A DNA stretch of 64,000 nucleotides from NCBI RefSeq assembly GCF_015709515.1, contig NZ_JADNQZ010000059.1, positions 496,001 through 560,000 of the forward strand. Direction: 5' to 3'. The DNA comes from Methylocystis sp. H62. GTDB taxonomy: Bacteria; Pseudomonadota; Alphaproteobacteria; Rhizobiales; Beijerinckiaceae. The first letter of the stretch is position 1; the number at the start of each line of letters is the position of its first letter. The position numbers were made by a program, and so were the translations under genes. The notes under the pieces are model-generated. The model was not told the origin of the DNA and ran no database searches. It saw nothing but the letters and a program-made list of their open reading frames with translations. Shown piece after piece: positions 1-64,000 of the stretch.

Positions 1-1029
1 AAATGGCTTCTGGCCGCCGCCGGTGCGGTCGCATTGATGAGCGCGAGCGCCGAGGCCTGCACGCGCGTGCTCTATGGGACCAGCGACAAGGACTATCTTG
101 TGGGCCGGACGATGGATTGGGACGTCGATCCGCGAACCAGCCTGTGGTCTTTCCCGCGCGGCATGGCGCGCGACGGCGGCGTTGGTCCGGGGTCGATCAA
201 ATGGACCTCGAAATATGGTTCGCTCATCGCCGACTTTTACAATGCGGCCACGGCTGAAGGCATGAACGACGCAGGGCTCGCGGTTAATCTTCTCTATCTG
301 GCCGAGGCGGATTACGGAGACCCGAAGGCCTCCAAGAAGCCGCTTCTGTCCGTTGGCGGCTGGGCGCAATATGTTCTCGACAACTACGCGAACGTCGCTG
401 ATGCGGTGAAGGCGCTGCAAAAGGAGCCCTTCGCGATCGTCGCGCCCGATCTTCCCGGCGGCGTCAAAGCGGCGAGCCATATGGCGCTGGCCGATCAATC
501 TGGCGACAGCGCCATACTCGAATATCTCGGCGGCAAGCTCGTCATTCATCACAACCCGAAATACACGGTGATGACCAACTCCCCACCCTTCGATCAGCAG
601 CTTGCGCTCAACACCTATTGGGTTGAGATCGGGGGGTCGAAATTCCTTCCCGGCACGCATCGCGCGTCCGATCGCTTCGCCCGCGCCAGTTGGAATTTAG
701 ACGCGACGCCGAAAGTCGACGACAAGCGCGTGGCGATCGCCAGCGTCTTTTCGATCATTCGAAACGTCTCGGTGCCGCTTGGGATATCAACGCCGCAGGA
801 GCCGAACATCGCCTCGACGCGATGGCGTTCGGTCACCGACATCAAGGATCGGCTCTATTATTTCGAGCCGACGCTGAACCCTTCGATCTTCTGGGTCGAG
901 CTGACGAAACTGAAGCTCGAACCGGGCGCCAAGCCCGCGAAGCTCGACCTCACGGGCAGCCCGATTCTGGCGGGCGAAGTTTCGGACAAATTCGTTCCCG
1001 CCGAGCCGTTCAAATTCCTGTCGCACTGA
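1..1029 (+). CDS. Choloylglycine hydrolase family (Ntn) amidase, exported, 5' end outside window
   Basis: The frame is open from base 1, so the true start lies upstream. The first visible residues are a signal-peptide core (KWLLAAAGAVAL) ending in SAEA, directly followed by Cys at codon 20. That Cys would be the N-terminal nucleophile after cleavage. Numbering from it, Arg17 and Asp20 (GRTMDWD) fall exactly where bile salt hydrolases and penicillin V acylases carry catalytic residues, and a TNSPPF motif supplies the expected Asn. The family hydrolyses linear amides: conjugated bile salts, penicillin V, or acyl-homoserine lactones in several Gram-negative members. In a bacterium with no evident gut lifestyle, a periplasmic acylase acting on fatty amides is the likelier role. 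The substrate is inference; the family assignment is strong. Confidence 0.85.
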   Translation, partial: KWLLAAAGAVALMSASAEACTRVLYGTSDKDYLVGRTMDWDVDPRTSLWSFPRGMARDGGVGPGSIKWTSKYGSLIADFYNAATAEGMNDAGLAVNLLYLAEADYGDPKASKKPLLSVGGWAQYVLDNYANVADAVKALQKEPFAIVAPDLPGGVKAASHMALADQSGDSAILEYLGGKLVIHHNPKYTVMTNSPPFDQQLALNTYWVEIGGSKFLPGTHRASDRFARASWNLDATPKVDDKRVAIASVFSIIRNVSVPLGISTPQEPNIASTRWRSVTDIKDRLYYFEPTLNPSIFWVELTKLKLEPGAKPAKLDLTGSPILAGEVSDKFVPAEPFKFLSH

Positions 1030-1054
1030 CGCGCAGGGCGTTTCTAGGCTTTTG

Positions 1055-1078
1055 GCGGCGCGTCCTAGGACGCGCCGC
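1055..1078. terminator. Perfect 24-bp palindrome between convergent genes, probable hairpin terminator
   Basis: GCGGCGCGTCCT is followed immediately by its exact reverse complement. It lies between the stop of the Ntn hydrolase and the stop of the convergent small secreted protein gene. No clear T-run follows on either side, so intrinsic termination is probable but not certain. Confidence 0.5.
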
Positions 1079-1087
1079 TATCTGACG

Positions 1088-1474
1088 CTATTCACCCGGA
1101 GCGCGCGCGACTCGATTGATCTTGTCCACGCGCATGGTCTGTGCGCTAGCGGCGCAATTGAAGCGCAACGACGTGCCGACAGCAGAGTCGAAAAACGCCG
1201 CTTTTCCGTCCGCGACGGTGACGACGAGACGCGTCGCCGGGGTCACGGGCGTCGGATCCTCCTCCAACGCGGAATCGATGACCATCATGGTCAGACGGCA
1301 GCCGTTCTCGCCGCCCACGAAATAGCTCACGACATGCTTGGGGCCAGCGTCAAAGCTCGCCGCCATAAGCGGCTTCATCGTCAGGGAAGCATCAGCGGCG
1401 GACAGGCCCGAGCTTGCTGCAAGGCACAGCGCTCCGCCGAACGCCGCCGCGACAATTCGATTTCCTGTAGTCAT
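1088..1474 (-). CDS. Small secreted protein of unknown function
   Basis: This 128-residue protein begins with a good Sec signal peptide (MTTGNRIVAAAFGG..., cleavage near residue 27 after SAADA). The mature part has a single Cys pair (ENGCRL and RFNCAA) that could form a disulfide. The start is supported by AAGGA a few bases upstream of the ATG. I do not recognise a family. It is convergent with the Ntn hydrolase and has its own 249-bp upstream region with AT-rich dyads, suggesting independent regulation. A periplasmic or outer-surface location is inferred from the signal peptide only. Confidence 0.7.
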   Translation of the reverse strand: MTTGNRIVAAAFGGALCLAASSGLSAADASLTMKPLMAASFDAGPKHVVSYFVGGENGCRLTMMVIDSALEEDPTPVTPATRLVVTVADGKAAFFDSAVGTSLRFNCAASAQTMRVDKINRVARAPGE

Positions 1475-1564
1475 ATTTTATCCTTCCGTTTCGGAGCAGG
1501 GCCGGCTTAACGCACAACCGTCGCAGCGAACTGCGCCCCGCTCGAAATGGAAGGTAGTTACTGC

Positions 1565-1643
1565 ATTGCAGCACGGCAATATCGCAGTGCAATAACTTAT
1601 CGTAATGTCGCATTAAATATTTGATATTCAATGGTATTTAATG
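1565..1643. promoter_or_regulatory. Two AT-rich inverted repeats upstream of the small secreted protein gene
   Basis: ATTGCA (1565-1570) faces TGCAAT (1588-1593). CATTAAATA (1611-1619) faces its perfect complement TATTTAATG (1635-1643) across 15 bp that themselves contain a TTGATATTCAA dyad. Both lie 90-170 bp upstream of the ATG at 1474, in a locally AT-rich patch of a GC-rich chromosome. Operator function is inference. Confidence 0.35.
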
Positions 1644-1723
1644 GCGCACAAATATTCGTCAGTCGCTTGCCTGCGCGCAAAAATGGCGCAGCGGCATGCT
1701 GCGCTGCGGCGCAAGCGTGAGGC

Positions 1724-2896
1724 TTATTCGGCGTTCGCGGGTTCCTCCGCCGGCTGCCAGTCAAAGGTGACGACCCGGCCGTTTTCCACCGAGAGCGCCA
1801 GGCGACCGCGCTTCAACTCCAACGCCTTCTCGCCGAAGATCGCGCGGCGCCATCCCTTCAGCGCCTGAACGTCGGCGTGGTCGTCATGCGCGACGGATTC
1901 GAGGTCTTCGACCGTCGCGATCATCTTGGCGGCGACGCCCGTCTCCTCCGACACCTGACGCAGCAACACCTTGAGCAACTCGACCGTCGCGCCGTTTGAG
2001 TTGCGTCGGTCGCGCTCGATACGCGGCACTGTGGCGGGATCGCGCGCGAGGCCGCGCTCCACAGCGGCGATGATGTCGGTTCCCGCGCGGGAGCGCTCCA
2101 TGCCCTTTGGAAACGACCGCAAATTGCCGAGAGCTTCGACAGAGCGCGGCGCGGCTTGAGCAATCTCGAGGAGCACGTCATCCTTCAGGACGCGCGAACG
2201 CGGCACGTCGCGCGATTGCGCTTCGAACTCGCGCCAGGCGGCCAGCTCCATCAGAACGGCGAGATCGCGCGGCTTGCGGGCGCGATGGCGCAGCCGTTCC
2301 CAGGCGTTTTCGGGATGCTGCTCATAGGTCGCGGGCGAGGTGAGCGTCTGCATCTCGTCCACAAGCCAGTCGAGTCGATTGGAGCGTTCGAGCCGCGCCC
2401 GCAAGGCGGTGTATATGTCGCGAAGATGGGTGACGTCGGCGATGGCGTATTCGATCTGGGCGTTTGACAGCGGTCGGCGCGACCAGTCGGTGAATCGCGA
2501 CGATTTGTCGAGACTGGCGCGGGTGATCGCCTTCACCAGTTCGAGATAGGACGCTTGTTCGCCGAATCCGCAGACCATGGCCGCGACCTGCGTATCAAAG
2601 ATCGGCGCAGGGATGAGTCGGGCGAGGCGCCAGATGATCTCGAGATCCTGGCGGGCGGCATGAAACACCTTGACGACGTCGGGATTGGCCATGAGGCCAA
2701 AAAACGGCGAAAGATCAAGGTCATCGGCAAGGGCGTCGATCGCCACAGCCTCTTCCGGCGACGCCAGCTGAATCACGCAGACCTGCGGCCAGAACGTGGT
2801 TTCGCGCAAAAATTCGGTGTCGACCGTGACGAAGGGATGCTGAGCGAAACGGTCGCAGACCGCCGTCAGTTCGGGATTGGTGGTAAGAAGACTCAT
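1724..2896 (-). CDS. rnd: Ribonuclease D
   Basis: This is a 390-residue DEDDy-family 3'-5' exoribonuclease that trims tRNA 3' ends and other structured RNAs. The exonuclease motifs are visible in order: VDTEFLRE near residue 22 (Asp and Glu metal ligands), [11 protein letters not shown], and [13 protein letters not shown] with the Tyr and Asp of the last motif. An HRDC-type helical region follows ([12 protein letters not shown]). The frame is open well upstream, but the ATG at 2896 gives the standard [11 protein letters not shown]-terminus. A 330-bp divergent intergenic region separates it from the TPR gene. Confidence 0.93.
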
Positions 2897-3226
2897 GTGA
2901 ATTGGTTCTAAACGTTTTTGGTCCCGTTCTGAAGTCCCAAGGAGCGACTTCGGACGTTTCAGCGGCGCTCGCCCGGCTTCGGCCCGACCAAAATACACGG
3001 TTTTGCCGAAAATTCGCAGACCATCGGACGCCCGGTCCGCACTGGACCGGGCGAAAAGCTGCAACGTGGCGCCCATGCGGCGCAGCGGGGGGAGGGGGGC
3101 GCGTAGATCGCTCAACTGTCGCAAAAAGACAGGCCCGGCCTCTGGAATTCCATGATTTCCAAGTTGCGGCCGATGCCTGATGGGGTAGCATGCCGCCGCC
3201 ACTCTATCCGGGGAGCCACCCAATTC
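2897..3226. other. Divergent intergenic region between rnd and the TPR gene
   Basis: These 330 bp must hold both promoters. A strong hairpin is visible (CGCCCGGTCC, 5-base loop, GGACCGGGCG, 3029-3053). A weak promoter-like pair TTGCGG (3164) and TAGCAT (3186) with a 16-bp spacer points at the TPR gene. No convincing gene is present. Confidence 0.5.
3029..3053. repeat. 10-bp perfect inverted repeat (hairpin) in the rnd/TPR divergent region
   Basis: CGCCCGGTCC and GGACCGGGCG flank the loop GCACT. The hairpin is terminator-strength but lies upstream of both flanking genes and lacks a T-run, so an operator or leader structure is as likely as a terminator. Confidence 0.55.
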
Positions 3227-4177
3227 ATGCATGAGCGTCTCACTCTCGCAGCGCGCGCGGCCGCGCGGGCGCGGTGTCCGGCGGCTATCATCGCCGCTTC
3301 ACTTCTCGCCTTCAGCGCGCCCGCCATGGCTGCGCATAAGGGTGGCGTCAGCCCCGCGTGGGGCCAGTGCCGCGCGCCTGACCCCGACGCGCGCATCGCA
3401 GGCTGCACGCAAGTCATTCAGGAGATCGACAAGGAGACCCCGCACAACAAGGTGGCGGCCTATGTCAATCGCGCCGGCGCTTATCAGGCGAAGGGCGACT
3501 ACGCGCACGCGCTCGAGGACTTCGGCAAAGCGCTGGAGTTCGAACCCAAATCATCGGTGATTCTGGCCGCGCGCGGCTCCGCGCATCATGCCAAGGGCGA
3601 CCTCGACAGCGCGCTCGCCGATTATGATCAGGCCATCGCCGCCGACAAAAAGAACGCCGCCGCGCTTTTGGCGCGCGCCTATGTTTGGCGCGCGAAAGGC
3701 GATGTCGACAAGGCTCTCGCCGATCTCAGGGATGCGGCGAAAGCTGACCCAAAAGCGACGGCGCCGGACGTCGCGGCAGGCGCGCTCTATCATGGGAAAG
3801 GCGATCATGAGCGCGCCATCGCCGCATTTTCCGAGGCGGCGAAGCGCGATCCTAAACTGGCCGCGGCGCGCAATGGACGCGGCGCCTGCCACTACGCCAA
3901 GGGCGAATTCGATAAGGCGATCGCCGACTTCGACGCGGCGCTGAAAATCGACGCCAGCTACGTCGGCGCGCTTGTCAACCGCGCCAACGCCTGGCGGGCC
4001 AAGAAGGACTTCCCCCGCGCCAAGGCCGATTACGACGCCGCGCTGGCGGCGAAGCCTGATCTCGCCGCGGCGAAGAAGGGATCGGAGGACATGGCCAGGC
4101 TCATCGCCAAAAAGAGTTCGGGCGCGGCGATGCCGGCCGATTCCGCCCCTGCCGAAGCCGAACACGACCACAACTGA
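3227..4177 (+). CDS. Secreted tetratricopeptide-repeat protein
   Basis: The protein has 316 residues. An N-terminal signal peptide ([18 protein letters not shown], cleavage near residue 36) is followed by at least six tandem TPR units of 34 residues with the A..Y....D...A pattern (for example [45 protein letters not shown]). The C-terminus is short, acidic and His-containing. TPR arrays are protein-protein scaffolds, so this is probably a periplasmic adaptor. The ATG at 3227 is chosen because it precedes the signal peptide, with GGGGAG upstream. An in-frame ATG at 3152 would give an unlikely arginine-rich leader. Specific partners are unknown. Confidence 0.85.
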
Positions 4178-4200
4178 AGGCCTGGCGGCGAAAAGGCGCG

Positions 4201-4719
4201 TTACAGCGCCTTGGCCGCCGCCAGAACCTCCTCGGCGTGGCCGGGAACCTTCACCTTGCGCCAGATCTTGGCGATGCGGCCGTCGGGACCGATGAGCACT
4301 GTCGTGCGCTCGACGCCCATATATTTACGGCCATACATGCTTTTCTCGACCCAGACGCCATAGGCGCTGAGCGTGTCCTTTCCCTCATCTGACGCGAGAG
4401 GCAGCGACAATTCATATTTCGCGCGGAATTTGTCGTGGTTCTTGATCGGGTCCGGCGACATGCCGACGATCACCGCCTTCGCCTTCGCGAAACTATCGCG
4501 TAAAGCATTAAACTCTATAGCTTCTTTCGTGCAGCCCGACGTGTCGTCCTTAGGGTAGAAATAGAGCACGACTTTTTTGCCCTTCAGCGCGGCGAGCGAG
4601 ATTTTTTCCCCGCCAGCCCCGGGGAGATCGAAGGCAGGCGCCAAATCTCCCTCCTTCAAGCCTTCCTTTTTAGCCCCCTCCTTGAGTGTCGTTTCGGCCT
4701 TGCTGGCGGTCGTGCTCAT
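4201..4719 (-). CDS. bcp: BCP/PrxQ-type thioredoxin-dependent peroxiredoxin, one-cysteine form
   Basis: This 172-residue peroxiredoxin reduces hydrogen and organic peroxides. The fold landmarks are FYPKDDTSGCTKEA (peroxidatic Cys near residue 63) and ERTTVLIGPDGRIAKIWRKVKV. E. coli BCP has a resolving Cys five residues after the first; here that position is not Cys and the whole protein has one Cys. It must therefore be resolved by an external thiol. The ATG at 4719 is preceded by AAGGAAGG at good spacing. An upstream in-frame ATG would add seven residues. It is convergent with the TPR gene. Confidence 0.92.
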   Translation of the reverse strand: MSTTASKAETTLKEGAKKEGLKEGDLAPAFDLPGAGGEKISLAALKGKKVVLYFYPKDDTSGCTKEAIEFNALRDSFAKAKAVIVGMSPDPIKNHDKFRAKYELSLPLASDEGKDTLSAYGVWVEKSMYGRKYMGVERTTVLIGPDGRIAKIWRKVKVPGHAEEVLAAAKAL

Positions 4720-4842
4720 GGCGCCTTCCTTTCGTCGCATCTGCAGCTAAAATCAGTGCGTAGAATGCAGACTGCGCGCCAGCCGGCAAGACCGGCTTAA
4801 CCGCCCGCGTCCGCGCTGCGATCGAGCCGAGAGCGAGGCCAA

Positions 4843-7800
4843 TTGACCGACAGGACGGGGCGCAAGCCTAGCGGCGGCGATATCGTCGTCGACAGGGCGC
4901 GGCGCGCGATTCAGCGGGCCTGTCGCGCGGCGTGGCGATCGCCATTTTTTTGGGCGCCGCCCCGCGGACTTACCCGCCTGATCATGCTCAGCGGGCTTGC
5001 CGCAACGCTGCTGTGCGCGCTGACGTTCGGCGGCTTCTTCCTGCTGCTTTCGCAGGGCTCCATCACCTTTGCCTGGCTCGCGCCGCGCATCGTCGAATCG
5101 CTCGACGAGCTCGCAGGCGGCCGCTACGAATTTTCGCTGGGCGCCGCCGCGATCGGCAACGGCGATCATGGTCCGACGCTGTCCGTCGACAATTTCATTG
5201 TCAAGAAAGAGGGTCGTCCCATCGTGGCGGCGCCGCGCGCGGAACTGTCGCTCGACCTTCGCTCCCTGTTGATCGGCCGCATAAAGCTGCGCCGCCTCGA
5301 GGTTCTCGATCTGGATTTGCGCCTGTCCGTCGATCCGGATGGATCCGTTGCCATTTCCGCGGGCGCGCATCCGGTTCCGGCCAAGGCGCCTGCAACTGCG
5401 CCCGACGGGGCCGCGTCAGCTTCGAACGGCGCCGGGTCGGAGCGCGTGACTCTGCTGCGCGACGCGGCGGGGGCGCTGCGCGGGCTCATGGACTTCGCCA
5501 CGAGCCCGAACAGTCCAATCGCCGCGCTCGATCGTCTCGCCGTGTCGCATGGCCGGCTCACGATCGACGACCGCACGATCGATCGCGCCATCCGCTATGA
5601 AGACGTGACGCTCAGCCTCGACAAGGGCGACAGCGGCATGCGCTTCTCCGCGGCGGCCAACGGCCCCTCGGGGCGTTGGACGGCCGTCGCCGTCGCAAAG
5701 GGCGCGCCGGGAGGACGGCGCGATTTCCACGCGCAGTTTCGCAATTTCTCGATCGACGAGATTTCGCTTGCCGGCGGTGTCCGCACAACCGCCTTCGACA
5801 CCGACGCGCCGCTCTCCTTCGATTTGAGATTCGCGCTCGGTCCGGGCGACGAGGTTCTGGAAGCGTCGGGCCAAATGGAAATCGGCCGGGGCTATTTCCG
5901 CTTCGACGAGCCGGATCACGAGCCGGTGATGATCGAGAAGATCGCCGGCGTCGCGGTGTGGGACAGGGCCGCGCGCAAGGTCGCAATCGCACCGCTCGTG
6001 TTCAAGGCTGGCGGTTTCGACATGACCATCGTCGGCGAGGCGCGCCCACCTGACGGGGCGAAGACCATCGCCGATGCGACGAGCCTGGATGGGCCATGGA
6101 CGATCGGGTTGCGGCTGAAAGCGCCAACCGTCGTCGCGCCTGAGCGCGCGGGAGAGAAAAATGTCCGCATTGATAGCGGACTGCTCAACGCGCGCCTGTT
6201 TCGCGACGAACGTCAGATGGTCTTCGACAAATTCGCCTTTACCGGTCCCGATGCGCGCGTCGACCTCAACGGCGTATTGAGTTGGCGCGACGACATCCGC
6301 GTCATCCTCAAGATGGGAATCGAGGATACGCAGATACGCGCGCTCGCGCGTCTATGGCCGACCCATGTCGCGCCGTCCGTGCGCACCTGGTTCGTCGATC
6401 ATGTGCCGGTCGGCGTTTTGAAGCGCGCCCAATATGCAGCCGACTTCGACGGCGCGGCGTTGAACGCGATGCGCTACGAGCAGGCGCCGCCGGATCGCTC
6501 GCTGTTCGCCGAGGGCGACATCGTCGATGCGACAGTGTCCGACATCTTGCCGGGCATGGCGCCGCTCACCGGCATTAACGGGCGACTGCGGATCACCGGA
6601 CAGACGGCGTCTTTCGCCGCGACGTCAGGCGCCATGGACACCGGGCCGGGTCGACGCCTCGCACTCTCGTCCGGCCGCTTCCTCGTCGCCGACAGCGCGC
6701 TGCGCCCCACGCCCGCGATGGTCGAGGTTGCTGTGGGCGGCGATGTCGAGGCCGTCTCCGACCTGCTTTCGTTGCCGGCGATCGCCGACCACGCGTCTGT
6801 CCCCGTTGAAGCAGGCGCGCTGAAAGGAACCCTCGAAGGTCGGCTGCGCGTCGATTTCGAGACAGGGGCGACGGCGCGCGACGCGGCCACGACGTTCGCC
6901 ATCGACGCGACGACGTCGAACCTCGTGATCGAGAAGCTGATCGGCAGGGAGAAGCTCGAGAGCGGCGCGTTGCATATCGTCGCTGATCCAGCCGGACTGC
7001 GCGTGAGCGGAACCGGCAAAATCTTTGGCGCGCCAGCGACCCTGGACGTGCGCCGCGGCTTTGGCGACAAAGGCCCCGCGCAGGCGCAGGTCGCATTCAC
7101 TTTTGACGATGCCGCGCGCCAGCGCGCTGGCTACGCCATCGCCGGCGTCAGCGGCCCAATTCTGGCGACGATACGCACGCCCCTCCCGGTGGAGAACGTC
7201 GACACGCAGATCGATCTCGATCTTACCCGGACGAATTTCGATAACCCGCTGCCGGGTCTGGTAAAGCCAGCGGGAAAGTCGGCAAAGTCTTCGTTCACGC
7301 TGACGCGCCACGGCGAGGCGATGTCGCTCGAACAGTTCGTGTTCGACGCCGGACCGACGCAGGCGCAAGGCGTCATCGAATTTGGACGCGAAGGGGCGTT
7401 CCGCGCCGCCCGTCTTTCGCAGGCGCGGCTCTCGCCCGGAGACGACATGCGCGTCGACGTGCAGCGTAGCGGCGAACTGTTGAAGATCGTCGCGCGCGGC
7501 GCGAATTTCGACGCCCGTCCAATTATGCAGGGATTGCTGCACGCCGACCGCGGCAAGGCCAGCGTCGACGACCTCGATCTCGACTTCAAGTCGCCCATCG
7601 TCACCGGCTACGGCAAACAAATTCTCACAAACGTCGAACTGAAATTGGAGCGTCGCGGCGGCAAGCCCCGCGCGGTGGCGCTTAAGGGCTTTTTCGGCCG
7701 CGAGCAGCTCACGGTCGGCATGGCGCGCGCGCCGGACAACACCCTGTCGCAAATTGAAATTGCGACAAACGACGGCGGCTCGCTGCTCTCCTTCTTTGAC

Positions 7801-8361
7801 ATCTATCGGAAGATGGACAGCGGCGCGCTGACCGCGACCGTGCAGATTAATCAAAACCGCGCCGAGGGCGCTTTGCGCATTCGCGACTTCTTCGTGCGCG
7901 GCGAACCGACCGTGCGCCAGCTGATGGCGCAAAGCGGAACGGCGCGCGCGGACGATCGCGGCAATTACCGCTTCGACCCCGACCTCGTTCGCGTCGGCAG
8001 ATTGGAGAGCGACTTCAGCTGGTCGGGCGGACAGCTTACCGTGCGCGAGGGCGTGCTGTCGGGTCCCGAGATCGGCCTCACCTTCGACGGCTACATCGAC
8101 TTCCCGCGCGAGCGGCTGGACCTCGTCGGCTCCTACGTTCCCGCCTATGCATTGAACAATCTGTTGTCGAACATTCCGGTGGTCGGCGTCGTGCTCGCCG
8201 GCGGTCAGCATGAAGGCATATTTGCGCTGAGCTATCGTCTCTATGGCGCGCTCCCCTCGCCTTCGATCAGCGTCAATCCGCTCTCCGCGATCGCTCCCGG
8301 GTTGATGCGCAAGATCATGGGCGTCATCGACGGCACCGCGCGCATGCCGCAGCAGCGGTAG
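4843..8361 (+). CDS. AsmA/YhdP-like large envelope protein (DUF3971 family)
   Basis: The protein has 1172 residues. A single N-terminal membrane anchor (about residues 48-70, LIMLSGLAATLLCALTFGGF) is followed by about 1100 residues of repetitive beta-rich sequence. The C-terminal AsmA-like segment includes SDFSWSGGQLTV, FDGYIDF and YALNNLLSNIPVVGVVLAGG. Relatives (YhdP, TamB, AsmA) span the periplasm and are linked to phospholipid movement to the outer membrane. The annotated start is a TTG at 4843 with GAGCGAGG just before it. The first ATG (4984) falls at the membrane anchor, leaving no cytoplasmic residues, so the upstream start is preferred. It is divergent from bcp, with about 120 bp between, and convergent with tyrS. 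Confidence 0.85.
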   Translation: MTDRTGRKPSGGDIVVDRARRAIQRACRAAWRSPFFWAPPRGLTRLIMLSGLAATLLCALTFGGFFLLLSQGSITFAWLAPRIVESLDELAGGRYEFSLGAAAIGNGDHGPTLSVDNFIVKKEGRPIVAAPRAELSLDLRSLLIGRIKLRRLEVLDLDLRLSVDPDGSVAISAGAHPVPAKAPATAPDGAASASNGAGSERVTLLRDAAGALRGLMDFATSPNSPIAALDRLAVSHGRLTIDDRTIDRAIRYEDVTLSLDKGDSGMRFSAAANGPSGRWTAVAVAKGAPGGRRDFHAQFRNFSIDEISLAGGVRTTAFDTDAPLSFDLRFALGPGDEVLEASGQMEIGRGYFRFDEPDHEPVMIEKIAGVAVWDRAARKVAIAPLVFKAGGFDMTIVGEARPPDGAKTIADATSLDGPWTIGLRLKAPTVVAPERAGEKNVRIDSGLLNARLFRDERQMVFDKFAFTGPDARVDLNGVLSWRDDIRVILKMGIEDTQIRALARLWPTHVAPSVRTWFVDHVPVGVLKRAQYAADFDGAALNAMRYEQAPPDRSLFAEGDIVDATVSDILPGMAPLTGINGRLRITGQTASFAATSGAMDTGPGRRLALSSGRFLVADSALRPTPAMVEVAVGGDVEAVSDLLSLPAIADHASVPVEAGALKGTLEGRLRVDFETGATARDAATTFAIDATTSNLVIEKLIGREKLESGALHIVADPAGLRVSGTGKIFGAPATLDVRRGFGDKGPAQAQVAFTFDDAARQRAGYAIAGVSGPILATIRTPLPVENVDTQIDLDLTRTNFDNPLPGLVKPAGKSAKSSFTLTRHGEAMSLEQFVFDAGPTQAQGVIEFGREGAFRAARLSQARLSPGDDMRVDVQRSGELLKIVARGANFDARPIMQGLLHADRGKASVDDLDLDFKSPIVTGYGKQILTNVELKLERRGGKPRAVALKGFFGREQLTVGMARAPDNTLSQIEIATNDGGSLLSFFDIYRKMDSGALTATVQINQNRAEGALRIRDFFVRGEPTVRQLMAQSGTARADDRGNYRFDPDLVRVGRLESDFSWSGGQLTVREGVLSGPEIGLTFDGYIDFPRERLDLVGSYVPAYALNNLLSNIPVVGVVLAGGQHEGIFALSYRLYGALPSPSISVNPLSAIAPGLMRKIMGVIDGTARMPQQR

Positions 8362-8376
8362 GACTCGCGTGCGACG

Positions 8377-9639
8377 TTAGGCGCGCTCCAGCAGCACGTG
8401 CTTCTTCTTGCCGAGCGAGAGTTTGACGACGCCGTCGCCTTCAAACGCGTTTTCGCCGATGACGCCGCGTTCGTCCGTCACCGGCGCATCGTTGACGCGC
8501 AGCCCGCCGCCCTTGATCTGGCGTCGCGCCTCGCCGGTCGAGGCGACGAGACCGGCTTTGACGAAGGCCGTCAGCACGCCGAGGCCGGCGGCGATTTCCT
8601 CAGCCGAAACGGCGATCTTGGGGAGCGACAAAGCGAGCGCGCCTTCTTCGAACGTCGTGCGCGCGGTCGCCGCCGCCTCATCCGCCGCCGCGCGGCCGTG
8701 AATGAGCGCCGTCGCTTCCGTCGCGAGCGTCTTCTTGGCTTCGTTGATGTCGGCGCCTTGCAGCGCGGCGAGGCGTGCGATCTCTTCCATCGGCAGGAAG
8801 GTGAAGAGTTTTAGAAAGCGGGCGACGTCGGCGTCTTCCGTATTGCGCCAATACTGCCAATAGTCATAGGGCGACAGCATATCGGCGTTGAGCCAGATCG
8901 CGCCGGCGGCGGTCTTGCCCATCTTTGCGCCCGACGACGTCGTCAGCAGCGGCGACGTGAGGGCGTAAAGCTGCGGGCAGCCCATGCGGCGTCCGAGATC
9001 GAGACCGGTGACGATATTGCCCCACTGATCCGAGCCGCCCATCTGCAGCAGCGCGCCGTAACGCCTGTTGATCTCAACGAAATCGTACGCCTGCAGGCAC
9101 ATGTAGTTGAACTCGATGAAGGAGAGTTCGTGCTCGCGCTCCAGACGCAGCTTCACCGAATCCATCGTCAGCATGCGGTTGACGGAGAAGTGGCGGCCGA
9201 CGTCGCGCAGGAAGTCGATGTAGTTTAAGCCCGCCAGCCAATCGGCGTTGTCGAGCATCAGCGCGTCGCTGGCGCCGTCGCCAAAGGTAAGGAAGCGTTC
9301 GAAGACGGTCCTGATCGACGCCTTGTTCGCGTCGATCTGCTCGACGGTCAGAAGCTTGCGGCTCTCGTCCTTGCCGGAGGGATCGCCGACCCGCGTCGTG
9401 CCGCCGCCCATTAGCGGCAACGGCTTGCCGCCGCTGCGCTGCAGCCAGGCCAGCATCATGATCGGCAGCAGCGAACCGACATGCAGCGAGGCCGCCGTGC
9501 AATCGAAGCCGATATAGGCGGAAAGCGTCCCCGATCGCGCCTTCTCGTCCAGGCCCTCGAAATCGGAGCATTGATGAACGAAGCCGCGCTCGATCAGCGC
9601 GCGCAGGAAATCGGACGTGGGAGAAAAATCGGTGGTCAT
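8377..9639 (-). CDS. tyrS: Tyrosyl-tRNA synthetase
   Basis: This 420-residue class I synthetase has the usual TyrS length. The Rossmann core carries [10 protein letters not shown] (HIGH-equivalent) and [10 protein letters not shown] (KMSKS-equivalent). The tyrosine-binding region is [13 protein letters not shown]...[13 protein letters not shown]-terminal S4 RNA-binding domain begins near residue 355 ([16 protein letters not shown]). The ATG at 9639 gives the standard length, although the frame is open for another 139 codons upstream through repeat sequence. It is convergent with the AsmA-like gene. The upstream region carries palindromes and a precise dyad. Confidence 0.97.
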
Positions 9640-9709
9640 GGCGGGGTGATAGGCGCAACGCGGCGCCTGCGCAAGCGAGCCAGGCTCGAGAATTCCGGTT
9701 AAGATTTGA

Positions 9710-9734
9710 AGCTCCTTACGATATGTAAGGAGCT
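9710..9734. promoter_or_regulatory. Perfect 10-bp inverted repeat with 5-bp centre, operator or leader hairpin
   Basis: AGCTCCTTAC and GTAAGGAGCT flank GATAT. It starts 71 bp upstream of the tyrS ATG on the minus strand. Either RNA strand would form a hairpin containing an AAGGAG anti-SD-like core. No T-run follows, so it is not a standard terminator. Function is unknown. Confidence 0.45.
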
Positions 9735-9782
9735 CTAACGAGAAAGAGCTGGGCCCCGAAACTCTCATGAGAGGCGCATCTG

Positions 9783-9911
9783 CTCCCTCTCCCGCAAAGC
9801 GGGGGAGGGCTGGGGAGGGGGTTCCGCCGTTTCTTGCTTGTCGGCGAGTGCTTCTTGCCCCCTTCCGGCGCTTCGCGCCACCTTCCCCCGCTAAAGCGGG
9901 AGAAGGGAGAG
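9783..9911. repeat. GC-rich palindromic intergenic repeat, two units
   Basis: Unit one has CTCTCCCGC and GCGGGGGAG around AAA, continuing into a GGGGAGGGGG run. Unit two (9881-9907) has CCTTCCCCCGCT facing AGCGGGAGAAGG. Similar units recur at 12839-12864 and 46842-47022, indicating a dispersed family. Confidence 0.65.
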
Positions 9912-10058
9912 CGGCGCCGCCGCGCCTACCGACAGGAATTAAAGAATTCATAGAGACCGTCCCCGTGGCGGGCCGCTTTCTTGCCCCGCTGCGGGGCTTT
10001 TGGTAGAAGCCACAGGCTTTCGCGCTCGCGCCGGCGCGCCGACGAACGCAGGACAATC

Positions 10059-11480
10059 ATGCTTTTCTACGAGCCGCTGTTCCTGTTTCTGTTCGGTCCG
10101 GCGGTCTACCTCCTGTATCTCTTTTTTGGAGAAGTCCGTGCGCGGCGGGCCGTCATCCTCTTTGCGGCAAGCGTCGTCTTTTACGCTTGGAGCGAGCCGG
10201 TCTTCATCCTCCTTGTCTTCGCGTCGGTCGGGCTTGATCTTTACGTGGGGCAGAAGATCGCCGCGTTGTCAGAGCAAAAACCACGCAAACGCTGGCTGGC
10301 GCTCGGCGTCGTCGCCAATCTCGCGATCCTCGTCTACTACAAATATACGGGTTTTCTCGCGCTCAATGTCGACGCGCTGCTCAAGGCGCTGACGCTGCCG
10401 GGGATCAACATTCCGCAGATCGCGCTGCCGATCGGCGTCAGCTTCATTGTCTTTGAAAAGATCACCTATCTCGTCGATGTCTATCGCGGCGTCACGGCGC
10501 CGGCGCGTAGTTCGCTGCTTTACGGGCTTTACGTCTTTTTCTTTCCCAAGCTCCTCGCCGGCCCGATCATCAAATATCACGACATCGCGCGCCAGTTCGA
10601 GGCGATGCCGCACGCCGACGTCGACGACTTTATCGTGGGTTTTTCCCGCTTCATGCTCGGCGTCGTGAAGAAGCTGCTCTTCGCCGACACATTGGCGAGC
10701 GGCGCGGATCTGATCTTCGCGCATGACGTTAGCGCCCTTGGCTTCGCGGAGGCCTGGGCGGGCGTGCTGTTCTTCACCTTCCAGATCTATTTCGATTTCT
10801 CGGGCTATTCCGACATGGCGATTGGGCTCGCGCGCATGTTCGGCTTCCGGCTTCTGGAAAATTTCAACATGCCTTATGTCGCGACGAGCATCACCGATTT
10901 CTGGCGGCGCTGGCATATTTCTCTCACCAGCTGGATTCGCGAATATTTATATTTCCCGCTCGGCGGCAATCGGCGCGGCGAAGCGCGCACCTACCTCAAT
11001 CTGTGGATCTGCTTCTTCGCTTCGGGGATTTGGCACGGCGCGGCTTGGACCTATATCGCTTGGGGCGCCTATAACGGCGTGTTCCTCGTGCTCGACCGGC
11101 TCTTTCTGGTCAATCGCCTGCAGCGGTTGCCGGACTGGCTCGCCAACGTCATCGCGATGATCATCGTGATCGTCGGCTGGACATTCTTTCGCGCAACCTC
11201 TCTGTCGCAAGCTGGCGCGCTGCTGGCGTTGATGGCGACGCCCTGGGCGCACGCCAGCGCGCCGATCGCCATTCCGGAAGAATATGTTGTCGTGGCTCTG
11301 GTCGCAGGAGCGATTTGCGTCGCGCAGCGGCTGTCGCTTTACGTCAAGGACTTCAATTGGGGAAGCGCGGCGCAGCGCTACGCATTGGCGTCAAACAGCG
11401 CGCTTTCCATGCTCTTCCTTGCGGCTTTGGCGAAGGGACTTGCCGATCCCTTCAAGCCGTTCATCTACTTCCGGTTTTGA
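10059..11480 (+). CDS. MBOAT-family O-acyltransferase (AlgI-like)
   Basis: This is a 473-residue polytopic membrane protein of the AlgI branch, which passes acetyl groups across the inner membrane for O-acetylation of exported polysaccharide. The hallmark motif TDFWRRWHISLTSWI is followed by YFPLGGNRRG and FASGIWHGAAWTY with the conserved catalytic His. The ATG at 10059 begins MLFYEPLFLFLFGPAVYLLY, a normal AlgI-type first helix. The next gene, an AlgX/AlgJ-like protein, starts 5 bp downstream, so the two are a unit. No polysaccharide polymerase or other alginate gene is nearby. The polymer modified is therefore unknown. Confidence 0.9.
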   Translation: MLFYEPLFLFLFGPAVYLLYLFFGEVRARRAVILFAASVVFYAWSEPVFILLVFASVGLDLYVGQKIAALSEQKPRKRWLALGVVANLAILVYYKYTGFLALNVDALLKALTLPGINIPQIALPIGVSFIVFEKITYLVDVYRGVTAPARSSLLYGLYVFFFPKLLAGPIIKYHDIARQFEAMPHADVDDFIVGFSRFMLGVVKKLLFADTLASGADLIFAHDVSALGFAEAWAGVLFFTFQIYFDFSGYSDMAIGLARMFGFRLLENFNMPYVATSITDFWRRWHISLTSWIREYLYFPLGGNRRGEARTYLNLWICFFASGIWHGAAWTYIAWGAYNGVFLVLDRLFLVNRLQRLPDWLANVIAMIIVIVGWTFFRATSLSQAGALLALMATPWAHASAPIAIPEEYVVVALVAGAICVAQRLSLYVKDFNWGSAAQRYALASNSALSMLFLAALAKGLADPFKPFIYFRF

Positions 11481-11485
11481 ATCGG

Positions 11486-12799
11486 ATGAGCGATCTCGCC
11501 GAAAAGAATAAGCCCGTCGGGCGACTTGAAGGAGAAAGCGGCGCGGCGTTGCGCGCGCCCGCGCGCGCTGAGAGCGTTGGCGCACGAGGCGCCTTCTTGA
11601 AGTCGCTGACGCTCGCGCGCCTGCCGATTTTCGGTTGCGCGGGCTTCATCGCATTTTTGTTCCTCGCCAATCTGTGGAATTTCGCCGTCGAAGGCGATTG
11701 GCCGAAGCTGCGCATCCGCAGCGCCTGGCCGCTTTACGGCGTCGCGAAGCCAAAGCCCGCGTCCTGGACGTTCGACGCCTTTCTTTCAGGAGAAACGCAA
11801 AAGGCGGTCTCCATCAATCTTGGCCGAATGTCGCCGGTGTTTCCGATCTCGGTGCGCGCGAAAAATCAGCTCGTCTTTTCGCTTTTCGGCGGCTCGGCCG
11901 CGCCCGGAGTCGTGATCGGCCGCAATGGCCAACTCTATGAGCAGTTCTACATCGACGAATTTTGCGCACGCGACGGCGCCTTCGATTCCGCGCGGCTCGG
12001 CGCGTGGTCTTCGACGCTGCGCGACATTCAGGAGAGGGCGCAAGGTCGCGGCAAGAGCTTCGTCTATCTCATCTCGCCCTCGAAGGCGGCGCGCTACCCG
12101 GAAGATCTGCCAAAGTCCGCGGCTTGCGCCCTGCGCGCGAGGGCGATGCCCGAAAAGCTTGCGCCTTACCGCGCGGCGCTCGATGAAGCTCACATGCGCT
12201 ATGTGGACGGCCCGGCGCTCATTGCGGCGGAAAAGCCCAAACAACCGATACCGCTCTTTCCGCGCGGCGGCACGCATTGGAACAGCATCGGCGGCGCGCT
12301 CGCCATGCGTGAAGCGACACGCGCGCTTCCCGCTTCTCCTGTCGGCGTTCTGGACTTTACGTCAGCGCCGGCGCCGGAAGCCCTGGGCACAGACCGCGAC
12401 CTGCTGGATCTGCTCAATCTCTTATCGCCGGACGCGCATTACCCGACGGCGGCGATCGGCCGGGCAGGGGAGAGGGGCGATTGCGCGCGCCCCCCGCGTC
12501 TGCTGGCGCTCGGCGGGAGCTTCCTGCATGAAGTTCTGGCGGCGGCGATGCTCGCGCCCTGTCCGCCGCAAATCGATTATTGGTTCTACATGCGGACCGA
12601 GGATAACGCTGTCGAACTCGGCCATTACCGGCGCGCGCCGGGCGACGCCTCGAACGGCGAGCGGCTGGCGGCCACGACAGAGGAGCTCGATGAGAACCTC
12701 GCGGGCGCGGATGTCATCCTGCTCGAAGAAAATGAATCGAGCATCGCCACGACGAAGCAGGTAGGGCATCTCGCCGAGGCGCTGCGCCGTTTGCCTTAG
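11486..12799 (+). CDS. AlgX/AlgJ-like SGNH-type O-acetyltransferase partner
   Basis: This 437-residue protein has one membrane anchor (about residues 48-68, LPIFGCAGFIAFLFLANLWNF) and a periplasmic domain. SGNH-like landmarks are FVYLISPSKAARYPEDLP, the conserved GGTHWNSIGGALA near residue 270, and LALGGSFLHEVL carrying the Ser. In alginate and acetan-like systems this partner takes acetyl from the MBOAT protein and places it on the polymer. The start at 11486 follows the MBOAT stop by five bases; the longer frame would overlap the MBOAT gene heavily. Family assignment is good. Substrate is unknown. Confidence 0.82.
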   Translation: MSDLAEKNKPVGRLEGESGAALRAPARAESVGARGAFLKSLTLARLPIFGCAGFIAFLFLANLWNFAVEGDWPKLRIRSAWPLYGVAKPKPASWTFDAFLSGETQKAVSINLGRMSPVFPISVRAKNQLVFSLFGGSAAPGVVIGRNGQLYEQFYIDEFCARDGAFDSARLGAWSSTLRDIQERAQGRGKSFVYLISPSKAARYPEDLPKSAACALRARAMPEKLAPYRAALDEAHMRYVDGPALIAAEKPKQPIPLFPRGGTHWNSIGGALAMREATRALPASPVGVLDFTSAPAPEALGTDRDLLDLLNLLSPDAHYPTAAIGRAGERGDCARPPRLLALGGSFLHEVLAAAMLAPCPPQIDYWFYMRTEDNAVELGHYRRAPGDASNGERLAATTEELDENLAGADVILLEENESSIATTKQVGHLAEALRRLP

Positions 12800-12838
12800 T
12801 GAAGATGCGGAATTAAGTGAATCGATTAGGCGCGAGCC

Positions 12839-12864
12839 CCCTCTCCCCGTTCACGGGGAGAGGG
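12839..12864. repeat. Perfect 11-bp hairpin of the GC-rich palindrome family
   Basis: CCCTCTCCCCG and CGGGGAGAGGG flank the loop TTCA. It lies between the AlgX-like and SRPBCC genes, where it may also serve as a terminator or attenuator. It is related to the units at 9783 and 46842. Confidence 0.65.
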
Positions 12865-12921
12865 AAAGTTCACCCAGGGAAATCGCTAATTCGAGAAAAC
12901 TATGCCGCAGGAACACAATCA

Positions 12922-13329
12922 ATGAAACTCACTGTCGAAACGCTTGTCCATGCGCCGATCGCCAGAGTCTGGTCTGCCTACACCACACCGGCCGACATCA
13001 TGAAGTGGAACTTCGCGGTCGACACTTGGCATTGCCCGCGCGCAACAGTCGATCTGCGCGAGGGCGGCGCCTTCTCCTCCCGCATGGAGGCCAAAGACGG
13101 CAGCTTTGGTTTCGACTTTGCCGGAACTTACACCAAGATCGTTCGGCACGAGCTGATCGAATATTCCTTCGGAGACCGTAGCGGCGCCGTGGAATTTTTG
13201 GAAAGTGCGAATGGCGTAACAGTGCGCAGCACCTTCGATGCAGAAACCGAACACTCAATCGAACAGCAGCGCGATGGGTGGCAAACAATTTTGAACAACT
13301 TCAAAAAACACGTCGAGGCCACGGCTTAA
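12922..13329 (+). CDS. SRPBCC (AHSA1-type) domain protein
   Basis: This is a 135-residue START-like helix-grip protein. The N-terminus MKLTVETLVHAPIARVWSAYTT and the segment PADIMKWNFAVDTWHCPRA are typical of the Aha1-C/AHSA1 family. Such proteins bind small hydrophobic ligands, and most are uncharacterised cytoplasmic proteins. The ATG at 12922 follows CAGGAA. An upstream in-frame start would read through the palindromic repeat and is rejected. No operon partner: 171 bp of apparently empty sequence separate it from the convergent EcsC-type gene. Confidence 0.85.
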   Translation: MKLTVETLVHAPIARVWSAYTTPADIMKWNFAVDTWHCPRATVDLREGGAFSSRMEAKDGSFGFDFAGTYTKIVRHELIEYSFGDRSGAVEFLESANGVTVRSTFDAETEHSIEQQRDGWQTILNNFKKHVEATA

Positions 13330-13502
13330 CGATAGCGGCGATCTTGCATAGCATTCGCATAACGCGCCATCCTGGAACCTTGCCTTCTATGGCGTGATGC
13401 GAACATCCTGGCTGCGAGCCAGATGTTTACGCGTTCGACCCAAAGGCGAGATTCAAATTGAGACATCACCCATCTACGGCGTGATCAAAAACGCGTCGCC
13501 GC

Positions 13503-14357
13503 TCACGCCGCCTGCGATGGATCATCCCAATAGCCCTCCGAGCGGGCGATCCTCGCGTATTCGGCATGCACCACGGCCGGGGTGTAGAGCCGCTCCAGTC
13601 GGCGCACCACGAAATGGCCGCGCGCGAGGCTCTGGAAGTGCTCGGTGAACGCGACATTGATCGCCGCGCCGCTGATCGCGCCGATGATCGGGACAGCCTG
13701 CGCCGCGGTTTTTTGCGACACGACCATGCCGAAGCGCGCCGCAACCGCGCCGATCAGACGCGCCAAAGCGGGCGCCGCGTCGCTGGAGATCTGATGGACA
13801 GTCATAAAACGTGCGGCGTCGGACACGGATTTCGCGAGAAGCGCGCGGAGCGCGAGATAGCCGCCTTCCAGAATATTGTCCCCAGCGGAAGGGCCGCCCA
13901 GCGCAAAAACTTCGAGGCAGGCGAGGGCGGCGCCTGGGTGGCGCAGGTCCTCTCCCTCCGCCTGGGCAATTTCCGCGATCGAGCGCAGGATGATCGTCGT
14001 CGACACCGGCAATTCGATCGGCAGGCTCGCGAGGCCCACGGCGCCGCCGACGCCTCCCGACAGGGCCGCGAGACGACGGTGAATGCGTATGGTGTCCTTC
14101 GCCGGCTGCGCGTCGAGGCTCGCCAAGGCTATCTTCATCGCCGCGGCGAGCGCCTTTTGCGTCGCCGAGGCGACCGTCGCCTGCAGGCGCGGCGGCAGCG
14201 TCATCGCGCCAAAACTCAGCTGCCGGCTCGCCAATCCGGCAAGCCGCGTTGCAAAACTCTGTCTTTCCAGCGCCGCGACGGCGGCGCGCAGCGCCTCGAC
14301 GTCGGACTGGGAAAGGCCCTGGTCCACGAGAACGGGAAGCGGATAGGAGTTCGCCAC
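13503..14357 (-). CDS. EcsC family protein
   Basis: This 284-residue protein has the EcsC signature: a glycine-rich helical region GGVGGAVGLASLPIELPVSTT followed by IILRSIAEIAQAEGEDLRHP and LEVFALGG. A second glycine-rich stretch reads AVPIIGAISGAAINVAFTEHFQ. The family is named after a Bacillus ABC-transporter-linked protein, but its biochemical role is not established. The start is a GTG at 14357 with GAGGA at good spacing. It is divergent from the DUF992 gene across about 250 bp. Confidence 0.85.
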   Translation of the reverse strand: MANSYPLPVLVDQGLSQSDVEALRAAVAALERQSFATRLAGLASRQLSFGAMTLPPRLQATVASATQKALAAAMKIALASLDAQPAKDTIRIHRRLAALSGGVGGAVGLASLPIELPVSTTIILRSIAEIAQAEGEDLRHPGAALACLEVFALGGPSAGDNILEGGYLALRALLAKSVSDAARFMTVHQISSDAAPALARLIGAVAARFGMVVSQKTAAQAVPIIGAISGAAINVAFTEHFQSLARGHFVVRRLERLYTPAVVHAEYARIARSEGYWDDPSQAA

Positions 14358-14604
14358 GGAATCCTCGGTTCTTTAGATCACCTTTAGAAATCGGACTCTT
14401 CCACGTCCTTTGCAAGCGCGGCAAAGGTGTGGCGAAGCAGCAGGCGCGCACGCCCGTGCGTCCGCGCACATGATCCGCCCTCCAGACGCTATATCTGCGT
14501 GGCTGGAGCGGCGCTGTTGCATTTCGCCGGTCGTAATGTACTGCAAGACGTGCTTCTACGGCTCCGCTTCAGACGGGGCGCGCAGATCAGAATAGGAGAA
14601 CTAA

Positions 14605-15156
14605 ATGCGGAAATTTGGATTGGGTCGCGCGCTGAGCGGCGTTTTCGCTCTGGCCTTGCTGGCGCCGGCGAGCGCTTTCGCGGGCGACCGCATCGGCTCC
14701 TTGCAGTGCCGGCTGCTTGGCAACGGCATCAGCGTCTTGGTCGAAAATCAGCAGATCGACTGCATGTATCGCGATGACGCTGAAGGCGCTGTTCCTGCTC
14801 ATTACGTCGGCGCGCTCACCAAGGTCGGCGCCAATGTGACGATCAACGGTGCTGGCGAGCTTGCCTGGGGCGTCGTCTCCGCCACGAGCCATATCGGACC
14901 GGGCGCGCTCGCGGGCGCCTATTATGGCCCGGGCTTCTCAGCCAAAGTTCTGGTCGGCGGCGGCGGCGCGGCGCTCGTCGGCGGCTCCAACGACACTTTC
15001 TCGCTGCAGCCATTCAACATCCAGGCCGGCTCCGGCGTCGGTTGGACGGCTGGCGTCGAGCGCCTGACGCTCGCCTATGTGCCGCCGCCGCCCCCGCCCG
15101 TGCTGCGCCGCCATCACGTCCACCATCATCACCATTATCACCACCATCACGGCTAA
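14605..15156 (+). CDS. DUF992 exported protein with C-terminal polyhistidine tail
   Basis: The protein has 183 residues. A clear signal peptide (FALALLAPASAFA, cleavage near residue 26) precedes a DUF992 domain: RIGSLQCRLLGN, IDCMYRDDAEG, ELAWGVVSATSHIGPGALAGAYYG. DUF992 proteins are small periplasmic proteins of Alphaproteobacteria with unknown function. Unusually, the end has six prolines and then a 14-residue tail with 11 histidines (HHVHHHHHYHHHHG), which would bind divalent metals. The ATG is preceded by AGGAGAAC, a strong SD. It is monocistronic, facing the convergent SDR gene. Confidence 0.9.
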   Translation: MRKFGLGRALSGVFALALLAPASAFAGDRIGSLQCRLLGNGISVLVENQQIDCMYRDDAEGAVPAHYVGALTKVGANVTINGAGELAWGVVSATSHIGPGALAGAYYGPGFSAKVLVGGGGAALVGGSNDTFSLQPFNIQAGSGVGWTAGVERLTLAYVPPPPPPVLRRHHVHHHHHYHHHHG

Positions 15157-15179
15157 GCCTTCGGCGTAGACCCCGGCGT

Positions 15180-15926
15180 TTACGCAGGCGCGGAGAAGCT
15201 CAGCAGCCGGTCGGTAGGGAAATCATAAAGCCTCGCGCTTTCGCGCCATTCCGGCGCCAGCGGCGCGAGGCATTTTTTTGCGAATTCTTCTGGCGTTTTG
15301 AGCGTCATCGGATCTTCCCCCGGCATCGCCTGAGCGCGCATGCGCGTGCGCAGCGGACCCGGATTGGCCAGCATGACGGTGACGCCGTCGCCAGCGGCCT
15401 CAGATGCATAAGTGCGGGCCATTGCTTCGAGCGCCGCCTTTGAGACCGCATAAGCGCCCCAGAACGGCTTCATCGTCTCGCGATGCGCCGCCCCGGATGT
15501 GATGAAGAGGACGCGCCCGGCGCCTGACGCGCGCAGGAGCGGATCAAGTGAACGGATGAGCCGCCAGTTTGCGGTGACGTTGACCGCCATGACGCGATTC
15601 CAGTCCTTCGGATCGACGTGGGCGAGCGGCGACAGAGGTCCAAGAATTCCTGCATTGCCGACGAAGACGTCGAGCTTGCCCCAGCGTTCGAACAGCGCCG
15701 CGCCGAGACGGTCGAGCGCGTCAAAGTCGGCAAGATCGCAGGGAACGAGCGTCGCTTGCCCGCCCTGCGCGCGGATTTCATCGTCGAGTTCTTCGAGCGC
15801 GCCCTGCGTGCGCGCCAGAGCCACGACATGCGCGCCGTCGCGGGCGAGTTCGAGCGCAAGGGCGCGTCCAATGCCGCGCGAGGCGCCGGTGACAAGTGCG
15901 ATGCGGTCGGAAGGGAGAAGCGTCAT
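15180..15926 (-). CDS. Short-chain dehydrogenase/reductase
   Basis: This is a 248-residue classical SDR. The NAD(P)-binding TGASRGIGRALALE is at residues 13-26, GNAGILGP follows near residue 90, and the catalytic pair is Tyr and Lys in GAYAVSKAALE, with Ser in ITSGAA. The substrate cannot be told from sequence. The start lies just 6 bp after the stop of the degraded ParE remnant, so the gene may be read from the purF/antitoxin transcript. No clear SD is visible before the ATG. Confidence 0.9.
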   Translation of the reverse strand: MTLLPSDRIALVTGASRGIGRALALELARDGAHVVALARTQGALEELDDEIRAQGGQATLVPCDLADFDALDRLGAALFERWGKLDVFVGNAGILGPLSPLAHVDPKDWNRVMAVNVTANWRLIRSLDPLLRASGAGRVLFITSGAAHRETMKPFWGAYAVSKAALEAMARTYASEAAGDGVTVMLANPGPLRTRMRAQAMPGEDPMTLKTPEEFAKKCLAPLAPEWRESARLYDFPTDRLLSFSAPA

Positions 15927-15932
15927 GACAAT

Positions 15933-16097
15933 CTATTCGAACAAGGACGGCCTGAGGCCCTGACGCACATGGATCAGCGCTCGGATGAAGACATGGTCTC
16001 CTTCGTCGCAATAGAAAATCAAATGCGACTGGAAACGAAACTGTCGAAGGCGCGGGAGATCGGCGTGCGCGCGACGAGAAAGTCGGAATTCAGCCAC
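15933..16097 (-). pseudogene. ParE/RelE-type toxin remnant with apparent in-frame internal deletion
   Basis: Starting at a GTG that overlaps the antitoxin stop by 8 bp, the frame reads 54 codons. It has the N-terminal strand of a ParE toxin (VAEFRLSRRAHADL) and then, directly, the C-terminal part (RFQSHLIFYCDEGDHVFIRALIHVRQ). ParE proteins are usually about 95 residues, so roughly 40 residues covering the helical hairpin are missing without frame loss. The overlap with the antitoxin is the normal arrangement for a toxin-antitoxin pair. The product is very unlikely to act as a toxin. The family call rests on motif memory, not a search. Confidence 0.75.
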
Positions 16098-16299
16098 GCC
16101 GTTGGTCGGCGCGGCGACGAGCTTCTGCTAGAATTTCGTCCATCCTTGTCTCTGACGCAGCGGCGCCATCAGCATCTGCGAGAACTGCGCTGAGCCTCCG
16201 CAGTTGTTGGTCTCGCGGCAGCGCTTGCCATTCTTCGATCCCCGCTTCAGAAGGCGTGGCGGACGGAACGACCGTGGAGACTTTTACTTCACTTGACAT
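16090..16299 (-). CDS. Antitoxin of a ParE-type toxin-antitoxin locus
   Basis: The protein has 69 residues. The C-terminal half has the pattern of ParE/RelE-partner antitoxins, ALPRDQQLRRLSAVLADAD...MDEILAEARRRADQRRG, which wraps around the toxin. The N-terminus (MSSEVKVSTVVPS) looks strand-forming. It starts 15 bp downstream of the purF stop on the same strand and overlaps the degraded toxin by 8 bp. The antitoxin frame looks intact. Its only visible partner is broken, so it may survive as an anti-addiction factor or autoregulator. Confidence 0.75.
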   Translation of the reverse strand: MSSEVKVSTVVPSATPSEAGIEEWQALPRDQQLRRLSAVLADADGAAASETRMDEILAEARRRADQRRG

Positions 16300-16313
16300 C
16301 GACGTCTCATGTA

Positions 16314-17810
16314 TCAGCTCGCTTCCGCCAGCAGCGACAGTTGCGCGCGATTTTCGCCGACAAGGTCGGTCAGCGACGTCGGATAGTCGCCGGTGAAGCA
16401 GTGATCGGTGAACTGCGGCCGGATGGGATCGCGGCGCTCATAGCCCATGGCGCGATAGATGCCGTTGACGGACAGAAAGCCCAGCGAGTCGCAGCCGATA
16501 TATTCGCGCATCTCATCGAGCGTATGCGTCGCGGCGAGCAGATTTTCCTTCTGCGGCGTATCGATGCCGTAGTAGTCGGGATTGGTGATCGGCGGCGACG
16601 AAATCAGGAAATGCACTTCCGTCGCGCCGGCGTCGCGCATCATCTGCACGATCTTCACAGACGTCGTGCCGCGCACGACGGAATCGTCGATGAGGATCAC
16701 GCGTTTCCCGGCGACGACGCAGCGGTTGGCGCTGTGTTTCATGCGCACGCCGAAATCGCGGGCGATTTGCGTCGGCTCGATGAAGGTGCGCCCGACATAG
16801 TGATTGCGGATAATGCCGAGTTCGAACGGCACGCCCGACTGCTGCGAATAGCCGAGCGCCGCCGGCACCCCGGAGTCCGGCACGGGCACGACGACGTCCG
16901 CCTCGATCGGGCGCTCGCGCGCCAGCTCGGCGCCCATCGCCTTGCGCACCTCATAGACCGGACGGCCATGGACGATGGAATCGGGACGGGCGAAATAGAT
17001 ATATTCGAAGATGCAGGGGCGCATCGGCTGCGGCGGAAACGGCCGCAAGCTCTGAATTCCGTCCTCGGAGATAATGACGATCTCGCCATTCATCACGTCG
17101 CGCACGAAGCGCGCGCCGATGATGTCGAGCGCGCAAGTCTCCGACGCGAGAATATATTTTCCGTTGAATTCGCCGATGACGAGCGGCCGGATGCCGAGCG
17201 GATCGCGCGCGCCGATCAGCTTCTTGTTGGTGAGCGCGACAAGCGAATAGGCGCCTTCGATCGAGCGAAGCGCTTCGATGAAACGGTCGATGAGCAGCGG
17301 CCGTCGGCTGCGCGCCACGAGATGAAGGATGACCTCGGTGTCCGAAGTCGACTGGAAAATCGCGCCTTCGCGAATCAGTTCGCGGCGCAGCGTCTGGGCA
17401 TTGGTGAGGTTGCCGTTGTGGGCGACCGCGAAGCCGCCCGTGTTCAACTCCGCGAACAGCGGCTGCACGTTGCGCAGCATGGTTTCGCCGGTGGTGGCGT
17501 AGCGCACATGCCCGATCGCGGCGGCGCCGGGCAGGCGCTTGATCGTGTTTTCCTGAGAGAAGTGATCGCCGACCAGTCCCAGTCGGCGCTCGCCATGAAA
17601 GCGGCCGCCGTCAAAGCTGACGATGCCGGCCGCCTCTTGGCCGCGATGCTGCAGGGCGTGCAAGCCCAAGGCGGCGATCGCTGCGGCGTCCGGCAGATCG
17701 AAGACGCCGAAAACGCCGCAGTATTCGCGAAGCCTGTCGCCGTCGAGATCGTCTGTCGCGTTAATCTCGCGCGATGAGGATCGCTGAAGATCCTCGGCGG
17801 CCTCGGTCAT
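16314..17810 (-). CDS. purF: Amidophosphoribosyltransferase
   Basis: This 498-residue enzyme catalyses the first committed step of purine synthesis (PRPP plus glutamine to phosphoribosylamine). A 30-residue propeptide precedes the catalytic Cys31 (CGVFGVFD). The class II glutamine amidotransferase domain follows (LQHRGQEAAGIVSFDG, YATTGE, HNGNLTNA). The C-terminal phosphoribosyltransferase domain has the PRPP loop VILIDDSVVRGTTS. The propeptide is long, so a start further in is possible, but the ATG at 17810 is the natural one. CvpA is encoded upstream on the same strand, as in many bacteria. Confidence 0.97.
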   Translation of the reverse strand: MTEAAEDLQRSSSREINATDDLDGDRLREYCGVFGVFDLPDAAAIAALGLHALQHRGQEAAGIVSFDGGRFHGERRLGLVGDHFSQENTIKRLPGAAAIGHVRYATTGETMLRNVQPLFAELNTGGFAVAHNGNLTNAQTLRRELIREGAIFQSTSDTEVILHLVARSRRPLLIDRFIEALRSIEGAYSLVALTNKKLIGARDPLGIRPLVIGEFNGKYILASETCALDIIGARFVRDVMNGEIVIISEDGIQSLRPFPPQPMRPCIFEYIYFARPDSIVHGRPVYEVRKAMGAELARERPIEADVVVPVPDSGVPAALGYSQQSGVPFELGIIRNHYVGRTFIEPTQIARDFGVRMKHSANRCVVAGKRVILIDDSVVRGTTSVKIVQMMRDAGATEVHFLISSPPITNPDYYGIDTPQKENLLAATHTLDEMREYIGCDSLGFLSVNGIYRAMGYERRDPIRPQFTDHCFTGDYPTSLTDLVGENRAQLSLLAEAS

Positions 17811-17909
17811 GCTTCGTCCCCCGTGACGCGCCGCCGCTCAGCATTCCCAAACGACCGGGCGTCGTATTCCCGTCATATGTGCCAGCGGCGGGGCCCATCC
17901 GCAAGACCA

Positions 17910-18545
17910 TCATTCAGGCTTATCGCCCGCCGCTGGCGCCGCCTCGGCCGGCGCCTCGGTGCTTGCGTCGGTCGGCGCAGGCTGAATCTTGTCCGGCTCG
18001 ACGTCGGCCGGCGGCTCCTCATTCGTCGGCGCGCCCTTCTTCGCCTTGATCTTGGCGACGAGGCTGTCGATGTCGTCGGGCAGCATTTCGCGCAGCTTCT
18101 CGCCGCCAGCCGTCAGGAAGGGCTTGGCGCGTGCGTCCTTGACCCATTCCGGCTGATTGGTTTCGGGCACGAGCCAGCTGTAAAAGACGAAGGCGACCAC
18201 GGCGAGCAGGGCGCCGCGAACGGCGCCAAACAGGAAGCCGAGCGTGCGATCGAGGGCGCCGACCTTCGAATCGAGGATGACGTCCGAGAGCTTCACGGTG
18301 ACGAGAGAAACAGCGATCAAAGCGACGAAAAACACCGAGGCCACGGAAGCCGCGAGAGCGATCTCGTCCTTGCTGACGTATGGTTTGATGTAGGGCAGGG
18401 CGAGCGGATAAAAGAAATACGCCGCAGCCGCGGCCGCAACCCAGGATAGGATTGCAAGGACTTCACGGGTGAAGCCGCGCAAAAGAGCGAGCATCCCCGA
18501 AATCAGAACGACGGTAATCACAGCCAAATCAAGATATGATGGCAT
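17910..18545 (-). CDS. cvpA: CvpA family membrane protein
   Basis: The protein has 211 residues. It has four predicted membrane segments in the first 130 residues (LAVITVVLISGMLALLRGF, VAAAAAYFFYPLALPYI, IALAASVASVFFVALIAV, AVRGALLAVVAFVFYSWL), with the family's GFTREV motif after the first. A low-complexity acidic Ala/Pro/Glu tail covers about residues 170-211. CvpA is needed for colicin V export and envelope integrity in E. coli, and is often linked to purF, as here. Confidence 0.9.
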   Translation of the reverse strand: MPSYLDLAVITVVLISGMLALLRGFTREVLAILSWVAAAAAAYFFYPLALPYIKPYVSKDEIALAASVASVFFVALIAVSLVTVKLSDVILDSKVGALDRTLGFLFGAVRGALLAVVAFVFYSWLVPETNQPEWVKDARAKPFLTAGGEKLREMLPDDIDSLVAKIKAKKGAPTNEEPPADVEPDKIQPAPTDASTEAPAEAAPAAGDKPE

Positions 18546-18759
18546 CGCTAGCCCCTTGCTTGTTCGCCCGAGCTCTGAACGCTTCTGAATGGGCTGTTGG
18601 CCGCCTTCCGGGCGGCATCCGCACGACCCTCTCCAGAACCTGTGTCAACTTTGCGCCGCCGCGGGTAGGCAAGCGTCGGTCCGGCAGGCGTCTCGCTTTC
18701 GCACTGGCAGCCTTCTAACGCATCTTGAGGCCAGCCGGAAACACTAATGCGCGACCTCG

Positions 18760-20160
18760 TCAGCCGCGCGCGATCGTTCTTTCGCGCGTCGATATGCGGG
18801 CGATGGCGGCGACGAGGCCGCCGACGTCCGCGCAGGGACGGATCGTGACGCCGGAGCCGCGCCCGTCATCGGAAATCTGTTGGGATTGCGGGACGACAGC
18901 GTGATGGAAACCGAGTTTCCCCGATTCGCGCAGTCGCATGCCGGCGTGAATGACGGGCCGCACGGCGCCGGAGAGCCCGATTTCGCCGAAAAAGCACATG
19001 TCGGGCGGCAGGACGGCGCCGGTAAGCGACGAGACGAGCGCGGCGGCCGCGGCGAGATCGGCGGCCGGCTCATGGGCCCGAAATCCCCCCGCGACGTTGA
19101 GATAGACGTCGTGCATGCCAAGCTTCAGCCCGCCATGCGCTTCGAGCACGGCCAGGATCATGGACAGCCGATTCTGGTCGAACCCGACCACGGCGCGCCG
19201 CGGCGTGCCCAGCGATGTCGGCGCGACGAGCGCCTGGATTTCGATCAGCAGCGGACGCTGCCCCTCCATGCCGGCGACGACCGCCGCGCCCGGCGCGCCA
19301 GAGTCGCGGCCGGCGAGAAAAAGCGCCGACGGATTGGCGACTTCGGCGAGTCCGAGGCTGGTCATCTCGAAGACGCCGATTTCGCCTGTCGCGCCAAAGC
19401 GATTCTTGGAGGCGCGCAGCATGCGGAAATGATGCGCGCCGTCGCCCTCGAAGGACAGGACGGCGTCGACCATGTGTTCGACGACGCGCGGACCTGCGAC
19501 CTGCCCGTCCTTGGTGACATGGCCGACGAGAACGATCGTCGAGCCTGTCGTCTTGGCGTGGCGCAGGAGCGTCTGGGCGCTTGCGCGCACCTGCGTCACC
19601 GTTCCAGGCGCCGACTCCGCCATGTTGGTGTGCATCGTCTGGATCGAATCGATGACGATCAACGCCGGGCGGGCGCCTGTCGCGCAGGTGGCGAGAATGT
19701 CCTCGACCTGGGTTGCGGCGGCGAGCTCCACCGGCGCATCGGCGAGATTGAGCCTGGTCGCGCGCAGGCGCACCTGGGCGACGGCCTCTTCGCCCGAAAT
19801 ATAGACGACGCGCGCGCCGCGGCGCGCCAGAGTCGCGCAGGCCTGGATGAGCAGAGTGGATTTGCCGATTCCCGGCTCGCCGCCGAGCAGCAGCACCGAG
19901 CCCGGCACGAAGCCGCCGCCGGTGACGCGGTCGAATTCGTCGATTCCCGTCGCAATTCTAGGCGCGGGCCGGCCTTCGCCAGCCAGCCCCTCGAGTTCGA
20001 AGACGCGGCCGCGCGCGGCGCGGCGGGACACGGCGGGCGCGCCGGCCTCCGACTCTTCAACGAGGCTGTTCCACTCGCCGCAGGAGTCGCATCGACCTTG
20101 CCACCGCGACGCGACGGCGCCGCAGTTCTGACAGACGTAGACCGCGCGGCTTTTGGCCAT
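18760..20160 (-). CDS. radA: DNA repair protein RadA
   Basis: This 466-residue branch-migration ATPase is a RecA paralogue active in recombinational repair. It has an N-terminal C4 zinc finger (CQNCGAVASRWQGRCDSCGEW), a Walker A GGEPGIGKSTLL near residue 97, the RadA-specific KNRFG motif (ASKNRFGATGEIG), and a C-terminal Lon-like domain (DVYLNVAGGFRAHEPAADLA). The ATG at 20160 puts the zinc finger at the usual N-terminus. It lies upstream of cvpA on the same strand, separated by about 215 bp that contain a GCCGCC/GGCGGC hairpin. Confidence 0.96.
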   Translation of the reverse strand: MAKSRAVYVCQNCGAVASRWQGRCDSCGEWNSLVEESEAGAPAVSRRAARGRVFELEGLAGEGRPAPRIATGIDEFDRVTGGGFVPGSVLLLGGEPGIGKSTLLIQACATLARRGARVVYISGEEAVAQVRLRATRLNLADAPVELAAATQVEDILATCATGARPALIVIDSIQTMHTNMAESAPGTVTQVRASAQTLLRHAKTTGSTIVLVGHVTKDGQVAGPRVVEHMVDAVLSFEGDGAHHFRMLRASKNRFGATGEIGVFEMTSLGLAEVANPSALFLAGRDSGAPGAAVVAGMEGQRPLLIEIQALVAPTSLGTPRRAVVGFDQNRLSMILAVLEAHGGLKLGMHDVYLNVAGGFRAHEPAADLAAAAALVSSLTGAVLPPDMCFFGEIGLSGAVRPVIHAGMRLRESGKLGFHHAVVPQSQQISDDGRGSGVTIRPCADVGGLVAAIARISTRERTIARG

Positions 20161-20225
20161 GCATGCTTGGCGCATGACGCGCCGACGCTTGTCAAGCGGG
20201 TTAAGCGCGCCCGCCGGAGCAAGCG

Positions 20226-20579
20226 TCACTCCTCGCCGTTGATTCTCGCACGCATGATGTTGGACGGCTTGAAGGAGACGACCAGCCGCGCCGAAATCTT
20301 GGCGCCTGCGCCAGTCTTCGGATTGCGTCCCAGCCGCTCCTTCTTAGAGCGCACAACAAAGGCGCCAAAGGACGAGAGCTTGACGTCTTCGCGCGCGATG
20401 ATGCGCTCGAAGATCTCTTCCAGCACCATTTCGACGTATTTCGCGGATTCCGCCCGCGGCACTCCGACTTTCCGATGAATTGCGTCTGCAAGGTCCGAAC
20501 GGGTCACGGTGCCCCGGCTCGCTATGCGCTCTTCTGTCGCTTCGCCGTTGGGCTTAGCGGTCGCGTCCCCCTTGGCCAT
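20226..20579 (-). CDS. ihfA: Integration host factor alpha subunit, N-terminally extended
   Basis: This 117-residue DNA-bending protein matches IHF-alpha: TRSDLADAIHRKVGVPRAES, FGAFVVRSKKERLGRNPKTG with the Pro that intercalates, and ARLVVSFKPSN. Compared with typical IhfA there are about 24 extra polar residues at the N-terminus. A GTG later in the frame (encoding VTRSDL) would give a conventional start, so the extension may not be translated. It follows fabH on the same strand after about 245 bp, the usual alphaproteobacterial order. Confidence 0.93.
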   Translation of the reverse strand: MAKGDATAKPNGEATEERIASRGTVTRSDLADAIHRKVGVPRAESAKYVEMVLEEIFERIIAREDVKLSSFGAFVVRSKKERLGRNPKTGAGAKISARLVVSFKPSNIMRARINGEE

Positions 20580-20823
20580 TTTCTGCCCTACAATTCATTA
20601 AAAACGACGGTCGTGGGCTGTCCGGAGCGCGCCGGGGGACGACGGGGCGCGATCAGGGGCGGCGCGATAGCGCTCCGAAACCCGCCCACAGCGGGTATTC
20701 GCCACCGGCTATTGTCGGAATTTTTCAGAATTGAATGGGGAAATCAAGCGCAGGTTGTAACCGCGCGTGTAATATTTCTTTCCATATTTGCTTACATTAA
20801 AATAGTTGTTGTATTACGCCAGC

Positions 20824-21813
20824 TTACCAGCGTATCAGCGCCGATCCCCAGGTAAAGCCGCCCCCAACAGCTTCAAGCATGACGAGATCACCCTGTTTGA
20901 TTCGTCCGTCCGCCGCGGCGACGGCCAAAGCCAGGGGCACCGACGCGGCGGAGGTGTTGCCGTGTAAATGCACGGTGGCGATGATCTTTTCCGGCGCAAT
21001 CCCGAGCTTTTGCGCCGACATGTCGATGATTCGGCGATTCGCCTGATGCGGCACGAACCAGTCGAGATCCTCCGGGGTCAGTCCCGTTGCGGCGAAAGCA
21101 TCCTTGACGACGTCAGTGACTTGGCCAACCGCGAAGCGGAACACCTCTTTCCCCTCCATACGCAGATGACCGACGGTTTGAGTCGCGGAAGGGCCGCCGT
21201 CGACATGGAGTTTCGCGCGATGTCGTCCGTCAGAGCGCAGGTGAGTCGTCAGCACGCCGCGCTCCTCTGACCCGCCCAGCGAGGGTCGCGCCTCGAGCAC
21301 CATCGCGCCGGCGCCGTCGCCGAACAGCACGCAGGTCGTTCGGTCGGTCCAATCGATGATTCGAGAGAATGTCTCGGCGCCGATGACAAGCGCCCGCTTG
21401 TGCGAGCCCGAGCGTAGAAATTTCTCCGCCGTGGCGACGGCGAAAACGAATCCCGAGCAGACGGCCTGAAGATCAAACGCGACGCCGTGGGTAATGCCGA
21501 GGGCCGCTTGAATCTGCGTCGCTGTTGACGGGAAGGTCCAGTCGGGGGTCGATGTCGCCACGACGATCAGGTCGATGTCGTCGGCGGTAATTCCAGCGTT
21601 GGCGAGCGCATCGCGCGCGGCCTTTTCCCCGAGCATCGACGTCGTCTCGCCTTCCGCGGCGATATGGCGCTCCTTGATTCCGGTTCGCTGCACAATCCAC
21701 TCGTCGCTCGTGTCGACGAGCTTGGACAGTTCGGCATTGCTCAGCGTCTTCGCCGGCAAATAGGCGCCCACGCCAAGTACGACGGAACGTAGTTGAGACA
21801 TGCTTGTCGTCAC
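20824..21813 (-). CDS. fabH: 3-oxoacyl-ACP synthase III
   Basis: This 329-residue beta-ketoacyl-ACP synthase III condenses acetyl-CoA with malonyl-ACP to start fatty acid synthesis. The catalytic triad is visible: Cys in [10 protein letters not shown], His in [11 protein letters not shown], and Asn in [12 protein letters not shown]. The start overlaps the stop of plsX by 4 bp (ATGA), so translation is coupled. An adjacent [22 protein letters not shown] segment is classic FabH. Confidence 0.97.
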
Positions 21814-22886
21814 TGAGCGGCTTCCCGGGGAGGACTGGTCGAATCGGCGCCGTCTTGCCCCTCGAGGCGGTGCGCCAGCGCGACAGTGTCGCGGATACGA
21901 TTGAGAAGGTCGCTGCCCGCCATCTCGTGGCCGATCTCGATCGCGCGCGCAAAGCCGATTGGATCGGCGCCGCCGTGGCTCTTCATGACGATTCCTTCGA
22001 GCCCAAGGAATACGCCGCCATTCGTCGCCCGCGTGTCCACCTTGGCGCGAAGCTCGCGGAAGGCGCCCTGCGCCAGAAGATAGCCGAGCTTGGCGAGCAG
22101 CGATCCGCCCATCGCCTCTTTGAGATAGGCGGAGACCTGCGCCGCGGTTCCCTCGGCGGTCTTAAGGGCGATGTTTCCGGTAAAGCCCTCGGTGACCACA
22201 ACATCGACGACGCCTTTGCCGATGCCGTCGCCCTCCATGAAGCCCCGATAATCGAAGCCCGGCAGGTTGAGGTCGCGCAGCAGGGTCGATGCGGCCTTAA
22301 CTTCCTCTATGCCTTTGATTTCTTCGGTGCCGACGTTGAGCAGGCCGACGGTCGGGCGCTCAAGTCCCAGGATGACCCGCGCCATCGCCGCGCCCATGAT
22401 CGCAAGATCGACGAGGTGGCTGGCGTTGGCGCCCATCGAGGCGCCGACGTCGAGCACGACGGACTGGCCCCTTAGCGTCGGCCAAAGGCAAGCAAGCGCG
22501 GGACGATCGACGCGCGCCATCGTGTGCAGACAGATTTTCGCCATGGCCATGAGCGCGCCGGTGTTGCCGGCGGAGACGGCCACATCGGCGTCGCCCTTCT
22601 TGACCGCTTCGATCGCGAGCCACATCGATGAGACCCGCCGCCCGTAGCGCAGCGCCTGGCTCGGCTTGTCGTCCATGCGGATCGACACCGAAGAGTGGCG
22701 CACGTCGGCGCATTCCGCGAGTCGCGGATGGCGCTGGAGCTGCGCGCGGATCGCCGGCTCGTCGCCGATCAACAGAAAGCGGCTGTCGGGACGTCGTTCG
22801 AGCGCGTTGGCGGCGCCCGCGATGGTCACCTTCGGACCAAAATCGCCGCCCATCGCGTCGAGCGCGATCCGGATAGTTTGCGGCAT
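21810..22886 (-). CDS. plsX: Phosphate acyltransferase PlsX
   Basis: This 358-residue enzyme makes acyl-phosphate from acyl-ACP for phospholipid synthesis. Recognisable segments are [13 protein letters not shown] at the N-terminus, [56 protein letters not shown] and [16 protein letters not shown]. It lies between the yceD-like gene and fabH, in the common order, and overlaps fabH by 4 bp. Length and motifs are normal. Confidence 0.97.
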
Positions 22887-23038
22887 TTAACCCGTTTCTC
22901 CCGACTGCGCGCCTGGATCCGCCGCCTTAATTCTTGGCCGGCCTTTGTGACGCGTCCGAGAAGCGCGTTCGCGCTCCCGCCCTTGCGGGCGACTTGCCAT
23001 TTGCTGGCCACAGGCGCAAGTGCCTATTCTGTCTCGCC

Positions 23039-23596
23039 TCAAGCCTCGCGGCGCGGTTTGAGCCGTCCCAGGGTGGCGAAAGGCGAGACTGCCTGAGCTC
23101 CATCCCCAGGTTGCGGTTCGACGAAATTCGCCCCCGGCTTGCGTGGATAGGGATCAAGCGCCAGCGTGAAGAACTCGGAAACGACGGCGCCGAGATCGAC
23201 GACGCCGCCGATCAATGGGTCAGGCGGATCCTCATCCAACGTGATTTCAGTCGTCTCTTCGTCTCGCCTTCGACCGCGCGGCGCCTCGCCCCGCGGCGGC
23301 GCAAAGCGCATCTGAATGGGTTCGACAAGCTCCGAGTCGAACTCCTCGAGCGTCGTGACGCAGGTTTGCCGAAGCCTGGCGCGCAACTCGCCTTCGATCT
23401 CCAATCCGCTTCCGCGCCGTTGCCGCGCGCGCAGCTCTGCTTGGAGCGAATGGACGGCGGGCAGCGCATTGTGCTGCGCCAGCGCGGAGCACTCGGCCGG
23501 CGTCGCCCGAATGTCGACGTCGAGACCTTCGGGCGGCACTTCAGCGACAGCGAGACGGCGCGAAAGCGGCGGATGCGGGTCGAAAGTGTCGTTCAT
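23039..23596 (-). CDS. YceD/DUF177 family protein
   Basis: This 185-residue protein belongs to the DUF177 family usually encoded just before rpmF or plsX. Landmarks are LSRRLAVAEVPPEGLDVDIRA, the LRARLRQTCVTTLEEFDSEL segment with the conserved Cys and Glu, and a C-terminal DLGAVVSEFFTLALDPYPRKPG. A plant/bacterial homologue is involved in 23S rRNA accumulation. No rpmF lies between it and plsX (152 bp). It is divergent from bamE across about 180 bp. Confidence 0.88.
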   Translation of the reverse strand: MNDTFDPHPPLSRRLAVAEVPPEGLDVDIRATPAECSALAQHNALPAVHSLQAELRARQRRGSGLEIEGELRARLRQTCVTTLEEFDSELVEPIQMRFAPPRGEAPRGRRRDEETTEITLDEDPPDPLIGGVVDLGAVVSEFFTLALDPYPRKPGANFVEPQPGDGAQAVSPFATLGRLKPRREA

Positions 23597-23776
23597 GGCG
23601 TCGTCTCCAGGTCGCGCGCGTTCAATTAATCAAATATGTGTGTTGGCGCACGGACGCCAGCGCGACGCAGCGCGAGAACAGCCGTCTTGCTTTCGCTGCG
23701 TTCGAAGATTACGGATTTGGCGAGAGACGATCGACCGAGCGCGGGCGCGCTGCGGCGGATGATTTCGGAGATATTC

Positions 23777-24223
23777 ATGGCGCAGGCCTTGCGCGTCTTT
23801 TCTCGGTTGGCGGCTGTGGCCGGCCTCGCGGTTTCGCTTGCAGGTTGTCTCGGGTACGAGGGCGTCGTCAACCGTGGCGCTGTCCTCGATTCGCGCAGCA
23901 CCGGGCAAGTCAAGCCTGGCATGTCGGCGCAGCAGGTGATGACGGTCCTTGGCACCCCCTCGACGACGTCGACGGTCGGCGGCGACGCCTGGTATTACGT
24001 CAGTCAGCGTATCGAGCGCCAGTTCGCCTTCATGCCTCAGAACATTACCGATCAGCGCGTTTATGCGGTTTACTTCGACAAGTCGAAGAAGGTTCAGCGC
24101 GTGGCCGATTACGGCATAGAAGACGGGAAGCCGATCGACTTCATCACCCGCACGACGCCGACCGCCGGCCCTGAGTATCATCTGCTCCAAGGCATGCTCT
24201 CCAAGGTGTCGAATCTCTTTTAG
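23777..24223 (+). CDS. bamE: Outer membrane assembly lipoprotein BamE
   Basis: This 148-residue lipoprotein has a signal peptide and lipobox LAGC with Cys24. The SmpA/OmlA fold follows: RGAVLDSRSTGQVKPGMSAQQVMTVLGTPS, then DAWYYVSQRIERQ and VYAVYFDKSKKVQRVADYG. BamE supports beta-barrel insertion by the BAM complex in the outer membrane. The ATG at 23777 follows CGGAGA. Longer in-frame starts would bury the signal peptide and are rejected. The divergent yceD-plsX-fabH neighbourhood is the standard setting. Confidence 0.95.
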   Translation: MAQALRVFSRLAAVAGLAVSLAGCLGYEGVVNRGAVLDSRSTGQVKPGMSAQQVMTVLGTPSTTSTVGGDAWYYVSQRIERQFAFMPQNITDQRVYAVYFDKSKKVQRVADYGIEDGKPIDFITRTTPTAGPEYHLLQGMLSKVSNLF

Positions 24224-24242
24224 AGACACCCGCCGCTCGTTT

Positions 24243-24273
24243 CGAGACGCCGCGGCTGCGCGTTCGCGTCTCG
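24243..24273. repeat. 8-bp inverted repeat downstream of bamE
   Basis: CGAGACGC (24243-24250) and GCGTCTCG (24266-24273) flank a 15-base loop, 20 bp after the bamE stop. No T-run follows. It may be a Rho-independent-like hairpin or simply chance. Confidence 0.35.
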
Positions 24274-24472
24274 GCTAGTGGCGTCATTGTGGCGACAGTG
24301 AAGGGCCTGTCTGCGTAACGCCCTGTACTAACACGCTTTTCAGCTGCAGCGCGCCCGTGGCGCAGCCTTAATTATGGCGCGAGCATGGCCTCGGCCGCCG
24401 ATCTTTCGCCCCGCATCGCAGGTAACCTTCTGTTTACGCAAACTTTGCGTAATTGTGGAGAAACCGCGAAGC

Positions 24473-25549
24473 ATGACCGTCACGGTGACGAACGCCCCGC
24501 CGCCTTCCAAGGACGAGAAGGTCGCGTCGCCTCGCTCAGGCCGGCAGTCCAAGGCGTCGCCCCAGGCGACCCTGCCGGGCTTGCTGCTTGATCAATCCTG
24601 TTCTCCTTTGTTGCGCGCGCTTTGCGTCGCGACCCTGCTTTCGGTGCTGGCGGTCCTGGCGATGACCGCTGAACGCGACGAGACTCGTCGTCCGGAGCGG
24701 ACCGCGCGCGCTGCACGCGCCCGCGTCGCCGCATCTCCGCTGACGACGCTGGCGACGCTGACGCAATCCGCCGATGACGATACGGCGCTCGACTCGGATT
24801 TCTCTTTGGAGCAGGCGGCGCTCACCTGGTCGCATCGGCTGGGGAGTGACGACGCCTTCGATACGCCGGGCGTGATGCGGTTCGGGTCCGTCAAGGTGCA
24901 GCAGTCGATCGTCGAGCGCGTGGTGAAGGCCGCGCAGACGACCGAAATGGACCCGGCGCTGCTCATGGCCATCGCCGACAAGGAGTCGAATTTCTCCTCC
25001 ACGGCGAAGGCGCGGACCTCTTCCGCCAGCGGGCTCTTCCAATTCGTCGAGAAGACTTGGTTCACGGCGATGAAAACCTTCGGCTGGCGCCATGGCCACG
25101 GCGAGACGGCGGCGGCGATCGCCAGCGACGATTCGGCGCGCGTCAGCGGACAGAAGCGGGCGCAAATCCTGGGCTTGCGCAACGATCCCTATCTATCCGC
25201 GGTTCTCGCCGCCGAAATGCTTAAGAAGGACAGCACCAGGATCGCCGAGAAGATCGGCCGTCCTCTGACCCGCGGCGAAACCTACCTCATCCACTTCCTG
25301 GGTCCCGACGACGCCGAGCGCTTCATGCGGACCATGGACGAGGCCCCGCACACGTCGGCGGCGTCGCTACTGCCGAGGCCGGCGCGCGCCAATAGGCCGA
25401 TCTTCTACGAGCAGCAGGGCCGCCGGCTTAAAGTTCGCTCGGTCCAGGAGGTGCATGAAGCCTTCGAGACGATGATGGACATGCGCACCAGCCGCTATGA
25501 GGACGTCGCGGCGAAACTGCCGGGCGGTGCCACCGCCTATGCCGAATAG
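24473..25549 (+). CDS. Membrane-anchored lytic transglycosylase
   Basis: The protein has 358 residues. A single transmembrane segment (about residues 47-65, LLRALCVATLLSVLAVLAM) leaves a basic-rich linker and then an SLT domain in the periplasm. VVKAAQTTEMDPALLMAIADKESNF carries the catalytic Glu, and ASGLFQFVEKTWF is the goose-lysozyme-like second motif. It cleaves peptidoglycan between MurNAc and GlcNAc to form 1,6-anhydro products. The start at 24473 has GGAG upstream with rather long spacing. Convergent with argC, 22 bp apart. Confidence 0.88.
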   Translation: MTVTVTNAPPPSKDEKVASPRSGRQSKASPQATLPGLLLDQSCSPLLRALCVATLLSVLAVLAMTAERDETRRPERTARAARARVAASPLTTLATLTQSADDDTALDSDFSLEQAALTWSHRLGSDDAFDTPGVMRFGSVKVQQSIVERVVKAAQTTEMDPALLMAIADKESNFSSTAKARTSSASGLFQFVEKTWFTAMKTFGWRHGHGETAAAIASDDSARVSGQKRAQILGLRNDPYLSAVLAAEMLKKDSTRIAEKIGRPLTRGETYLIHFLGPDDAERFMRTMDEAPHTSAASLLPRPARANRPIFYEQQGRRLKVRSVQEVHEAFETMMDMRTSRYEDVAAKLPGGATAYAE

Positions 25550-25571
25550 GCGCGCCGAGCGTCGCCGCGGT

Positions 25572-26510
25572 CTAGGCTGAGACGACGGCGGTCTTCCCCA
25601 TCATCAGGTCGAGATTTTGCACCGCCGCGCCAGCCGCGCCCTTGCCGAGATTGTCGAGCCGGGCGACGAGAAGGGCGTGGCGGCGCGCCTCATTGGCGAT
25701 GACGAAGACCTCCATGTCGTCTGCGCCGTTCAGCGCCAGCGGGTCGAGCTTGCCGCTTGCCGGCGCGGCCGCCAGCCGGACATGTTTCGCCTCCGCGTAG
25801 TGACCCGCATAGGCGCGTTCGAAATCCTCGGCTTTGGGCTTGCCGGGCAATCCGTTAAGCGCGAGCGGGATCGAGACCAGCATGCCCTGCCTGAAATTGC
25901 CGACCGAGGGCACGAAAAGCGGCCGCTCGGAAAGCTTCGAATAGGCCATGATTTCCGGCACATGTTTGTGCTCGAGTCCGAGCGCGTAGAGTTCGAACGC
26001 CGGCGCTTCGCCGCGCTCATAGGCTTCGATCATCTGCCGTCCGCCGCCGGAGTAGCCCGAGATGGCGTTGATCGTCAGCGGCTGGTCCGGCCGGATAAGC
26101 CCGGCGTCCACAAGCGGACGAAGGAGCGCGATCGCGCCCGTGGCGTAGCAGCCGACATTGGCGACGCGGCGCGCGCGGGCGATCGCCGCCGCCTGTCCTT
26201 TGCAAAGCTCCGCGAAGCCGTAGATCCAACCCTCCGCCACGCGATGGGCGGTGGAGGCGTCGAGCAGGCGCGGGGCCGCGGCCCCGAGCGCGTCGCAGAG
26301 CGCGACGGTTTCTCTGGCCGCGTCGTCTGGCAGACACAAAATCGCGATGTCGACGGAAGCGAGAATGTCGCGTTTCGCGGCGGCGTCCTTGCGCGTCTCG
26401 GGCGGGAGCGAGACGAGCGAAATGTCCGTGCGTCCGGCGAGCCGTTCGCGGATTTCGAGCCCGGTGGTGCCGGCGTCGCCGTCGATGAAGATCTTGGTTC
26501 TCGTCGTCAT
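25572..26510 (-). CDS. argC: N-acetyl-gamma-glutamyl-phosphate reductase (type 2)
   Basis: This roughly 312-residue arginine biosynthesis enzyme reduces N-acetyl-glutamyl phosphate with NADPH. It has an NADP-binding [17 protein letters not shown], catalytic Cys in [16 protein letters not shown], and substrate-site [12 protein letters not shown] and HKHVPEI. The short ArgC2 form lacks the dimerisation insert of type 1. Two ATGs three codons apart are possible (26510 or 26519). Here the first is disfavoured only by SD spacing. Confidence 0.94.
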
Positions 26511-26653
26511 GGCCCGCATCTAATCGATTTGGACAAGGATAAAAAGATTGTCGCGAAATCCCGGGGCGTTTTGACCCGCGCCGCGCGCCATCCTATAGCG
26601 CGGCGGGACGCATCCGCCGCAATCCGGGCGAAGCGCAGTCAAAAGTGGAGCCA

Positions 26654-26857
26654 ATGGTCGACAGTCCGTGCATAAAGATCTGCGAACTCGATGGCGACGG
26701 CGTGTGCGTCGGCTGCGGCCGCACGCGCGCCGAGATCGCCGGCTGGATGTCGATGTCGGACGCGCAAAAGGCAAAGGTCGTCGAGCTGGCGGACATTCGC
26801 AAGCGCGCGATGAGCGCCAGCGACAAAGGCGACTGTCTTATCGCGTCCAGCGAGTAG
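26654..26857 (+). CDS. DUF1289 small Cys-rich protein
   Basis: This is a 67-residue protein. Four Cys in SPCIKICELDGDGVCVGCGRT form the DUF1289 motif, likely binding a metal or Fe-S cluster, followed by the conserved EIAGWMSMSDAQKAKV helix. Function is unknown. The start at this ATG has GGAG only 3 bp away; a GTG at 26645 would add three residues. It begins a run of plus-strand genes. Confidence 0.85.
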   Translation: MVDSPCIKICELDGDGVCVGCGRTRAEIAGWMSMSDAQKAKVVELADIRKRAMSASDKGDCLIASSE

Positions 26858-26934
26858 GCCCTGACGGCGACGTTCTGGGCTCTATATTGATTCTCACGAA
26901 ATGAGTTCGACCGCCTCCAGGAGGAGGGGAGATC

Positions 26935-27120
26935 ATGGCGAAGCAGGTCACTGATACAGACGGCGCGCTGAGAGCGTTCGCGCTGCGATTGTTGGATTCG
27001 GTCTACAACGTCTCGGTCTATTCGGTGATCGGATACAGCGCGCTGTTGGGTGTGCTCGCGGTCATCGGCCTGGCGATCTTCATGAAAATTATTTACGTGC
27101 CAGAATTTCATCCCTGGTAG
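26935..27120 (+). CDS. Small single-pass membrane protein
   Basis: This 61-residue protein has an amphipathic N-terminal half (DGALRAFALRLLDSVYNVSVYS) and one membrane segment near residues 27-49 (VIGYSALLGVLAVIGLAIFM). It ends in IIYVPEFHPW. The SD is unusually strong (GGAGGAGGGGAG before ATC ATG), implying efficient translation. I do not recognise a family. Ten bases separate it from the downstream flavodoxin-like gene, so they may be co-transcribed. The aromatic C-terminus could be a partner site. Confidence 0.6.
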   Translation: MAKQVTDTDGALRAFALRLLDSVYNVSVYSVIGYSALLGVLAVIGLAIFMKIIYVPEFHPW

Positions 27121-27130
27121 CCGCGCTCGT

Positions 27131-27595
27131 TTGCCCAAGCGCCTGCTCATCGTCGCGCATGCGCCGTCGCGCAATACCGAGCGGTTGCGGGACGCGGTCG
27201 CCGCCGGCGCGCGGGCGCCTGAGATCGAGGGCGTCGAGGTCGAGACGCTTAGCCCCTTCGCGGCGACGCCCGAGCATGTTCTCGCCGCTCAGGCGGTCAT
27301 TCTCGGAACCACCGAAAATCTCGGCTACATGAGCGGCGCGCTCAAGGACTTCTTCGATCGTTGCTACTATCCTTTGTTGGAGCGCACGCAGGGCCTGCCT
27401 TACGCGCTCTACATTCGCGCCGGCCACGACGGAACAGGAACGCGGCGCGGCGTCGAGACCATCGTCACCGGCCTGCGCTGGCGGGCGATCCGCGAGCCGC
27501 TCATCTGCCGGGGCGAATGGCGGGAAGACTTCGTCGAGGAATGCCGCGAACTGGGCATGCTCGTGGCGGCAGGCCTCGACGTGGGCGCCATTTGA
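27131..27595 (+). CDS. Flavodoxin/NAD(P)H-dependent FMN reductase-like protein
   Basis: This 154-residue flavodoxin-like fold protein has an N-terminal phosphate-binding loop (LLIVAHAPSRNTERL) and AAQAVILGTTENLGYMSGALKDFFDRCYY. The last is the WrbA/NADPH-dependent FMN reductase pattern (binding of FMN at TTENLGYMSG). The start is a TTG at 27131 right after the small membrane protein stop; an SD is not obvious. Redox role and partners are unknown; a link to the small membrane protein is inferred from spacing only. Confidence 0.75.
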   Translation: MPKRLLIVAHAPSRNTERLRDAVAAGARAPEIEGVEVETLSPFAATPEHVLAAQAVILGTTENLGYMSGALKDFFDRCYYPLLERTQGLPYALYIRAGHDGTGTRRGVETIVTGLRWRAIREPLICRGEWREDFVEECRELGMLVAAGLDVGAI

Positions 27596-27672
27596 GCCGG
27601 TTGAACCATCGTCTATAGAGGCTGCACGGGCCACAGCGGCGCGCGGAACGAAAGCTCGGTCCGGCAGGGCGA

Positions 27673-29019
27673 ATGCAGCGAAGCGACGATTTCCTCGGCC
27701 ATCCGCGCGGATTGGCCTTCCTCTTCGCTTCGGAAATGTGGGAGCGCTTTTCCTATTACGGCATGCGGGCGCTTCTCGTCCTCTACATGGTCGACTACCT
27801 GCTGACGCCGGAGCGCATGGACACGGCGCTCGGCCTCAATGCATTGAAGCGCGGGCTCGAGACGATTTCCGGTCCGCTCGGTCCGCAGCCTTTCGCCTCG
27901 CAAATCTACGGGCTCTATACCGGCCTCGTTTATCTCGCGCCGATTCTCGGCGGGGCGATCGCCGATCGTTGGTTAGGGCGCGCGCGCACGATCGTCATCG
28001 GCGCGGCGTTGATGGCCATCGGCCATTTCATGATGGCGTATGATCGCCTCTTTCTGATCGCGCTGCTTTGCATCGCGCTGGGCTGCGGCGGCTTCAAGCC
28101 GAACATCTCCGTCCAGGTCGGAGAGCTTTACGCGCCGGCGGACGCCCGTCGCGACCGCGCCTATTCAATTTTCTATGTCGGCATCAATATCGGCGCGTTC
28201 TTCGCGCCGCTGGTTTGCGGAACAGTCGGGGAGACGATCGGCTGGCATTATGGCTTCGCCTGCGCGGGCGTCGGCATGGCGATCGGCCTCGCGACATATG
28301 TGATCGGTTTTCCGAGCCTGCCGCCCGAGCCGATACGCGGCCAATGGCGCGCCCCGACGGCGCTGGCGCGCGCGCAGTTTCGCCGGTCATTCACCATCCT
28401 CATGCTGCTCTTTGCGCCTTCCGCGCTGTTCTGGGCGGCTTTTGAGCAGCAGGGCAACACGATCGCGCTCTGGGCGGCGCAATCCGACCGCGGCGTCAAC
28501 GTCTTTGGATGGCGCGCCGAAATTCCGGTGACCTGGTTTCAGGCGTTCAATCCGCTGATGATCTTTCTCTTCACGCCGCCGCTCGTCTCTCTGTGGGCCT
28601 GGCTTGCGCGGTTGGGGCGCGAGCCCTCGACGATCGGCAAGATGTCGCTCGGCTGTCTCGGCGTCGCTGTGAGCTACGGCGTCATGGCGCTCGCGGCCTG
28701 GACGAGCGACGGCGGCGTGGCGAGCTGGCTTTGGCTGCTCGCCTATTTTGCCGTCATCACCGTCTCGGAGCTGCATTTCTCGCCGATCGCCCTGTCGCTC
28801 GTGTCGCATGTCGCGCCGGAAGGCTCGCGCTCGGCGCTGATGGGCGTGTGGTTCACGTCGATGTTTCTCGGCAATCTCCTGGCGGGATGGCTCGGCAGTT
28901 TGTGGTCGAGCGTCGCCAACGTGTATTTCTTCCTGCTGATGGGCGCGCTCGGCGTCGTCGGGGCGCTGATCGTTGAGGCTGCGCGGCGACCGCTTGGCGG
29001 CCTCCTGTCTTCCCGCTAG
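27673..29019 (+). CDS. POT-family proton-coupled oligopeptide transporter
   Basis: This is a 448-residue MFS protein. The N-terminal ASEMWERFSYYGMRALLVLYM is the diagnostic POT/PTR motif (first helix with the ExxERxxxYG core). GGFKPNISVQVGELY and the later SELHFSPIALSLVS match the family. Twelve membrane segments fit the hydrophobicity. It imports di- and tripeptides with protons. A transporter of the MHS family follows 61 bp downstream, so the two may be co-expressed. Confidence 0.9.
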   Translation: MQRSDDFLGHPRGLAFLFASEMWERFSYYGMRALLVLYMVDYLLTPERMDTALGLNALKRGLETISGPLGPQPFASQIYGLYTGLVYLAPILGGAIADRWLGRARTIVIGAALMAIGHFMMAYDRLFLIALLCIALGCGGFKPNISVQVGELYAPADARRDRAYSIFYVGINIGAFFAPLVCGTVGETIGWHYGFACAGVGMAIGLATYVIGFPSLPPEPIRGQWRAPTALARAQFRRSFTILMLLFAPSALFWAAFEQQGNTIALWAAQSDRGVNVFGWRAEIPVTWFQAFNPLMIFLFTPPLVSLWAWLARLGREPSTIGKMSLGCLGVAVSYGVMALAAWTSDGGVASWLWLLAYFAVITVSELHFSPIALSLVSHVAPEGSRSALMGVWFTSMFLGNLLAGWLGSLWSSVANVYFFLLMGALGVVGALIVEAARRPLGGLLSSR

Positions 29020-29080
29020 AGCAGGTTCGCGACTGCGAACGCAAAGCATCCGCGCGCGCGCGGACAATCGAGAAATTTGC

Positions 29081-30373
29081 ATGCATGTGCGCCAAAACTT
29101 CCCCCAAGTGAGAGCGCCAGCGCCCAAACAGATCGCGGCCGCCGTGATCGGGAATGCGCTGGAATGGTATGATTTCGTCGTCTACGGCTTTTTTGCTTCG
29201 GTTCTGGCGCAGGCGTTCTTTCCAAGCCGAGACGAGACGGCCTCGCTCTTGCTGGCGCTCGCGACCTTTGGCGCGGGCTTCTGCACGCGCCCGCTCGGCG
29301 GCCTCTTCTTCGGATTTTACGCGGATCGGAAAGGGCGAAAGGCGGCGCTGCAACTCATCATGTTCGTGATGACCGTCGCGATCGCCGTCATCGCCTTCGC
29401 CCCGACCTATGCGACGATCGGGCTCTTCGCCCCCATGCTCATCGTGATCGGCCGATTGCTGCAGGGCTTTGCGACTGGCGGAGAATTCGCAAGTTCGACC
29501 GCGTTTCTGATCGAAGTGGCGCCCGCCGGTCGGCGCGGAGTCTACGGTTCTCTGCAGATGGTCGGGCAGGGCCTGTCGATCCTGCTCGGGACGCTCGCCG
29601 GCATGCTCGTCGCAGGCGTCTTTTCCGCTGAAGCGTTGCACGACTGGGCTTGGCGGCTGCCCTTTTTCGTTGGCCTGCTGATCGGCCCGGTCGGGCTCTA
29701 TGTCAGACGCCATCTCGAGGAAACGCCGGCCTTCAAGGCCTCGCCCCAGGACGGCGGGGTGGCGGTCGCTTTTCTCGACCTCGTTCGGCGGCGGGGCGAT
29801 CGACTTCTCGCCTGTTTCGCCGCCACGATCGGCGCGACGATCTCCTTCTACGTGATCCTCGTCTATATGCCGACCTACGGAAAGACGGAGATGGGACTGA
29901 GCCTCGCACAGTCCTTTATCGCCCAGGCGCCCGGTCTTGTGTTGCTGATCGTGCTGACCCCGTTCGTCGGCGCTCTCTCCGACGCGATCGGCCGGCGGCC
30001 CTTGCTCCTCGCGTCCTACGGGATGCTGCTTCTTTGCGTCTATCCACTGTTCGTCTGGCTGCAGGCCGAGCGCACGCTGTTGGCGCTGACAGTGGCGCAG
30101 ACGGCCTTCTGCGTCATTCTCTCGGGTCTCTTTGGCGCGCTCTCGACGGCGCTCGCCGAGCAGTTTCCGACGCATGTCCGCACCGTGGGGCTGGCGATCG
30201 CCTATAATGTCGCCGTCATGATCTTCGGCGGCTTCGCGCCCTTCATCGTCGCTTGGCTGATCGACTATCTCGCCACGCCGATCGCGCCGGCGTTCTATCT
30301 GATCTTCGGGGCGGTCGTCGGACTGATGGGCGTCGCGGGTCTACACGAGCGGCGCGATGAATGGCTCGATTGA
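29081..30373 (+). CDS. Metabolite:H+ symporter (MHS) family MFS transporter
   Basis: This 430-residue transporter has 12 predicted membrane segments. The first helix GNALEWYDFVVYGFFAS and the loop GFYADRKGRKAALQ are characteristic of the MHS branch (citrate, alpha-ketoglutarate, shikimate, proline/betaine). RLLQGFATGGEFASSTAFLIE is another hallmark. The substrate cannot be told from these motifs; a dicarboxylate or tricarboxylate is likely. The ATG at 29081 is followed by MHVRQNFPQ; longer in-frame starts would overlap the POT gene. Confidence 0.88.
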   Translation: MHVRQNFPQVRAPAPKQIAAAVIGNALEWYDFVVYGFFASVLAQAFFPSRDETASLLLALATFGAGFCTRPLGGLFFGFYADRKGRKAALQLIMFVMTVAIAVIAFAPTYATIGLFAPMLIVIGRLLQGFATGGEFASSTAFLIEVAPAGRRGVYGSLQMVGQGLSILLGTLAGMLVAGVFSAEALHDWAWRLPFFVGLLIGPVGLYVRRHLEETPAFKASPQDGGVAVAFLDLVRRRGDRLLACFAATIGATISFYVILVYMPTYGKTEMGLSLAQSFIAQAPGLVLLIVLTPFVGALSDAIGRRPLLLASYGMLLLCVYPLFVWLQAERTLLALTVAQTAFCVILSGLFGALSTALAEQFPTHVRTVGLAIAYNVAVMIFGGFAPFIVAWLIDYLATPIAPAFYLIFGAVVGLMGVAGLHERRDEWLD

Positions 30374-30501
30374 AACGCGCTTGGCCGCCAGGGCGTCGAA
30401 TAACAAGGCGTCACTTCACCGCGTCATGGAAGTGAGCCGAAGTTAACACTGGCTTTGCTGCAACGACGATTGATTGAGGTTGGAGCGAGGGGAGGATTTT
30501 G

Positions 30502-30852
30502 ATGAAGAGAATTGCTGTTTTTATCGCGTCTTTCATCATGATGCAGCAACTCCTGATCGGGGAGGCGGTCGCCAGACCCGCGAGATGCGTCGTCAATGGC
30601 GCCGGCGCGGCGCCATATAACGGGAAATGCGAGTTTTCGGCTGAAACGGGCGGCAGCTTTTCGATCACGCCAGTTGGAAAAAGCGCCTTCGACGGCGCGA
30701 CGGTGATCAGCGTTTCCGTCACTTTGCCGGGAGTGGCGGAAGTGAGGGGACTGACCCGCGACGGGATCAACTCCCGTTGGGGAGAGGCGCAGCGCTCCAA
30801 GGAGGACCCCGCCTGCTGGGTCGGAAGCGACTTCAAGATCTGCGTCTATTGA
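30502..30852 (+). CDS. Small secreted Cys-containing protein of unknown function
   Basis: This 116-residue protein has a signal peptide (MKRIAVFIASFIMMQQLLIGEAVA) and four Cys in the mature part (ARCVV, GKCEF, PACWVG, KICVY) that could make two disulfides. GGAGGATTTTG precedes the ATG at 30502, a good SD. The C-terminus ends in FKICVY. I do not recognise a family; a periplasmic location is inferred. It faces rpsI convergently and shares a terminator with it. Confidence 0.7.
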   Translation: MKRIAVFIASFIMMQQLLIGEAVARPARCVVNGAGAAPYNGKCEFSAETGGSFSITPVGKSAFDGATVISVSVTLPGVAEVRGLTRDGINSRWGEAQRSKEDPACWVGSDFKICVY

Positions 30853-30860
30853 CCAAAACA

Positions 30861-30884
30861 AAAGCGGCGCCGAAGCGCCGCTTT
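30861..30884. terminator. Bidirectional hairpin terminator between the secreted protein gene and rpsI
   Basis: AAAGCGGCGC and GCGCCGCTTT flank the loop CGAA. The A-run on one side and T-run on the other allow termination in both directions. This is the cleanest intrinsic terminator in the first half of the window. Confidence 0.85.
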
Positions 30885-30913
30885 GCAAATGTTTGCCTTG
30901 AAGACCGCGAAGC

Positions 30914-31393
30914 TTAGCGCTTCGAGAACTGGAAGCTGCGGCGGGCTTTCCGCTTGCCGTATTTCTTGCGCTCGACGACGCGGGAGTCGCGCGTCAGGAA
31001 GCCTTCCTTCTTGAGCGCGGGACGCAGATCCGGCTCGTAAGCGGTCAGCGCCTTGGCGAGGCCATGGCGCACCGCGCCGGCTTGACCGGAAAGTCCGCCG
31101 CCTGCGACCGTGACGACGATGTCATATTGACCCGCGCGCTTGGTGACGCCGAACGGCTGGGCCAGAATCATGCGCAGCACCGGACGGGCGAAATAGACTT
31201 CGACGTCGCGGCCGTTGACGGTGATCTTGCCGGGGCCCGGCTTGATCCAGACGCGCGCGACGGCGTTTTTGCGCTTGCCGGTCGCGTAGGCGCGGCCCTG
31301 CTTGTCGAGCTTTTGCACATAGCGCGGCGACTCGGGCGCCGTGGCGACGCTTCCCTGAAGGTCGGAAAGCGAGGAAAGGGTGGTCTCGGCCAT
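30914..31393 (-). CDS. rpsI: 30S ribosomal protein S9
   Basis: This 159-residue ribosomal protein carries the S9 signature near [19 protein letters not shown] and the conserved C-terminus [22 protein letters not shown], whose last residues touch P-site tRNA. An N-terminal extension of about 30 residues ([20 protein letters not shown]) is typical of Alphaproteobacteria. It starts 2 bp after the rplM stop, in the universal L13-S9 operon. Confidence 0.98.
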
Positions 31394-31395
31394 GA

Positions 31396-31866
31396 TCAGG
31401 CGCTCCGGCTATTCTTGACGTTCAGGGCGGCGATGTCGAGCGTCTGTGGGCTCTGCGCCTCATGCGGATGTTCCGCGCCCTTATAGACGCGCAGATTGCC
31501 GAACTGCTTGCGGCCCAAGGGGCCTCGCGGCAGCATGCGCTGCACGGCCTTTTCCAGGACTCGCTCCGGGAAGCGCCCGTCGAGAAGGAACTTCGCCGAG
31601 CGTTCCTTGATGCCGCCGGGAAAGCCCGTGTGATGGTGATAGACCTTCTGCTCGCGCTTGCGGCCGGTCAGCACCACCTTTTCGGCGTTGATGACGATGA
31701 TGTTGTCGCCATCGTCCATATGCGGCGTGAACGTCGCCTTGTGCTTGCCGCGAAGACGCAGCGCGATGATGGAGGCGAGGCGGCCGACGACGAGCCCGGA
31801 GGCGTCGATCAGCACCCACTTCTTTTCGATGTCGGCGGGAGTCGCCGAATAGGTCTTGCCAAACAT
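31396..31866 (-). CDS. rplM: 50S ribosomal protein L13
   Basis: This 156-residue protein has the L13 motifs [45 protein letters not shown] and [21 protein letters not shown]. It is the first gene of the rplM-rpsI operon. A near-consensus housekeeping promoter lies 42 bp upstream. Confidence 0.98.
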
Positions 31867-31907
31867 GAGATGGGAATTCCGTGTGAACGGTGTGTTCGGA
31901 GGCCGAG

Positions 31908-31936
31908 TGGATAGGGGATGGGCGAGGGGAGGTCAA
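31908..31936 (-). promoter_or_regulatory. Sigma-70-type promoter of rplM-rpsI
   Basis: On the minus strand TTGACC (31931-31936) and TATCCA (31908-31913) are separated by 17 bp. Transcription would start near 31900, leaving a leader of about 35 bases before the rplM ATG at 31866. This is typical for a strongly expressed ribosomal operon. Confidence 0.75.
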
Positions 31937-32129
31937 GCGGTTTTTGGGCTGCCGAAGTTCCGTGAAGCTATAAAAACTCGAATGTAGCGAGTGGTGGTAA
32001 AATAATACCGTATACTTGCGTTCGCGGCGCAGGCTTCACGTTCGACTTACGAAAAGAGCTAGGAAGGGCTTTATCAAAAACAGATTGCCGAGCGCACGGG
32101 CGTAGAAATCTAGGCAAATTCAACTACCA

Positions 32130-32230
32130 TCCGTCATGGCTAGGCTAGTCCCGACTCCCTTTGGGAGACCTCTATGAGGGACCCGCATAGGCTCCACGGC
32201 GTGGATGGCCGGGACAAGCCCGGCCATGAC
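32130..32230. repeat. Dispersed-type palindromic repeat (GGCCGGG / CCCGGCC)
   Basis: ATGGCCGGG (32205-32213) and CCCGGCCAT (32219-32227) form a perfect hairpin. A diverged inverted partner (CCGTCATGGC...) lies at about 32130-32150, and CTCCC/GGGAG at 32155-32167. The sequence resembles a repeat common between genes in Hyphomicrobiales. This placement downstream of amt may also aid termination. Confidence 0.6.
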
Positions 32231-32267
32231 GCGGTTTCAAGCCGCCGCCTTTCTTGAAGCCCTCTCG

Positions 32268-33626
32268 CTACTGATGCAGCGCTTCGCCATGCAGCGCGAT
32301 ATCGAGGCCCTCGCGTTCATCATCGTGAGTCACGCGAAGCGGCGTGATCAGCGAGACGATTTTCAGCGTCGCCAAGGTGCCGATCACGCACCAGACGATC
32401 GTGACGAGGACGCCGATCGCCTGCACGTAAAGCTGATGCGGATCGCCTTCCAACAGACCCGCGACGCCGGGATCGCCCTCCGAAGCCGTGATCGCGCGCG
32501 TGGCGAAGACTCCGGCGAGCAGCGTGCCCATAATGCCGCCGACGCCATGCACGCCGAAAACGTCGAGCGTGTCGTCGTAGCGGAATTTATATTTCGCGAC
32601 GGTGCAGAACCAATAGCAGACGCCGCCGGCGATCATCCCGATGACGACGCCGTGCCAAGGCAGGACATAGCCCGAGGCCGGCGTGATCGTGCCCAGGCCG
32701 GCGACGGCGCCCGAGATGACGCCGAGCACCGACGGCTTGCCGCGCTGAAACCATTCCAGGCCGCTCCACACCAGCGCGCCGGCGCAGGCGGCAAGATGCG
32801 TCGCCACAATCGCGAAGACCGCGCGGGAATTGGCGGCGAGCGCCGAGCCGCCATTGAAGCCGAACCAGCCCACCCAGAGCAGCCCCGTCCCGACCACCGC
32901 CAGCGAGAGATCGAAGGGCGAGAGATTTTCGCGTCCAAAACCGACGCGGCTTCCGAGCACGAGCGCGCAGACGAGGCCGGCGATCCCGGCATTGATGTGC
33001 ACGACCGTCCCGCCGGCGAAATCGAGGAGGCCCATCTTCTGCAGAAATCCGCCGCCCCAGACCCAATGCGCGGAAGGCACATAGACGATGAACAGCCACA
33101 GCGCGCAAAACAGCATGAAGGCGGAGAACTTCATGCGTTCGGCGACGGAGCCGGCGACCAGCGCGCAGGTGATCACCGCGAAGGTCATCTGATAGAGCAT
33201 GAACAGGATTTCAGGGATCGTCTTGGCGAATGGGCTCACCGTGTCGAGCCCGATCCCGGCGAGAAGCGACCGCGACGCATCGCCGATATAGGCGCCCTCG
33301 CCGCTGAAGGCGAGGCTGTAGGCGACGCCGATCCACAGCAGCGAAACGAGGGCGGTGGCGATGAGGCTCTGCGCCATTGTGGCGAGAACATTCTTCTTGC
33401 GCACCATACCGCTGTAAAAGAGCGCCAGCCCCGGCAGCGTCATCATCAGCACCAGCGCTGTGGCGGCGATCATGAAGGCGGTGTCGGCGCCGTCGATCTT
33501 GCCTCCGCCGTCTTGGGCGAGAGCGGGTTGCGAGACCAGGAAAGCCGCCAGCGCGGCCGCCACGGGTAGCGGGCTCCTCGGGATGAGGAAATCCTTACTC
33601 AAGCTGCGCGCGAACGAGCTCTGCAT
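32268..33626 (-). CDS. amt: Ammonium transporter (Amt family), copy 1
   Basis: This 452-residue transporter carries ammonium through a trimeric membrane channel. A signal peptide (LPVAAALAAFLVSQPALA) is followed by 11 membrane segments. The twin pore His residues are in VVHINAGIAGL and FGVHGVGGIMGTLL. SAHWVWGGGF is the external vestibule and here is short. The start at 33626 puts the signal peptide at the N-terminus; the longer frame is rejected. It lies just downstream of a PII gene, the usual arrangement in which uridylylation of PII controls the channel. Confidence 0.95.
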   Translation of the reverse strand: MQSSFARSLSKDFLIPRSPLPVAAALAAFLVSQPALAQDGGGKIDGADTAFMIAATALVLMMTLPGLALFYSGMVRKKNVLATMAQSLIATALVSLLWIGVAYSLAFSGEGAYIGDASRSLLAGIGLDTVSPFAKTIPEILFMLYQMTFAVITCALVAGSVAERMKFSAFMLFCALWLFIVYVPSAHWVWGGGFLQKMGLLDFAGGTVVHINAGIAGLVCALVLGSRVGFGRENLSPFDLSLAVVGTGLLWVGWFGFNGGSALAANSRAVFAIVATHLAACAGALVWSGLEWFQRGKPSVLGVISGAVAGLGTITPASGYVLPWHGVVIGMIAGGVCYWFCTVAKYKFRYDDTLDVFGVHGVGGIMGTLLAGVFATRAITASEGDPGVAGLLEGDPHQLYVQAIGVLVTIVWCVIGTLATLKIVSLITPLRVTHDDEREGLDIALHGEALHQ

Positions 33627-33657
33627 CGTGAACCCTGATTGATGATTGGGAAGGCGC

Positions 33658-33996
33658 TTAGAGCGCGTCGGAGTCGGTTTCGCCGGTGCGGATGCGCATG
33701 GCGCGCTCCAGCGGCGAGACGAAAATTTTGCCGTCGCCGATATGGCCGGTGTAGGCGGCGAGTCTAATCGCCTCGATGGCGCGATCGACGAGCGCTTCAG
33801 AGAGCGCGATGTCGATCCTAACCTTGGGCAGAAAAGCGACGATATATTCGGCGCCGCGATAGATTTCGGCATGGCCCTTCTGTCGGCCATAGCCTTTCAC
33901 CTCGGTCGCGGTCATTCCGTGCACGCCGATTTCCGTCAGCGCCTCGCGCACCTCGTCGAGCTTGAAGGGTTTGATAATCGCCGTGATGATCTTCAT
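33658..33996 (-). CDS. glnK: Nitrogen regulatory protein PII, copy 1
   Basis: This 112-residue protein, starting at ATG 33996, has the exact PII length. [20 protein letters not shown] is the N-terminal strand and Tyr51 in RGAEYIVAF is the uridylylation site in the T-loop. GDGKIFVSPLERAMRIRTGE is the C-terminal PII signature. It senses ATP/ADP and 2-oxoglutarate, and gates the Amt encoded 31 bp downstream. GlnB cannot be excluded by sequence, but linkage to amt favours GlnK. A sigma-54 element lies 45 bp upstream. Confidence 0.95.
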   Translation of the reverse strand: MKIITAIIKPFKLDEVREALTEIGVHGMTATEVKGYGRQKGHAEIYRGAEYIVAFLPKVRIDIALSEALVDRAIEAIRLAAYTGHIGDGKIFVSPLERAMRIRTGETDSDAL

Positions 33997-34040
33997 CTGC
34001 GCAGACATGCCCTCATGGTTGGCGAATTGAACATTGTCTC

Positions 34041-34056
34041 AGCAATTGGCATGCCA
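34041..34056 (-). promoter_or_regulatory. Sigma-54 promoter upstream of glnK-amt (copy 1)
   Basis: Minus-strand TGGCATG-CCAA-TTGCT matches the consensus TGGCACG-N4-TTGCW at all key positions with one mismatch. The GG and GC dinucleotides have the required spacing. It lies 45 bp upstream of the PII ATG. NtrC/sigma-54 activation on nitrogen limitation is the known regulation of glnK-amtB. No NtrC site was identified by eye. Confidence 0.75.
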
Positions 34057-34292
34057 TTCTGCGCAGAAAATAATCGTTTTGCATCCTGGCGTCGAGTTCG
34101 AATCTGGCCAGTCGTGAGGCGCCGTGCGGCTAAGTTTTGTACACTATGCGTACATTGTTGGCTGACTTGGGCGCGGCTCGCCGCCTTCGCCGCCAGGCCG
34201 CTTGAGATGATCGATCTTTCCCTTTTGTGTGATGCGGGCGCCCGGTAGAGATAGAAGCCGATCGTCGGGAGCGCAGAAAGCGGCGGAAGCGG

Positions 34293-35681
34293 ATGAAGCT
34301 TGAAGATTGGTCGCCCGAAGCGACCGCCATCGATTTCCTTAATAAGGAAGACTGGCCCGAACGCCGCGCGAAGCTTCCCGAACCTACCGCGCGTCTGGCG
34401 GAGCTTGCGGGATTTGAGGCGAAGCCCGGCTCGCTTCTGATCGCGCCTGACGCCGATGGCGCGCCGCGGGTCTTTTTTGGCGCGCAGGGCAGCGCGCCAA
34501 AGGCGCGCGATCCGTTCTTTGCCGGAAAGCTCGCGACTGCGCTGCCCAAGGGGCTCTACCGGTTTGGCGATGGCGTCGACGCGCCGGCGCAGGCGGCGCT
34601 GGCGTTCCTTCTGTCGACCTATTCCTTTACGCGCTACAAGGCGGCAAAGAGGGAAGCCCCGCGTCTGTGCGCGCCGCAGGGCGTCGACCGCGCGCGCATT
34701 GAGCGCATCGCCGGCGCCGTCGCCCTCGGGCGCGATCTCGTGAATACGCCGACCAATGACATGGGGCCGGAGGCGCTCGCCGAAGCCGCGCTCGCTCTCG
34801 GCGCGAAACATGGCGCCAAGACTCGCGTCATTGTCGGCGACGCGTTGCTCGCGGAAAACTTCCCCTTGATTCACGCCGTGGGGCGCGCGGCCGCTCAGGC
34901 GCCGAGGCTCGTGGAATTTGAGCACGGTCCGGAGGACGGTCTGCGCGTCACGCTTGTCGGCAAGGGGGTTTGCTTCGATACGGGCGGGCTCGACATCAAG
35001 CCTTCGAGCGCGATGGCGCTGATGAAGAAGGACATGGGCGGCGCCGCGACGACCCTCTCGCTTGCCGCGATGCTGCTTGAGGGGAATGCGCCGGTCCGTT
35101 TGCGCGTGCTGCTTCCGATCGTCGAGAATTCGATTTCGGCGTCGGCGTTTCGAACCAGCGACGTATACCGAAGCCGCAAAGGCCTGAGCGTCGAAATCGG
35201 CAACACCGACGCCGAGGGCAGGCTCATCCTTGCCGACGCGCTCGCCTATGCGAGCGAAACGCCGTCCGATCTGCTGTTCGATTTCGCGACGCTGACAGGG
35301 GCCGCGCGCGTCGCGCTCGGTCCGGAAATTCCGCCGTTCTATACCGGCGATGACGCGCTCGCCCAAGAGATCGCCCTGCAGGCTGGCGCCGTGAACGATC
35401 CCGTGTGGCGGATGCCGCTATGGGACAATTACGATAGCGGTCTCGACGGCAAGATATCCGATCTCATCAACGTCACGAGCGGCTCCTTCGCCGGATCGAT
35501 CACCGCCGCGCTGTTTTTGAGACGCTTCGTGGCCGATCCCAAGCGGTGGGCGCATTTCGACGTTTACTGCTGGAACCCGTCGACGAAGCCAGGCCGCCCG
35601 GAAGGCGGCGAGGTGCAGGCGGCGCGCCTGCTTTATGATTTGATCGAGGCGCGCGCCGAGCAGAGGAAGGCGAAGCCGTGA
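34293..35681 (+). CDS. Leucyl aminopeptidase family (M17) peptidase
   Basis: This 462-residue metalloaminopeptidase has the M17 catalytic core: GKGVCFDTGGLDIKPS, MKKDMGGAATTL and the signature NTDAEGRLILADAL that binds two metal ions. It removes N-terminal residues from peptides in the cytoplasm. The N-terminal third is less conserved than in E. coli PepA, as in many alphaproteobacterial members, so I do not assign the name pepA. It overlaps the next gene by four bases (GTGA). The gene starts a three-gene operon. Confidence 0.9.
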   Translation: MKLEDWSPEATAIDFLNKEDWPERRAKLPEPTARLAELAGFEAKPGSLLIAPDADGAPRVFFGAQGSAPKARDPFFAGKLATALPKGLYRFGDGVDAPAQAALAFLLSTYSFTRYKAAKREAPRLCAPQGVDRARIERIAGAVALGRDLVNTPTNDMGPEALAEAALALGAKHGAKTRVIVGDALLAENFPLIHAVGRAAAQAPRLVEFEHGPEDGLRVTLVGKGVCFDTGGLDIKPSSAMALMKKDMGGAATTLSLAAMLLEGNAPVRLRVLLPIVENSISASAFRTSDVYRSRKGLSVEIGNTDAEGRLILADALAYASETPSDLLFDFATLTGAARVALGPEIPPFYTGDDALAQEIALQAGAVNDPVWRMPLWDNYDSGLDGKISDLINVTSGSFAGSITAALFLRRFVADPKRWAHFDVYCWNPSTKPGRPEGGEVQAARLLYDLIEARAEQRKAKP

Positions 35682-36541
35682 GCGAAAAGTTCGATCGGCG
35701 GCTGACGCCCGCGCGCCCAGAAGTCGCCGCCGCCTATCTCAAGGGACGCGTGAGCGCCGACCGCTATGTGGAAGGCGTCGCAATGGAGGTCAGGGACTGC
35801 GTCGTCGATCTTCGGCGTGAACCACGTCCCGACGCCGCCGTCGACACTCAGGCGATCTACGGCGAGCGCGTCACCGTTTACGATGAGGAGGAAGGCTGGG
35901 CCTGGGCGCAACTTGCGCGCGACGATTATGTCGGCTGGATCGCGGCCAATACGCTGTGGCGCGAATTGAGCGCGCCGACGCATCGCGTCAGTGTTCCACG
36001 GACCTTCATTTATCCGGGTCCGAACATCAAATTGCCGCCGCTCAACGCGCTGCCGCTCGGCGCCGAAGTCGCGATCGCCGAGGAGCGCGGCGGCTTTGGC
36101 GTGACGCCCGAGCTCGGTTTCATCTATCGCAAACATCTCGCGCCGCGCGAGGCGCAGGCGCCCGACTTTGTCGCCGTGGCCGAGACGCTTCTAGGCGCGC
36201 CCTATCTCTGGGGCGGCAAGTCTTGGATGGGCGTTGATTGCTCGGGACTGGTGCAGGTCTCCTTGCTGATGGCCGGCGTCAAGGCGCCGCGCGACACCGA
36301 TATGCAGGAAGCTGCGCTCGGCGCGACGCTCGATCCTAGCGCGCCGCTGATGCGCGGCGACATCGTTTTCTGGAAGGGCCATGTCGGCGTCATGCGCGAC
36401 GCCGTGACGCTGCTTCACGCCAACGCCACGCATATGCAGGTCACGAGCGAGCCGCTCGACGTCGTGCGGGCGCGCAACGAGGCGGCGGGAGCGGGACCGG
36501 TCACCAGCCTCAAGCGCTTGGCGAAAGACCTTTCGGCATGA
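35678..36541 (+). CDS. NlpC/P60 family cell-wall peptidase
   Basis: This 287-residue protein has an N-terminal bacterial SH3-like region (about residues 40-100, VYDEEEGWAWAQLARDDYVGWI) and a second one. A C-terminal NlpC/P60 papain-like domain follows with catalytic Cys in GVDCSGLVQ and His in KGHVGVM. These enzymes cut gamma-D-glutamyl-diaminopimelate bonds in peptidoglycan stem peptides. No signal peptide is visible, so it may recycle muropeptides in the cytoplasm. That fits the upstream aminopeptidase. The GTG start overlaps the peptidase stop; the gene also overlaps the next by 4 bp. Confidence 0.9.
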   Translation: MSEKFDRRLTPARPEVAAAYLKGRVSADRYVEGVAMEVRDCVVDLRREPRPDAAVDTQAIYGERVTVYDEEEGWAWAQLARDDYVGWIAANTLWRELSAPTHRVSVPRTFIYPGPNIKLPPLNALPLGAEVAIAEERGGFGVTPELGFIYRKHLAPREAQAPDFVAVAETLLGAPYLWGGKSWMGVDCSGLVQVSLLMAGVKAPRDTDMQEAALGATLDPSAPLMRGDIVFWKGHVGVMRDAVTLLHANATHMQVTSEPLDVVRARNEAAGAGPVTSLKRLAKDLSA

Positions 36542-37047
36542 CGAAAAGGCTTTATCTGGAAGATCTCCAGGTCGGCCAGCGCTTGCGCACAGCGAGCGTC
36601 ACGATCACCGCGCAGGACATTATCCGCTTCGCGCGCGACAGTGATCCGCAGTATTTTCATCTCGATGAAGAGGCGGCCAAGGACAGCATGTTCGGCGGGC
36701 TCGTCGCCAGCGGTTGGCAGACCGGCGCCCTGAGCGTGAAGCTCCTCATCGACTCAGCCGATCCGCCTTTTGCTGGCGGGCTCGTCGGCGTTGAGGCGCA
36801 TATCACTTGGAAACTCCCGGTGCGGCCGGGCGATTCCTTAAGGGTGGAAGCCGAAGTCACGCGGATTGTTCGTCCGCGCCGCTACGCCGATCGCGGCTTC
36901 GTTTCGATGGATATGGCGACCTATAACCAGCGCGGCGAAGTCGTGCTGACGCAGAGCGTCACGGTCGTCGCCTTCCGCGACCCTGCGCGGGCAGGCGAAA
37001 GTTCGAACGGCGCCACGGCGATTCCGGGGTCATTTTCCGGCGACTGA
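36538..37047 (+). CDS. MaoC-like dehydratase
   Basis: This 169-residue hotdog-fold protein has the MaoC/R-hydratase pattern: DLQVGQRLRTASVTITAQDI near the start, the catalytic-like DSDPQYFHLDEEAAKDSMFGGLVASGWQT, and PVRPGDSLRVEAEV. Enoyl-CoA hydratases of this type act on 3-hydroxyacyl-CoA, but the substrate is unknown. The ATG overlaps the previous stop (ATGA). The 3' end overlaps the convergent yejF gene by 18 bp. Confidence 0.87.
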   Translation: MTKRLYLEDLQVGQRLRTASVTITAQDIIRFARDSDPQYFHLDEEAAKDSMFGGLVASGWQTGALSVKLLIDSADPPFAGGLVGVEAHITWKLPVRPGDSLRVEAEVTRIVRPRRYADRGFVSMDMATYNQRGEVVLTQSVTVVAFRDPARAGESSNGATAIPGSFSGD

Positions 37048-38664
37048 ATTGCCCGGAATGGGCTCCGCCTCGTTGCGAAAGGCCGCTGCGAAGAGCGCGC
37101 GCGTATACTCGCTCTTGGGCTGCGAAAACACCTGGCTCGCCGGCCCTTCCTCGACCACCTTGCCATAGCGCATGACGATGAGATGGGCGGCGAGCGCCTT
37201 CACGACGCGCAAATCGTGACTGATGAAGAGATAGGCGAGGGAGCGGCGACGCTGCAGGTCGCGCAAGAGATCGATGATCTGCGCCTGCACGGACATGTCG
37301 AGCGCCGAGGTCGGTTCGTCCAGCACGACGAATTTCGGTTCCAGCACGATGGCGCGGGCGATGGCGATGCGCTGCCGCTGGCCGCCGGAAAATTCGTGCG
37401 GGTAGCGGTCCATCGTCGATGGATCGAGCCCGGTTTCCTGCAGCGCGCGCGCAACGATTTCGCGGCGCTGATTGAGCGTAAGCTCGGGACGCTGAACGGT
37501 CAGTCCTTCGGCGACGATTTCCGCGACCGACATGCGCGGCGAGAGAGAGCCGTAAGGGTCCTGGAAGACGATTTGCATGTCGCGGCGAAGCGGACGCATG
37601 GCGTCGACGCTTTTGCCGTCGATGCGCTCTCCGAGGAAGACGATCGGACCTTCCGAGCGAATGAGCCGCAGCATCGCCAGCGCCAGCGTCGTCTTGCCGG
37701 AGCCCGACTCGCCGACGACGCCGACGGTCGCGCCCTCGCGCACCGAAAGGGTGACGCCGTCCACCGCCTTCACATGGCCGACGATCCGACGCATGAAGCC
37801 GCGGCGGATCGGAAACCAGACGCGCAGTTGCTCGGCCGATGCGACGACGGGCGCTTGCGTGTCTTCGATAATCGGCGCGCCCTTGGGCTCGGCCGTGAGC
37901 AGCGCCTTGGTGTAGGGATGCTGCGGCGATGTGAAGACCTCGCCCACCTCGCCCTGTTCGACGATGCGGCCCTGTTGCATCACGCAGACCGTGTCGGCGA
38001 AACGGCGCACGAGCCGGAGGTCGTGCGTGATGAACAGCATCGCCATGCCGTAGGTTTTTTGAAGCCGCTCGAGCAGCGCGAGAATCTGCGCCTGAACGGT
38101 GACGTCGAGCGCGGTGGTCGGCTCGTCGGCGATCAGCAGATCGGGTTTGTTGGCGAGCGCCATGGCGATCATGACGCGCTGACGCTGGCCGCCCGAGAGC
38201 TGATGCGGATAGGCGCTCAGCCGCGCCTGAGGATCAGGGATGCCGACTTCACCCAGAAGCTCAATGACTCGGTTCCGAACCGCGTCTTCGCCGCGCATGC
38301 CGTGCAGTTCAAGAATCTCCGCAATCTGCCGCTCGATCATGTGCAGCGGATTGAGCGAGGTCATCGGCTCCTGGAACACCATTGTGATGCCTGCGCCACG
38401 AATGGCGCGCAGCCGATTGTCGTCGATCGTGAGCATATTCTCGCCGTCGAACAGCGCCTCGCCGGACGCGATCGCGCCGGGGGGAAGCAGCCGTACGATC
38501 GACAGAGCGCTGATCGACTTGCCGGAGCCGGATTCGCCGACGAGCGCCAGCGTCTTGCCCCGCTCAAGAGAGAAGGAGACGTGATCGACGGCCTTGGTCT
38601 CACGCCCCCCTTGCCGAAAGGTGACCGAGAGATCGCGAATGTTGAGGAGGGGGCCAATGGTCAT
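37030..38664 (-). CDS. yejF: Oligopeptide ABC transporter, dual ATP-binding protein (YejF-like)
   Basis: This 544-residue protein fuses two ABC ATPases. Walker A motifs are GESGSGKSISAL and GESGSGKTTLAL; signatures are LSGGQRQRVMIA and FSGGQRQRIAIA; Walker B ends in LLIADEPTTALD and FVVLDEPTSALD. An oligopeptide-type region ends each half (PYTKALL and EYTRALF). It powers YejABE peptide import. Its ATG overlaps the stop of the PIN toxin gene by four bases, so it is likely translationally coupled to it. In many genomes yejF instead follows yejE directly. Confidence 0.95.
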   Translation of the reverse strand: MTIGPLLNIRDLSVTFRQGGRETKAVDHVSFSLERGKTLALVGESGSGKSISALSIVRLLPPGAIASGEALFDGENMLTIDDNRLRAIRGAGITMVFQEPMTSLNPLHMIERQIAEILELHGMRGEDAVRNRVIELLGEVGIPDPQARLSAYPHQLSGGQRQRVMIAMALANKPDLLIADEPTTALDVTVQAQILALLERLQKTYGMAMLFITHDLRLVRRFADTVCVMQQGRIVEQGEVGEVFTSPQHPYTKALLTAEPKGAPIIEDTQAPVVASAEQLRVWFPIRRGFMRRIVGHVKAVDGVTLSVREGATVGVVGESGSGKTTLALAMLRLIRSEGPIVFLGERIDGKSVDAMRPLRRDMQIVFQDPYGSLSPRMSVAEIVAEGLTVQRPELTLNQRREIVARALQETGLDPSTMDRYPHEFSGGQRQRIAIARAIVLEPKFVVLDEPTSALDMSVQAQIIDLLRDLQRRRSLAYLFISHDLRVVKALAAHLIVMRYGKVVEEGPASQVFSQPKSEYTRALFAAAFRNEAEPIPGNSVAGK

Positions 38665-39107
38665 GCGAGCGCGCGTAGTTCGTCGATGGTCGATGCGTCG
38701 AGATTGATCGCTCGAATTCCCTCGGGGACGGCAAGTCGCCGATCGGCCGTGACAAAGGCCGCGCAATTGTAGAGTTTTGCCGTCGCTACGTGAATTGCGT
38801 CAGGCATTCTCATTGATTTGACGGTCGCTCTCAGCCTTGCCGCCTGCACCAGCACGCGCCGATCGATTGAAAAGGTTTCTATGGTCGAAGACGATTCGAA
38901 CAGCGCTTCATATGCATCGCACAACTCCTTGTCTCCGATCTCCAGAGGTTTCGTCAACAACTCGGCGACAACCAATTCGCTAATCACCCCGATGGCATCT
39001 CCGCGTCTGAGATGATCGAGCACGGTCCTCCCTCGCGTGACCGGAGCATCGTCATTTTCGAACGCGTCGATGAATACATTCGCATCGAGATAGATTCTTA
39101 CGCTCAT
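38661..39107 (-). CDS. PIN-domain toxin (VapC-like) in the yej operon
   Basis: This 148-residue PIN RNase has four acidic catalytic positions visible: Asp8 in YLDANVFID, Glu in SELVVAELLT, Asp in MRMPDAIHVATA and Asp in FVTADRRLA. VapC toxins usually cut tRNA or rRNA. No damage to the frame is seen. It starts at ATG 39107, overlapping the antitoxin stop by 4 bp, and ends by overlapping the yejF ATG by 4 bp. It is thus inserted between yejE and yejF in the transporter operon. Confidence 0.9.
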   Translation of the reverse strand: MSVRIYLDANVFIDAFENDDAPVTRGRTVLDHLRRGDAIGVISELVVAELLTKPLEIGDKELCDAYEALFESSSTIETFSIDRRVLVQAARLRATVKSMRMPDAIHVATAKLYNCAAFVTADRRLAVPEGIRAINLDASTIDELRALA

Positions 39108-39358
39108 CGCTCGCGATGGTCCCACTCGTCGCGAAGCGAGCGAACATGATCGTTCACTTCCTCCAGCGAATGAAAAGTTGCGCGGCGTATATGCTCGTAT
39201 TTCGAAAACCAGTCGTCAGCAGACCCGGTCGCTTCCGAGCTGGAGCCTACGCTCTCCACCTCAATTGTGATCGTCACCCGCTTTTCGGCGCCGATTTCAT
39301 CTCGTAAGTCGTCGGGAAGCTTCGCCGCAGGGTAGTGTTGACGCACAATTCTGTTCAT
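39104..39358 (-). CDS. Antitoxin partner of the yej-operon PIN toxin
   Basis: This 84-residue protein is the probable antitoxin, judging by size, order and 4-bp overlap with the PIN toxin. The N-terminus is a strand-forming DNA-binding-like segment (RVTITIEVES) after a basic start, and the C-terminus is acidic-helical (DDWFSKYEHIRRATFHSLEEVNDHVRSL). I cannot name the antitoxin family with certainty. It starts 31 bp after the yejE stop at ATG 39358. Confidence 0.7.
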   Translation of the reverse strand: MNRIVRQHYPAAKLPDDLRDEIGAEKRVTITIEVESVGSSSEATGSADDWFSKYEHIRRATFHSLEEVNDHVRSLRDEWDHRER

Positions 39359-39389
39359 CGTGATGCTCCGCCTGCAATCTACCACGCCG

Positions 39390-40565
39390 TCACCGGAAAT
39401 TCTTCCTCGGGTCGAAGGCGTCGCGGACCGCTTCGCCGACAAAGACCAGAAGCGACAGCATGAGCGCAATGATCGCAAAGCCGGTCAGTCCCAGCCATGG
39501 GGCCTGGAGGTTGGATTTCGCTTGCAGCAACAGTTCGCCGAGCGAGGGCGAGCCCGGCGGCAGGCCAAACCCCAGAAAGTCCAGCGCCGTGAGCGTGGTG
39601 ATTGACGAGTTGAGAATGAAGGGCAGGAAGGTCAGCGTCGCCACGGTGGCGTTCGGCAGCAGGTGCTTGACGATAATCTTAAAATTGCTCAGCCCAAGCG
39701 CGCGCGCCGCGTTGACATATTCGAAGTTGCGCGCGCGCAGGAACTCGGCGCGAACGACATGCACCAGCGACACCCAGGAGAAGAGCAGCAGGATGCCGAG
39801 CAGCACGAAAAAGCCGGGCGTCAAGAAGGATGAAATGATGATGAGCAGATAGAGCTGCGGCAGCGACGACCAGACTTCGATGAAGCGCTGGAACACGAGA
39901 TCGACGCGCCCGCCGAAATAGCCCTGTATCGCCCCGGCGGCGACGCCGACGATCGAGGAGATCGTCGCCAGGATCAGTCCGAACAGCACCGAGATGCGAA
40001 ACCCATAAAGCAGACGCGCGACGACGTCGCGGCCCTGATCATCGGTGCCGAGCCAATTATATTCCAGCGCGGCGCAGCCGCGATTGGGCTCGCCGGGCCG
40101 CAGACCTTTCGCCGCGGCGACCTCGCATTGCTGCTGCGTCAGCATCCAGGTCGGCGGCGAGGGCGCGGGCGTCGGCAGCTCGAGATTATGCGTGTCATAG
40201 GAAAAGCGAATCGGCGGCCAAAGCATCCAGCCATGCGCTTTGATTTCGTCGGCGATGACAGGGTCGCGATAATCGGTGCGCGCCAGGAAGCCGCCGAATT
40301 TTTCTTCCGGATAGGACACGAAGGCGGGGAACAGCACTTCGCCCTTGTACCAGGCCAGAATCGGTCGGTCGTTCGCCAGGAAGTTCGAGCCAAGCGCCAT
40401 GATGAACAGGGTCATGAAGACCCAGAACGACCAATAGCCGCGCTTGTTCGCCTTGAAACTGTCGAGGCGTCGTCGGTCGAGCGGCGTGAGCCGCAGCCAG
40501 CCTTCGCGATGAAGCGGCGGAGCGAGATGCGTTTCGGCGTCGGCTGCTGCTGCGCTCACCGTCAT
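39390..40565 (-). CDS. yejE: Oligopeptide ABC transporter permease YejE-like
   Basis: This 391-residue permease has a first membrane segment after about residue 45 (SFWVFMTLFIMALGSNFLA), a periplasmic loop, and the core permease domain. The EAA-like loop is NAARALGLSNFKIIVKHLLPNA, which contacts the ATPase. The ATG overlaps the yejB stop by 4 bp (ATGA). The antitoxin gene follows 31 bp after its stop. Confidence 0.94.
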   Translation of the reverse strand: MTVSAAAADAETHLAPPLHREGWLRLTPLDRRRLDSFKANKRGYWSFWVFMTLFIMALGSNFLANDRPILAWYKGEVLFPAFVSYPEEKFGGFLARTDYRDPVIADEIKAHGWMLWPPIRFSYDTHNLELPTPAPSPPTWMLTQQQCEVAAAKGLRPGEPNRGCAALEYNWLGTDDQGRDVVARLLYGFRISVLFGLILATISSIVGVAAGAIQGYFGGRVDLVFQRFIEVWSSLPQLYLLIIISSFLTPGFFVLLGILLLFSWVSLVHVVRAEFLRARNFEYVNAARALGLSNFKIIVKHLLPNATVATLTFLPFILNSSITTLTALDFLGFGLPPGSPSLGELLLQAKSNLQAPWLGLTGFAIIALMLSLLVFVGEAVRDAFDPRKNFR

Positions 40566-41674
40566 ACCTCGCGCGTTTCGAAATCGATGCGCGGATCGAT
40601 CCAGGTATAGGTGAGATCTGAAATGAGATTCACCACAAGTCCGAGCAGCGCAAAGATGTAGAGGTTGGCGAAGACGACCGGATAGTCGCGATTGACGATG
40701 CTCTCGAAGGAGAGATAGCCCAGTCCATCAAGCGAAAAGATCGTCTCGATCAGCACCGAGCCGGTGAGAAAGGCATGCACGAAGGCGCCAGGAAAGCCGG
40801 CGATGACGATCAGCATGGCGTTGCGAAACACATGTCCATAGAGCACGCGCCGCTCGGTCAGGCCCTTCATGCGCGCGGTTTGCACATATTGCTTGCGGAT
40901 CTCGTCGAGGAAAGAGTTCTTCGTCAGAAACGTCTGCGTCGCAAAGGCGCCAAGCGTCATCGCGGAGACGGGCAGAATGATGTGCCAGAGATAGTCCTTC
41001 ACCTTGCCAAACAGCGACAGCTGCCAGAAATCATCCGAGGTCAGGCCGCGCAGCGGGAAGATCTGCCAGAAGGATCCGCCGGCGAAGAGCACGATCAGCA
41101 GCATCGCAAACAGAAAACTCGGAATGGCGTAGCCGACGATGATGGCGTTGGACGTCCACATGTCGAATTTCGTTCCGTCGCGCACCGCTTTGGCGATGCC
41201 GAGCGGAATCGAAATCGAATAGGACAGAAGCGTCATCCACAGGCCGAGCGAAATCGAGACGGGAAGCTTTTCGCCGATCAGCTTGAGGACGCTCTCGTCG
41301 CGAAAGTAGCTGCGCCCGAAATCGAACATCGCATAATTCTTCACCATCAGCAGGAATCGCTCCCACGCCGGCTTGTCGAAGCCGAACTGCTTTTCGAGCT
41401 CCGCGATGAATTTCGGGTCGAGCCCCTGCGCGCCGCGATATTTCGAGGCGGTTTCGGCAGCCATCGTTCCGGTCTGGCTCGCGCCGCCCTGTCCGACGTC
41501 GCCGCCCCCGCCGGAAAAGCGTCCGGTCGCGCCGACGTCGAAGCCCTGCAGTTGCGCGATGATGCGTTCCACTGGACCGCCCGGCGCGAACTGCACGATG
41601 ACGAAGGAGATAAGCATGATGCCGAGGATCGTCGGGATCATCAGCAGCACGCGGCGGGCGATATAGGCTCCCAT
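40562..41674 (-). CDS. yejB: Oligopeptide ABC transporter permease YejB-like
   Basis: This 370-residue permease starts IARRVLLMIPTILGIMLISFVIV, the usual first helix of the DppB/OppB class. The coupling loop is YVQTARMKGLTERRVLYGHVFRNAML. A Gly-rich periplasmic insert (TGRFSGGGGDVGQGG) lies near residue 55. The ATG at 41674 starts MGAYIARRVL. It is followed by yejE in overlap, 66 bp after the yejA stop. Confidence 0.95.
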   Translation of the reverse strand: MGAYIARRVLLMIPTILGIMLISFVIVQFAPGGPVERIIAQLQGFDVGATGRFSGGGGDVGQGGASQTGTMAAETASKYRGAQGLDPKFIAELEKQFGFDKPAWERFLLMVKNYAMFDFGRSYFRDESVLKLIGEKLPVSISLGLWMTLLSYSISIPLGIAKAVRDGTKFDMWTSNAIIVGYAIPSFLFAMLLIVLFAGGSFWQIFPLRGLTSDDFWQLSLFGKVKDYLWHIILPVSAMTLGAFATQTFLTKNSFLDEIRKQYVQTARMKGLTERRVLYGHVFRNAMLIVIAGFPGAFVHAFLTGSVLIETIFSLDGLGYLSFESIVNRDYPVVFANLYIFALLGLVVNLISDLTYTWIDPRIDFETREV

Positions 41675-41740
41675 TAACGTCTCGCGTTCTTTTGCATCGG
41701 CCGCATTTCGGCTCCCGACGGACGGCGCCGGGAAATCCCC

Positions 41741-43651
41741 TTAGCGTCCCGTGAAGTTGATTTTTTTCGCCTTATCTTCGTCCCACCACCAGGTCCACAG
41801 CACGCCGGTGTCGAACTTCGGCGGGCGCTCCGGCTGGCCGAAGAGATCCCAATAGGCGAAGCGATGCACCGGATTATACCAGTGCGGGACCCAATAGCGC
41901 TGCGCCCGCAAAGCGCGGTCGAGGGCGCGGCTGCAGGTGACGAGTTCTTCGCGCGTTTGCGCCTGGAGCGCTTTTTCAACGAGCGAATCGATCGCCGGAT
42001 TGGAGACCCCCGGCAGGTTGCGTGAGCCGGGCACATTGGCGGTCTTCGAGCTGAAATAAGCGCGAAGCTCCTCTCCGGGGTTCCAGCTCATCATCAGCAC
42101 GTCATGAACGACGTCGAAGTCGAAGTTTTCAAGTCGCTGCTTGTATTGAGCGGCGTCGACGACGCGGATGTGGGCGTTGACTCCGAGCAGCTTCAAATTC
42201 TTGATGAAGGGCTGGGTGTGCCGCTCGAAGACGTTGGAATTGTCGAGAAACTCGAATTCCAGCGGCGTTCCGTCCGGCAAGCATAGAACGCCATCCTTGC
42301 GCGTGCAGCCGGCCGCGACGAACAGATCGCTCGCCTTTTTGAGCAGGACGCGATCCTGACCGGTGCCGTCAGAAACCGGCGCCGCGAAGGGCTCGCCAAA
42401 AACTTCCGCGGGCAGATCAGCGCGATAGGGCTCCAGCAGCGCTTTTTCCTGTTCGCTCGGCAAGCCTTTCGCTTCAAGCTCGGAGTTCTCGAAATAGGAC
42501 GAGATGCGCTTATAGGCGTCATACATCAGGTTGCGGCTGGTCCATTCGTAATCGAAGGCGTAGCCGATCGCTTCGCGCACCCGCGGATCTTTGAACATCT
42601 TGCGGCGCGTGTTGAAGAACCAGCCCTGGATCTGCGGAATATTGTTGTTGGGGGTCGTGGTTCGCTTGACGCGCCCGTCCTTGAACGCCGGAAAATCATA
42701 GCCCGTCGCCCAAACGCGGGCGATGTTTTCCTCTCGCTCGGTGAAGGCGCCGGCCTTGAAGGCTTCGAAGGCGACCTGGCTGTCGCCGAAATATTCGAAG
42801 CGCACGACGTCGAAATTGGCCTGGCCTTTCGTGATCGGCAGGCCCTTCGCCCAATAGTCGGGATTGCGATGATAGGCGATGTAGCGACCCTGCTCGAAGG
42901 CGCCGACCTTGTATGGCCCGGAGCCGAGCGGCGGCTCCAATGTCGTCGCTGCGAAGTCGCGGTCCTTGTAATAGGCGCGCGAAAAGATCGGCTGACCCAC
43001 GACGCTGAGCGGCAGATCGCGCGTGCGGTCAGGCGCGAAGCGCAGCACGAGAACGTCGTCCGCCTCCGCTTCGGCGCTTTCGAGGTCACGCAGCATCTGG
43101 CTGATGACGGGATGGCCCTTGCTCTTGAGAATGTTGAGCGAGAAGGCCGCGTCATGCGCCGTGAGCGGCGAGCCGTCGTGGAACCGCGCCTCTTTACGCA
43201 ACAGGAAGGCGTAAGTGAGCTTGTCAGGCGAGATCCGCACCTTCTCGGCGACGAGGCCGTAGTAGGCGTCGCGTTCGTCGAGGCTCTGGTTCATCAGACT
43301 GTCGAAGACGAGCGTCATGCCCGTCGCCGGATTGCCCCGCAGCACATAGGCGTTGAAACTGTCATAGGTCGAGCTTGCCGGCGACAGCGCCAAAGTCCCT
43401 CCCTTGGGGGCTTTCGCATTCACGTAGCCGAAAAATTTGAAGTCGGCCGGCTCGCCAAGGTCGCCAAAGGTCGAAAGGCCGTGGCTTTCGACTTCGCCCT
43501 GGGCGAGGGGACCAAAGCGGTTGGCGGCGGCGGTCGGCGCGCCCGGCTTGGCCAGAACGCGCGGCGCGATCAAGGCGGCGGCGCCGGCGCCGATAACAGA
43601 GCGACGGGACAGGCGAATGCGCGTCAGATCGACGATTGTGGAATGAGCCAA
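41741..43651 (-). CDS. yejA: Periplasmic oligopeptide-binding protein YejA-like
   Basis: This 636-residue SBP5-family binding protein begins with a twin-arginine signal (RIRLSRRSVIGAGAAALIAP), suggesting Tat export rather than the Sec export of many homologues. The SBP5 domain includes GGTLALSPASSTYDSFN, FLLRKEARFHDGSPLTAHD and AFDYEWTSRNLMYDAY. It captures peptides for YejBE-F; related systems also take up microcin C. It heads the operon and is divergent from the aldehyde dehydrogenase gene. Confidence 0.95.
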   Translation of the reverse strand: MAHSTIVDLTRIRLSRRSVIGAGAAALIAPRVLAKPGAPTAAANRFGPLAQGEVESHGLSTFGDLGEPADFKFFGYVNAKAPKGGTLALSPASSTYDSFNAYVLRGNPATGMTLVFDSLMNQSLDERDAYYGLVAEKVRISPDKLTYAFLLRKEARFHDGSPLTAHDAAFSLNILKSKGHPVISQMLRDLESAEAEADDVLVLRFAPDRTRDLPLSVVGQPIFSRAYYKDRDFAATTLEPPLGSGPYKVGAFEQGRYIAYHRNPDYWAKGLPITKGQANFDVVRFEYFGDSQVAFEAFKAGAFTEREENIARVWATGYDFPAFKDGRVKRTTTPNNNIPQIQGWFFNTRRKMFKDPRVREAIGYAFDYEWTSRNLMYDAYKRISSYFENSELEAKGLPSEQEKALLEPYRADLPAEVFGEPFAAPVSDGTGQDRVLLKKASDLFVAAGCTRKDGVLCLPDGTPLEFEFLDNSNVFERHTQPFIKNLKLLGVNAHIRVVDAAQYKQRLENFDFDVVHDVLMMSWNPGEELRAYFSSKTANVPGSRNLPGVSNPAIDSLVEKALQAQTREELVTCSRALDRALRAQRYWVPHWYNPVHRFAYWDLFGQPERPPKFDTGVLWTWWWDEDKAKKINFTGR

Positions 43652-43799
43652 ATGTGACCTCAGGCGGCGGCGGGCGCTTGCCCTTGAGCCGCAATTATGC
43701 CGGTTTTTTTGCGCGTTCGCGAGCGGCCCGTTAAGGACCGGTCACGCCGCTTTGGCCCTTGTAGCAAAAATGCGCGACGCGCGCCCAGGGGAAGTCGAA

Positions 43800-45248
43800 A
43801 TGAACTCTGTCAGCCTAGGCCTTCGCGAGCAAGCATTCATCGGCGGGCTTTGGGTCGGCGCCGACAGCGGCGTAACCTTCGCCGTCAACAACCCGGCGAC
43901 GGGCGCGGTCCTCGGCCACGTTCCCGACATGGGCGCAGCCGAAACCCGCCGGGCGATCGAGTCTTGTGAGTTGGCGCTGCCAAGCTGGCGCGATCGCGCC
44001 GCCAAGGAGCGCGCGCATATCATGCGCCGATGGTTCGAGCTGATTATGGCCGATCAGGAGCGGCTGGCGCGCATCATCACTGCGGAAATGGGCAAGCCGC
44101 TCTCAGAGGCGCGCGGCGAGATCGCCTACGCCGCGAGCTTCATTGAGTGGTTTGCGGAAGAGGGCCGGCGCATTTACGGCGACGTCATCCCGGGTCCGAC
44201 CGATCGTCGCCTGCTCGTCTTCAAACAGGCGATCGGCGTCACCGCGGCGATCACGCCGTGGAATTTCCCCTCCGCCATGTTCGCGCGCAAGGTCGGCGCG
44301 GCGCTCGGCGCCGGCTGCACGATGGTGGTGAAGCCCGCTGAGCTGACGCCGTTCTCCGCGCTGGCGCTGGCGGAGCTTGCCGAGCGCGCCGGCGTGCCTT
44401 CCGGCGTTATCAATGTGGTCACGGCGAAAGACCCTGCGCCGGTCGGGCTCGAATTCACGCAAAATCCGCTCGTGCGCAAGCTGACCTTCACCGGCTCGAC
44501 CGAGGTCGGCAGAATTCTGCTGCGGCAGGCGGCCGAGAATATTCAGAAATGCTCGATGGAGCTTGGCGGCAATGCGCCGCTCATCGTGTTCGAAGACGCT
44601 GATGTCGATCGCGCCATCGAGGGCGCCGTCGCCACGAAATATCGCAACAGCGGTCAGACCTGCGTGTCGGCGAACCGCATCCTCGTGCATGCGTCGATCA
44701 TCGACGCCTTCGCCGAAAAACTCGCGGCGGCGGCTGGCGCGTTAAAGGTCGGCGAAGGCACGGAGGACGGCGTCGCCATCGGTCCGCTGATCGAAGCAGC
44801 GGCGGTCGAAAAGGTCGAGCGTCACGTCGCGGACGCCGTCGCCCGCGGCGCGAAGGTTCTCACCGGCGGCGCCCGCCACGCGCTCGGCGGTTCTTTCTTT
44901 CAGCCGACCGTGCTCGCGAATGTGCCGGCTGACGCGCTTATCTTCAACGAGGAGACCTTCGGTCCCGTCGCGCCGCTGATTTCCTTTGAAAGCGAGGCTG
45001 AAGCTGTTCGTCTCGCCAACGCCACGCCTTACGGTCTCGCCGCTTACTTCTACAGTCGCGACGTCGCCCGCGTCATCCGCGTCGCCGAGCAGTTGGAATT
45101 CGGCATGGTGGGCGTCAATGAGACGCTGATCTCGACCGAAGCGGCGCCATTTGGCGGGGTGAAACATTCGGGCCTTGGCCGCGAAGGATCGCGCTACGGC
45201 GTCGATGATTATATCGAGATCAAATATGTCTGCCTCGGCGGACTTTGA
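43800..45248 (+). CDS. gabD: NAD(P)-dependent succinate-semialdehyde dehydrogenase
   Basis: This 482-residue aldehyde dehydrogenase resembles GabD: catalytic Cys in NSGQTCVSANRILVH, Glu in CSMELGGNAPLIVF, cofactor site TPWNFPSAMFARKVGAAL and LTFTGSTEVGRIL. It oxidises succinate semialdehyde to succinate in GABA degradation, though related aldehydes are possible. The ATG at 43800 follows AGGGGAAG. Its stop is followed immediately by the convergent nucleotidase stop. No gabT is nearby. Confidence 0.88.
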   Translation: MNSVSLGLREQAFIGGLWVGADSGVTFAVNNPATGAVLGHVPDMGAAETRRAIESCELALPSWRDRAAKERAHIMRRWFELIMADQERLARIITAEMGKPLSEARGEIAYAASFIEWFAEEGRRIYGDVIPGPTDRRLLVFKQAIGVTAAITPWNFPSAMFARKVGAALGAGCTMVVKPAELTPFSALALAELAERAGVPSGVINVVTAKDPAPVGLEFTQNPLVRKLTFTGSTEVGRILLRQAAENIQKCSMELGGNAPLIVFEDADVDRAIEGAVATKYRNSGQTCVSANRILVHASIIDAFAEKLAAAAGALKVGEGTEDGVAIGPLIEAAAVEKVERHVADAVARGAKVLTGGARHALGGSFFQPTVLANVPADALIFNEETFGPVAPLISFESEAEAVRLANATPYGLAAYFYSRDVARVIRVAEQLEFGMVGVNETLISTEAAPFGGVKHSGLGREGSRYGVDDYIEIKYVCLGGL

Positions 45249-46757
45249 TCATTCGATCCTGATGCGGCCGTCGACGACGGGCGCAATCGCGCCGGCCTTT
45301 TCGATGGCGTCGATGATAACGTTCGTCAGCAGCGGCCCCTCAAGATCCCTGACGAGTGGTCTTCCGTGCGTCAGCGCGACATAGCCGTCCTTGCCGCGGG
45401 CGAGGAAGTCGATCGTCGCGAGCTTGTAGAGCTTCGTGTCGTCGAGCGGCTTGCCGCCGACCTCGATTGAAACAAGCCGCGAGCCAGGCACAGCGTCGCG
45501 CCGCACGATGATGCGCGCGCCGGAAATCTGGGCGAATCGCCCCGCGTCCTTGCCGACCAGCCAGACGGCGTTTTCCAGCGCCGCGCGCAGATCGGCGCCT
45601 GAAAGCTCCAGAGTCACAAGCTGATTGTTGAACGGCAGCTCCTTGGCGATGTCCTTGCGCGTCAGCGTTGTCCCGGCAGCATAGCTGCGGTTGCCGCGAA
45701 TGCCGCCGCCGTTGATGATGGCGACGTCAGCGGCGGCGGCGGCGCGCATCGTATCGGCGAAAAAGTCGCCGATCGCGGTTTCTTCACTGCGCACGCTCGC
45801 CTTTCGGCTGTCGAGCGGCGTCTTTGTGCGCCCGATGTCGACGTCGAGCGCCTTGTCGATCTCGGCTTCATATTGCGCGACGCGTTCTGCAATCGCGGCG
45901 TCTGGCGCCACGTCCGCCGTGTCGATGATGCGAAACCTGGGCGACCAGCGCTTGACGCCATCGGCGGCGATCCGCATCTCGACATCGATGGCGACGAGAT
46001 TGACGCCGTCGGCCTGAGTTTCGCCGATCGCGGCGCGGCCGTCATAGGCGACAAGAAGATTGTGATCATGCCCCGACAGAACGATGTCGATTGGTCCAAG
46101 CTTCGCCAGACGCAGATCGTCCTGCCATTCGGAATGGGTGACGACGACGACGAGATCCGCGCCGGCGTCGCGCAGCGCCTGGGCCTCGCGCTTCGCGGTC
46201 TCGATCGCGGGGAGAAGTTTCAGGCTTCCGGGACTGGACCGTCGCGCCGCCTCGTCGTCGGTCAGGCCGAAGATGCCGACCTTCACCCCGTCGACATCGA
46301 TGATCTTGCTGTCGGCAAAGCCGGGGAGGGCGCGGCCGGAGGCGTCGCGTAGATTGGCGGCGAGCAAAGCGAACTTTGCTTCGCCCATGCGCTGGCGAAA
46401 GACCGCTTCGCCGAAATCGAACTCGTGATTGCCGGGCGTGAACACGTCAACGCCGATGCGATTGAGGAGCTCGACGATATGCGCGCCCTTGTCGACGCTC
46501 GAGGTGAGCGAAGGCGACAGCGTGTCGCCGGCGTGCGCGACGATGATATTCTTCGCCTTCGCGCGTTCGGCTTTCAGCGCGCCGGCGATCCGGGCGAATC
46601 CGCCGCGTCCGTCTCTCTCAGCCATTTCGTAGATGTCGCTGAAGACGACGAAAGTGAGAGTGACGACGCGCTCGGCCGCGCGGGCGGAAAGAATCGGGAT
46701 CCCGAGCGCGACAGCTAAGAAAAGAAGGAAAACGCGCCGATTAACAAACCGCGACAT
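45249..46757 (-). CDS. 5'-nucleotidase/2',3'-cyclic phosphodiesterase-like metallophosphatase
   Basis: This 502-residue periplasmic protein has a signal peptide (FLLFLAVALGIPILSARA). The metallophosphatase domain contains HAGDTLSPS, TPGNHEFDFGEA and VLSGHDHNL. A C-terminal UshA-type domain follows (INGGGIRGNRSYAAG and FNNQLVTLELSGADLR) that binds nucleotide. In place of the usual first motif D-x-H, this protein has FSDIYE, so one metal-ligand His is replaced by Tyr. The rest of the site is intact. It probably salvages phosphate or nucleosides. Confidence 0.88.
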   Translation of the reverse strand: MSRFVNRRVFLLFLAVALGIPILSARAAERVVTLTFVVFSDIYEMAERDGRGGFARIAGALKAERAKAKNIIVAHAGDTLSPSLTSSVDKGAHIVELLNRIGVDVFTPGNHEFDFGEAVFRQRMGEAKFALLAANLRDASGRALPGFADSKIIDVDGVKVGIFGLTDDEAARRSSPGSLKLLPAIETAKREAQALRDAGADLVVVVTHSEWQDDLRLAKLGPIDIVLSGHDHNLLVAYDGRAAIGETQADGVNLVAIDVEMRIAADGVKRWSPRFRIIDTADVAPDAAIAERVAQYEAEIDKALDVDIGRTKTPLDSRKASVRSEETAIGDFFADTMRAAAAADVAIINGGGIRGNRSYAAGTTLTRKDIAKELPFNNQLVTLELSGADLRAALENAVWLVGKDAGRFAQISGARIIVRRDAVPGSRLVSIEVGGKPLDDTKLYKLATIDFLARGKDGYVALTHGRPLVRDLEGPLLTNVIIDAIEKAGAIAPVVDGRIRIE

Positions 46758-46841
46758 AGGCCAGCCCTGATCCGATTGGAAACGCGCAATCTGCCTTCCC
46801 TCGATGACGAGGGCAATACGTTTTGGTGGGAGGCGAAATCG

Positions 46842-47022
46842 CTCCCCTTGACGGGGAGGGTGGTTCGCGAAGCGAACCGGGTGGGGCGACGTGCGCGGGG
46901 GGAAACGTCATCACCCCCACCCGCGCCGCTTCGCGTCGCGACCTCCCCGCAAGGGGGAGGTATGGCCGCTCTTCTCGTCAAGCGCCCCCACCTCTCCCCG
47001 CTCTCCGCGGGGAGAGGTGGGG
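46842..47022. repeat. Mosaic of GC-rich palindromic repeat units
   Basis: Units in order: CTCCCC/GGGGAG with loop TTGAC (46842-46858); GGTTCGC/GCGAACC (46862-46878); ACCTCCCC/GGGGAGGT (46941-46961); and a 16-bp perfect arm pair CCCCACCTCTCCCCGC facing its complement around TCTCC (46986-47022). Related sequence occurs at 9783-9911 and 12839-12864. Confidence 0.7.
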
Positions 47023-47055
47023 CAAGCGTTGCGCCCATAACAATTTGCGTCCGCT

Positions 47056-47084
47056 ACAAAAAGAAACGGCGCCCGTGGGCGCCG
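47056..47084 (-). terminator. Rho-independent terminator of glnK-amt copy 2
   Basis: On the minus strand the stem CGGCGCC/GGCGCCG with a four-base loop is followed by TTTCTTTTT. It lies 27 bp after the amt stop. Confidence 0.88.
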
Positions 47085-47110
47085 CTTCACATCGTGTCAG
47101 GAGACTGAAC

Positions 47111-48586
47111 TTAGTAGTTGTAAGCGCGCTCGCCGTGGTCGGTGATGTCGAGGCCTTCGCGTTCTTGATCGGGCGTCGGCCGCAGTCCGACGATGAGGTC
47201 GACGAGCTTGTAGAGGATCGCCGAACCGATGCCGGACCACAGGAGAGTCGCGACGACGGCGATTCCCTGCGCCTTCATCTGCGCCATCATGTCATAGGTT
47301 CCGGCGAAGGTTTCCAGATTGGTGTAGTCGGTGATGCCGACGCCGCCAAGATCGGGACTGACCAGAATTCCGGTCGCCAGGGCGCCGGTGATGCCGCCGA
47401 TGCAGTGCACGCCGAAGACATCGAGCGCGTCGTCGTAGCCCGCCATCTTCTTCACGAAGTCGACGAAGAAGAGGCAGATCGGCGAAACCGCGAGGCCAAG
47501 GACGATGGCGCCGACAGGACCGGCGTAGCCGGAGGCCGGCGTCACGGCGACGAGGCCGGCGACCGCGCCGGTGATCAGGCCCAGCATGGACGGTTTGCCC
47601 TTCACCAGCCACTCGACGATCATCCAGGAGAGCGCCGCAGCCGCCGTCGCCACCATCGTGTTGACGAAGGCGAGCGCCGTGGTGCCGTTCGCCTCGAGAT
47701 TCGAGCCGGCGTTAAAGCCGAACCAGCCGACCCACAGCAGCGAGGCGCCGACCATCGACAGGGTCAGCGAATGCGGCGGCAAGGCTTCCTTGCCGTAGCC
47801 GATGCGCTTGCCGACGATGATCGCGCCGACGAGACCGGCGATGCCGGCGTTGATGTGCACCACCGTGCCGCCCGCGAAGTCCAGCGCGCCCTTGCCGGCG
47901 AGCCAGCCCACGGCGGCGTTGATCTCGTCGATCTTCGCCTGCGCGGCTGCTTTGGCCGCCTCGTCGCCGGCCGCGGCGAGTTGGGTCGCAGCATCAACGA
48001 GCGCGTTCGGATCGGCGACGCCCCACACCCAATGCGCGATCGGGAAGTAGATGACCGTCACCCAGAAGGCGACGAACAGCAGCACGGCCGAAAATTTCAT
48101 GCGCTCGGCGAAGGCGCCGATGATCAGCGCCGGGGTGATCATCGCGAAAGTCATCTGGAAGACGAAATAGGCGTATTCCGGTACGACGTGGCCGGGGGTG
48201 AAGGTCGCCGCATTGGAAGCGGCCGTCACGCCCTTGAGAAACAGCTTGTTGAAGCCGCCGATATAGTTGCTGAGCGAACCGCCGTCGCCGAAGGCCAGCG
48301 AATAGCCGTAGACCGTCCAGATCACGCCGACCAGCGCGACGATCGCGAAGGTTTGCGACAGGATTGACAGCATGTTCTTGGAGCGCACCAGGCCGCCATA
48401 GAACAGCGCCAGGCCCGGGATCGACATCATCAGCACTAAGAGCGCAGACGTCAGCAACCAGGCGGTGTCGCCGGGATTGGGGGTCGGATCGTTCGCGGCG
48501 AAGGCCGGAAACGCCAATGATGCCGAAATCGCCGCTCCCGCGATGACCGAAGCGACAGAAGCGCTTCGAGGCGAAGGAAGTTTCAT
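47111..48586 (-). CDS. amtB: Ammonium transporter (Amt family), copy 2
   Basis: This 491-residue Amt has a signal peptide (VIAGAAISASLAFPAFA) and the channel core. Pore His residues are in GTVVHINAGIAGL and FGVHCIGGITGALA. Relative to copy 1 it has about 38 extra residues on the periplasmic side at residues 191-228 (ADPNALVDAATQLAAAG...), an alanine-rich helix-like insert before GALDFAGG. AGGAGCTC precedes the ATG at 48586. PII copy 2 is encoded 32 bp upstream, and a strong terminator follows. Confidence 0.96.
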   Translation of the reverse strand: MKLPSPRSASVASVIAGAAISASLAFPAFAANDPTPNPGDTAWLLTSALLVLMMSIPGLALFYGGLVRSKNMLSILSQTFAIVALVGVIWTVYGYSLAFGDGGSLSNYIGGFNKLFLKGVTAASNAATFTPGHVVPEYAYFVFQMTFAMITPALIIGAFAERMKFSAVLLFVAFWVTVIYFPIAHWVWGVADPNALVDAATQLAAAGDEAAKAAAQAKIDEINAAVGWLAGKGALDFAGGTVVHINAGIAGLVGAIIVGKRIGYGKEALPPHSLTLSMVGASLLWVGWFGFNAGSNLEANGTTALAFVNTMVATAAAALSWMIVEWLVKGKPSMLGLITGAVAGLVAVTPASGYAGPVGAIVLGLAVSPICLFFVDFVKKMAGYDDALDVFGVHCIGGITGALATGILVSPDLGGVGITDYTNLETFAGTYDMMAQMKAQGIAVVATLLWSGIGSAILYKLVDLIVGLRPTPDQEREGLDITDHGERAYNY

Positions 48587-48618
48587 GTTTAAGAGCTCCT
48601 GATGTTGCGGGGAGGCGA

Positions 48619-49309
<691 letters not shown>

Positions 49310-50185
49310 TCAGGATCGCGCCGAGTCGCGCCGGCGCACCAGGCCTTCCTGGCTCACCGAGGCGACGAGGCGTCCCTCGCGGGTGAAGATCTGCCCGCGC
49401 GTCAAGGCGCGTGCGCCGCCGGCCCATGGGCTTTGTTGCGCGTAGAGCAGCCATTTGTCGACCCGCAGCGGCTCGTGAATCCACAGGGCATGATCGAGGC
49501 TCGCCACCTGAATCTTCGGATCGAAGATCGTAAGCCCGTGAACGAGCAGCGCCGTATTGAGCAGCGTCATATCGGAGAGATAGGCGAGCAGCGCTGTGTG
49601 AATGGCGGGGTCGTCTGGGACCGCGCCGCGGACGCGAAACCAGATCATCTGGCCGGCGGCGCGACGTTCGGGAAAAAATACGTCGTCGGGCGCGACGACG
49701 CGCATGTCGAGCGCGCTTCGCCGCTTCACCCAGCTCTCGGCCTGTTCCGGAAGGAAGGCCCGAAAACGCTCGACGAGCGCATGCACGTCGTCGAGACTCT
49801 CTGGGTCCGGCGCCTCGGGCATGGGGGCGGCGTGCGTAAGGCCTTCTTCTCGCCGCTGAAACGACGCCTCCATTGAAAAGATCGTGTGTCCGCGCTGCGC
49901 GGCGTTACAGCGCCGCGTCGTGAAGCTCTTGCCGTCGCGCACGCGTTCGACGGCGAAGTCGATTGGAATCGAGGGATCGCCGGCGAGGACGAAATAGCCG
50001 TGCAGTGAATGAACGTGGCGGTCTTTGGGCGCCGTCCGCGTCGCGGCCACGAGCGCCTGAGCCACGGCCTGTCCGCCATAGACCTGACGGCCGGAAGAGG
50101 CCGGGCTATGGCCTCGGAAGAGGTCGGGTCCGACCTCCTCGAGATCGAGAAGCGCCAGAAGCTTGGATGGCGCGGTTTCGTCCAT
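49310..50185 (-). CDS. tesB: Acyl-CoA thioesterase II
   Basis: This 291-residue double-hotdog thioesterase cleaves medium- and long-chain acyl-CoA. Typical features are LFRGHSPASSGRQVYGGQAVAQALVAA, RDGKSFTTRRCNAAQRG, and a C-terminal DHALWIHEPLRVDKWLLY with the catalytic Asp. ASLDHALWIH is the TesB signature. It lies 14 bp after the Trm112 stop on the same strand, so they may be co-transcribed. Confidence 0.93.
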   Translation of the reverse strand: MDETAPSKLLALLDLEEVGPDLFRGHSPASSGRQVYGGQAVAQALVAATRTAPKDRHVHSLHGYFVLAGDPSIPIDFAVERVRDGKSFTTRRCNAAQRGHTIFSMEASFQRREEGLTHAAPMPEAPDPESLDDVHALVERFRAFLPEQAESWVKRRSALDMRVVAPDDVFFPERRAAGQMIWFRVRGAVPDDPAIHTALLAYLSDMTLLNTALLVHGLTIFDPKIQVASLDHALWIHEPLRVDKWLLYAQQSPWAGGARALTRGQIFTREGRLVASVSQEGLVRRRDSARS

Positions 50186-50199
50186 CGCGGACGAGCCGG

Positions 50200-50424
50200 T
50201 CAGTCGATCTGGCGCGCCTCTTCGGGCAGCATGATTGGAATGCCGTCCCGAATCGGATAGGCGAGCCGCGCCGAGCGCGAAATAAGCTCCTGGCGCGCGC
50301 TGTCATATTCGAGGGTCGTCTTCGTCAGCGGACAGACGAGGATTTCGAGCAGGCGCGGATCAATCCGCGTCGGCTCCGCAGGGGAGTCAAATCTCTCGGC
50401 GCCGGAGTCGCGTTCGTCAGTCAT
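50200..50424 (-). CDS. Trm112-family zinc-binding-like protein
   Basis: This is a 74-residue protein of the Trm112/YcaR family. [13 protein letters not shown] and [18 protein letters not shown] are the core. In eukaryotes Trm112 activates methyltransferases; in bacteria the role is unknown. Only one Cys is present, so zinc binding is unlikely here. The ATG at 50424 is preceded by AAGGAAA. It lies 15 bp after the Lon-N gene stop. Confidence 0.85.
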
Positions 50425-50439
50425 GGTCGTCAATTTCCT

Positions 50440-51108
50440 TCAATGCCACTGCGGCCGGTCGCCGTTTCGTTGCGCGAGATCGAGCTTCGCGAGCGCGATA
50501 AGCGTTTCCGCGCGGGTTTTCAGATCGATGGCTTCGATCAGCGCCTGCTTGTCGTTGGCGCCGAAGGGACACATCATCGCGAGCGCGTTGACGAGCGTCT
50601 CCGTCGGCGCCGCGTCTATGCTCGCCCAGTCGACTTCAAGTTTCGAACATTCGGCGAAGTTGCGCAACATTGACACCATGCTTTCGCGATCGACCGCGTC
50701 GGCGCCGGCGCCCGTCGTCAAATCCTCTATGAATTCGTCATATCCGACCTGACACTGCCGGTATTGCGTTCGAGTTCTAAGCTCCTCGAGCACGCGAAAC
50801 CGCGCCACGCCGGTGAGGGTGACGAGATAGCGGCCGTCTCCGGTCTCGGCGAGCCGCGTGATCCGTCCGGCGCAGCCGACATCATAGAGCTGCGTCGCTT
50901 CGCCGACGGTCTCGTCGCCCGGTAGCGGCTGGATCATGCCGATCAGGCGCGCGCCGGCGATCGCGTCGTCGACCATCGCGAGATAGCGCGGCTCGAAAAC
51001 ATTGAGCGGCAGTTCGCCGCGCGGCAGCAATATGGCGCCCGAAAGCGGGAAGAGCGGCAGAACCCTCGGCAATTCGTCGATGTCGGCGTAGGGACGGTTC
51101 AGGCTCAT
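50440..51108 (-). CDS. Lon N-terminal (substrate-binding) domain protein
   Basis: This 222-residue protein consists of a Lon-type LAN/PUA-like domain without ATPase or protease. Markers are LPLFPLSGAILLPRGELPLNVFEPRYLAMVDDA, YDVGCAGRI and GVARFRVLEEL. It is the typical partner of thioredoxin-TPR (YbbN) and Trm112 genes in Alphaproteobacteria. A role in proteostasis is inferred from this context. Confidence 0.9.
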   Translation of the reverse strand: MSLNRPYADIDELPRVLPLFPLSGAILLPRGELPLNVFEPRYLAMVDDAIAGARLIGMIQPLPGDETVGEATQLYDVGCAGRITRLAETGDGRYLVTLTGVARFRVLEELRTRTQYRQCQVGYDEFIEDLTTGAGADAVDRESMVSMLRNFAECSKLEVDWASIDAAPTETLVNALAMMCPFGANDKQALIEAIDLKTRAETLIALAKLDLAQRNGDRPQWH

Positions 51109-51124
51109 ATCGGCGAACGCCTCC

Positions 51125-52018
51125 CTAGGAGTAGAGCAGCGTGGACAGCCGCCGCCGTGCGTTCACGGCCGCCTTATCCATCGGTCCCCAAGCCTCAAAA
51201 AACTGAATGAGCTGCTTTCTTGCCCCATCGTCATTCCAACTACGGTCGCGGCGGATGATTTCAAGCAGCGCATCCGCCGCTTCCTCGCGCAGTCCTTTGG
51301 CGTTGAGCGCGAGCGCCAGATCGAAACAGGCCTGCAGGTCGTTAGGATTGCGATTGACGCGATTTCTCAGTTCGTCGAGTTCGCCGAGATCCCGGGCCTG
51401 TTGGGCGTTCTGAAGCGCCGCCCCAGCCGCCGCGACGCCGCTGTCGCGGCGTATGGCGTCGGGAAGGGCGTCAAAGAGCGCCCCGGCCTCATCGAAGCGT
51501 CCTGAATCGATATAAAGATGCAGCAAGGCGGCGGCGGCATTGGCGTTGGGCGGTTCGTCTCTGGCGAGTTCGCTCAGCAGCGACTCCGCGCCGGCGAGAT
51601 CGCCCTCCGCGACCATCGCCTGGGCCGCTTCGAGCGCATCGCCCTCGTCCTCGATCGGGCCGATGAGCCGCTCCAGAAAGCCCTTGATTTGACTTTCGGG
51701 CAGCGCGCCGACGAAACCATCGATCGGTCGTCCGCGCTGAAACGCCACGACGGCGGGAATCGACTTGACGCCAAGCTGATCGGCGATCAGCGGATCGGCG
51801 TCGATATTCATTTTGACCAGCGCGATCTTGCCGCCCGAGGCGGCCACCAGACGCTCGATGACGGGCGCGAGCTGCCGACAAGGGCCGCACCATGGCGCCC
51901 AGAAATCGACGAGCACGATCTGCCGCATCGACGCGTCGAGAACGTCGGCGCGGAAACGATCCGTGGTCGTTTCGACCGGCGTCGTCGGCGCGTTAGCCAT
52001 TCCCGCCGTCTCAACCAT
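51125..52018 (-). CDS. Thioredoxin-like co-chaperone (YbbN/CnoX type)
   Basis: This 297-residue protein has an N-terminal thioredoxin domain with FWAPWCGPCRQLAPVIERL (active CGPC) and a TPR-like C-terminal region (DEAGALFDALPDAIRR and LQACFDLALALNAKGLREEAA). E. coli YbbN lacks a reactive CxxC, but alphaproteobacterial CnoX keeps it and has redox as well as chaperone-holdase activity. GGGGGAGAAG precedes the ATG at 52018. It heads the operon with Lon-N and Trm112. Confidence 0.92.
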   Translation of the reverse strand: MVETAGMANAPTTPVETTTDRFRADVLDASMRQIVLVDFWAPWCGPCRQLAPVIERLVAASGGKIALVKMNIDADPLIADQLGVKSIPAVVAFQRGRPIDGFVGALPESQIKGFLERLIGPIEDEGDALEAAQAMVAEGDLAGAESLLSELARDEPPNANAAAALLHLYIDSGRFDEAGALFDALPDAIRRDSGVAAAGAALQNAQQARDLGELDELRNRVNRNPNDLQACFDLALALNAKGLREEAADALLEIIRRDRSWNDDGARKQLIQFFEAWGPMDKAAVNARRRLSTLLYS

Positions 52019-52083
52019 GCGCTTCTCCCCCTGTCGTCATCGTCGGCCGTGTGATTTTGAAGGCTTTGCAGCTTGGAGGCGGC

Positions 52084-52767
52084 TTAGCGCAGCGCCCGGA
52101 CGAAGGTCAGATAGACCGGATCGCGGCCTTCGGCCATGGCTTTGGCTTCATATTTGGTTCGGGTCCAACCTGACCATGGCGTTCGCCAGTCCTCGGCGCG
52201 CTGCGCGCGCCAGCGGAAGGCCGGGTGGGCGCGCAGCCGCGCCAAGGTCCAGGCGGCGTAATCGTCGATGTCCGTCGCAAAGCGCAGCTCCCCGCCCGCA
52301 TGCATCGCCCGCGCCAGACGGTCGAGATTGTCACGCGCAATGAACCGCCTCTTGCGCTGGCGCCTCTTTGGCCAGGGGTCGGGATAGAAAAGATATATGC
52401 GCGACAGGCTATCCTCCGGCAGCCAGTCGAGCACATCAGCGGCGTCGCCTTGATGCAGGCGGATATTCGTCAGTCCACGCTCGTCGATCCGGGCGAGGAG
52501 CTTCGCCATGCCGTTGAGGAAAGGCTCGCAGCCGATGAATTCAACCTCGGGGCTGTCGCTCGCCGCCGCAATCAGATGCTCGCCGCCGCCAAAGCCGATC
52601 TCGAGGCGCCGTTCGCGGGCCGTAGCCGCCGGCGGCTGCGCAAGGTCGAGCGACAGACGCGGCAAGAGCTCGTCGATCAGCGTCGCCTGACGCTTTCGGA
52701 GCGCCTTGCCTTTCGAGCGGCCATAGAGACGGGCGTGAGCGCCGCGTTGCTGGGAGGTCTCGCTCAT
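52084..52767 (-). CDS. trmB: tRNA (guanine-N7-)-methyltransferase
   Basis: This 227-residue enzyme methylates G46 in tRNA. The SAM-binding LEIGFGGGEHLIAAA and VEFIGCEPFLNGMAKLL are typical; the catalytic FYPDPWPKRRQRKRRF is the TrmB signature. The ATG at 52767 fits the usual N-terminus; the longer frame continues but lacks homology. It is downstream of metK on the same strand. Confidence 0.95.
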   Translation of the reverse strand: MSETSQQRGAHARLYGRSKGKALRKRQATLIDELLPRLSLDLAQPPAATARERRLEIGFGGGEHLIAAASDSPEVEFIGCEPFLNGMAKLLARIDERGLTNIRLHQGDAADVLDWLPEDSLSRIYLFYPDPWPKRRQRKRRFIARDNLDRLARAMHAGGELRFATDIDDYAAWTLARLRAHPAFRWRAQRAEDWRTPWSGWTRTKYEAKAMAEGRDPVYLTFVRALR

Positions 52768-52910
52768 AAGCGCTAATGGGCCGCGATCATTCGAACATCG
52801 CTCTGTTCCTAGCGCCGGCTTGCGCCCACGCCACGAACAGAGCCATCGCGCGACGGGAATTTCCCCGCGGCGGCGTTCGCGTTCCGAGCCGCTCGCCGAT
52901 CCGGCCGAAC

Positions 52911-54101
52911 TTACGCGAAATGCGACTTCAGCTGGTCGACGAGATCGGTCTTCTCCCAGGAGAAGCCGCCGTCCGCATCGGGCGTCCGGCCGAAATGGCC
53001 GTAGGCGGAGGTGCGGGCATAAATCGGCCGATTGAGCTGAAGATGCTCGCGAATGCCGCGCGGCGAGAGGCGAATGAGCTGCGGCAGCAGCTCTTCGACT
53101 TTCTCCTCGCACACATGGCCGGTGCCATGCAGATCGACATAGATCGACAGCGGCTCGGCGACGCCGATCGCGTAGGACAGCTGCAGCGTGCAACGGTCGG
53201 CGAGTCCGGCCGCGACGACGTTCTTGGCGAGATAGCGGGCGGCGTAAGCGGCCGAGCGATCAACCTTGGTCGGATCCTTGCCGGAGAACGCGCCGCCGCC
53301 GTGCGGCGCAGCGCCGCCATAAGTGTCGACGATGATCTTGCGGCCGGTGAGGCCGGCGTCGCCGTCGGGGCCGCCAATGTAGAATTTCCCGGTCGGATTG
53401 ACGTGCCAGACGGTCGTGTTGGTGATCCAGCCGTCGGGCAGCGCGTCGCGAATATAGGGCTCGGCGATGCTGCGAATGTCGGCGGGCGACAGCGTCTCGT
53501 CGACGTGCTGATGCGACAGCACGATCTGCGTCGCCTCGACGGGCTTGCCGTCGGCGTAGCGCACCGTGACCTGGCTCTTGGCGTCGGGACCGAGGCCTTT
53601 TTCCTTGCCGCTATGGCGCGCTTGGGCGAGCAGCTCCAGAATCTTATGCGAATAATAGATCGGCGCCGGCATCAGTTCGGGCGTTTCGCGCACGGCGTAG
53701 CCGAACATGATTCCCTGGTCGCCCGCGCCTTCGTCCTTGTTGCCGGCGGCGTCAACGCCCTGCGCAATGTCGACGGACTGCTCATGCAGCAGCACTTCCA
53801 CATTGGCGGTGTTCCAGTGGAATCCGCGCTGCTCGTAGCCGATGGCGCGAATCGCGCCGCGCGTGATCTCGATGATGCGATCGAAGGGAACATGCGGCCC
53901 GCGCACTTCTCCGGCGATGACCACGCGGTTTGTCGTCGCGAGAGTCTCCGCCGCGACGCGAATGGCGTAGGGGTCGATGCCCGCCTTTGGGCCTTCACGG
54001 AAGAACTCGTCAACGATTTCGTCTGAAATACGGTCGCAAACCTTGTCCGGATGGCCTTCGGAAACGGACTCGCTCGTGAAAAGATAATTTTTCCGGGTCA
54101 C
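52911..54101 (-). CDS. metK: S-adenosylmethionine synthetase
   Basis: This 396-residue enzyme makes SAM from methionine and ATP. Motifs: [20 protein letters not shown] at the N-terminus, [12 protein letters not shown] (adenine site), [22 protein letters not shown]. The start chosen is a GTG at 54101, which has GGAG 8 bp upstream. A TTG two codons earlier is closer to the SD and less likely. It supplies SAM for TrmB downstream and other methyltransferases. A SAM riboswitch was looked for and not found. Confidence 0.96.
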
Positions 54102-54228
54102 TTCCAAATCTCCGATGGCTTTGAGGAAGAGTTGAATAACTGCGGAGCAGGGGGAGTCATCTGCCAGCGCCCGTTCGGTGCGTCAAGCCGAAAAGGCCAA
54201 ATCGTTCGTTTTGGAGAACGAGATTTTC

Positions 54229-54648
54229 TCACTCCGGCGCGGGCTCCGACTGCTCAGCGAGCGTCGTCACCAGATCGAGCACGCGCTTTCGCACCTTCGG
54301 ATCGCGGATGCGAGCGAAGGCGCGATTGAGATGCAGGCCTTCCGTCGTCGACAAAAAATCCACGACATATTGCGACGAAGACTCCTCAGCGAATCCGCCG
54401 GGCGGCGCGGGCGCGCCGCTCGTTGGCGCGCCTTCGAAGAAAAAGGATGGCGGCACGTTCAAAGTCTTCGAAATCTGCTGCAGGCGGCTCGCGCCGATAC
54501 GATTGGCGCCCTTCTCGTATTTCTGGACTTGCTGAAAAGTGAGTCCGAGCGCGTCTCCAAGCTTCTCCTGGCTCATTTTCATGAGAATACGCTGCATCCG
54601 AACGCGGCTGCCGACGTGAAGATCGATCGGGTCTGGCGCCTTCTTCAA
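54229..54648 (-). CDS. XRE-family transcriptional regulator
   Basis: This is a 139-residue Cro/CI-type DNA-binding protein. The helix-turn-helix is in residues 13-63 (MSQEKLGDALGLTFQQVQKYEKGANRIGASRLQQI). A proline-rich linker and a C-terminal helical domain follow. A homologue at this same place (between lnt and metK) in rhizobia is known as PhrR/PraR, involved in pH, biofilm or attachment control. The name is offered as a likely orthology only. Confidence 0.88.
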   Translation of the reverse strand: MKKAPDPIDLHVGSRVRMQRILMKMSQEKLGDALGLTFQQVQKYEKGANRIGASRLQQISKTLNVPPSFFFEGAPTSGAPAPPGGFAEESSSQYVVDFLSTTEGLHLNRAFARIRDPKVRKRVLDLVTTLAEQSEPAPE

Positions 54649-54930
54649 CGTTACCGCCTCCTGCTCAGTTGTAGCCGACTTGTCGTTGGGCGCGCAAGCT
54701 ACATCGCAGGTAGGTGCATGAATTTCAAGAATATTTCAGTTAAGCGCGGTCAAGCGTCGATCTTCCCGGCAAGGACAGTCTACATTTCCCGGCCTACCCG
54801 ATAGCTGCGCGGCCCGTGGAACCGCAAAAAATGCAAGGTTCATGGATCGAGGAAAGCGCTCGGCCGGCATGTAAGCGGCGTGTTTTCGCCGCGGGCGGAT
54901 CATCCAACGCTCGACGAAGCGGGCGCGACT

Positions 54931-56574
54931 TTATCGCCGGCGCCCGGCGACGCCGAGCAAGGCCATGGCCGTCGCGAGGGCGAGGAGCGCCGGGAACGCC
55001 AGCGCGCCGTAAGCGGCGAAGACGGTGGGCGCCGCCTCCCTCGGCAGACGCCCGTCGATGAGGCCTTCTTCGCCGAGCGGCAGCGACTGAAGGATGCGTC
55101 CGTAGGCGTCGATGATCGCCGAAACGCCGGTATTGGCGACGCGGATCATTGGCAGCCCTTCTTCGATCGCGCGTAGGCGCGCCTGGGCCAGATGCTGATA
55201 GGGGCCGGTCGTGCGGCCGAACCATCCGTCATTGGTGACGTTGAGGAACAGAAGGGGGCGATCAGCGGCGTCGCGCCGGATCGTCTCGCCCGAGAAAATC
55301 GCTTCGTAGCAGATGAGCGGCGCGACCGGCGGGAGACCGGGCGCGGCGAGAAGGCGCGGACCCGCGCCGCGGTCCCATATGCCCGGAACGAGGTGATTGA
55401 TTCCAAGCGGCCGCAGCAGGTCTTCGAGCGGCAGATATTCTCCGAAGGGGACGAGATGCACCTTGTCGTAAAAGGCGACGATCGACTCTCCCTTGAGCGC
55501 CTCGATCGAATTGAAGATCTTGCCCGGCCGTCCGTCGCCATCGCTTTCGGCCCGCGCCGCGCCGGTCAAAAGAACGCCGCCCTTGAGCGCGCGGGCGATC
55601 GCCGCGAGCGCCTCGGGGTGGCGTGAAATGACATAAGGAAACGCCGATTCCGGCCAGACGAGATGGGTGACTTCGGCAAGGCCGGACGGCCGCGCGTTTG
55701 TCGAGCGTTCCGAGAGGTCGAGATAGTGACGCAAGATTTTCGCGCCATTCTCGGGGCGAAATTTCGCATCCTGCGGGAGATTGGGCTGCATCAGGCGCAA
55801 CGACACGCCGTCGACATATTCCGTCTTATTGGCGCCCAGCCGAAACACGCCATAGGCGAACATCAGCATGGCGAGCGCCGCCGCGGCGAACATCGTCCCG
55901 CCGATGCGGCGGGCGCCGAGCGGCGCGCGATCCATCAGCGTCGCAGGCGCGGCGAAAATCACGATCGCGATGATGTCGAGCCCGTGCAGGCCGACGAGAG
56001 AGGCCGTTTGCGCCATTGGCCCGGCGCTTGTGAGCGCCATGCCGAAATCGTTCCAGGGAAAGCCCGTGAACAGATGCCCGCGCAGCCACTCCGCGGCGCC
56101 CAGTCCCGCGGCCAGCGCGAAGACGCGGGCGCCGCCGGGCGACCACAAGAGGCGCGCGAGCGCGAAACCCGCGGCGGGAAAGAGCGCAAGAACCGCCGGC
56201 AAGCCGAATACGGCGAGCGGCAGCGCCCAGGCGAATTGGTCGGCTTCAACGAGCATCGCGGCGCCCATCCACCAGAGGCCCGCGACGAAATAGCCGAAGC
56301 CCAGCCACCAGCCGGCGCCCGCCGCCGAGAGTATTGGCGCAAGGGCGAAGCGCGGCGCGTCCTTGCCGTCCGCCACGCCGTCGATGAGCCAGACGGCGAC
56401 GGTGAGCGGGACGAACATGGCCGGGATAACGTCGAAAGGCGCGAGGGCGAGAGCGCCGGCCGCGCCGGCGCAGAACGCGATCGCGCGGCGCGTCCAGCCG
56501 CGGGCGAGGAGAATGCGCTGCAAAAGAGTCGGCGCCGACGTGCGCGGGCTGGCGATTTCGGCAATCTGCGCCAT
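54931..56574 (-). CDS. lnt: Apolipoprotein N-acyltransferase
   Basis: This 547-residue inner membrane enzyme adds the third acyl chain to lipoproteins. Several N-terminal membrane segments precede the carbon-nitrogen hydrolase domain with triad Glu (WPESAFPYV), Lys (FYDKVHLVPFGEYLP) and Cys (APLICYEAIFSG). The ATG at 56574 follows GAGGATCG; an upstream TTG would add 19 residues. Lipoproteins such as BamE in this window are its substrates. It belongs to the ybeY-corC-lnt block. Confidence 0.95.
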   Translation of the reverse strand: MAQIAEIASPRTSAPTLLQRILLARGWTRRAIAFCAGAAGALALAPFDVIPAMFVPLTVAVWLIDGVADGKDAPRFALAPILSAAGAGWWLGFGYFVAGLWWMGAAMLVEADQFAWALPLAVFGLPAVLALFPAAGFALARLLWSPGGARVFALAAGLGAAEWLRGHLFTGFPWNDFGMALTSAGPMAQTASLVGLHGLDIIAIVIFAAPATLMDRAPLGARRIGGTMFAAAALAMLMFAYGVFRLGANKTEYVDGVSLRLMQPNLPQDAKFRPENGAKILRHYLDLSERSTNARPSGLAEVTHLVWPESAFPYVISRHPEALAAIARALKGGVLLTGAARAESDGDGRPGKIFNSIEALKGESIVAFYDKVHLVPFGEYLPLEDLLRPLGINHLVPGIWDRGAGPRLLAAPGLPPVAPLICYEAIFSGETIRRDAADRPLLFLNVTNDGWFGRTTGPYQHLAQARLRAIEEGLPMIRVANTGVSAIIDAYGRILQSLPLGEEGLIDGRLPREAAPTVFAAYGALAFPALLALATAMALLGVAGRRR

Positions 56575-56655
56575 CGATCCTCGAAGCGCCGCGAATCGGC
56601 AGGCCGACTGTACAGCGGATTTAGCAGACAATTTTATGCGCGAGCGCAGGATGTC

Positions 56656-57603
56656 TCACGCGGGCCGTCGCGACCGCACGCGCAGCTTGCCGACGCGCCG
56701 CGGATCGGCGTCGACGATCTCGAATTCGTGGGAGTCGACCGGCGTCGCGATGATCTCGCCGCGCATCGGGACGCGGCCGGCGAGCCAGGCGACCAGACCG
56801 CCCAGCGTCGTCACCTCGGCGGGCGTATCTTCAAGTCTGAAGTCGACGCCGAGCCGCACCGTCACTTCGTCAAGATCGGCGCGCCCGTCGATGATGAAAT
56901 CGCCGTTCTCAAGCTCGACGAAGCCCGACTCGTCGACGACGTCATGTTCGTCCTCGATGTCGCCGACGATCATTTCCATGATGTCCTCGATGGTGACGAG
57001 GCCGTCCGTGCCGCCATATTCGTCGATGACGAGCGCCAGATGCGTGCGCGTCGCCTGCATGCGGATCAAAAGATCGAGCGCCGGCATGGAGCGCGGCACG
57101 AAGAGCACCGGCTTGAGCAAATTCGCCTGCGAAAGCGGCGTGTCGAAGTCGATCTTTTTTGGTTCGACGGTCGTAACGTCGGCGCCTTGGGGACGATCGG
57201 CGCAGCACGCGATATGATTGACGAAATCGCGGATATGGATCATCCCGCGCGGATCGTCGAGCGTATCGGCGTAAACCGGCAGGCGCGAATGGGCGGCGGT
57301 GCGAAACAGCTCCAAGGCTTCGCGCAGCGGCGCATCCTGCGAGATGGCGACGATGTCGGCGCGGGGGATCATCGCGTCGTCGACGCGCATGTCGTGCAGG
57401 CCGAGGACGTTCTTCAAGAGCGCCCGCTCATGCGGGGTCACGTCGCCCGCAGATTCGTCAAGCCTCTCCTCGATGTCCTCGCGCACCGAGGCCGGCGCAA
57501 GACCGAGCAGCCCGCGCAGCCTGTCGACGAGGCTCAGGCGTGGTCCATCGCCAGTTCGTCTGAATGGAATGGGATCGTCGGCGTTATCGTATCGCGTCGA
57601 CAT
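56656..57603 (-). CDS. CBS-domain CorC/TlyC-type protein
   Basis: This 315-residue cytoplasmic protein carries two CBS domains (LHDMRVDDAMIPRADIVAISQDA... and LLKPVLFVPRSMPALDLLIRMQ) and a C-terminal CorC-HlyC transporter-associated domain (GRADLDEVTVRLGVDF). CorC acts in magnesium and cobalt efflux. Usually it sits between ybeY and lnt, as here. Confidence 0.93.
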   Translation of the reverse strand: MSTRYDNADDPIPFRRTGDGPRLSLVDRLRGLLGLAPASVREDIEERLDESAGDVTPHERALLKNVLGLHDMRVDDAMIPRADIVAISQDAPLREALELFRTAAHSRLPVYADTLDDPRGMIHIRDFVNHIACCADRPQGADVTTVEPKKIDFDTPLSQANLLKPVLFVPRSMPALDLLIRMQATRTHLALVIDEYGGTDGLVTIEDIMEMIVGDIEDEHDVVDESGFVELENGDFIIDGRADLDEVTVRLGVDFRLEDTPAEVTTLGGLVAWLAGRVPMRGEIIATPVDSHEFEIVDADPRRVGKLRVRSRRPA

Positions 57604-57612
57604 GCGCTTTGT

Positions 57613-58104
57613 TCAATTCGCTCCGCCGGCCGGCCCGTCTGCATCCTCCGCATAGGGGTCGGGAAATCCAAGCGCCGTCGCGATTTTACGCTCCAGCGCC
57701 TCCATCCGCTCGGCCTCGGCGGCGGTCTCGTGATCATATCCGATCAGATGCAGAAATCCATGTGCGATCATATGCGCCGTGTGGGCGCGCAAAAGCTTGC
57801 CCTGCTCCTCCGCCTCTCTGGCGACGGTTTCGAAGGCGACGATAACGTCGCCAAGCAGAGGCTTGCGCCCCAGCGCGCCAGGCGTCGGAAAAGACAGGAC
57901 ATTCGTGGGCTGATCCTTGCCGCGCCACTCGGCGTTAAGCGCCTGGATCGCCGCATCGTCGCAAAATGTGACGCTGATCTCACATTCCGGCGCGAGCGTG
58001 GCCTCGCTCGTTGCGAGACTCTGATGCACGCATGCTTTGGCCAAATCTTCCAGGTCCGCGATCCGCCGCCAGGCGGGCGCCGCGACATTCACGTCGATCT
58101 CCAA
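57613..58104 (-). CDS. ybeY: Endoribonuclease YbeY
   Basis: This 163-residue metalloprotein has the H-x3-H-x5-H motif in HMIAHGFLHLIGYDH, which binds zinc. It takes part in 16S rRNA 3' maturation and quality control of 70S ribosomes. Flanked by phoH and corC in the usual order, 2 bp after the phoH stop. Confidence 0.95.
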   Translation of the reverse strand: MEIDVNVAAPAWRRIADLEDLAKACVHQSLATSEATLAPECEISVTFCDDAAIQALNAEWRGKDQPTNVLSFPTPGALGRKPLLGDVIVAFETVAREAEEQGKLLRAHTAHMIAHGFLHLIGYDHETAAEAERMEALERKIATALGFPDPYAEDADGPAGGAN

Positions 58105-58106
58105 AG

Positions 58107-59147
58107 TCAGGGGTCCCGCGTCTGCTTGTTGGCGCGCGCGGCGCGCTCATAGGCTCCAACGATTTGCCGGACAAGATCGTGACGCACCACGTCGCCTTCC
58201 GAAAATCTCACGCGACCGACGACGTCGAGATTGGCGAGCAGGTTTACGGCTTCCGAGAGGCCGGATTTCTGCCCGGGAGGCAGATCGGTCTGCGATGGAT
58301 CGCCGGTGACGATCATCCGCGAGCCTTCGCCGAGCCGGGTGAGAAACATCTTCATCTGCATCGAACTGGCGTTCTGCGCCTCATCGAGCAGGATGCAGCT
58401 TCGCGTCAGCGTGCGGCCGCGCATGAATGCCAGCGGCGCGACTTCGATGAGTCCCGTCTGCATGCCGCGCTCGACCATCCGCGCATCCATGAAATCATGC
58501 AGCGCATCGTAGATTGGGCGGAGATAAGGGTCGACCTTGTCGCGCATGTCGCCAGGCAAAAAGCCGAGACGCTCGCCGGCCTCGACGGCGGGGCGGGACA
58601 GAATCAGCCGTTCGACTGCGCCTTGCTCCATCAGCTGCACGGCGTGGCCGACCGCGAGCCAGGTCTTGCCCGTGCCCGCAGGACCCTCCGCGAAGACCAG
58701 TTCGTAGCGCTTGAGCGCCCGCAAATACTGGTCCTGTGCGGCGTTGCGGGCGCGCACCGGCCCGCGCTTGCGGGTCAGGATCTGCTCGAAAGCGCCGCGT
58801 GACGGCTCCGAATCCGGAAACAGGCTGCGTTGGCGCGCTGATTCTTCTATGGCGCCGTCGACGTCGCCGAGCGTGATCGTCTGGCCGAGCGCGACGCGCT
58901 CGTAAAGCGCCTCGAGCACGCGTCGCGCATGTTCGCAGGCCTCGGACTTGCCTTTGAGCGTGACGTGATTGCCATTGGCGAAGGAGGCGACGCGCAAGCG
59001 TCGTTCGATCTTGGCGAGATTCTGGTCGTAGAGGCCGAAAACGAGCGAGGCGTGACGGTTGTTTTCGAAGGCGAGCGTGATTTCCGCTTCCGGGTCAACA
59101 GGCTCCGGTCCCCGTGCGGCGAGCAACGGGTCGTCGATAGTCGTCAA
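58107..59147 (-). CDS. phoH: PhoH family ATPase
   Basis: This 346-residue protein has an N-terminal KH-like domain and a C-terminal PhoH/helicase-like ATPase: [17 protein letters not shown] is Walker A, and [14 protein letters not shown] Walker B. Its start is a TTG at 59147 that overlaps the miaB stop by 4 bases, preceded by AGGAGG at optimal spacing; this decides the start over an upstream frame with no SD. The role in RNA metabolism is inferred from the ybeY linkage. Confidence 0.94.
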
Positions 59148-60583
59148 GCCTTCGCCTCCTTGCTCATGAGCCGTCCGCTCAAGGAATTCGAGCCCGCCGC
59201 GATGATCTTCACTCTGACTTCGCGGCCAACGCACGCCATCGGGCCTTCAACATGCACAGCCTGCATATAGGGAGTCTTGCCCCCAATTTGCCCCTCATGC
59301 CGGCCGGCTTTTTCAAAGAGCACGTCGAGTTCCCGGCCAACGGTCGCCGCATTGAAGCCTTGCCGCTGCTCTTCAAGCAAAACCTGTAGCGCCGCGAGGC
59401 GTTCGCTCTTGACGGTCTCGTCGATTTGATCGTCCCGGTCGGCGGCGGGCGTGCCGGGCCGCGGCGAATATTTGAAAGAAAAGCTTGAAGCGAAGCCCAC
59501 AGCGCGGGCGAGCGCCATCGTCGCCTCGAAATCGGCGTCGCTTTCGCCCGGAAAGCCGACGATGAAATCCGAAGACAGGGCGACGTCTGGCCGGGCCTTT
59601 CGAAGCTGCTCGACGATGGAGAGGTATGCGTCTGCGCCGTGCTTGCGGTTCATCGCTTTTAGAATGCTGTCCGAACCCGATTGAACCGGCAGATGCACAT
59701 AGGGCATGAGCTTTGGATTTGCGCCATGCGCGTCAATCAGCTCCTGCGCCATGTCGACCGGATGACTTGTGGTGTAGCGCAGCCGCGCCAGGCCTTCGAT
59801 CTGCGCCAGCCGGTCGAGAAGCTGCGCAAGGCTTGCCTCCCGGCCGTCGCCATCCGGACCAAGATAGGCGTTAACGTTTTGGCCGATCAGCGTGATCTCG
59901 CGCACGCCGGCGTCGACGAGGCGCATGGTCTCGGAGATGATCTCGGCGACGGGACGCGACGCTTCGGCGCCGCGCGTATAGGGCACGACGCAAAACGAGC
60001 AGAACTTGTCGCACCCTTCCTGAACGGTGACGAAAGCCGAAACGCCGCGCGCGCGAATCTGGGCGCGACTGGGCGCAGGCAGGACGCGAAATTTGTCCTC
60101 GACGGCGAAATCCGTGTCCGCGAGCCTTGCGCCGTCTTTAGCCTGGCGCAGAAGCTCCGGCAGTCGGTGATAGCTCTGCGGACCGACGACGATATCGACG
60201 GCGCGCTGGCGCTTGAGCACCTCTTCGCCTTCAGCCTGGGCGACGCAGCCGGCGACGACGATCTTCATGTCGCGGCCTTGCGCGTTCAGTGCCCGTTTGG
60301 CGATCGCGAGCTTGCCGAGTTCGGAATAGATCTTTTCCGCGGCCTTTTCGCGGATATGGCATGTATTCAGGATGACGAGATCGGCGTCTGCTTCGCTCTT
60401 GGCCTCGGCGTAGCCCTCGCGGCCGAGCAGGTCAGCCATGCGCGTCGCGTCATAGACGTTCATCTGGCAGCCGTAAGACTTGACCAGAACCTTGCGTTTC
60501 AGTGCAGACGGAGCCTCGCCCGCCCGCGGCGGCGTCTGAAGCGCGTCTAAAACTTCCGTGCTTATTTTGTCGCTCCGTCTCAC
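59144..60583 (-). CDS. miaB: tRNA-2-methylthio-N6-dimethylallyladenosine synthase
   Basis: This 479-residue radical-SAM methylthiotransferase adds a methylthio group to i6A37 in tRNA. An N-terminal UPF0004 domain ([39 protein letters not shown]) binds one cluster. The radical-SAM motif is [23 protein letters not shown] domain is at the C-terminus. The start is a GTG at 60583. It overlaps phoH by 4 bp. Confidence 0.96.
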
Positions 60584-60678
60584 GCGCCCGCCACGACTCG
60601 GCGCTTCAAGCGCCCAGCGCGCGCACTATACGACATTTTGCGCCGCGACGCCGTCGTGGGGCGAAGAATCTGCGCCTC

Positions 60679-61056
60679 TTATATTTTTTCTACCGGCCCC
60701 GGGTAGGTCGCCAGGAGCGCATCCGCCGTCAGCAGCGTCAAACCCTCCACGACCGCCTGAGCAATGAGCAGTCGATCGAAGGATCCTCATGAATTAAGGG
60801 CAAGGCGTCCGTGGAGCGCGTGCTGGCCGAGCACGGGCAACTCGTCGTACCCATCGTTCAAGAGTCCCTGACGCAGCGCACGCGGGTCGACTTGAAAGTC
60901 GGCCCGATCGAGGCGTTTGATGGCGACTTCCCACAGGCTTGCGACGCTGTAGACAAGTTCATTTGCCTCCTCGAGCAGGACCGCTTTAGCCTTTGAGAGG
61001 CGATCGGGCGACATGGCGGCCCATAGGATGATCTGGGTATCGAGTAGCAGCCTCAC
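60679..61056 (-). pseudogene. PIN-domain toxin interrupted by two compensating shifts
   Basis: The frame begins with PIN sequence (MRLLLDTQIILWAAMSPDRL; catalytic Asp6 and a Glu in ASLWEVAIKRL) and stops at TGA 60787-60789 after LALNS. Downstream in the same frame it resumes with FDRLLIAQAVVEGLTLLTADALLATYPG, the normal C-terminal PIN sequence, ending at 60679 (125 codons in total, the usual length). Read one base out of frame, the junction spells IHEDP, the conserved residues that should precede FDR. This implies an extra A near TTAATT and a missing base near GGATCC. The conserved Asp lost here belongs to the catalytic set. Confidence 0.85.
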
Positions 61057-61298
61057 GCGTCGCCTGCGAATAGGCGTCCAATCTCGATCTCGCCCATACG
61101 GTCGAAATCCTCGGGAATCAGGCCTTGCCCTTCCATGAAGTCGAGCCGCTGGATTAAAGGCTTCACCGGAGCCTCGAGTGGCGTGACCTTCACCAAAGGT
61201 TTTCCGGCCTTCGCAATGATGAAAGGCTCTCCCTTAGAGGCAAGATCGACCAACTTGGAGAGCTGGGTCTTGGCTTCGTGTATGTTGACGATGCGCAT
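61053..61298 (-). CDS. Phd/YefM-family antitoxin
   Basis: This 81-residue protein has the Phd/YefM N-terminus MRIVNIHEAKTQLSKLVDLASKGEPFIIAKAGKPLVKVTPL, a DNA-binding fold that represses its own operon. The C-terminal segment is the toxin-neutralising tail. It overlaps the PIN toxin frame by 4 bp (ATGA). It looks intact although the toxin is interrupted. A dyad operator candidate lies 15 bp upstream. Confidence 0.9.
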   Translation of the reverse strand: MRIVNIHEAKTQLSKLVDLASKGEPFIIAKAGKPLVKVTPLEAPVKPLIQRLDFMEGQGLIPEDFDRMGEIEIGRLFAGDA

Positions 61299-61312
61299 GA
61301 GAGTCTCGGCTG

Positions 61313-61330
61313 GACTAAACCAAGTTAGTC
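61313..61330 (-). promoter_or_regulatory. Dyad upstream of the Phd-type antitoxin, probable autoregulatory operator
   Basis: GACTAA and TTAGTC flank ACCAAG, 15 bp upstream of the antitoxin ATG. Nearby TAGTTTA repeats part of it. Such dyads overlap the promoter of phd-doc-type operons. Confidence 0.5.
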
Positions 61331-61366
61331 TAGTTTACCGAGAAGTGCCTGCAAGCTGGCGCGCAC

Positions 61367-61855
61367 TCAGATCTCCAGCCGCAGAGCGATCGCCGCGCGC
61401 CGCTCGCCGTTGGCGCGCTGGTAGTAGTTCTGCCGCCTGCCGATCTCCTTGAAGCCTTCCCGTGCGTAGAGCTTCAGCGCGGCCTCATTGTCGTCGGCCA
61501 CCTCCAGAAAGACGAGGCGGGCGCCGCCGCGCTCGAGATTTTCGAGATGTTTTTCAAGAATGCGCCGGCCCAGTCCCGCGCCGCGTCTGCTGGGGTCGAC
61601 GGCGAAAGTGAGGACTTCGGAGTCGGGCGGCGTCAGCCGCGAGAGGATGAACCCCCCAAGCTCGCCTTTCCGGCCCTCGGGGACTGCCCCATCGGCGACG
61701 ATGTGGGCGTCCGTCAAATAATTTTCAAAGTCGATTTTCGACCAGCCAAAAGCGAAGGACGCTCCATGCAGGCGCTCGCAGTCATCGGCGCGCTCCGCCC
61801 CGATGGGTTCGATGACGAAGGTCGGCTTGGCGAAGAAGGACGAAAGCAGCGTCAT
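61367..61855 (-). CDS. rimI: Ribosomal protein alanine N-acetyltransferase RimI
   Basis: This 162-residue GNAT acetyltransferase has the acetyl-CoA loop VDPSRRGAGLGRRILEKHL and AALKLYAREGFKEIGRRQNYY, a RimI-type C-terminus. It acetylates ribosomal protein S18, and in many bacteria sits next to tsaB, as here. The ATG at 61855 is ten bases after the tsaB stop. Confidence 0.9.
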   Translation of the reverse strand: MTLLSSFFAKPTFVIEPIGAERADDCERLHGASFAFGWSKIDFENYLTDAHIVADGAVPEGRKGELGGFILSRLTPPDSEVLTFAVDPSRRGAGLGRRILEKHLENLERGGARLVFLEVADDNEAALKLYAREGFKEIGRRQNYYQRANGERRAAIALRLEI

Positions 61856-61865
61856 GGCGCAAAGC

Positions 61866-62603
61866 TCACGCCTGCGCCGCGGCGGCGGCGCGCGCTGCCG
61901 CATCGCCCAAGCCTGCAACAGCCGTTAGGGCGTTGGGTCGGGCGGCGGGCATCGTGACGTCGGGCTCTTTAAGATAAAGCGGCCGAGCGGGCGCAGTATC
62001 CGGCTGGGCGGCAAGGCCAAGACGCGCCACGAGGACGATATCGGGCGCAGGCTGCTCGCTCGCGATTCTGACTGGAACGCCGCGAGCGCGCGCCTCCTTC
62101 GCAAGCAGCGGCGCGCCGGAGCCGGTCAGAAGCAGCGGGCCGGTCCCGAGCGCGCGAAGCGCTTCATGCGCGTTGATGCGGCGCGGCGAGAGGAGCGGGC
62201 GCCCGTCCGGGCCGAAGGCGGCGATGTAGACCTTTTCATGGCGGGCGTCGATCGCCGCCGCGACCACGCCGTCGAAGGGATCGATGATCAGCGGCGCCGC
62301 CAGCGCGGCGAGCGTCGAAACGCCGACAATCTCGGTCTTACAGGCGAGCGCGATCGCCTGACCGGCGGCGAGGCCGATACGAATGCCGGTGAAAGAGCCT
62401 GGTCCGACTGTGACCGCGACGCGGTCGAGCGAGGCGAACCCGCCGTCGACCTTGCTCATGACGCGCCTAATCAGCGGCAGCAGAGCCTCGGCGTGGCCGC
62501 GCTCCATTTCCACGGATTCGGCGGCGATCGGCGCCGCCGCGTCATGGTCCAGCACGCAGGCCGAGACGGCTGGCAGAGCGGTGTCAATCGCAAGGATTCG
62601 CAT
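61866..62603 (-). CDS. tsaB: tRNA threonylcarbamoyladenosine biosynthesis protein TsaB
   Basis: This 245-residue member of the ASKHA fold has MRILAIDTALPAVSACVLD at the N-terminus and VTVGPGSFTGIRIGLAAGQAIAL. It works with TsaD and TsaE to make t6A37 in ANN-decoding tRNA. It has lost the nucleotide-binding residues of its TsaD paralogue, as usual for TsaB. Rich Ala tail (AAARAAAAAQA) at the C-terminus. Confidence 0.93.
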   Translation of the reverse strand: MRILAIDTALPAVSACVLDHDAAAPIAAESVEMERGHAEALLPLIRRVMSKVDGGFASLDRVAVTVGPGSFTGIRIGLAAGQAIALACKTEIVGVSTLAALAAPLIIDPFDGVVAAAIDARHEKVYIAAFGPDGRPLLSPRRINAHEALRALGTGPLLLTGSGAPLLAKEARARGVPVRIASEQPAPDIVLVARLGLAAQPDTAPARPLYLKEPDVTMPAARPNALTAVAGLGDAAARAAAAAQA

Positions 62604-62662
62604 GATTCGTCGATTATGACGGTTTTCGGAGCGCGATCAATGTCGCCTCCGGAGATGCCGCC

Positions 62663-63220
62663 CTACGCCGGCTCGACCCCTTTCACCTGTGGCAGGAAAT
62701 GCTTGAGCAGGTTCTCGATGCCGTTTCGCAAAGTGGCGGTGGACGAGGGGCATCCGGAGCAGGCGCCCTTCATGGCAAGATAGACGACGCCGTCCTTGAA
62801 GCCGCGGAAGACGATGTCGCCGCCGTCGCCGGCGACCGCCGGGCGCACGCGCGTCTCGATCAACTCCTTGATCGTAGCGACCGTCTCCGCATCGGCCGAG
62901 TCATAGAACTCACCGTCGGGCTGCGCCGGCGCCGCGCCTTCGGTCAGGAGCGGCGCGCCGGAGGCGAAATGCTCCATGATCGTGCCCAGAATGGCGGGCT
63001 TCAGATGCGGCCATTCGGCGCCGTTCTTCGTCACCGAGACGAAATCCGCGCCATACATCACCGCCTCAACGCCGTCGATGGAGAGCAGCGCCTCGGCGAG
63101 CGGCGCATGAGCGGCGTCATCGCGCGAGCGAAATTCCATGGCGCCTTGGCCCAGAACGTCCTGGCCGGGCAGAAACTTGAGCGTTGCGGGATTAGGGGTA
63201 GCTTCAGTCTGGATGAACAT
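62663..63220 (-). CDS. nfuA: NfuA-type Fe-S cluster carrier
   Basis: This 185-residue protein begins with the Nfu N-terminal domain (MFIQTEATPNPATLKFLPGQ) and ends with a NifU C-terminal domain bearing the cluster-binding CxxC in GACSGCPSST. It transfers iron-sulfur clusters to apo-proteins, possibly including MiaB in this window. The Nfu-type N-terminus is typical for Alphaproteobacteria and mitochondria. Confidence 0.95.
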   Translation of the reverse strand: MFIQTEATPNPATLKFLPGQDVLGQGAMEFRSRDDAAHAPLAEALLSIDGVEAVMYGADFVSVTKNGAEWPHLKPAILGTIMEHFASGAPLLTEGAAPAQPDGEFYDSADAETVATIKELIETRVRPAVAGDGGDIVFRGFKDGVVYLAMKGACSGCPSSTATLRNGIENLLKHFLPQVKGVEPA

Positions 63221-63302
63221 CGGGAGACTCCTGCGTCCGGTTCAAGGCCGGCGGAAGTGCGCGAATATCACAAATTGAGCGCTCTGTGACATCTCTACAT
63301 TA

Positions 63303-63548
63303 CTACTTAAGCGCTTCGCCGCAGTCTTGCGAGGCGCTTCGCCGCGAGCCCCACCGCTTGAGCGCAACCCCCGCCCACACCGCCTCGACCAGGCCGAACG
63401 GCCAAGCGCCTTGAAGGAACCCGTAGATCGATCCCAGAACGCAGGCGGCGGCGAATCCCAGCACGAACCATTGGCTGCGTTCCTCCATGGAATAAGTCAG
63501 CAGCATCGCGCTTACCGCGAAGAGCCCGAACCAGGTCAGCGCATCCAT
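63303..63548 (-). CDS. Small two-to-three-helix membrane protein
   Basis: This 81-residue protein has hydrophobic segments at about residues 5-20 (TWFGLFAVSAMLLTY), 28-46 (FVLGFAAACVLGSIYGFLQ) and 50-64 (PFGLVEAVWAGVALKRW). It resembles small conserved membrane proteins of Alphaproteobacteria, for which I have no function. AGGAATTG precedes the ATG at 63548. A longer in-frame start would include low-quality sequence. Confidence 0.7.
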   Translation of the reverse strand: MDALTWFGLFAVSAMLLTYSMEERSQWFVLGFAAACVLGSIYGFLQGAWPFGLVEAVWAGVALKRWGSRRSASQDCGEALK

Positions 63549-63599
63549 CGAACAATTCCTCTGGCGCCGTCCTGCTCTGGGCCACGTCTTGCATTTGCC

Positions 63600-64000
63600 A
63601 TGCCCAATCGAATCTCGCAGTGTCACCCGATGGATGAAATCTCGCTGCTCGACGCCAACGCTGCTTATTATCGGGCCTTCGCCGCACGTGACCTTGGCGG
63701 TTTGAACGATCTTTGGGCGGAGGAGGGCTGTTCCTGCGTTCACCCAGGATGGCCGGCGCTCGTCGGGCGCATGCCGGTGCTCGCCTCCTACCGCGATATT
63801 TTTCGTAATCCGGCGCAGGAAGCGGTCACGACGCGAGACCCACAGACGCTGATCGAGGGCGCCGACGGGCGGGTGTTTTGCATCGAGGAGGTCGGCGGCG
63901 GGTTGCTGCTCGCGACCAATTGGTTTCGCTGGAACGGGGAGCGCTGGCGGCTCGTGCACCACCAGGCGAGCCCGCTCGCCCCGCCGCCGTCGGCGCGTCG
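63600..64000 (+). CDS. SnoaL-like (NTF2-fold) protein, 3' end outside window
   Basis: The frame is open to the window end. It encodes ISLLDANAAYYRAFAARDLGGLNDLWAEE, then HPGWPALVGRMPVLASYRDIF and LLLATNWFRWNGERWRLVHHQASP, the pattern of SnoaL/DUF4440 family proteins with an NTF2-like cone fold. Most are uncharacterised; some are isomerases or ketosteroid-type enzymes. Two starts are possible (63600 or 63630), neither with a clear SD. Confidence 0.8.
   Translation, partial: MPNRISQCHPMDEISLLDANAAYYRAFAARDLGGLNDLWAEEGCSCVHPGWPALVGRMPVLASYRDIFRNPAQEAVTTRDPQTLIEGADGRVFCIEEVGGGLLLATNWFRWNGERWRLVHHQASPLAPPPSAR

Follow-up and report, generated by a model that had tools for sequence, protein, structure and literature searches.

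The DUF992 gene of the window (the whole 64,000-nucleotide stretch of Methylocystis DNA that was analysed) codes for a protein with a natural polyHis arm at its C-terminus, a variant on the known natural polyHis tails, and we interpret this tail, with a probability of roughly 0.6, as a flexible metal-binding arm of the cell envelope. The conserved His arm, together with the fusion of further DUF992 copies to the metal-binding SmbP, turns this uncharacterised domain into a concrete metal-binding question. The gene and its neighbors are arranged as follows:

13503 to 14357, minus strand: EcsC-family gene (PF12787), the divergent upstream neighbor, present at 17 of the 24 named Methylocystis-clade loci and at 4 of 4 loci of genus g42
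14605 to 15156, plus strand: DUF992 gene (copy B; open frame, PF06186), 183 amino acids plus stop, presumed exported, with a polyHis tail
14605 to 14682, plus strand: presumed signal peptide, residues 1-26, with cleavage between AFA and GD, read by eye
14683 to 15081, plus strand: DUF992 core (Pfam), with C35 and C53 invariant in the 36-sequence alignment
15082 to 15099, plus strand: six-proline linker, residues 160-165 (sequence and translation)
15106 to 15153, plus strand: Arg-Arg and polyHis tail RRHHVHHHHHYHHHHG, residues 168-183 (sequence and translation)
15180 to 15926, minus strand: short-chain dehydrogenase (SDR) gene (PF00106), the convergent downstream neighbor, present at 22 of the 24 named loci and at 4 of 4 g42 loci

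The window protein thus shows a simple architecture: a signal-like N-terminus (recognized by eye), the DUF992 domain, six prolines and the tail PPPPPPVLRRHHVHHHHHYHHHHG. Its membership of the DUF992 family is clear (98.5 bits against a gathering cut-off of 22.7), with PF06186 matching residues 23-156 over profile positions 9-142 of 143 (E 3.9e-28). At E up to 0.001 this is its sole Pfam match, the SMBP domain (PF16785) not being among the families assigned to it, and neither the window protein nor one of the fused proteins described below has a match in NCBIfam at E up to 0.01. The N-terminus, MRKFGLGRALSGVFALALLAPASAFA followed by GD, combines a basic n-region, a hydrophobic core and an AXA motif when inspected by eye, and is similar across the 36-row orthologue alignment; from this classical Sec signal pattern, judged by eye, the protein is presumed to be exported. 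The initial annotation had described an exported DUF992 protein: Pfam confirms the domain, and the export has the standing of a signal-like N-terminus read by eye. The AlphaFold model is of low confidence (mean pLDDT 39.1, pTM 0.35), and a PDB search with a profile of the 36 orthologues gave no match up to E 1. DUF992 is barely present by name in the open-licence PMC literature; a Brucella member is listed among uncharacterised outer membrane proteins in one report (PMC6377625).

The six prolines lead into VLRRHHVHHHHHYHHHHG, in which 11 of the last 14 residues are His (15112-15153), exactly as first annotated, so that the His run stands at the chain end as in other natural polyHis tails. The coordinates originally given, 15090-15156, cover this tail and additionally take in the stop codon (15154-15156) and part of the proline linker. 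At an assumed His frequency of 2-3%, the probability of at least 11 His in 14 residues is ~7e-17 to 6e-15, and of the 591 stop-to-stop stretches that span at least 60 codons in the window's six frames, no other has more than 5 His per 14 residues. The His codons are 5 CAT and 6 CAC in 8 runs, and such mixed codons do not fit single-codon slippage as the origin of the tail. The earlier dismissal of one-codon slippage therefore stands, but it has to be qualified: Tandem Repeats Finder reports an imperfect 9-bp repeat, CACCATCAT, present 3.3 times with 85% matches (15121-15150), and the tail may have arisen in part through the expansion of a unit longer than one codon, with subsequent drift.

The genome (4.54 Mb in 59 contigs, genus Methylocystis) has two DUF992 genes: the His-tailed copy of the window, i.e. 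copy B, and copy A on contig C58, which ends PPPPPPPAPKKTRAHR. Among close relatives, the protein of Methylocystis rosea SV97 is 96% identical. In a tree of 171 proteins both Methylocystis copies and those of genus g42 fall in one clade of 68 rows (SH-aLRT 100), with a single g33 protein among them; Methylocystis also has a third and distant DUF992 protein (L104/L105, from G018 and G019), which is placed elsewhere. The tree rows derive from 189 matches in the family, as grouped by the genome search, with 178 remaining once identical sequences were taken out and 171 after removal of 7 that covered fewer than 120 profile positions; three family matches (the second places in G051 and G050 and a fragment in G163) were left out.

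Usable unfused versions of copy B were obtained from 36 of the 39 Methylocystis genomes, the other three being G022, where a contig ends, G026, whose frame is broken, and G030, in which copy A alone matched. Counted over the last six core residues plus the tail, they have 1-18 His (median 7), with 32 of the 36 reaching 3 His, 25 reaching 5 and 13 reaching 10; a run of at least 4 Pro is found in 23 of the 36 tails. Two close species keep all 11 His positions of the window protein. The initial annotation had tied its reading to the presence of the tail in close orthologues, and it is indeed conserved there and also beyond the genus: the four g42 orthologues have 21, 18, 14 and 4 His. As both the EcsC and the dehydrogenase genes occur at all four g42 loci, these proteins are likely positional orthologues; the fifth g42 genome, G140, is not among the genomes with a DUF992 match. 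The two named loci without the dehydrogenase are L182, where a contig end is nearby, and the fused copy L188. Among the 103 proteins sampled from the remaining genera of the family, 9 have 5 or more tail His, and these come from 4 of the 28 genera. The relatives outside Methylocystis and g42 share the nearly full-length domain and the signal-like N-terminus, as do those of the order, but differ from the window protein in that 73 of the 103 stop no more than 8 residues from the edge of the domain. On the tree, the presence of at least 5 His has to change 13 times, with starred branches forcing 6 of these changes, which indicates that such tails were gained or lost several times. Two variants of copy B were also observed: in L016/L168 (X3_MetaBAT.1 MAG) 13 core residues are missing after GGSN and the His tail is kept, and in L076/L190 (the G026 copy) the frame seems broken with the His tail unread, which could be an assembly error.

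What most strongly supports, at the level of sequence, a putative metal-binding place at the end of the DUF992 protein is its fusion to SmbP. Two extra Methylocystis DUF992 copies run, after PPPPMKH, into an SMBP domain (PF16785) at the tail position: one in G015 (L072 14235-15281, minus strand; E 1.5e-36, two SMBP stretches) and one in G017 (L073 586-1374, minus strand; E 1.2e-17), the latter also present as the named record L188 5926-6705 (plus strand) from a bog MAG. The nearest solved structure for the G017 fused protein is SmbP itself (PDB 3u8v, E 3e-12). SmbP, which folds as helices, resembles the window protein in being His-rich and is abundant in the same genus, with SMBP genes in 38 of the 39 Methylocystis genomes and five matches in the window's own. 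It differs in that it uses acidic residues along with His, and the window protein itself has no SMBP match; SmbP is periplasmic and binds Cu(II), Mn(II), Zn(II) and Ni(II), as described in PMC10893511. Both fusion genomes, G015 and G017, retain unfused copies (L068, L074). The fusions are found in these 2 genomes only and are non-syntenic, with no neighbor gene of the window beside them. Nine proteins encoded next to them were scanned without revealing a recognised metal transporter, two being without a family, and the only metal-related name is a 'putative F0F1-ATPase subunit Ca2+/Mg2+ transporter' adjoining an ATP synthase subunit gene.

We propose that the protein would act as an exported envelope component in which the DUF992 domain, whose two invariant Cys perhaps form a disulfide, leads through a stiff spacer of prolines to an arm that is rich in His and disordered. 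Most likely this arm would offer several loose sites for divalent metals (Cu, Zn, Ni), with the total number of His probably outweighing their exact positions, and would serve to buffer or retain metal, either in the periplasm or at the outer membrane. The gene, its domain and tail, their conservation and synteny and the SmbP fusion of extra copies are observed; for the window protein, export, disorder, metal binding and buffering are what we infer, and copper is a plausible metal given the methanotroph host. A partial parallel comes from mycobacterial GroEL1, a chaperonin relative that is not known to be exported. This protein is unrelated but likewise has a His-rich C-terminal tail; in model peptides with fewer His than the window tail, it binds Cu(II), and its three binding sites survive single His-to-Gln changes, according to PMC10170517. 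A multi-site metal arm is favored by the combination of a His content that is retained as positions and length vary, the fusion to SmbP and the Cu(II) binding of the GroEL1 tail. The original proposal that the tail binds and buffers metal gains from the fusions and the conserved tail, but is only partly supported, because 11 of the 36 orthologues have fewer than 5 His and tend toward more Lys/Arg, and because neither the neighboring genes nor the upstream alignment (by eye) hint at metal regulation.

This weakness leads to the main rival explanation, which we consider rather unlikely: a generic cationic, proline-spaced arm that anchors the protein to the anionic envelope (lipopolysaccharide, peptidoglycan, polyphosphate or exopolysaccharide), with His merely one way of building it and any metal binding incidental. 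It is the main rival because Lys/Arg replaces His in several lineages. Within the same gene the two trade off across the copy-B tails (Spearman -0.82, not corrected for phylogeny), those with fewer than 5 His tending toward more Lys/Arg. Moreover, copy A in the same genus has Lys/Arg tails of the PPPPPPAPAAKPKKTRAHR type (mean Lys/Arg 4.2; at least 3 His in 0 of 26), various DUF992 proteins elsewhere end in short Arg/Lys stretches, and the window tail itself begins with RR. Pfam scans of the window's neighbor genes gave the EcsC and SDR types and nothing suggesting metal regulation. An alignment of 13 upstream sequences shows conserved blocks with no obvious metalloregulator palindrome by eye, and a scan for promoters and terminators yielded no promoter and a single terminator-like site, no more than in shuffled sequence. 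With Lys/Arg in the place of His in several lineages, no metal genes among the neighbors scanned and no such palindrome evident, the anchoring explanation keeps its standing. It accounts poorly, however, for unbroken runs of 10-18 His in separate lineages (L018, L026/L028/L030 and g42), given that His is mostly uncharged at neutral pH, and for the metal-binding domain that occupies the place of the tail in the two extra copies.

It is more doubtful still that the tail is a nearly neutral low-complexity extension, grown by repeat expansion on a tolerant protein end. The imperfect 9-bp repeat and the large variation in length are consistent with such an origin, as is the order sample, where DUF992 proteins end at or near the domain edge and 0 of 31 proteins from the best-scoring 30 loci have at least 3 His, a sample that favors model-like members. 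The His codons are identical among the three closest species, and hence give no sign of selection there, either way. Against mere expansion, the codons are thoroughly mixed over the 36 unfused copy-B tails, the window's included (133 CAT vs 142 CAC), and the 32 of 36 orthologues with at least 3 His point to retention. Some wider pairs show synonymous CAT/CAC differences with His kept, yet the same pairs also show changes from His to other residues. Finally, the reversed control pattern of the His-codon run (CAY)7 is rare in the genus, with 3 matches in total in 39 genomes.

Returning to the metal-binding arm, the DUF992 tail has counterparts in other proteins. The window's genome has three (CAY)5 sites: one is the DUF992 tail, the second lies in the gene of a small, apparently exported protein that ends in HHHHHPHHNLHHHHRHHL, and at the third no His-coding ORF was found among the listed ORFs. 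The second protein, of the VTGVL family, has 97 amino acids and no significant Pfam match (G000:C51:119685-119975, minus strand, equivalent to locus L034 1462-1752, minus strand). It has matches in 23 of the 39 Methylocystis genomes, and each of these 23 carries 9-18 His within its final 30 residues (one member, L268, is cut by a contig end); among them are matches from genomes where the DUF992 tail is Lys/Arg-rich (G014, G024, G034, G036 and G037). VTGVL proteins share with the window protein a signal-like N-terminus, a Pro/Ala linker, the C-terminal polyHis and the same genomes, but their core sequence is unrelated; two members tested gave no significant Pfam match.

Runs of (CAY)7 are found in 30 of the 39 Methylocystis genomes, the window's own having none. 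We read 40 such loci, i.e. 30 from the search (one per genome) and 10 chosen further places, and 38 resemble, by eye, small proteins for export that belong to several unrelated families: 19 VTGVL, 11 SYxELLxPIPNA (with L278 and L313 representing one place), 3 DUF992 and 5 very short or unclassified ones with a signal-like start. One of the remaining two is HypB-like and the other is without a signal-like start. Across the family, (CAY)7 occurs in 59 of 149 genomes, while the reversed control has 12 matches, concentrated in 4 genomes. Among 28 loci outside Methylocystis and g42, some code for small exported proteins, belonging to these families or to different ones, others resemble by eye familiar types of metal protein from the cytoplasm or the membrane, and a few could be frames open by chance; their presence there indicates that the polyHis habit is not special to methanotrophs. 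We suggest tentatively, at somewhat less than even odds, that Methylocystis and several genera of the family keep a set of unrelated small exported polyHis proteins, some of them very short and consisting of hardly anything but a signal peptide and a His run, which together would form a partly interchangeable metal sponge of the envelope. The DUF992 tail would then be one part of this sponge and the SmbP fusion an alternative build of the same arm. If real, such a repertoire bears on envelope metal buffering in methanotrophs (copper for particulate methane monooxygenase, pMMO) and their relatives, and would be a warning of Ni-affinity contaminants in these bacteria. A search of the open-licence PMC literature for polyhistidine together with Beijerinckiaceae found nothing on such tails.

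A dedicated role of the tail in copper supply to pMMO is the least probable explanation and very unlikely: two pMMO genera (Methylocystis and g42) have the His-tailed copy, and His tails are associated with pMMO in Methylocystis (raw Fisher p 0.018), but this rests on 3 independent pairs on supported branches, too few to give a phylogenetic test any power; (CAY)7 runs also occur in 53 of 138 family genomes without a match to PF02461, and the highest His count of a VTGVL protein (18 in the last 30) is in G037, which likewise has no such match. PF02461 (AMO in Pfam), which we take to cover a subunit of pMMO, is present in the window's genome and was not matched in G021 and G027, which may be an assembly gap. 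Family-wide, (CAY)7 is not significantly commoner in pMMO genomes (6 of 11 vs 53 of 138, p 0.34). In the main text of a copper transcriptome study of Methylosinus trichosporium, the words 'DUF' and 'histidine' are absent (PMC12811070).

Some further observations concern the neighborhood and the other polyHis proteins. Upstream of the DUF992 gene, at 9981-12799 of the window (plus strand), lies a pair of MBOAT and AlgX-like genes reminiscent of polysaccharide O-acetylation, which is found upstream in many Methylocystis loci. The SYxELLxPIPNA-like proteins, of which one member tested had no significant Pfam match, appear to be exported and show the motif followed by Tyr-rich and polyHis stretches, both in Methylocystis and in other genera (L274, L276, L278, L286, L288, L289, L305, L307, L310, L312, L327, L328, L329, L333, L334, L335 and L341). 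As judged by eye, L306 and L311 are very short ORFs reaching scarcely beyond a signal-like peptide, H[MY]TGHPH and a His run, and in L304 and L308 the His run comes shortly after the presumed cleavage site, such that the mature peptide of all four would start with His.
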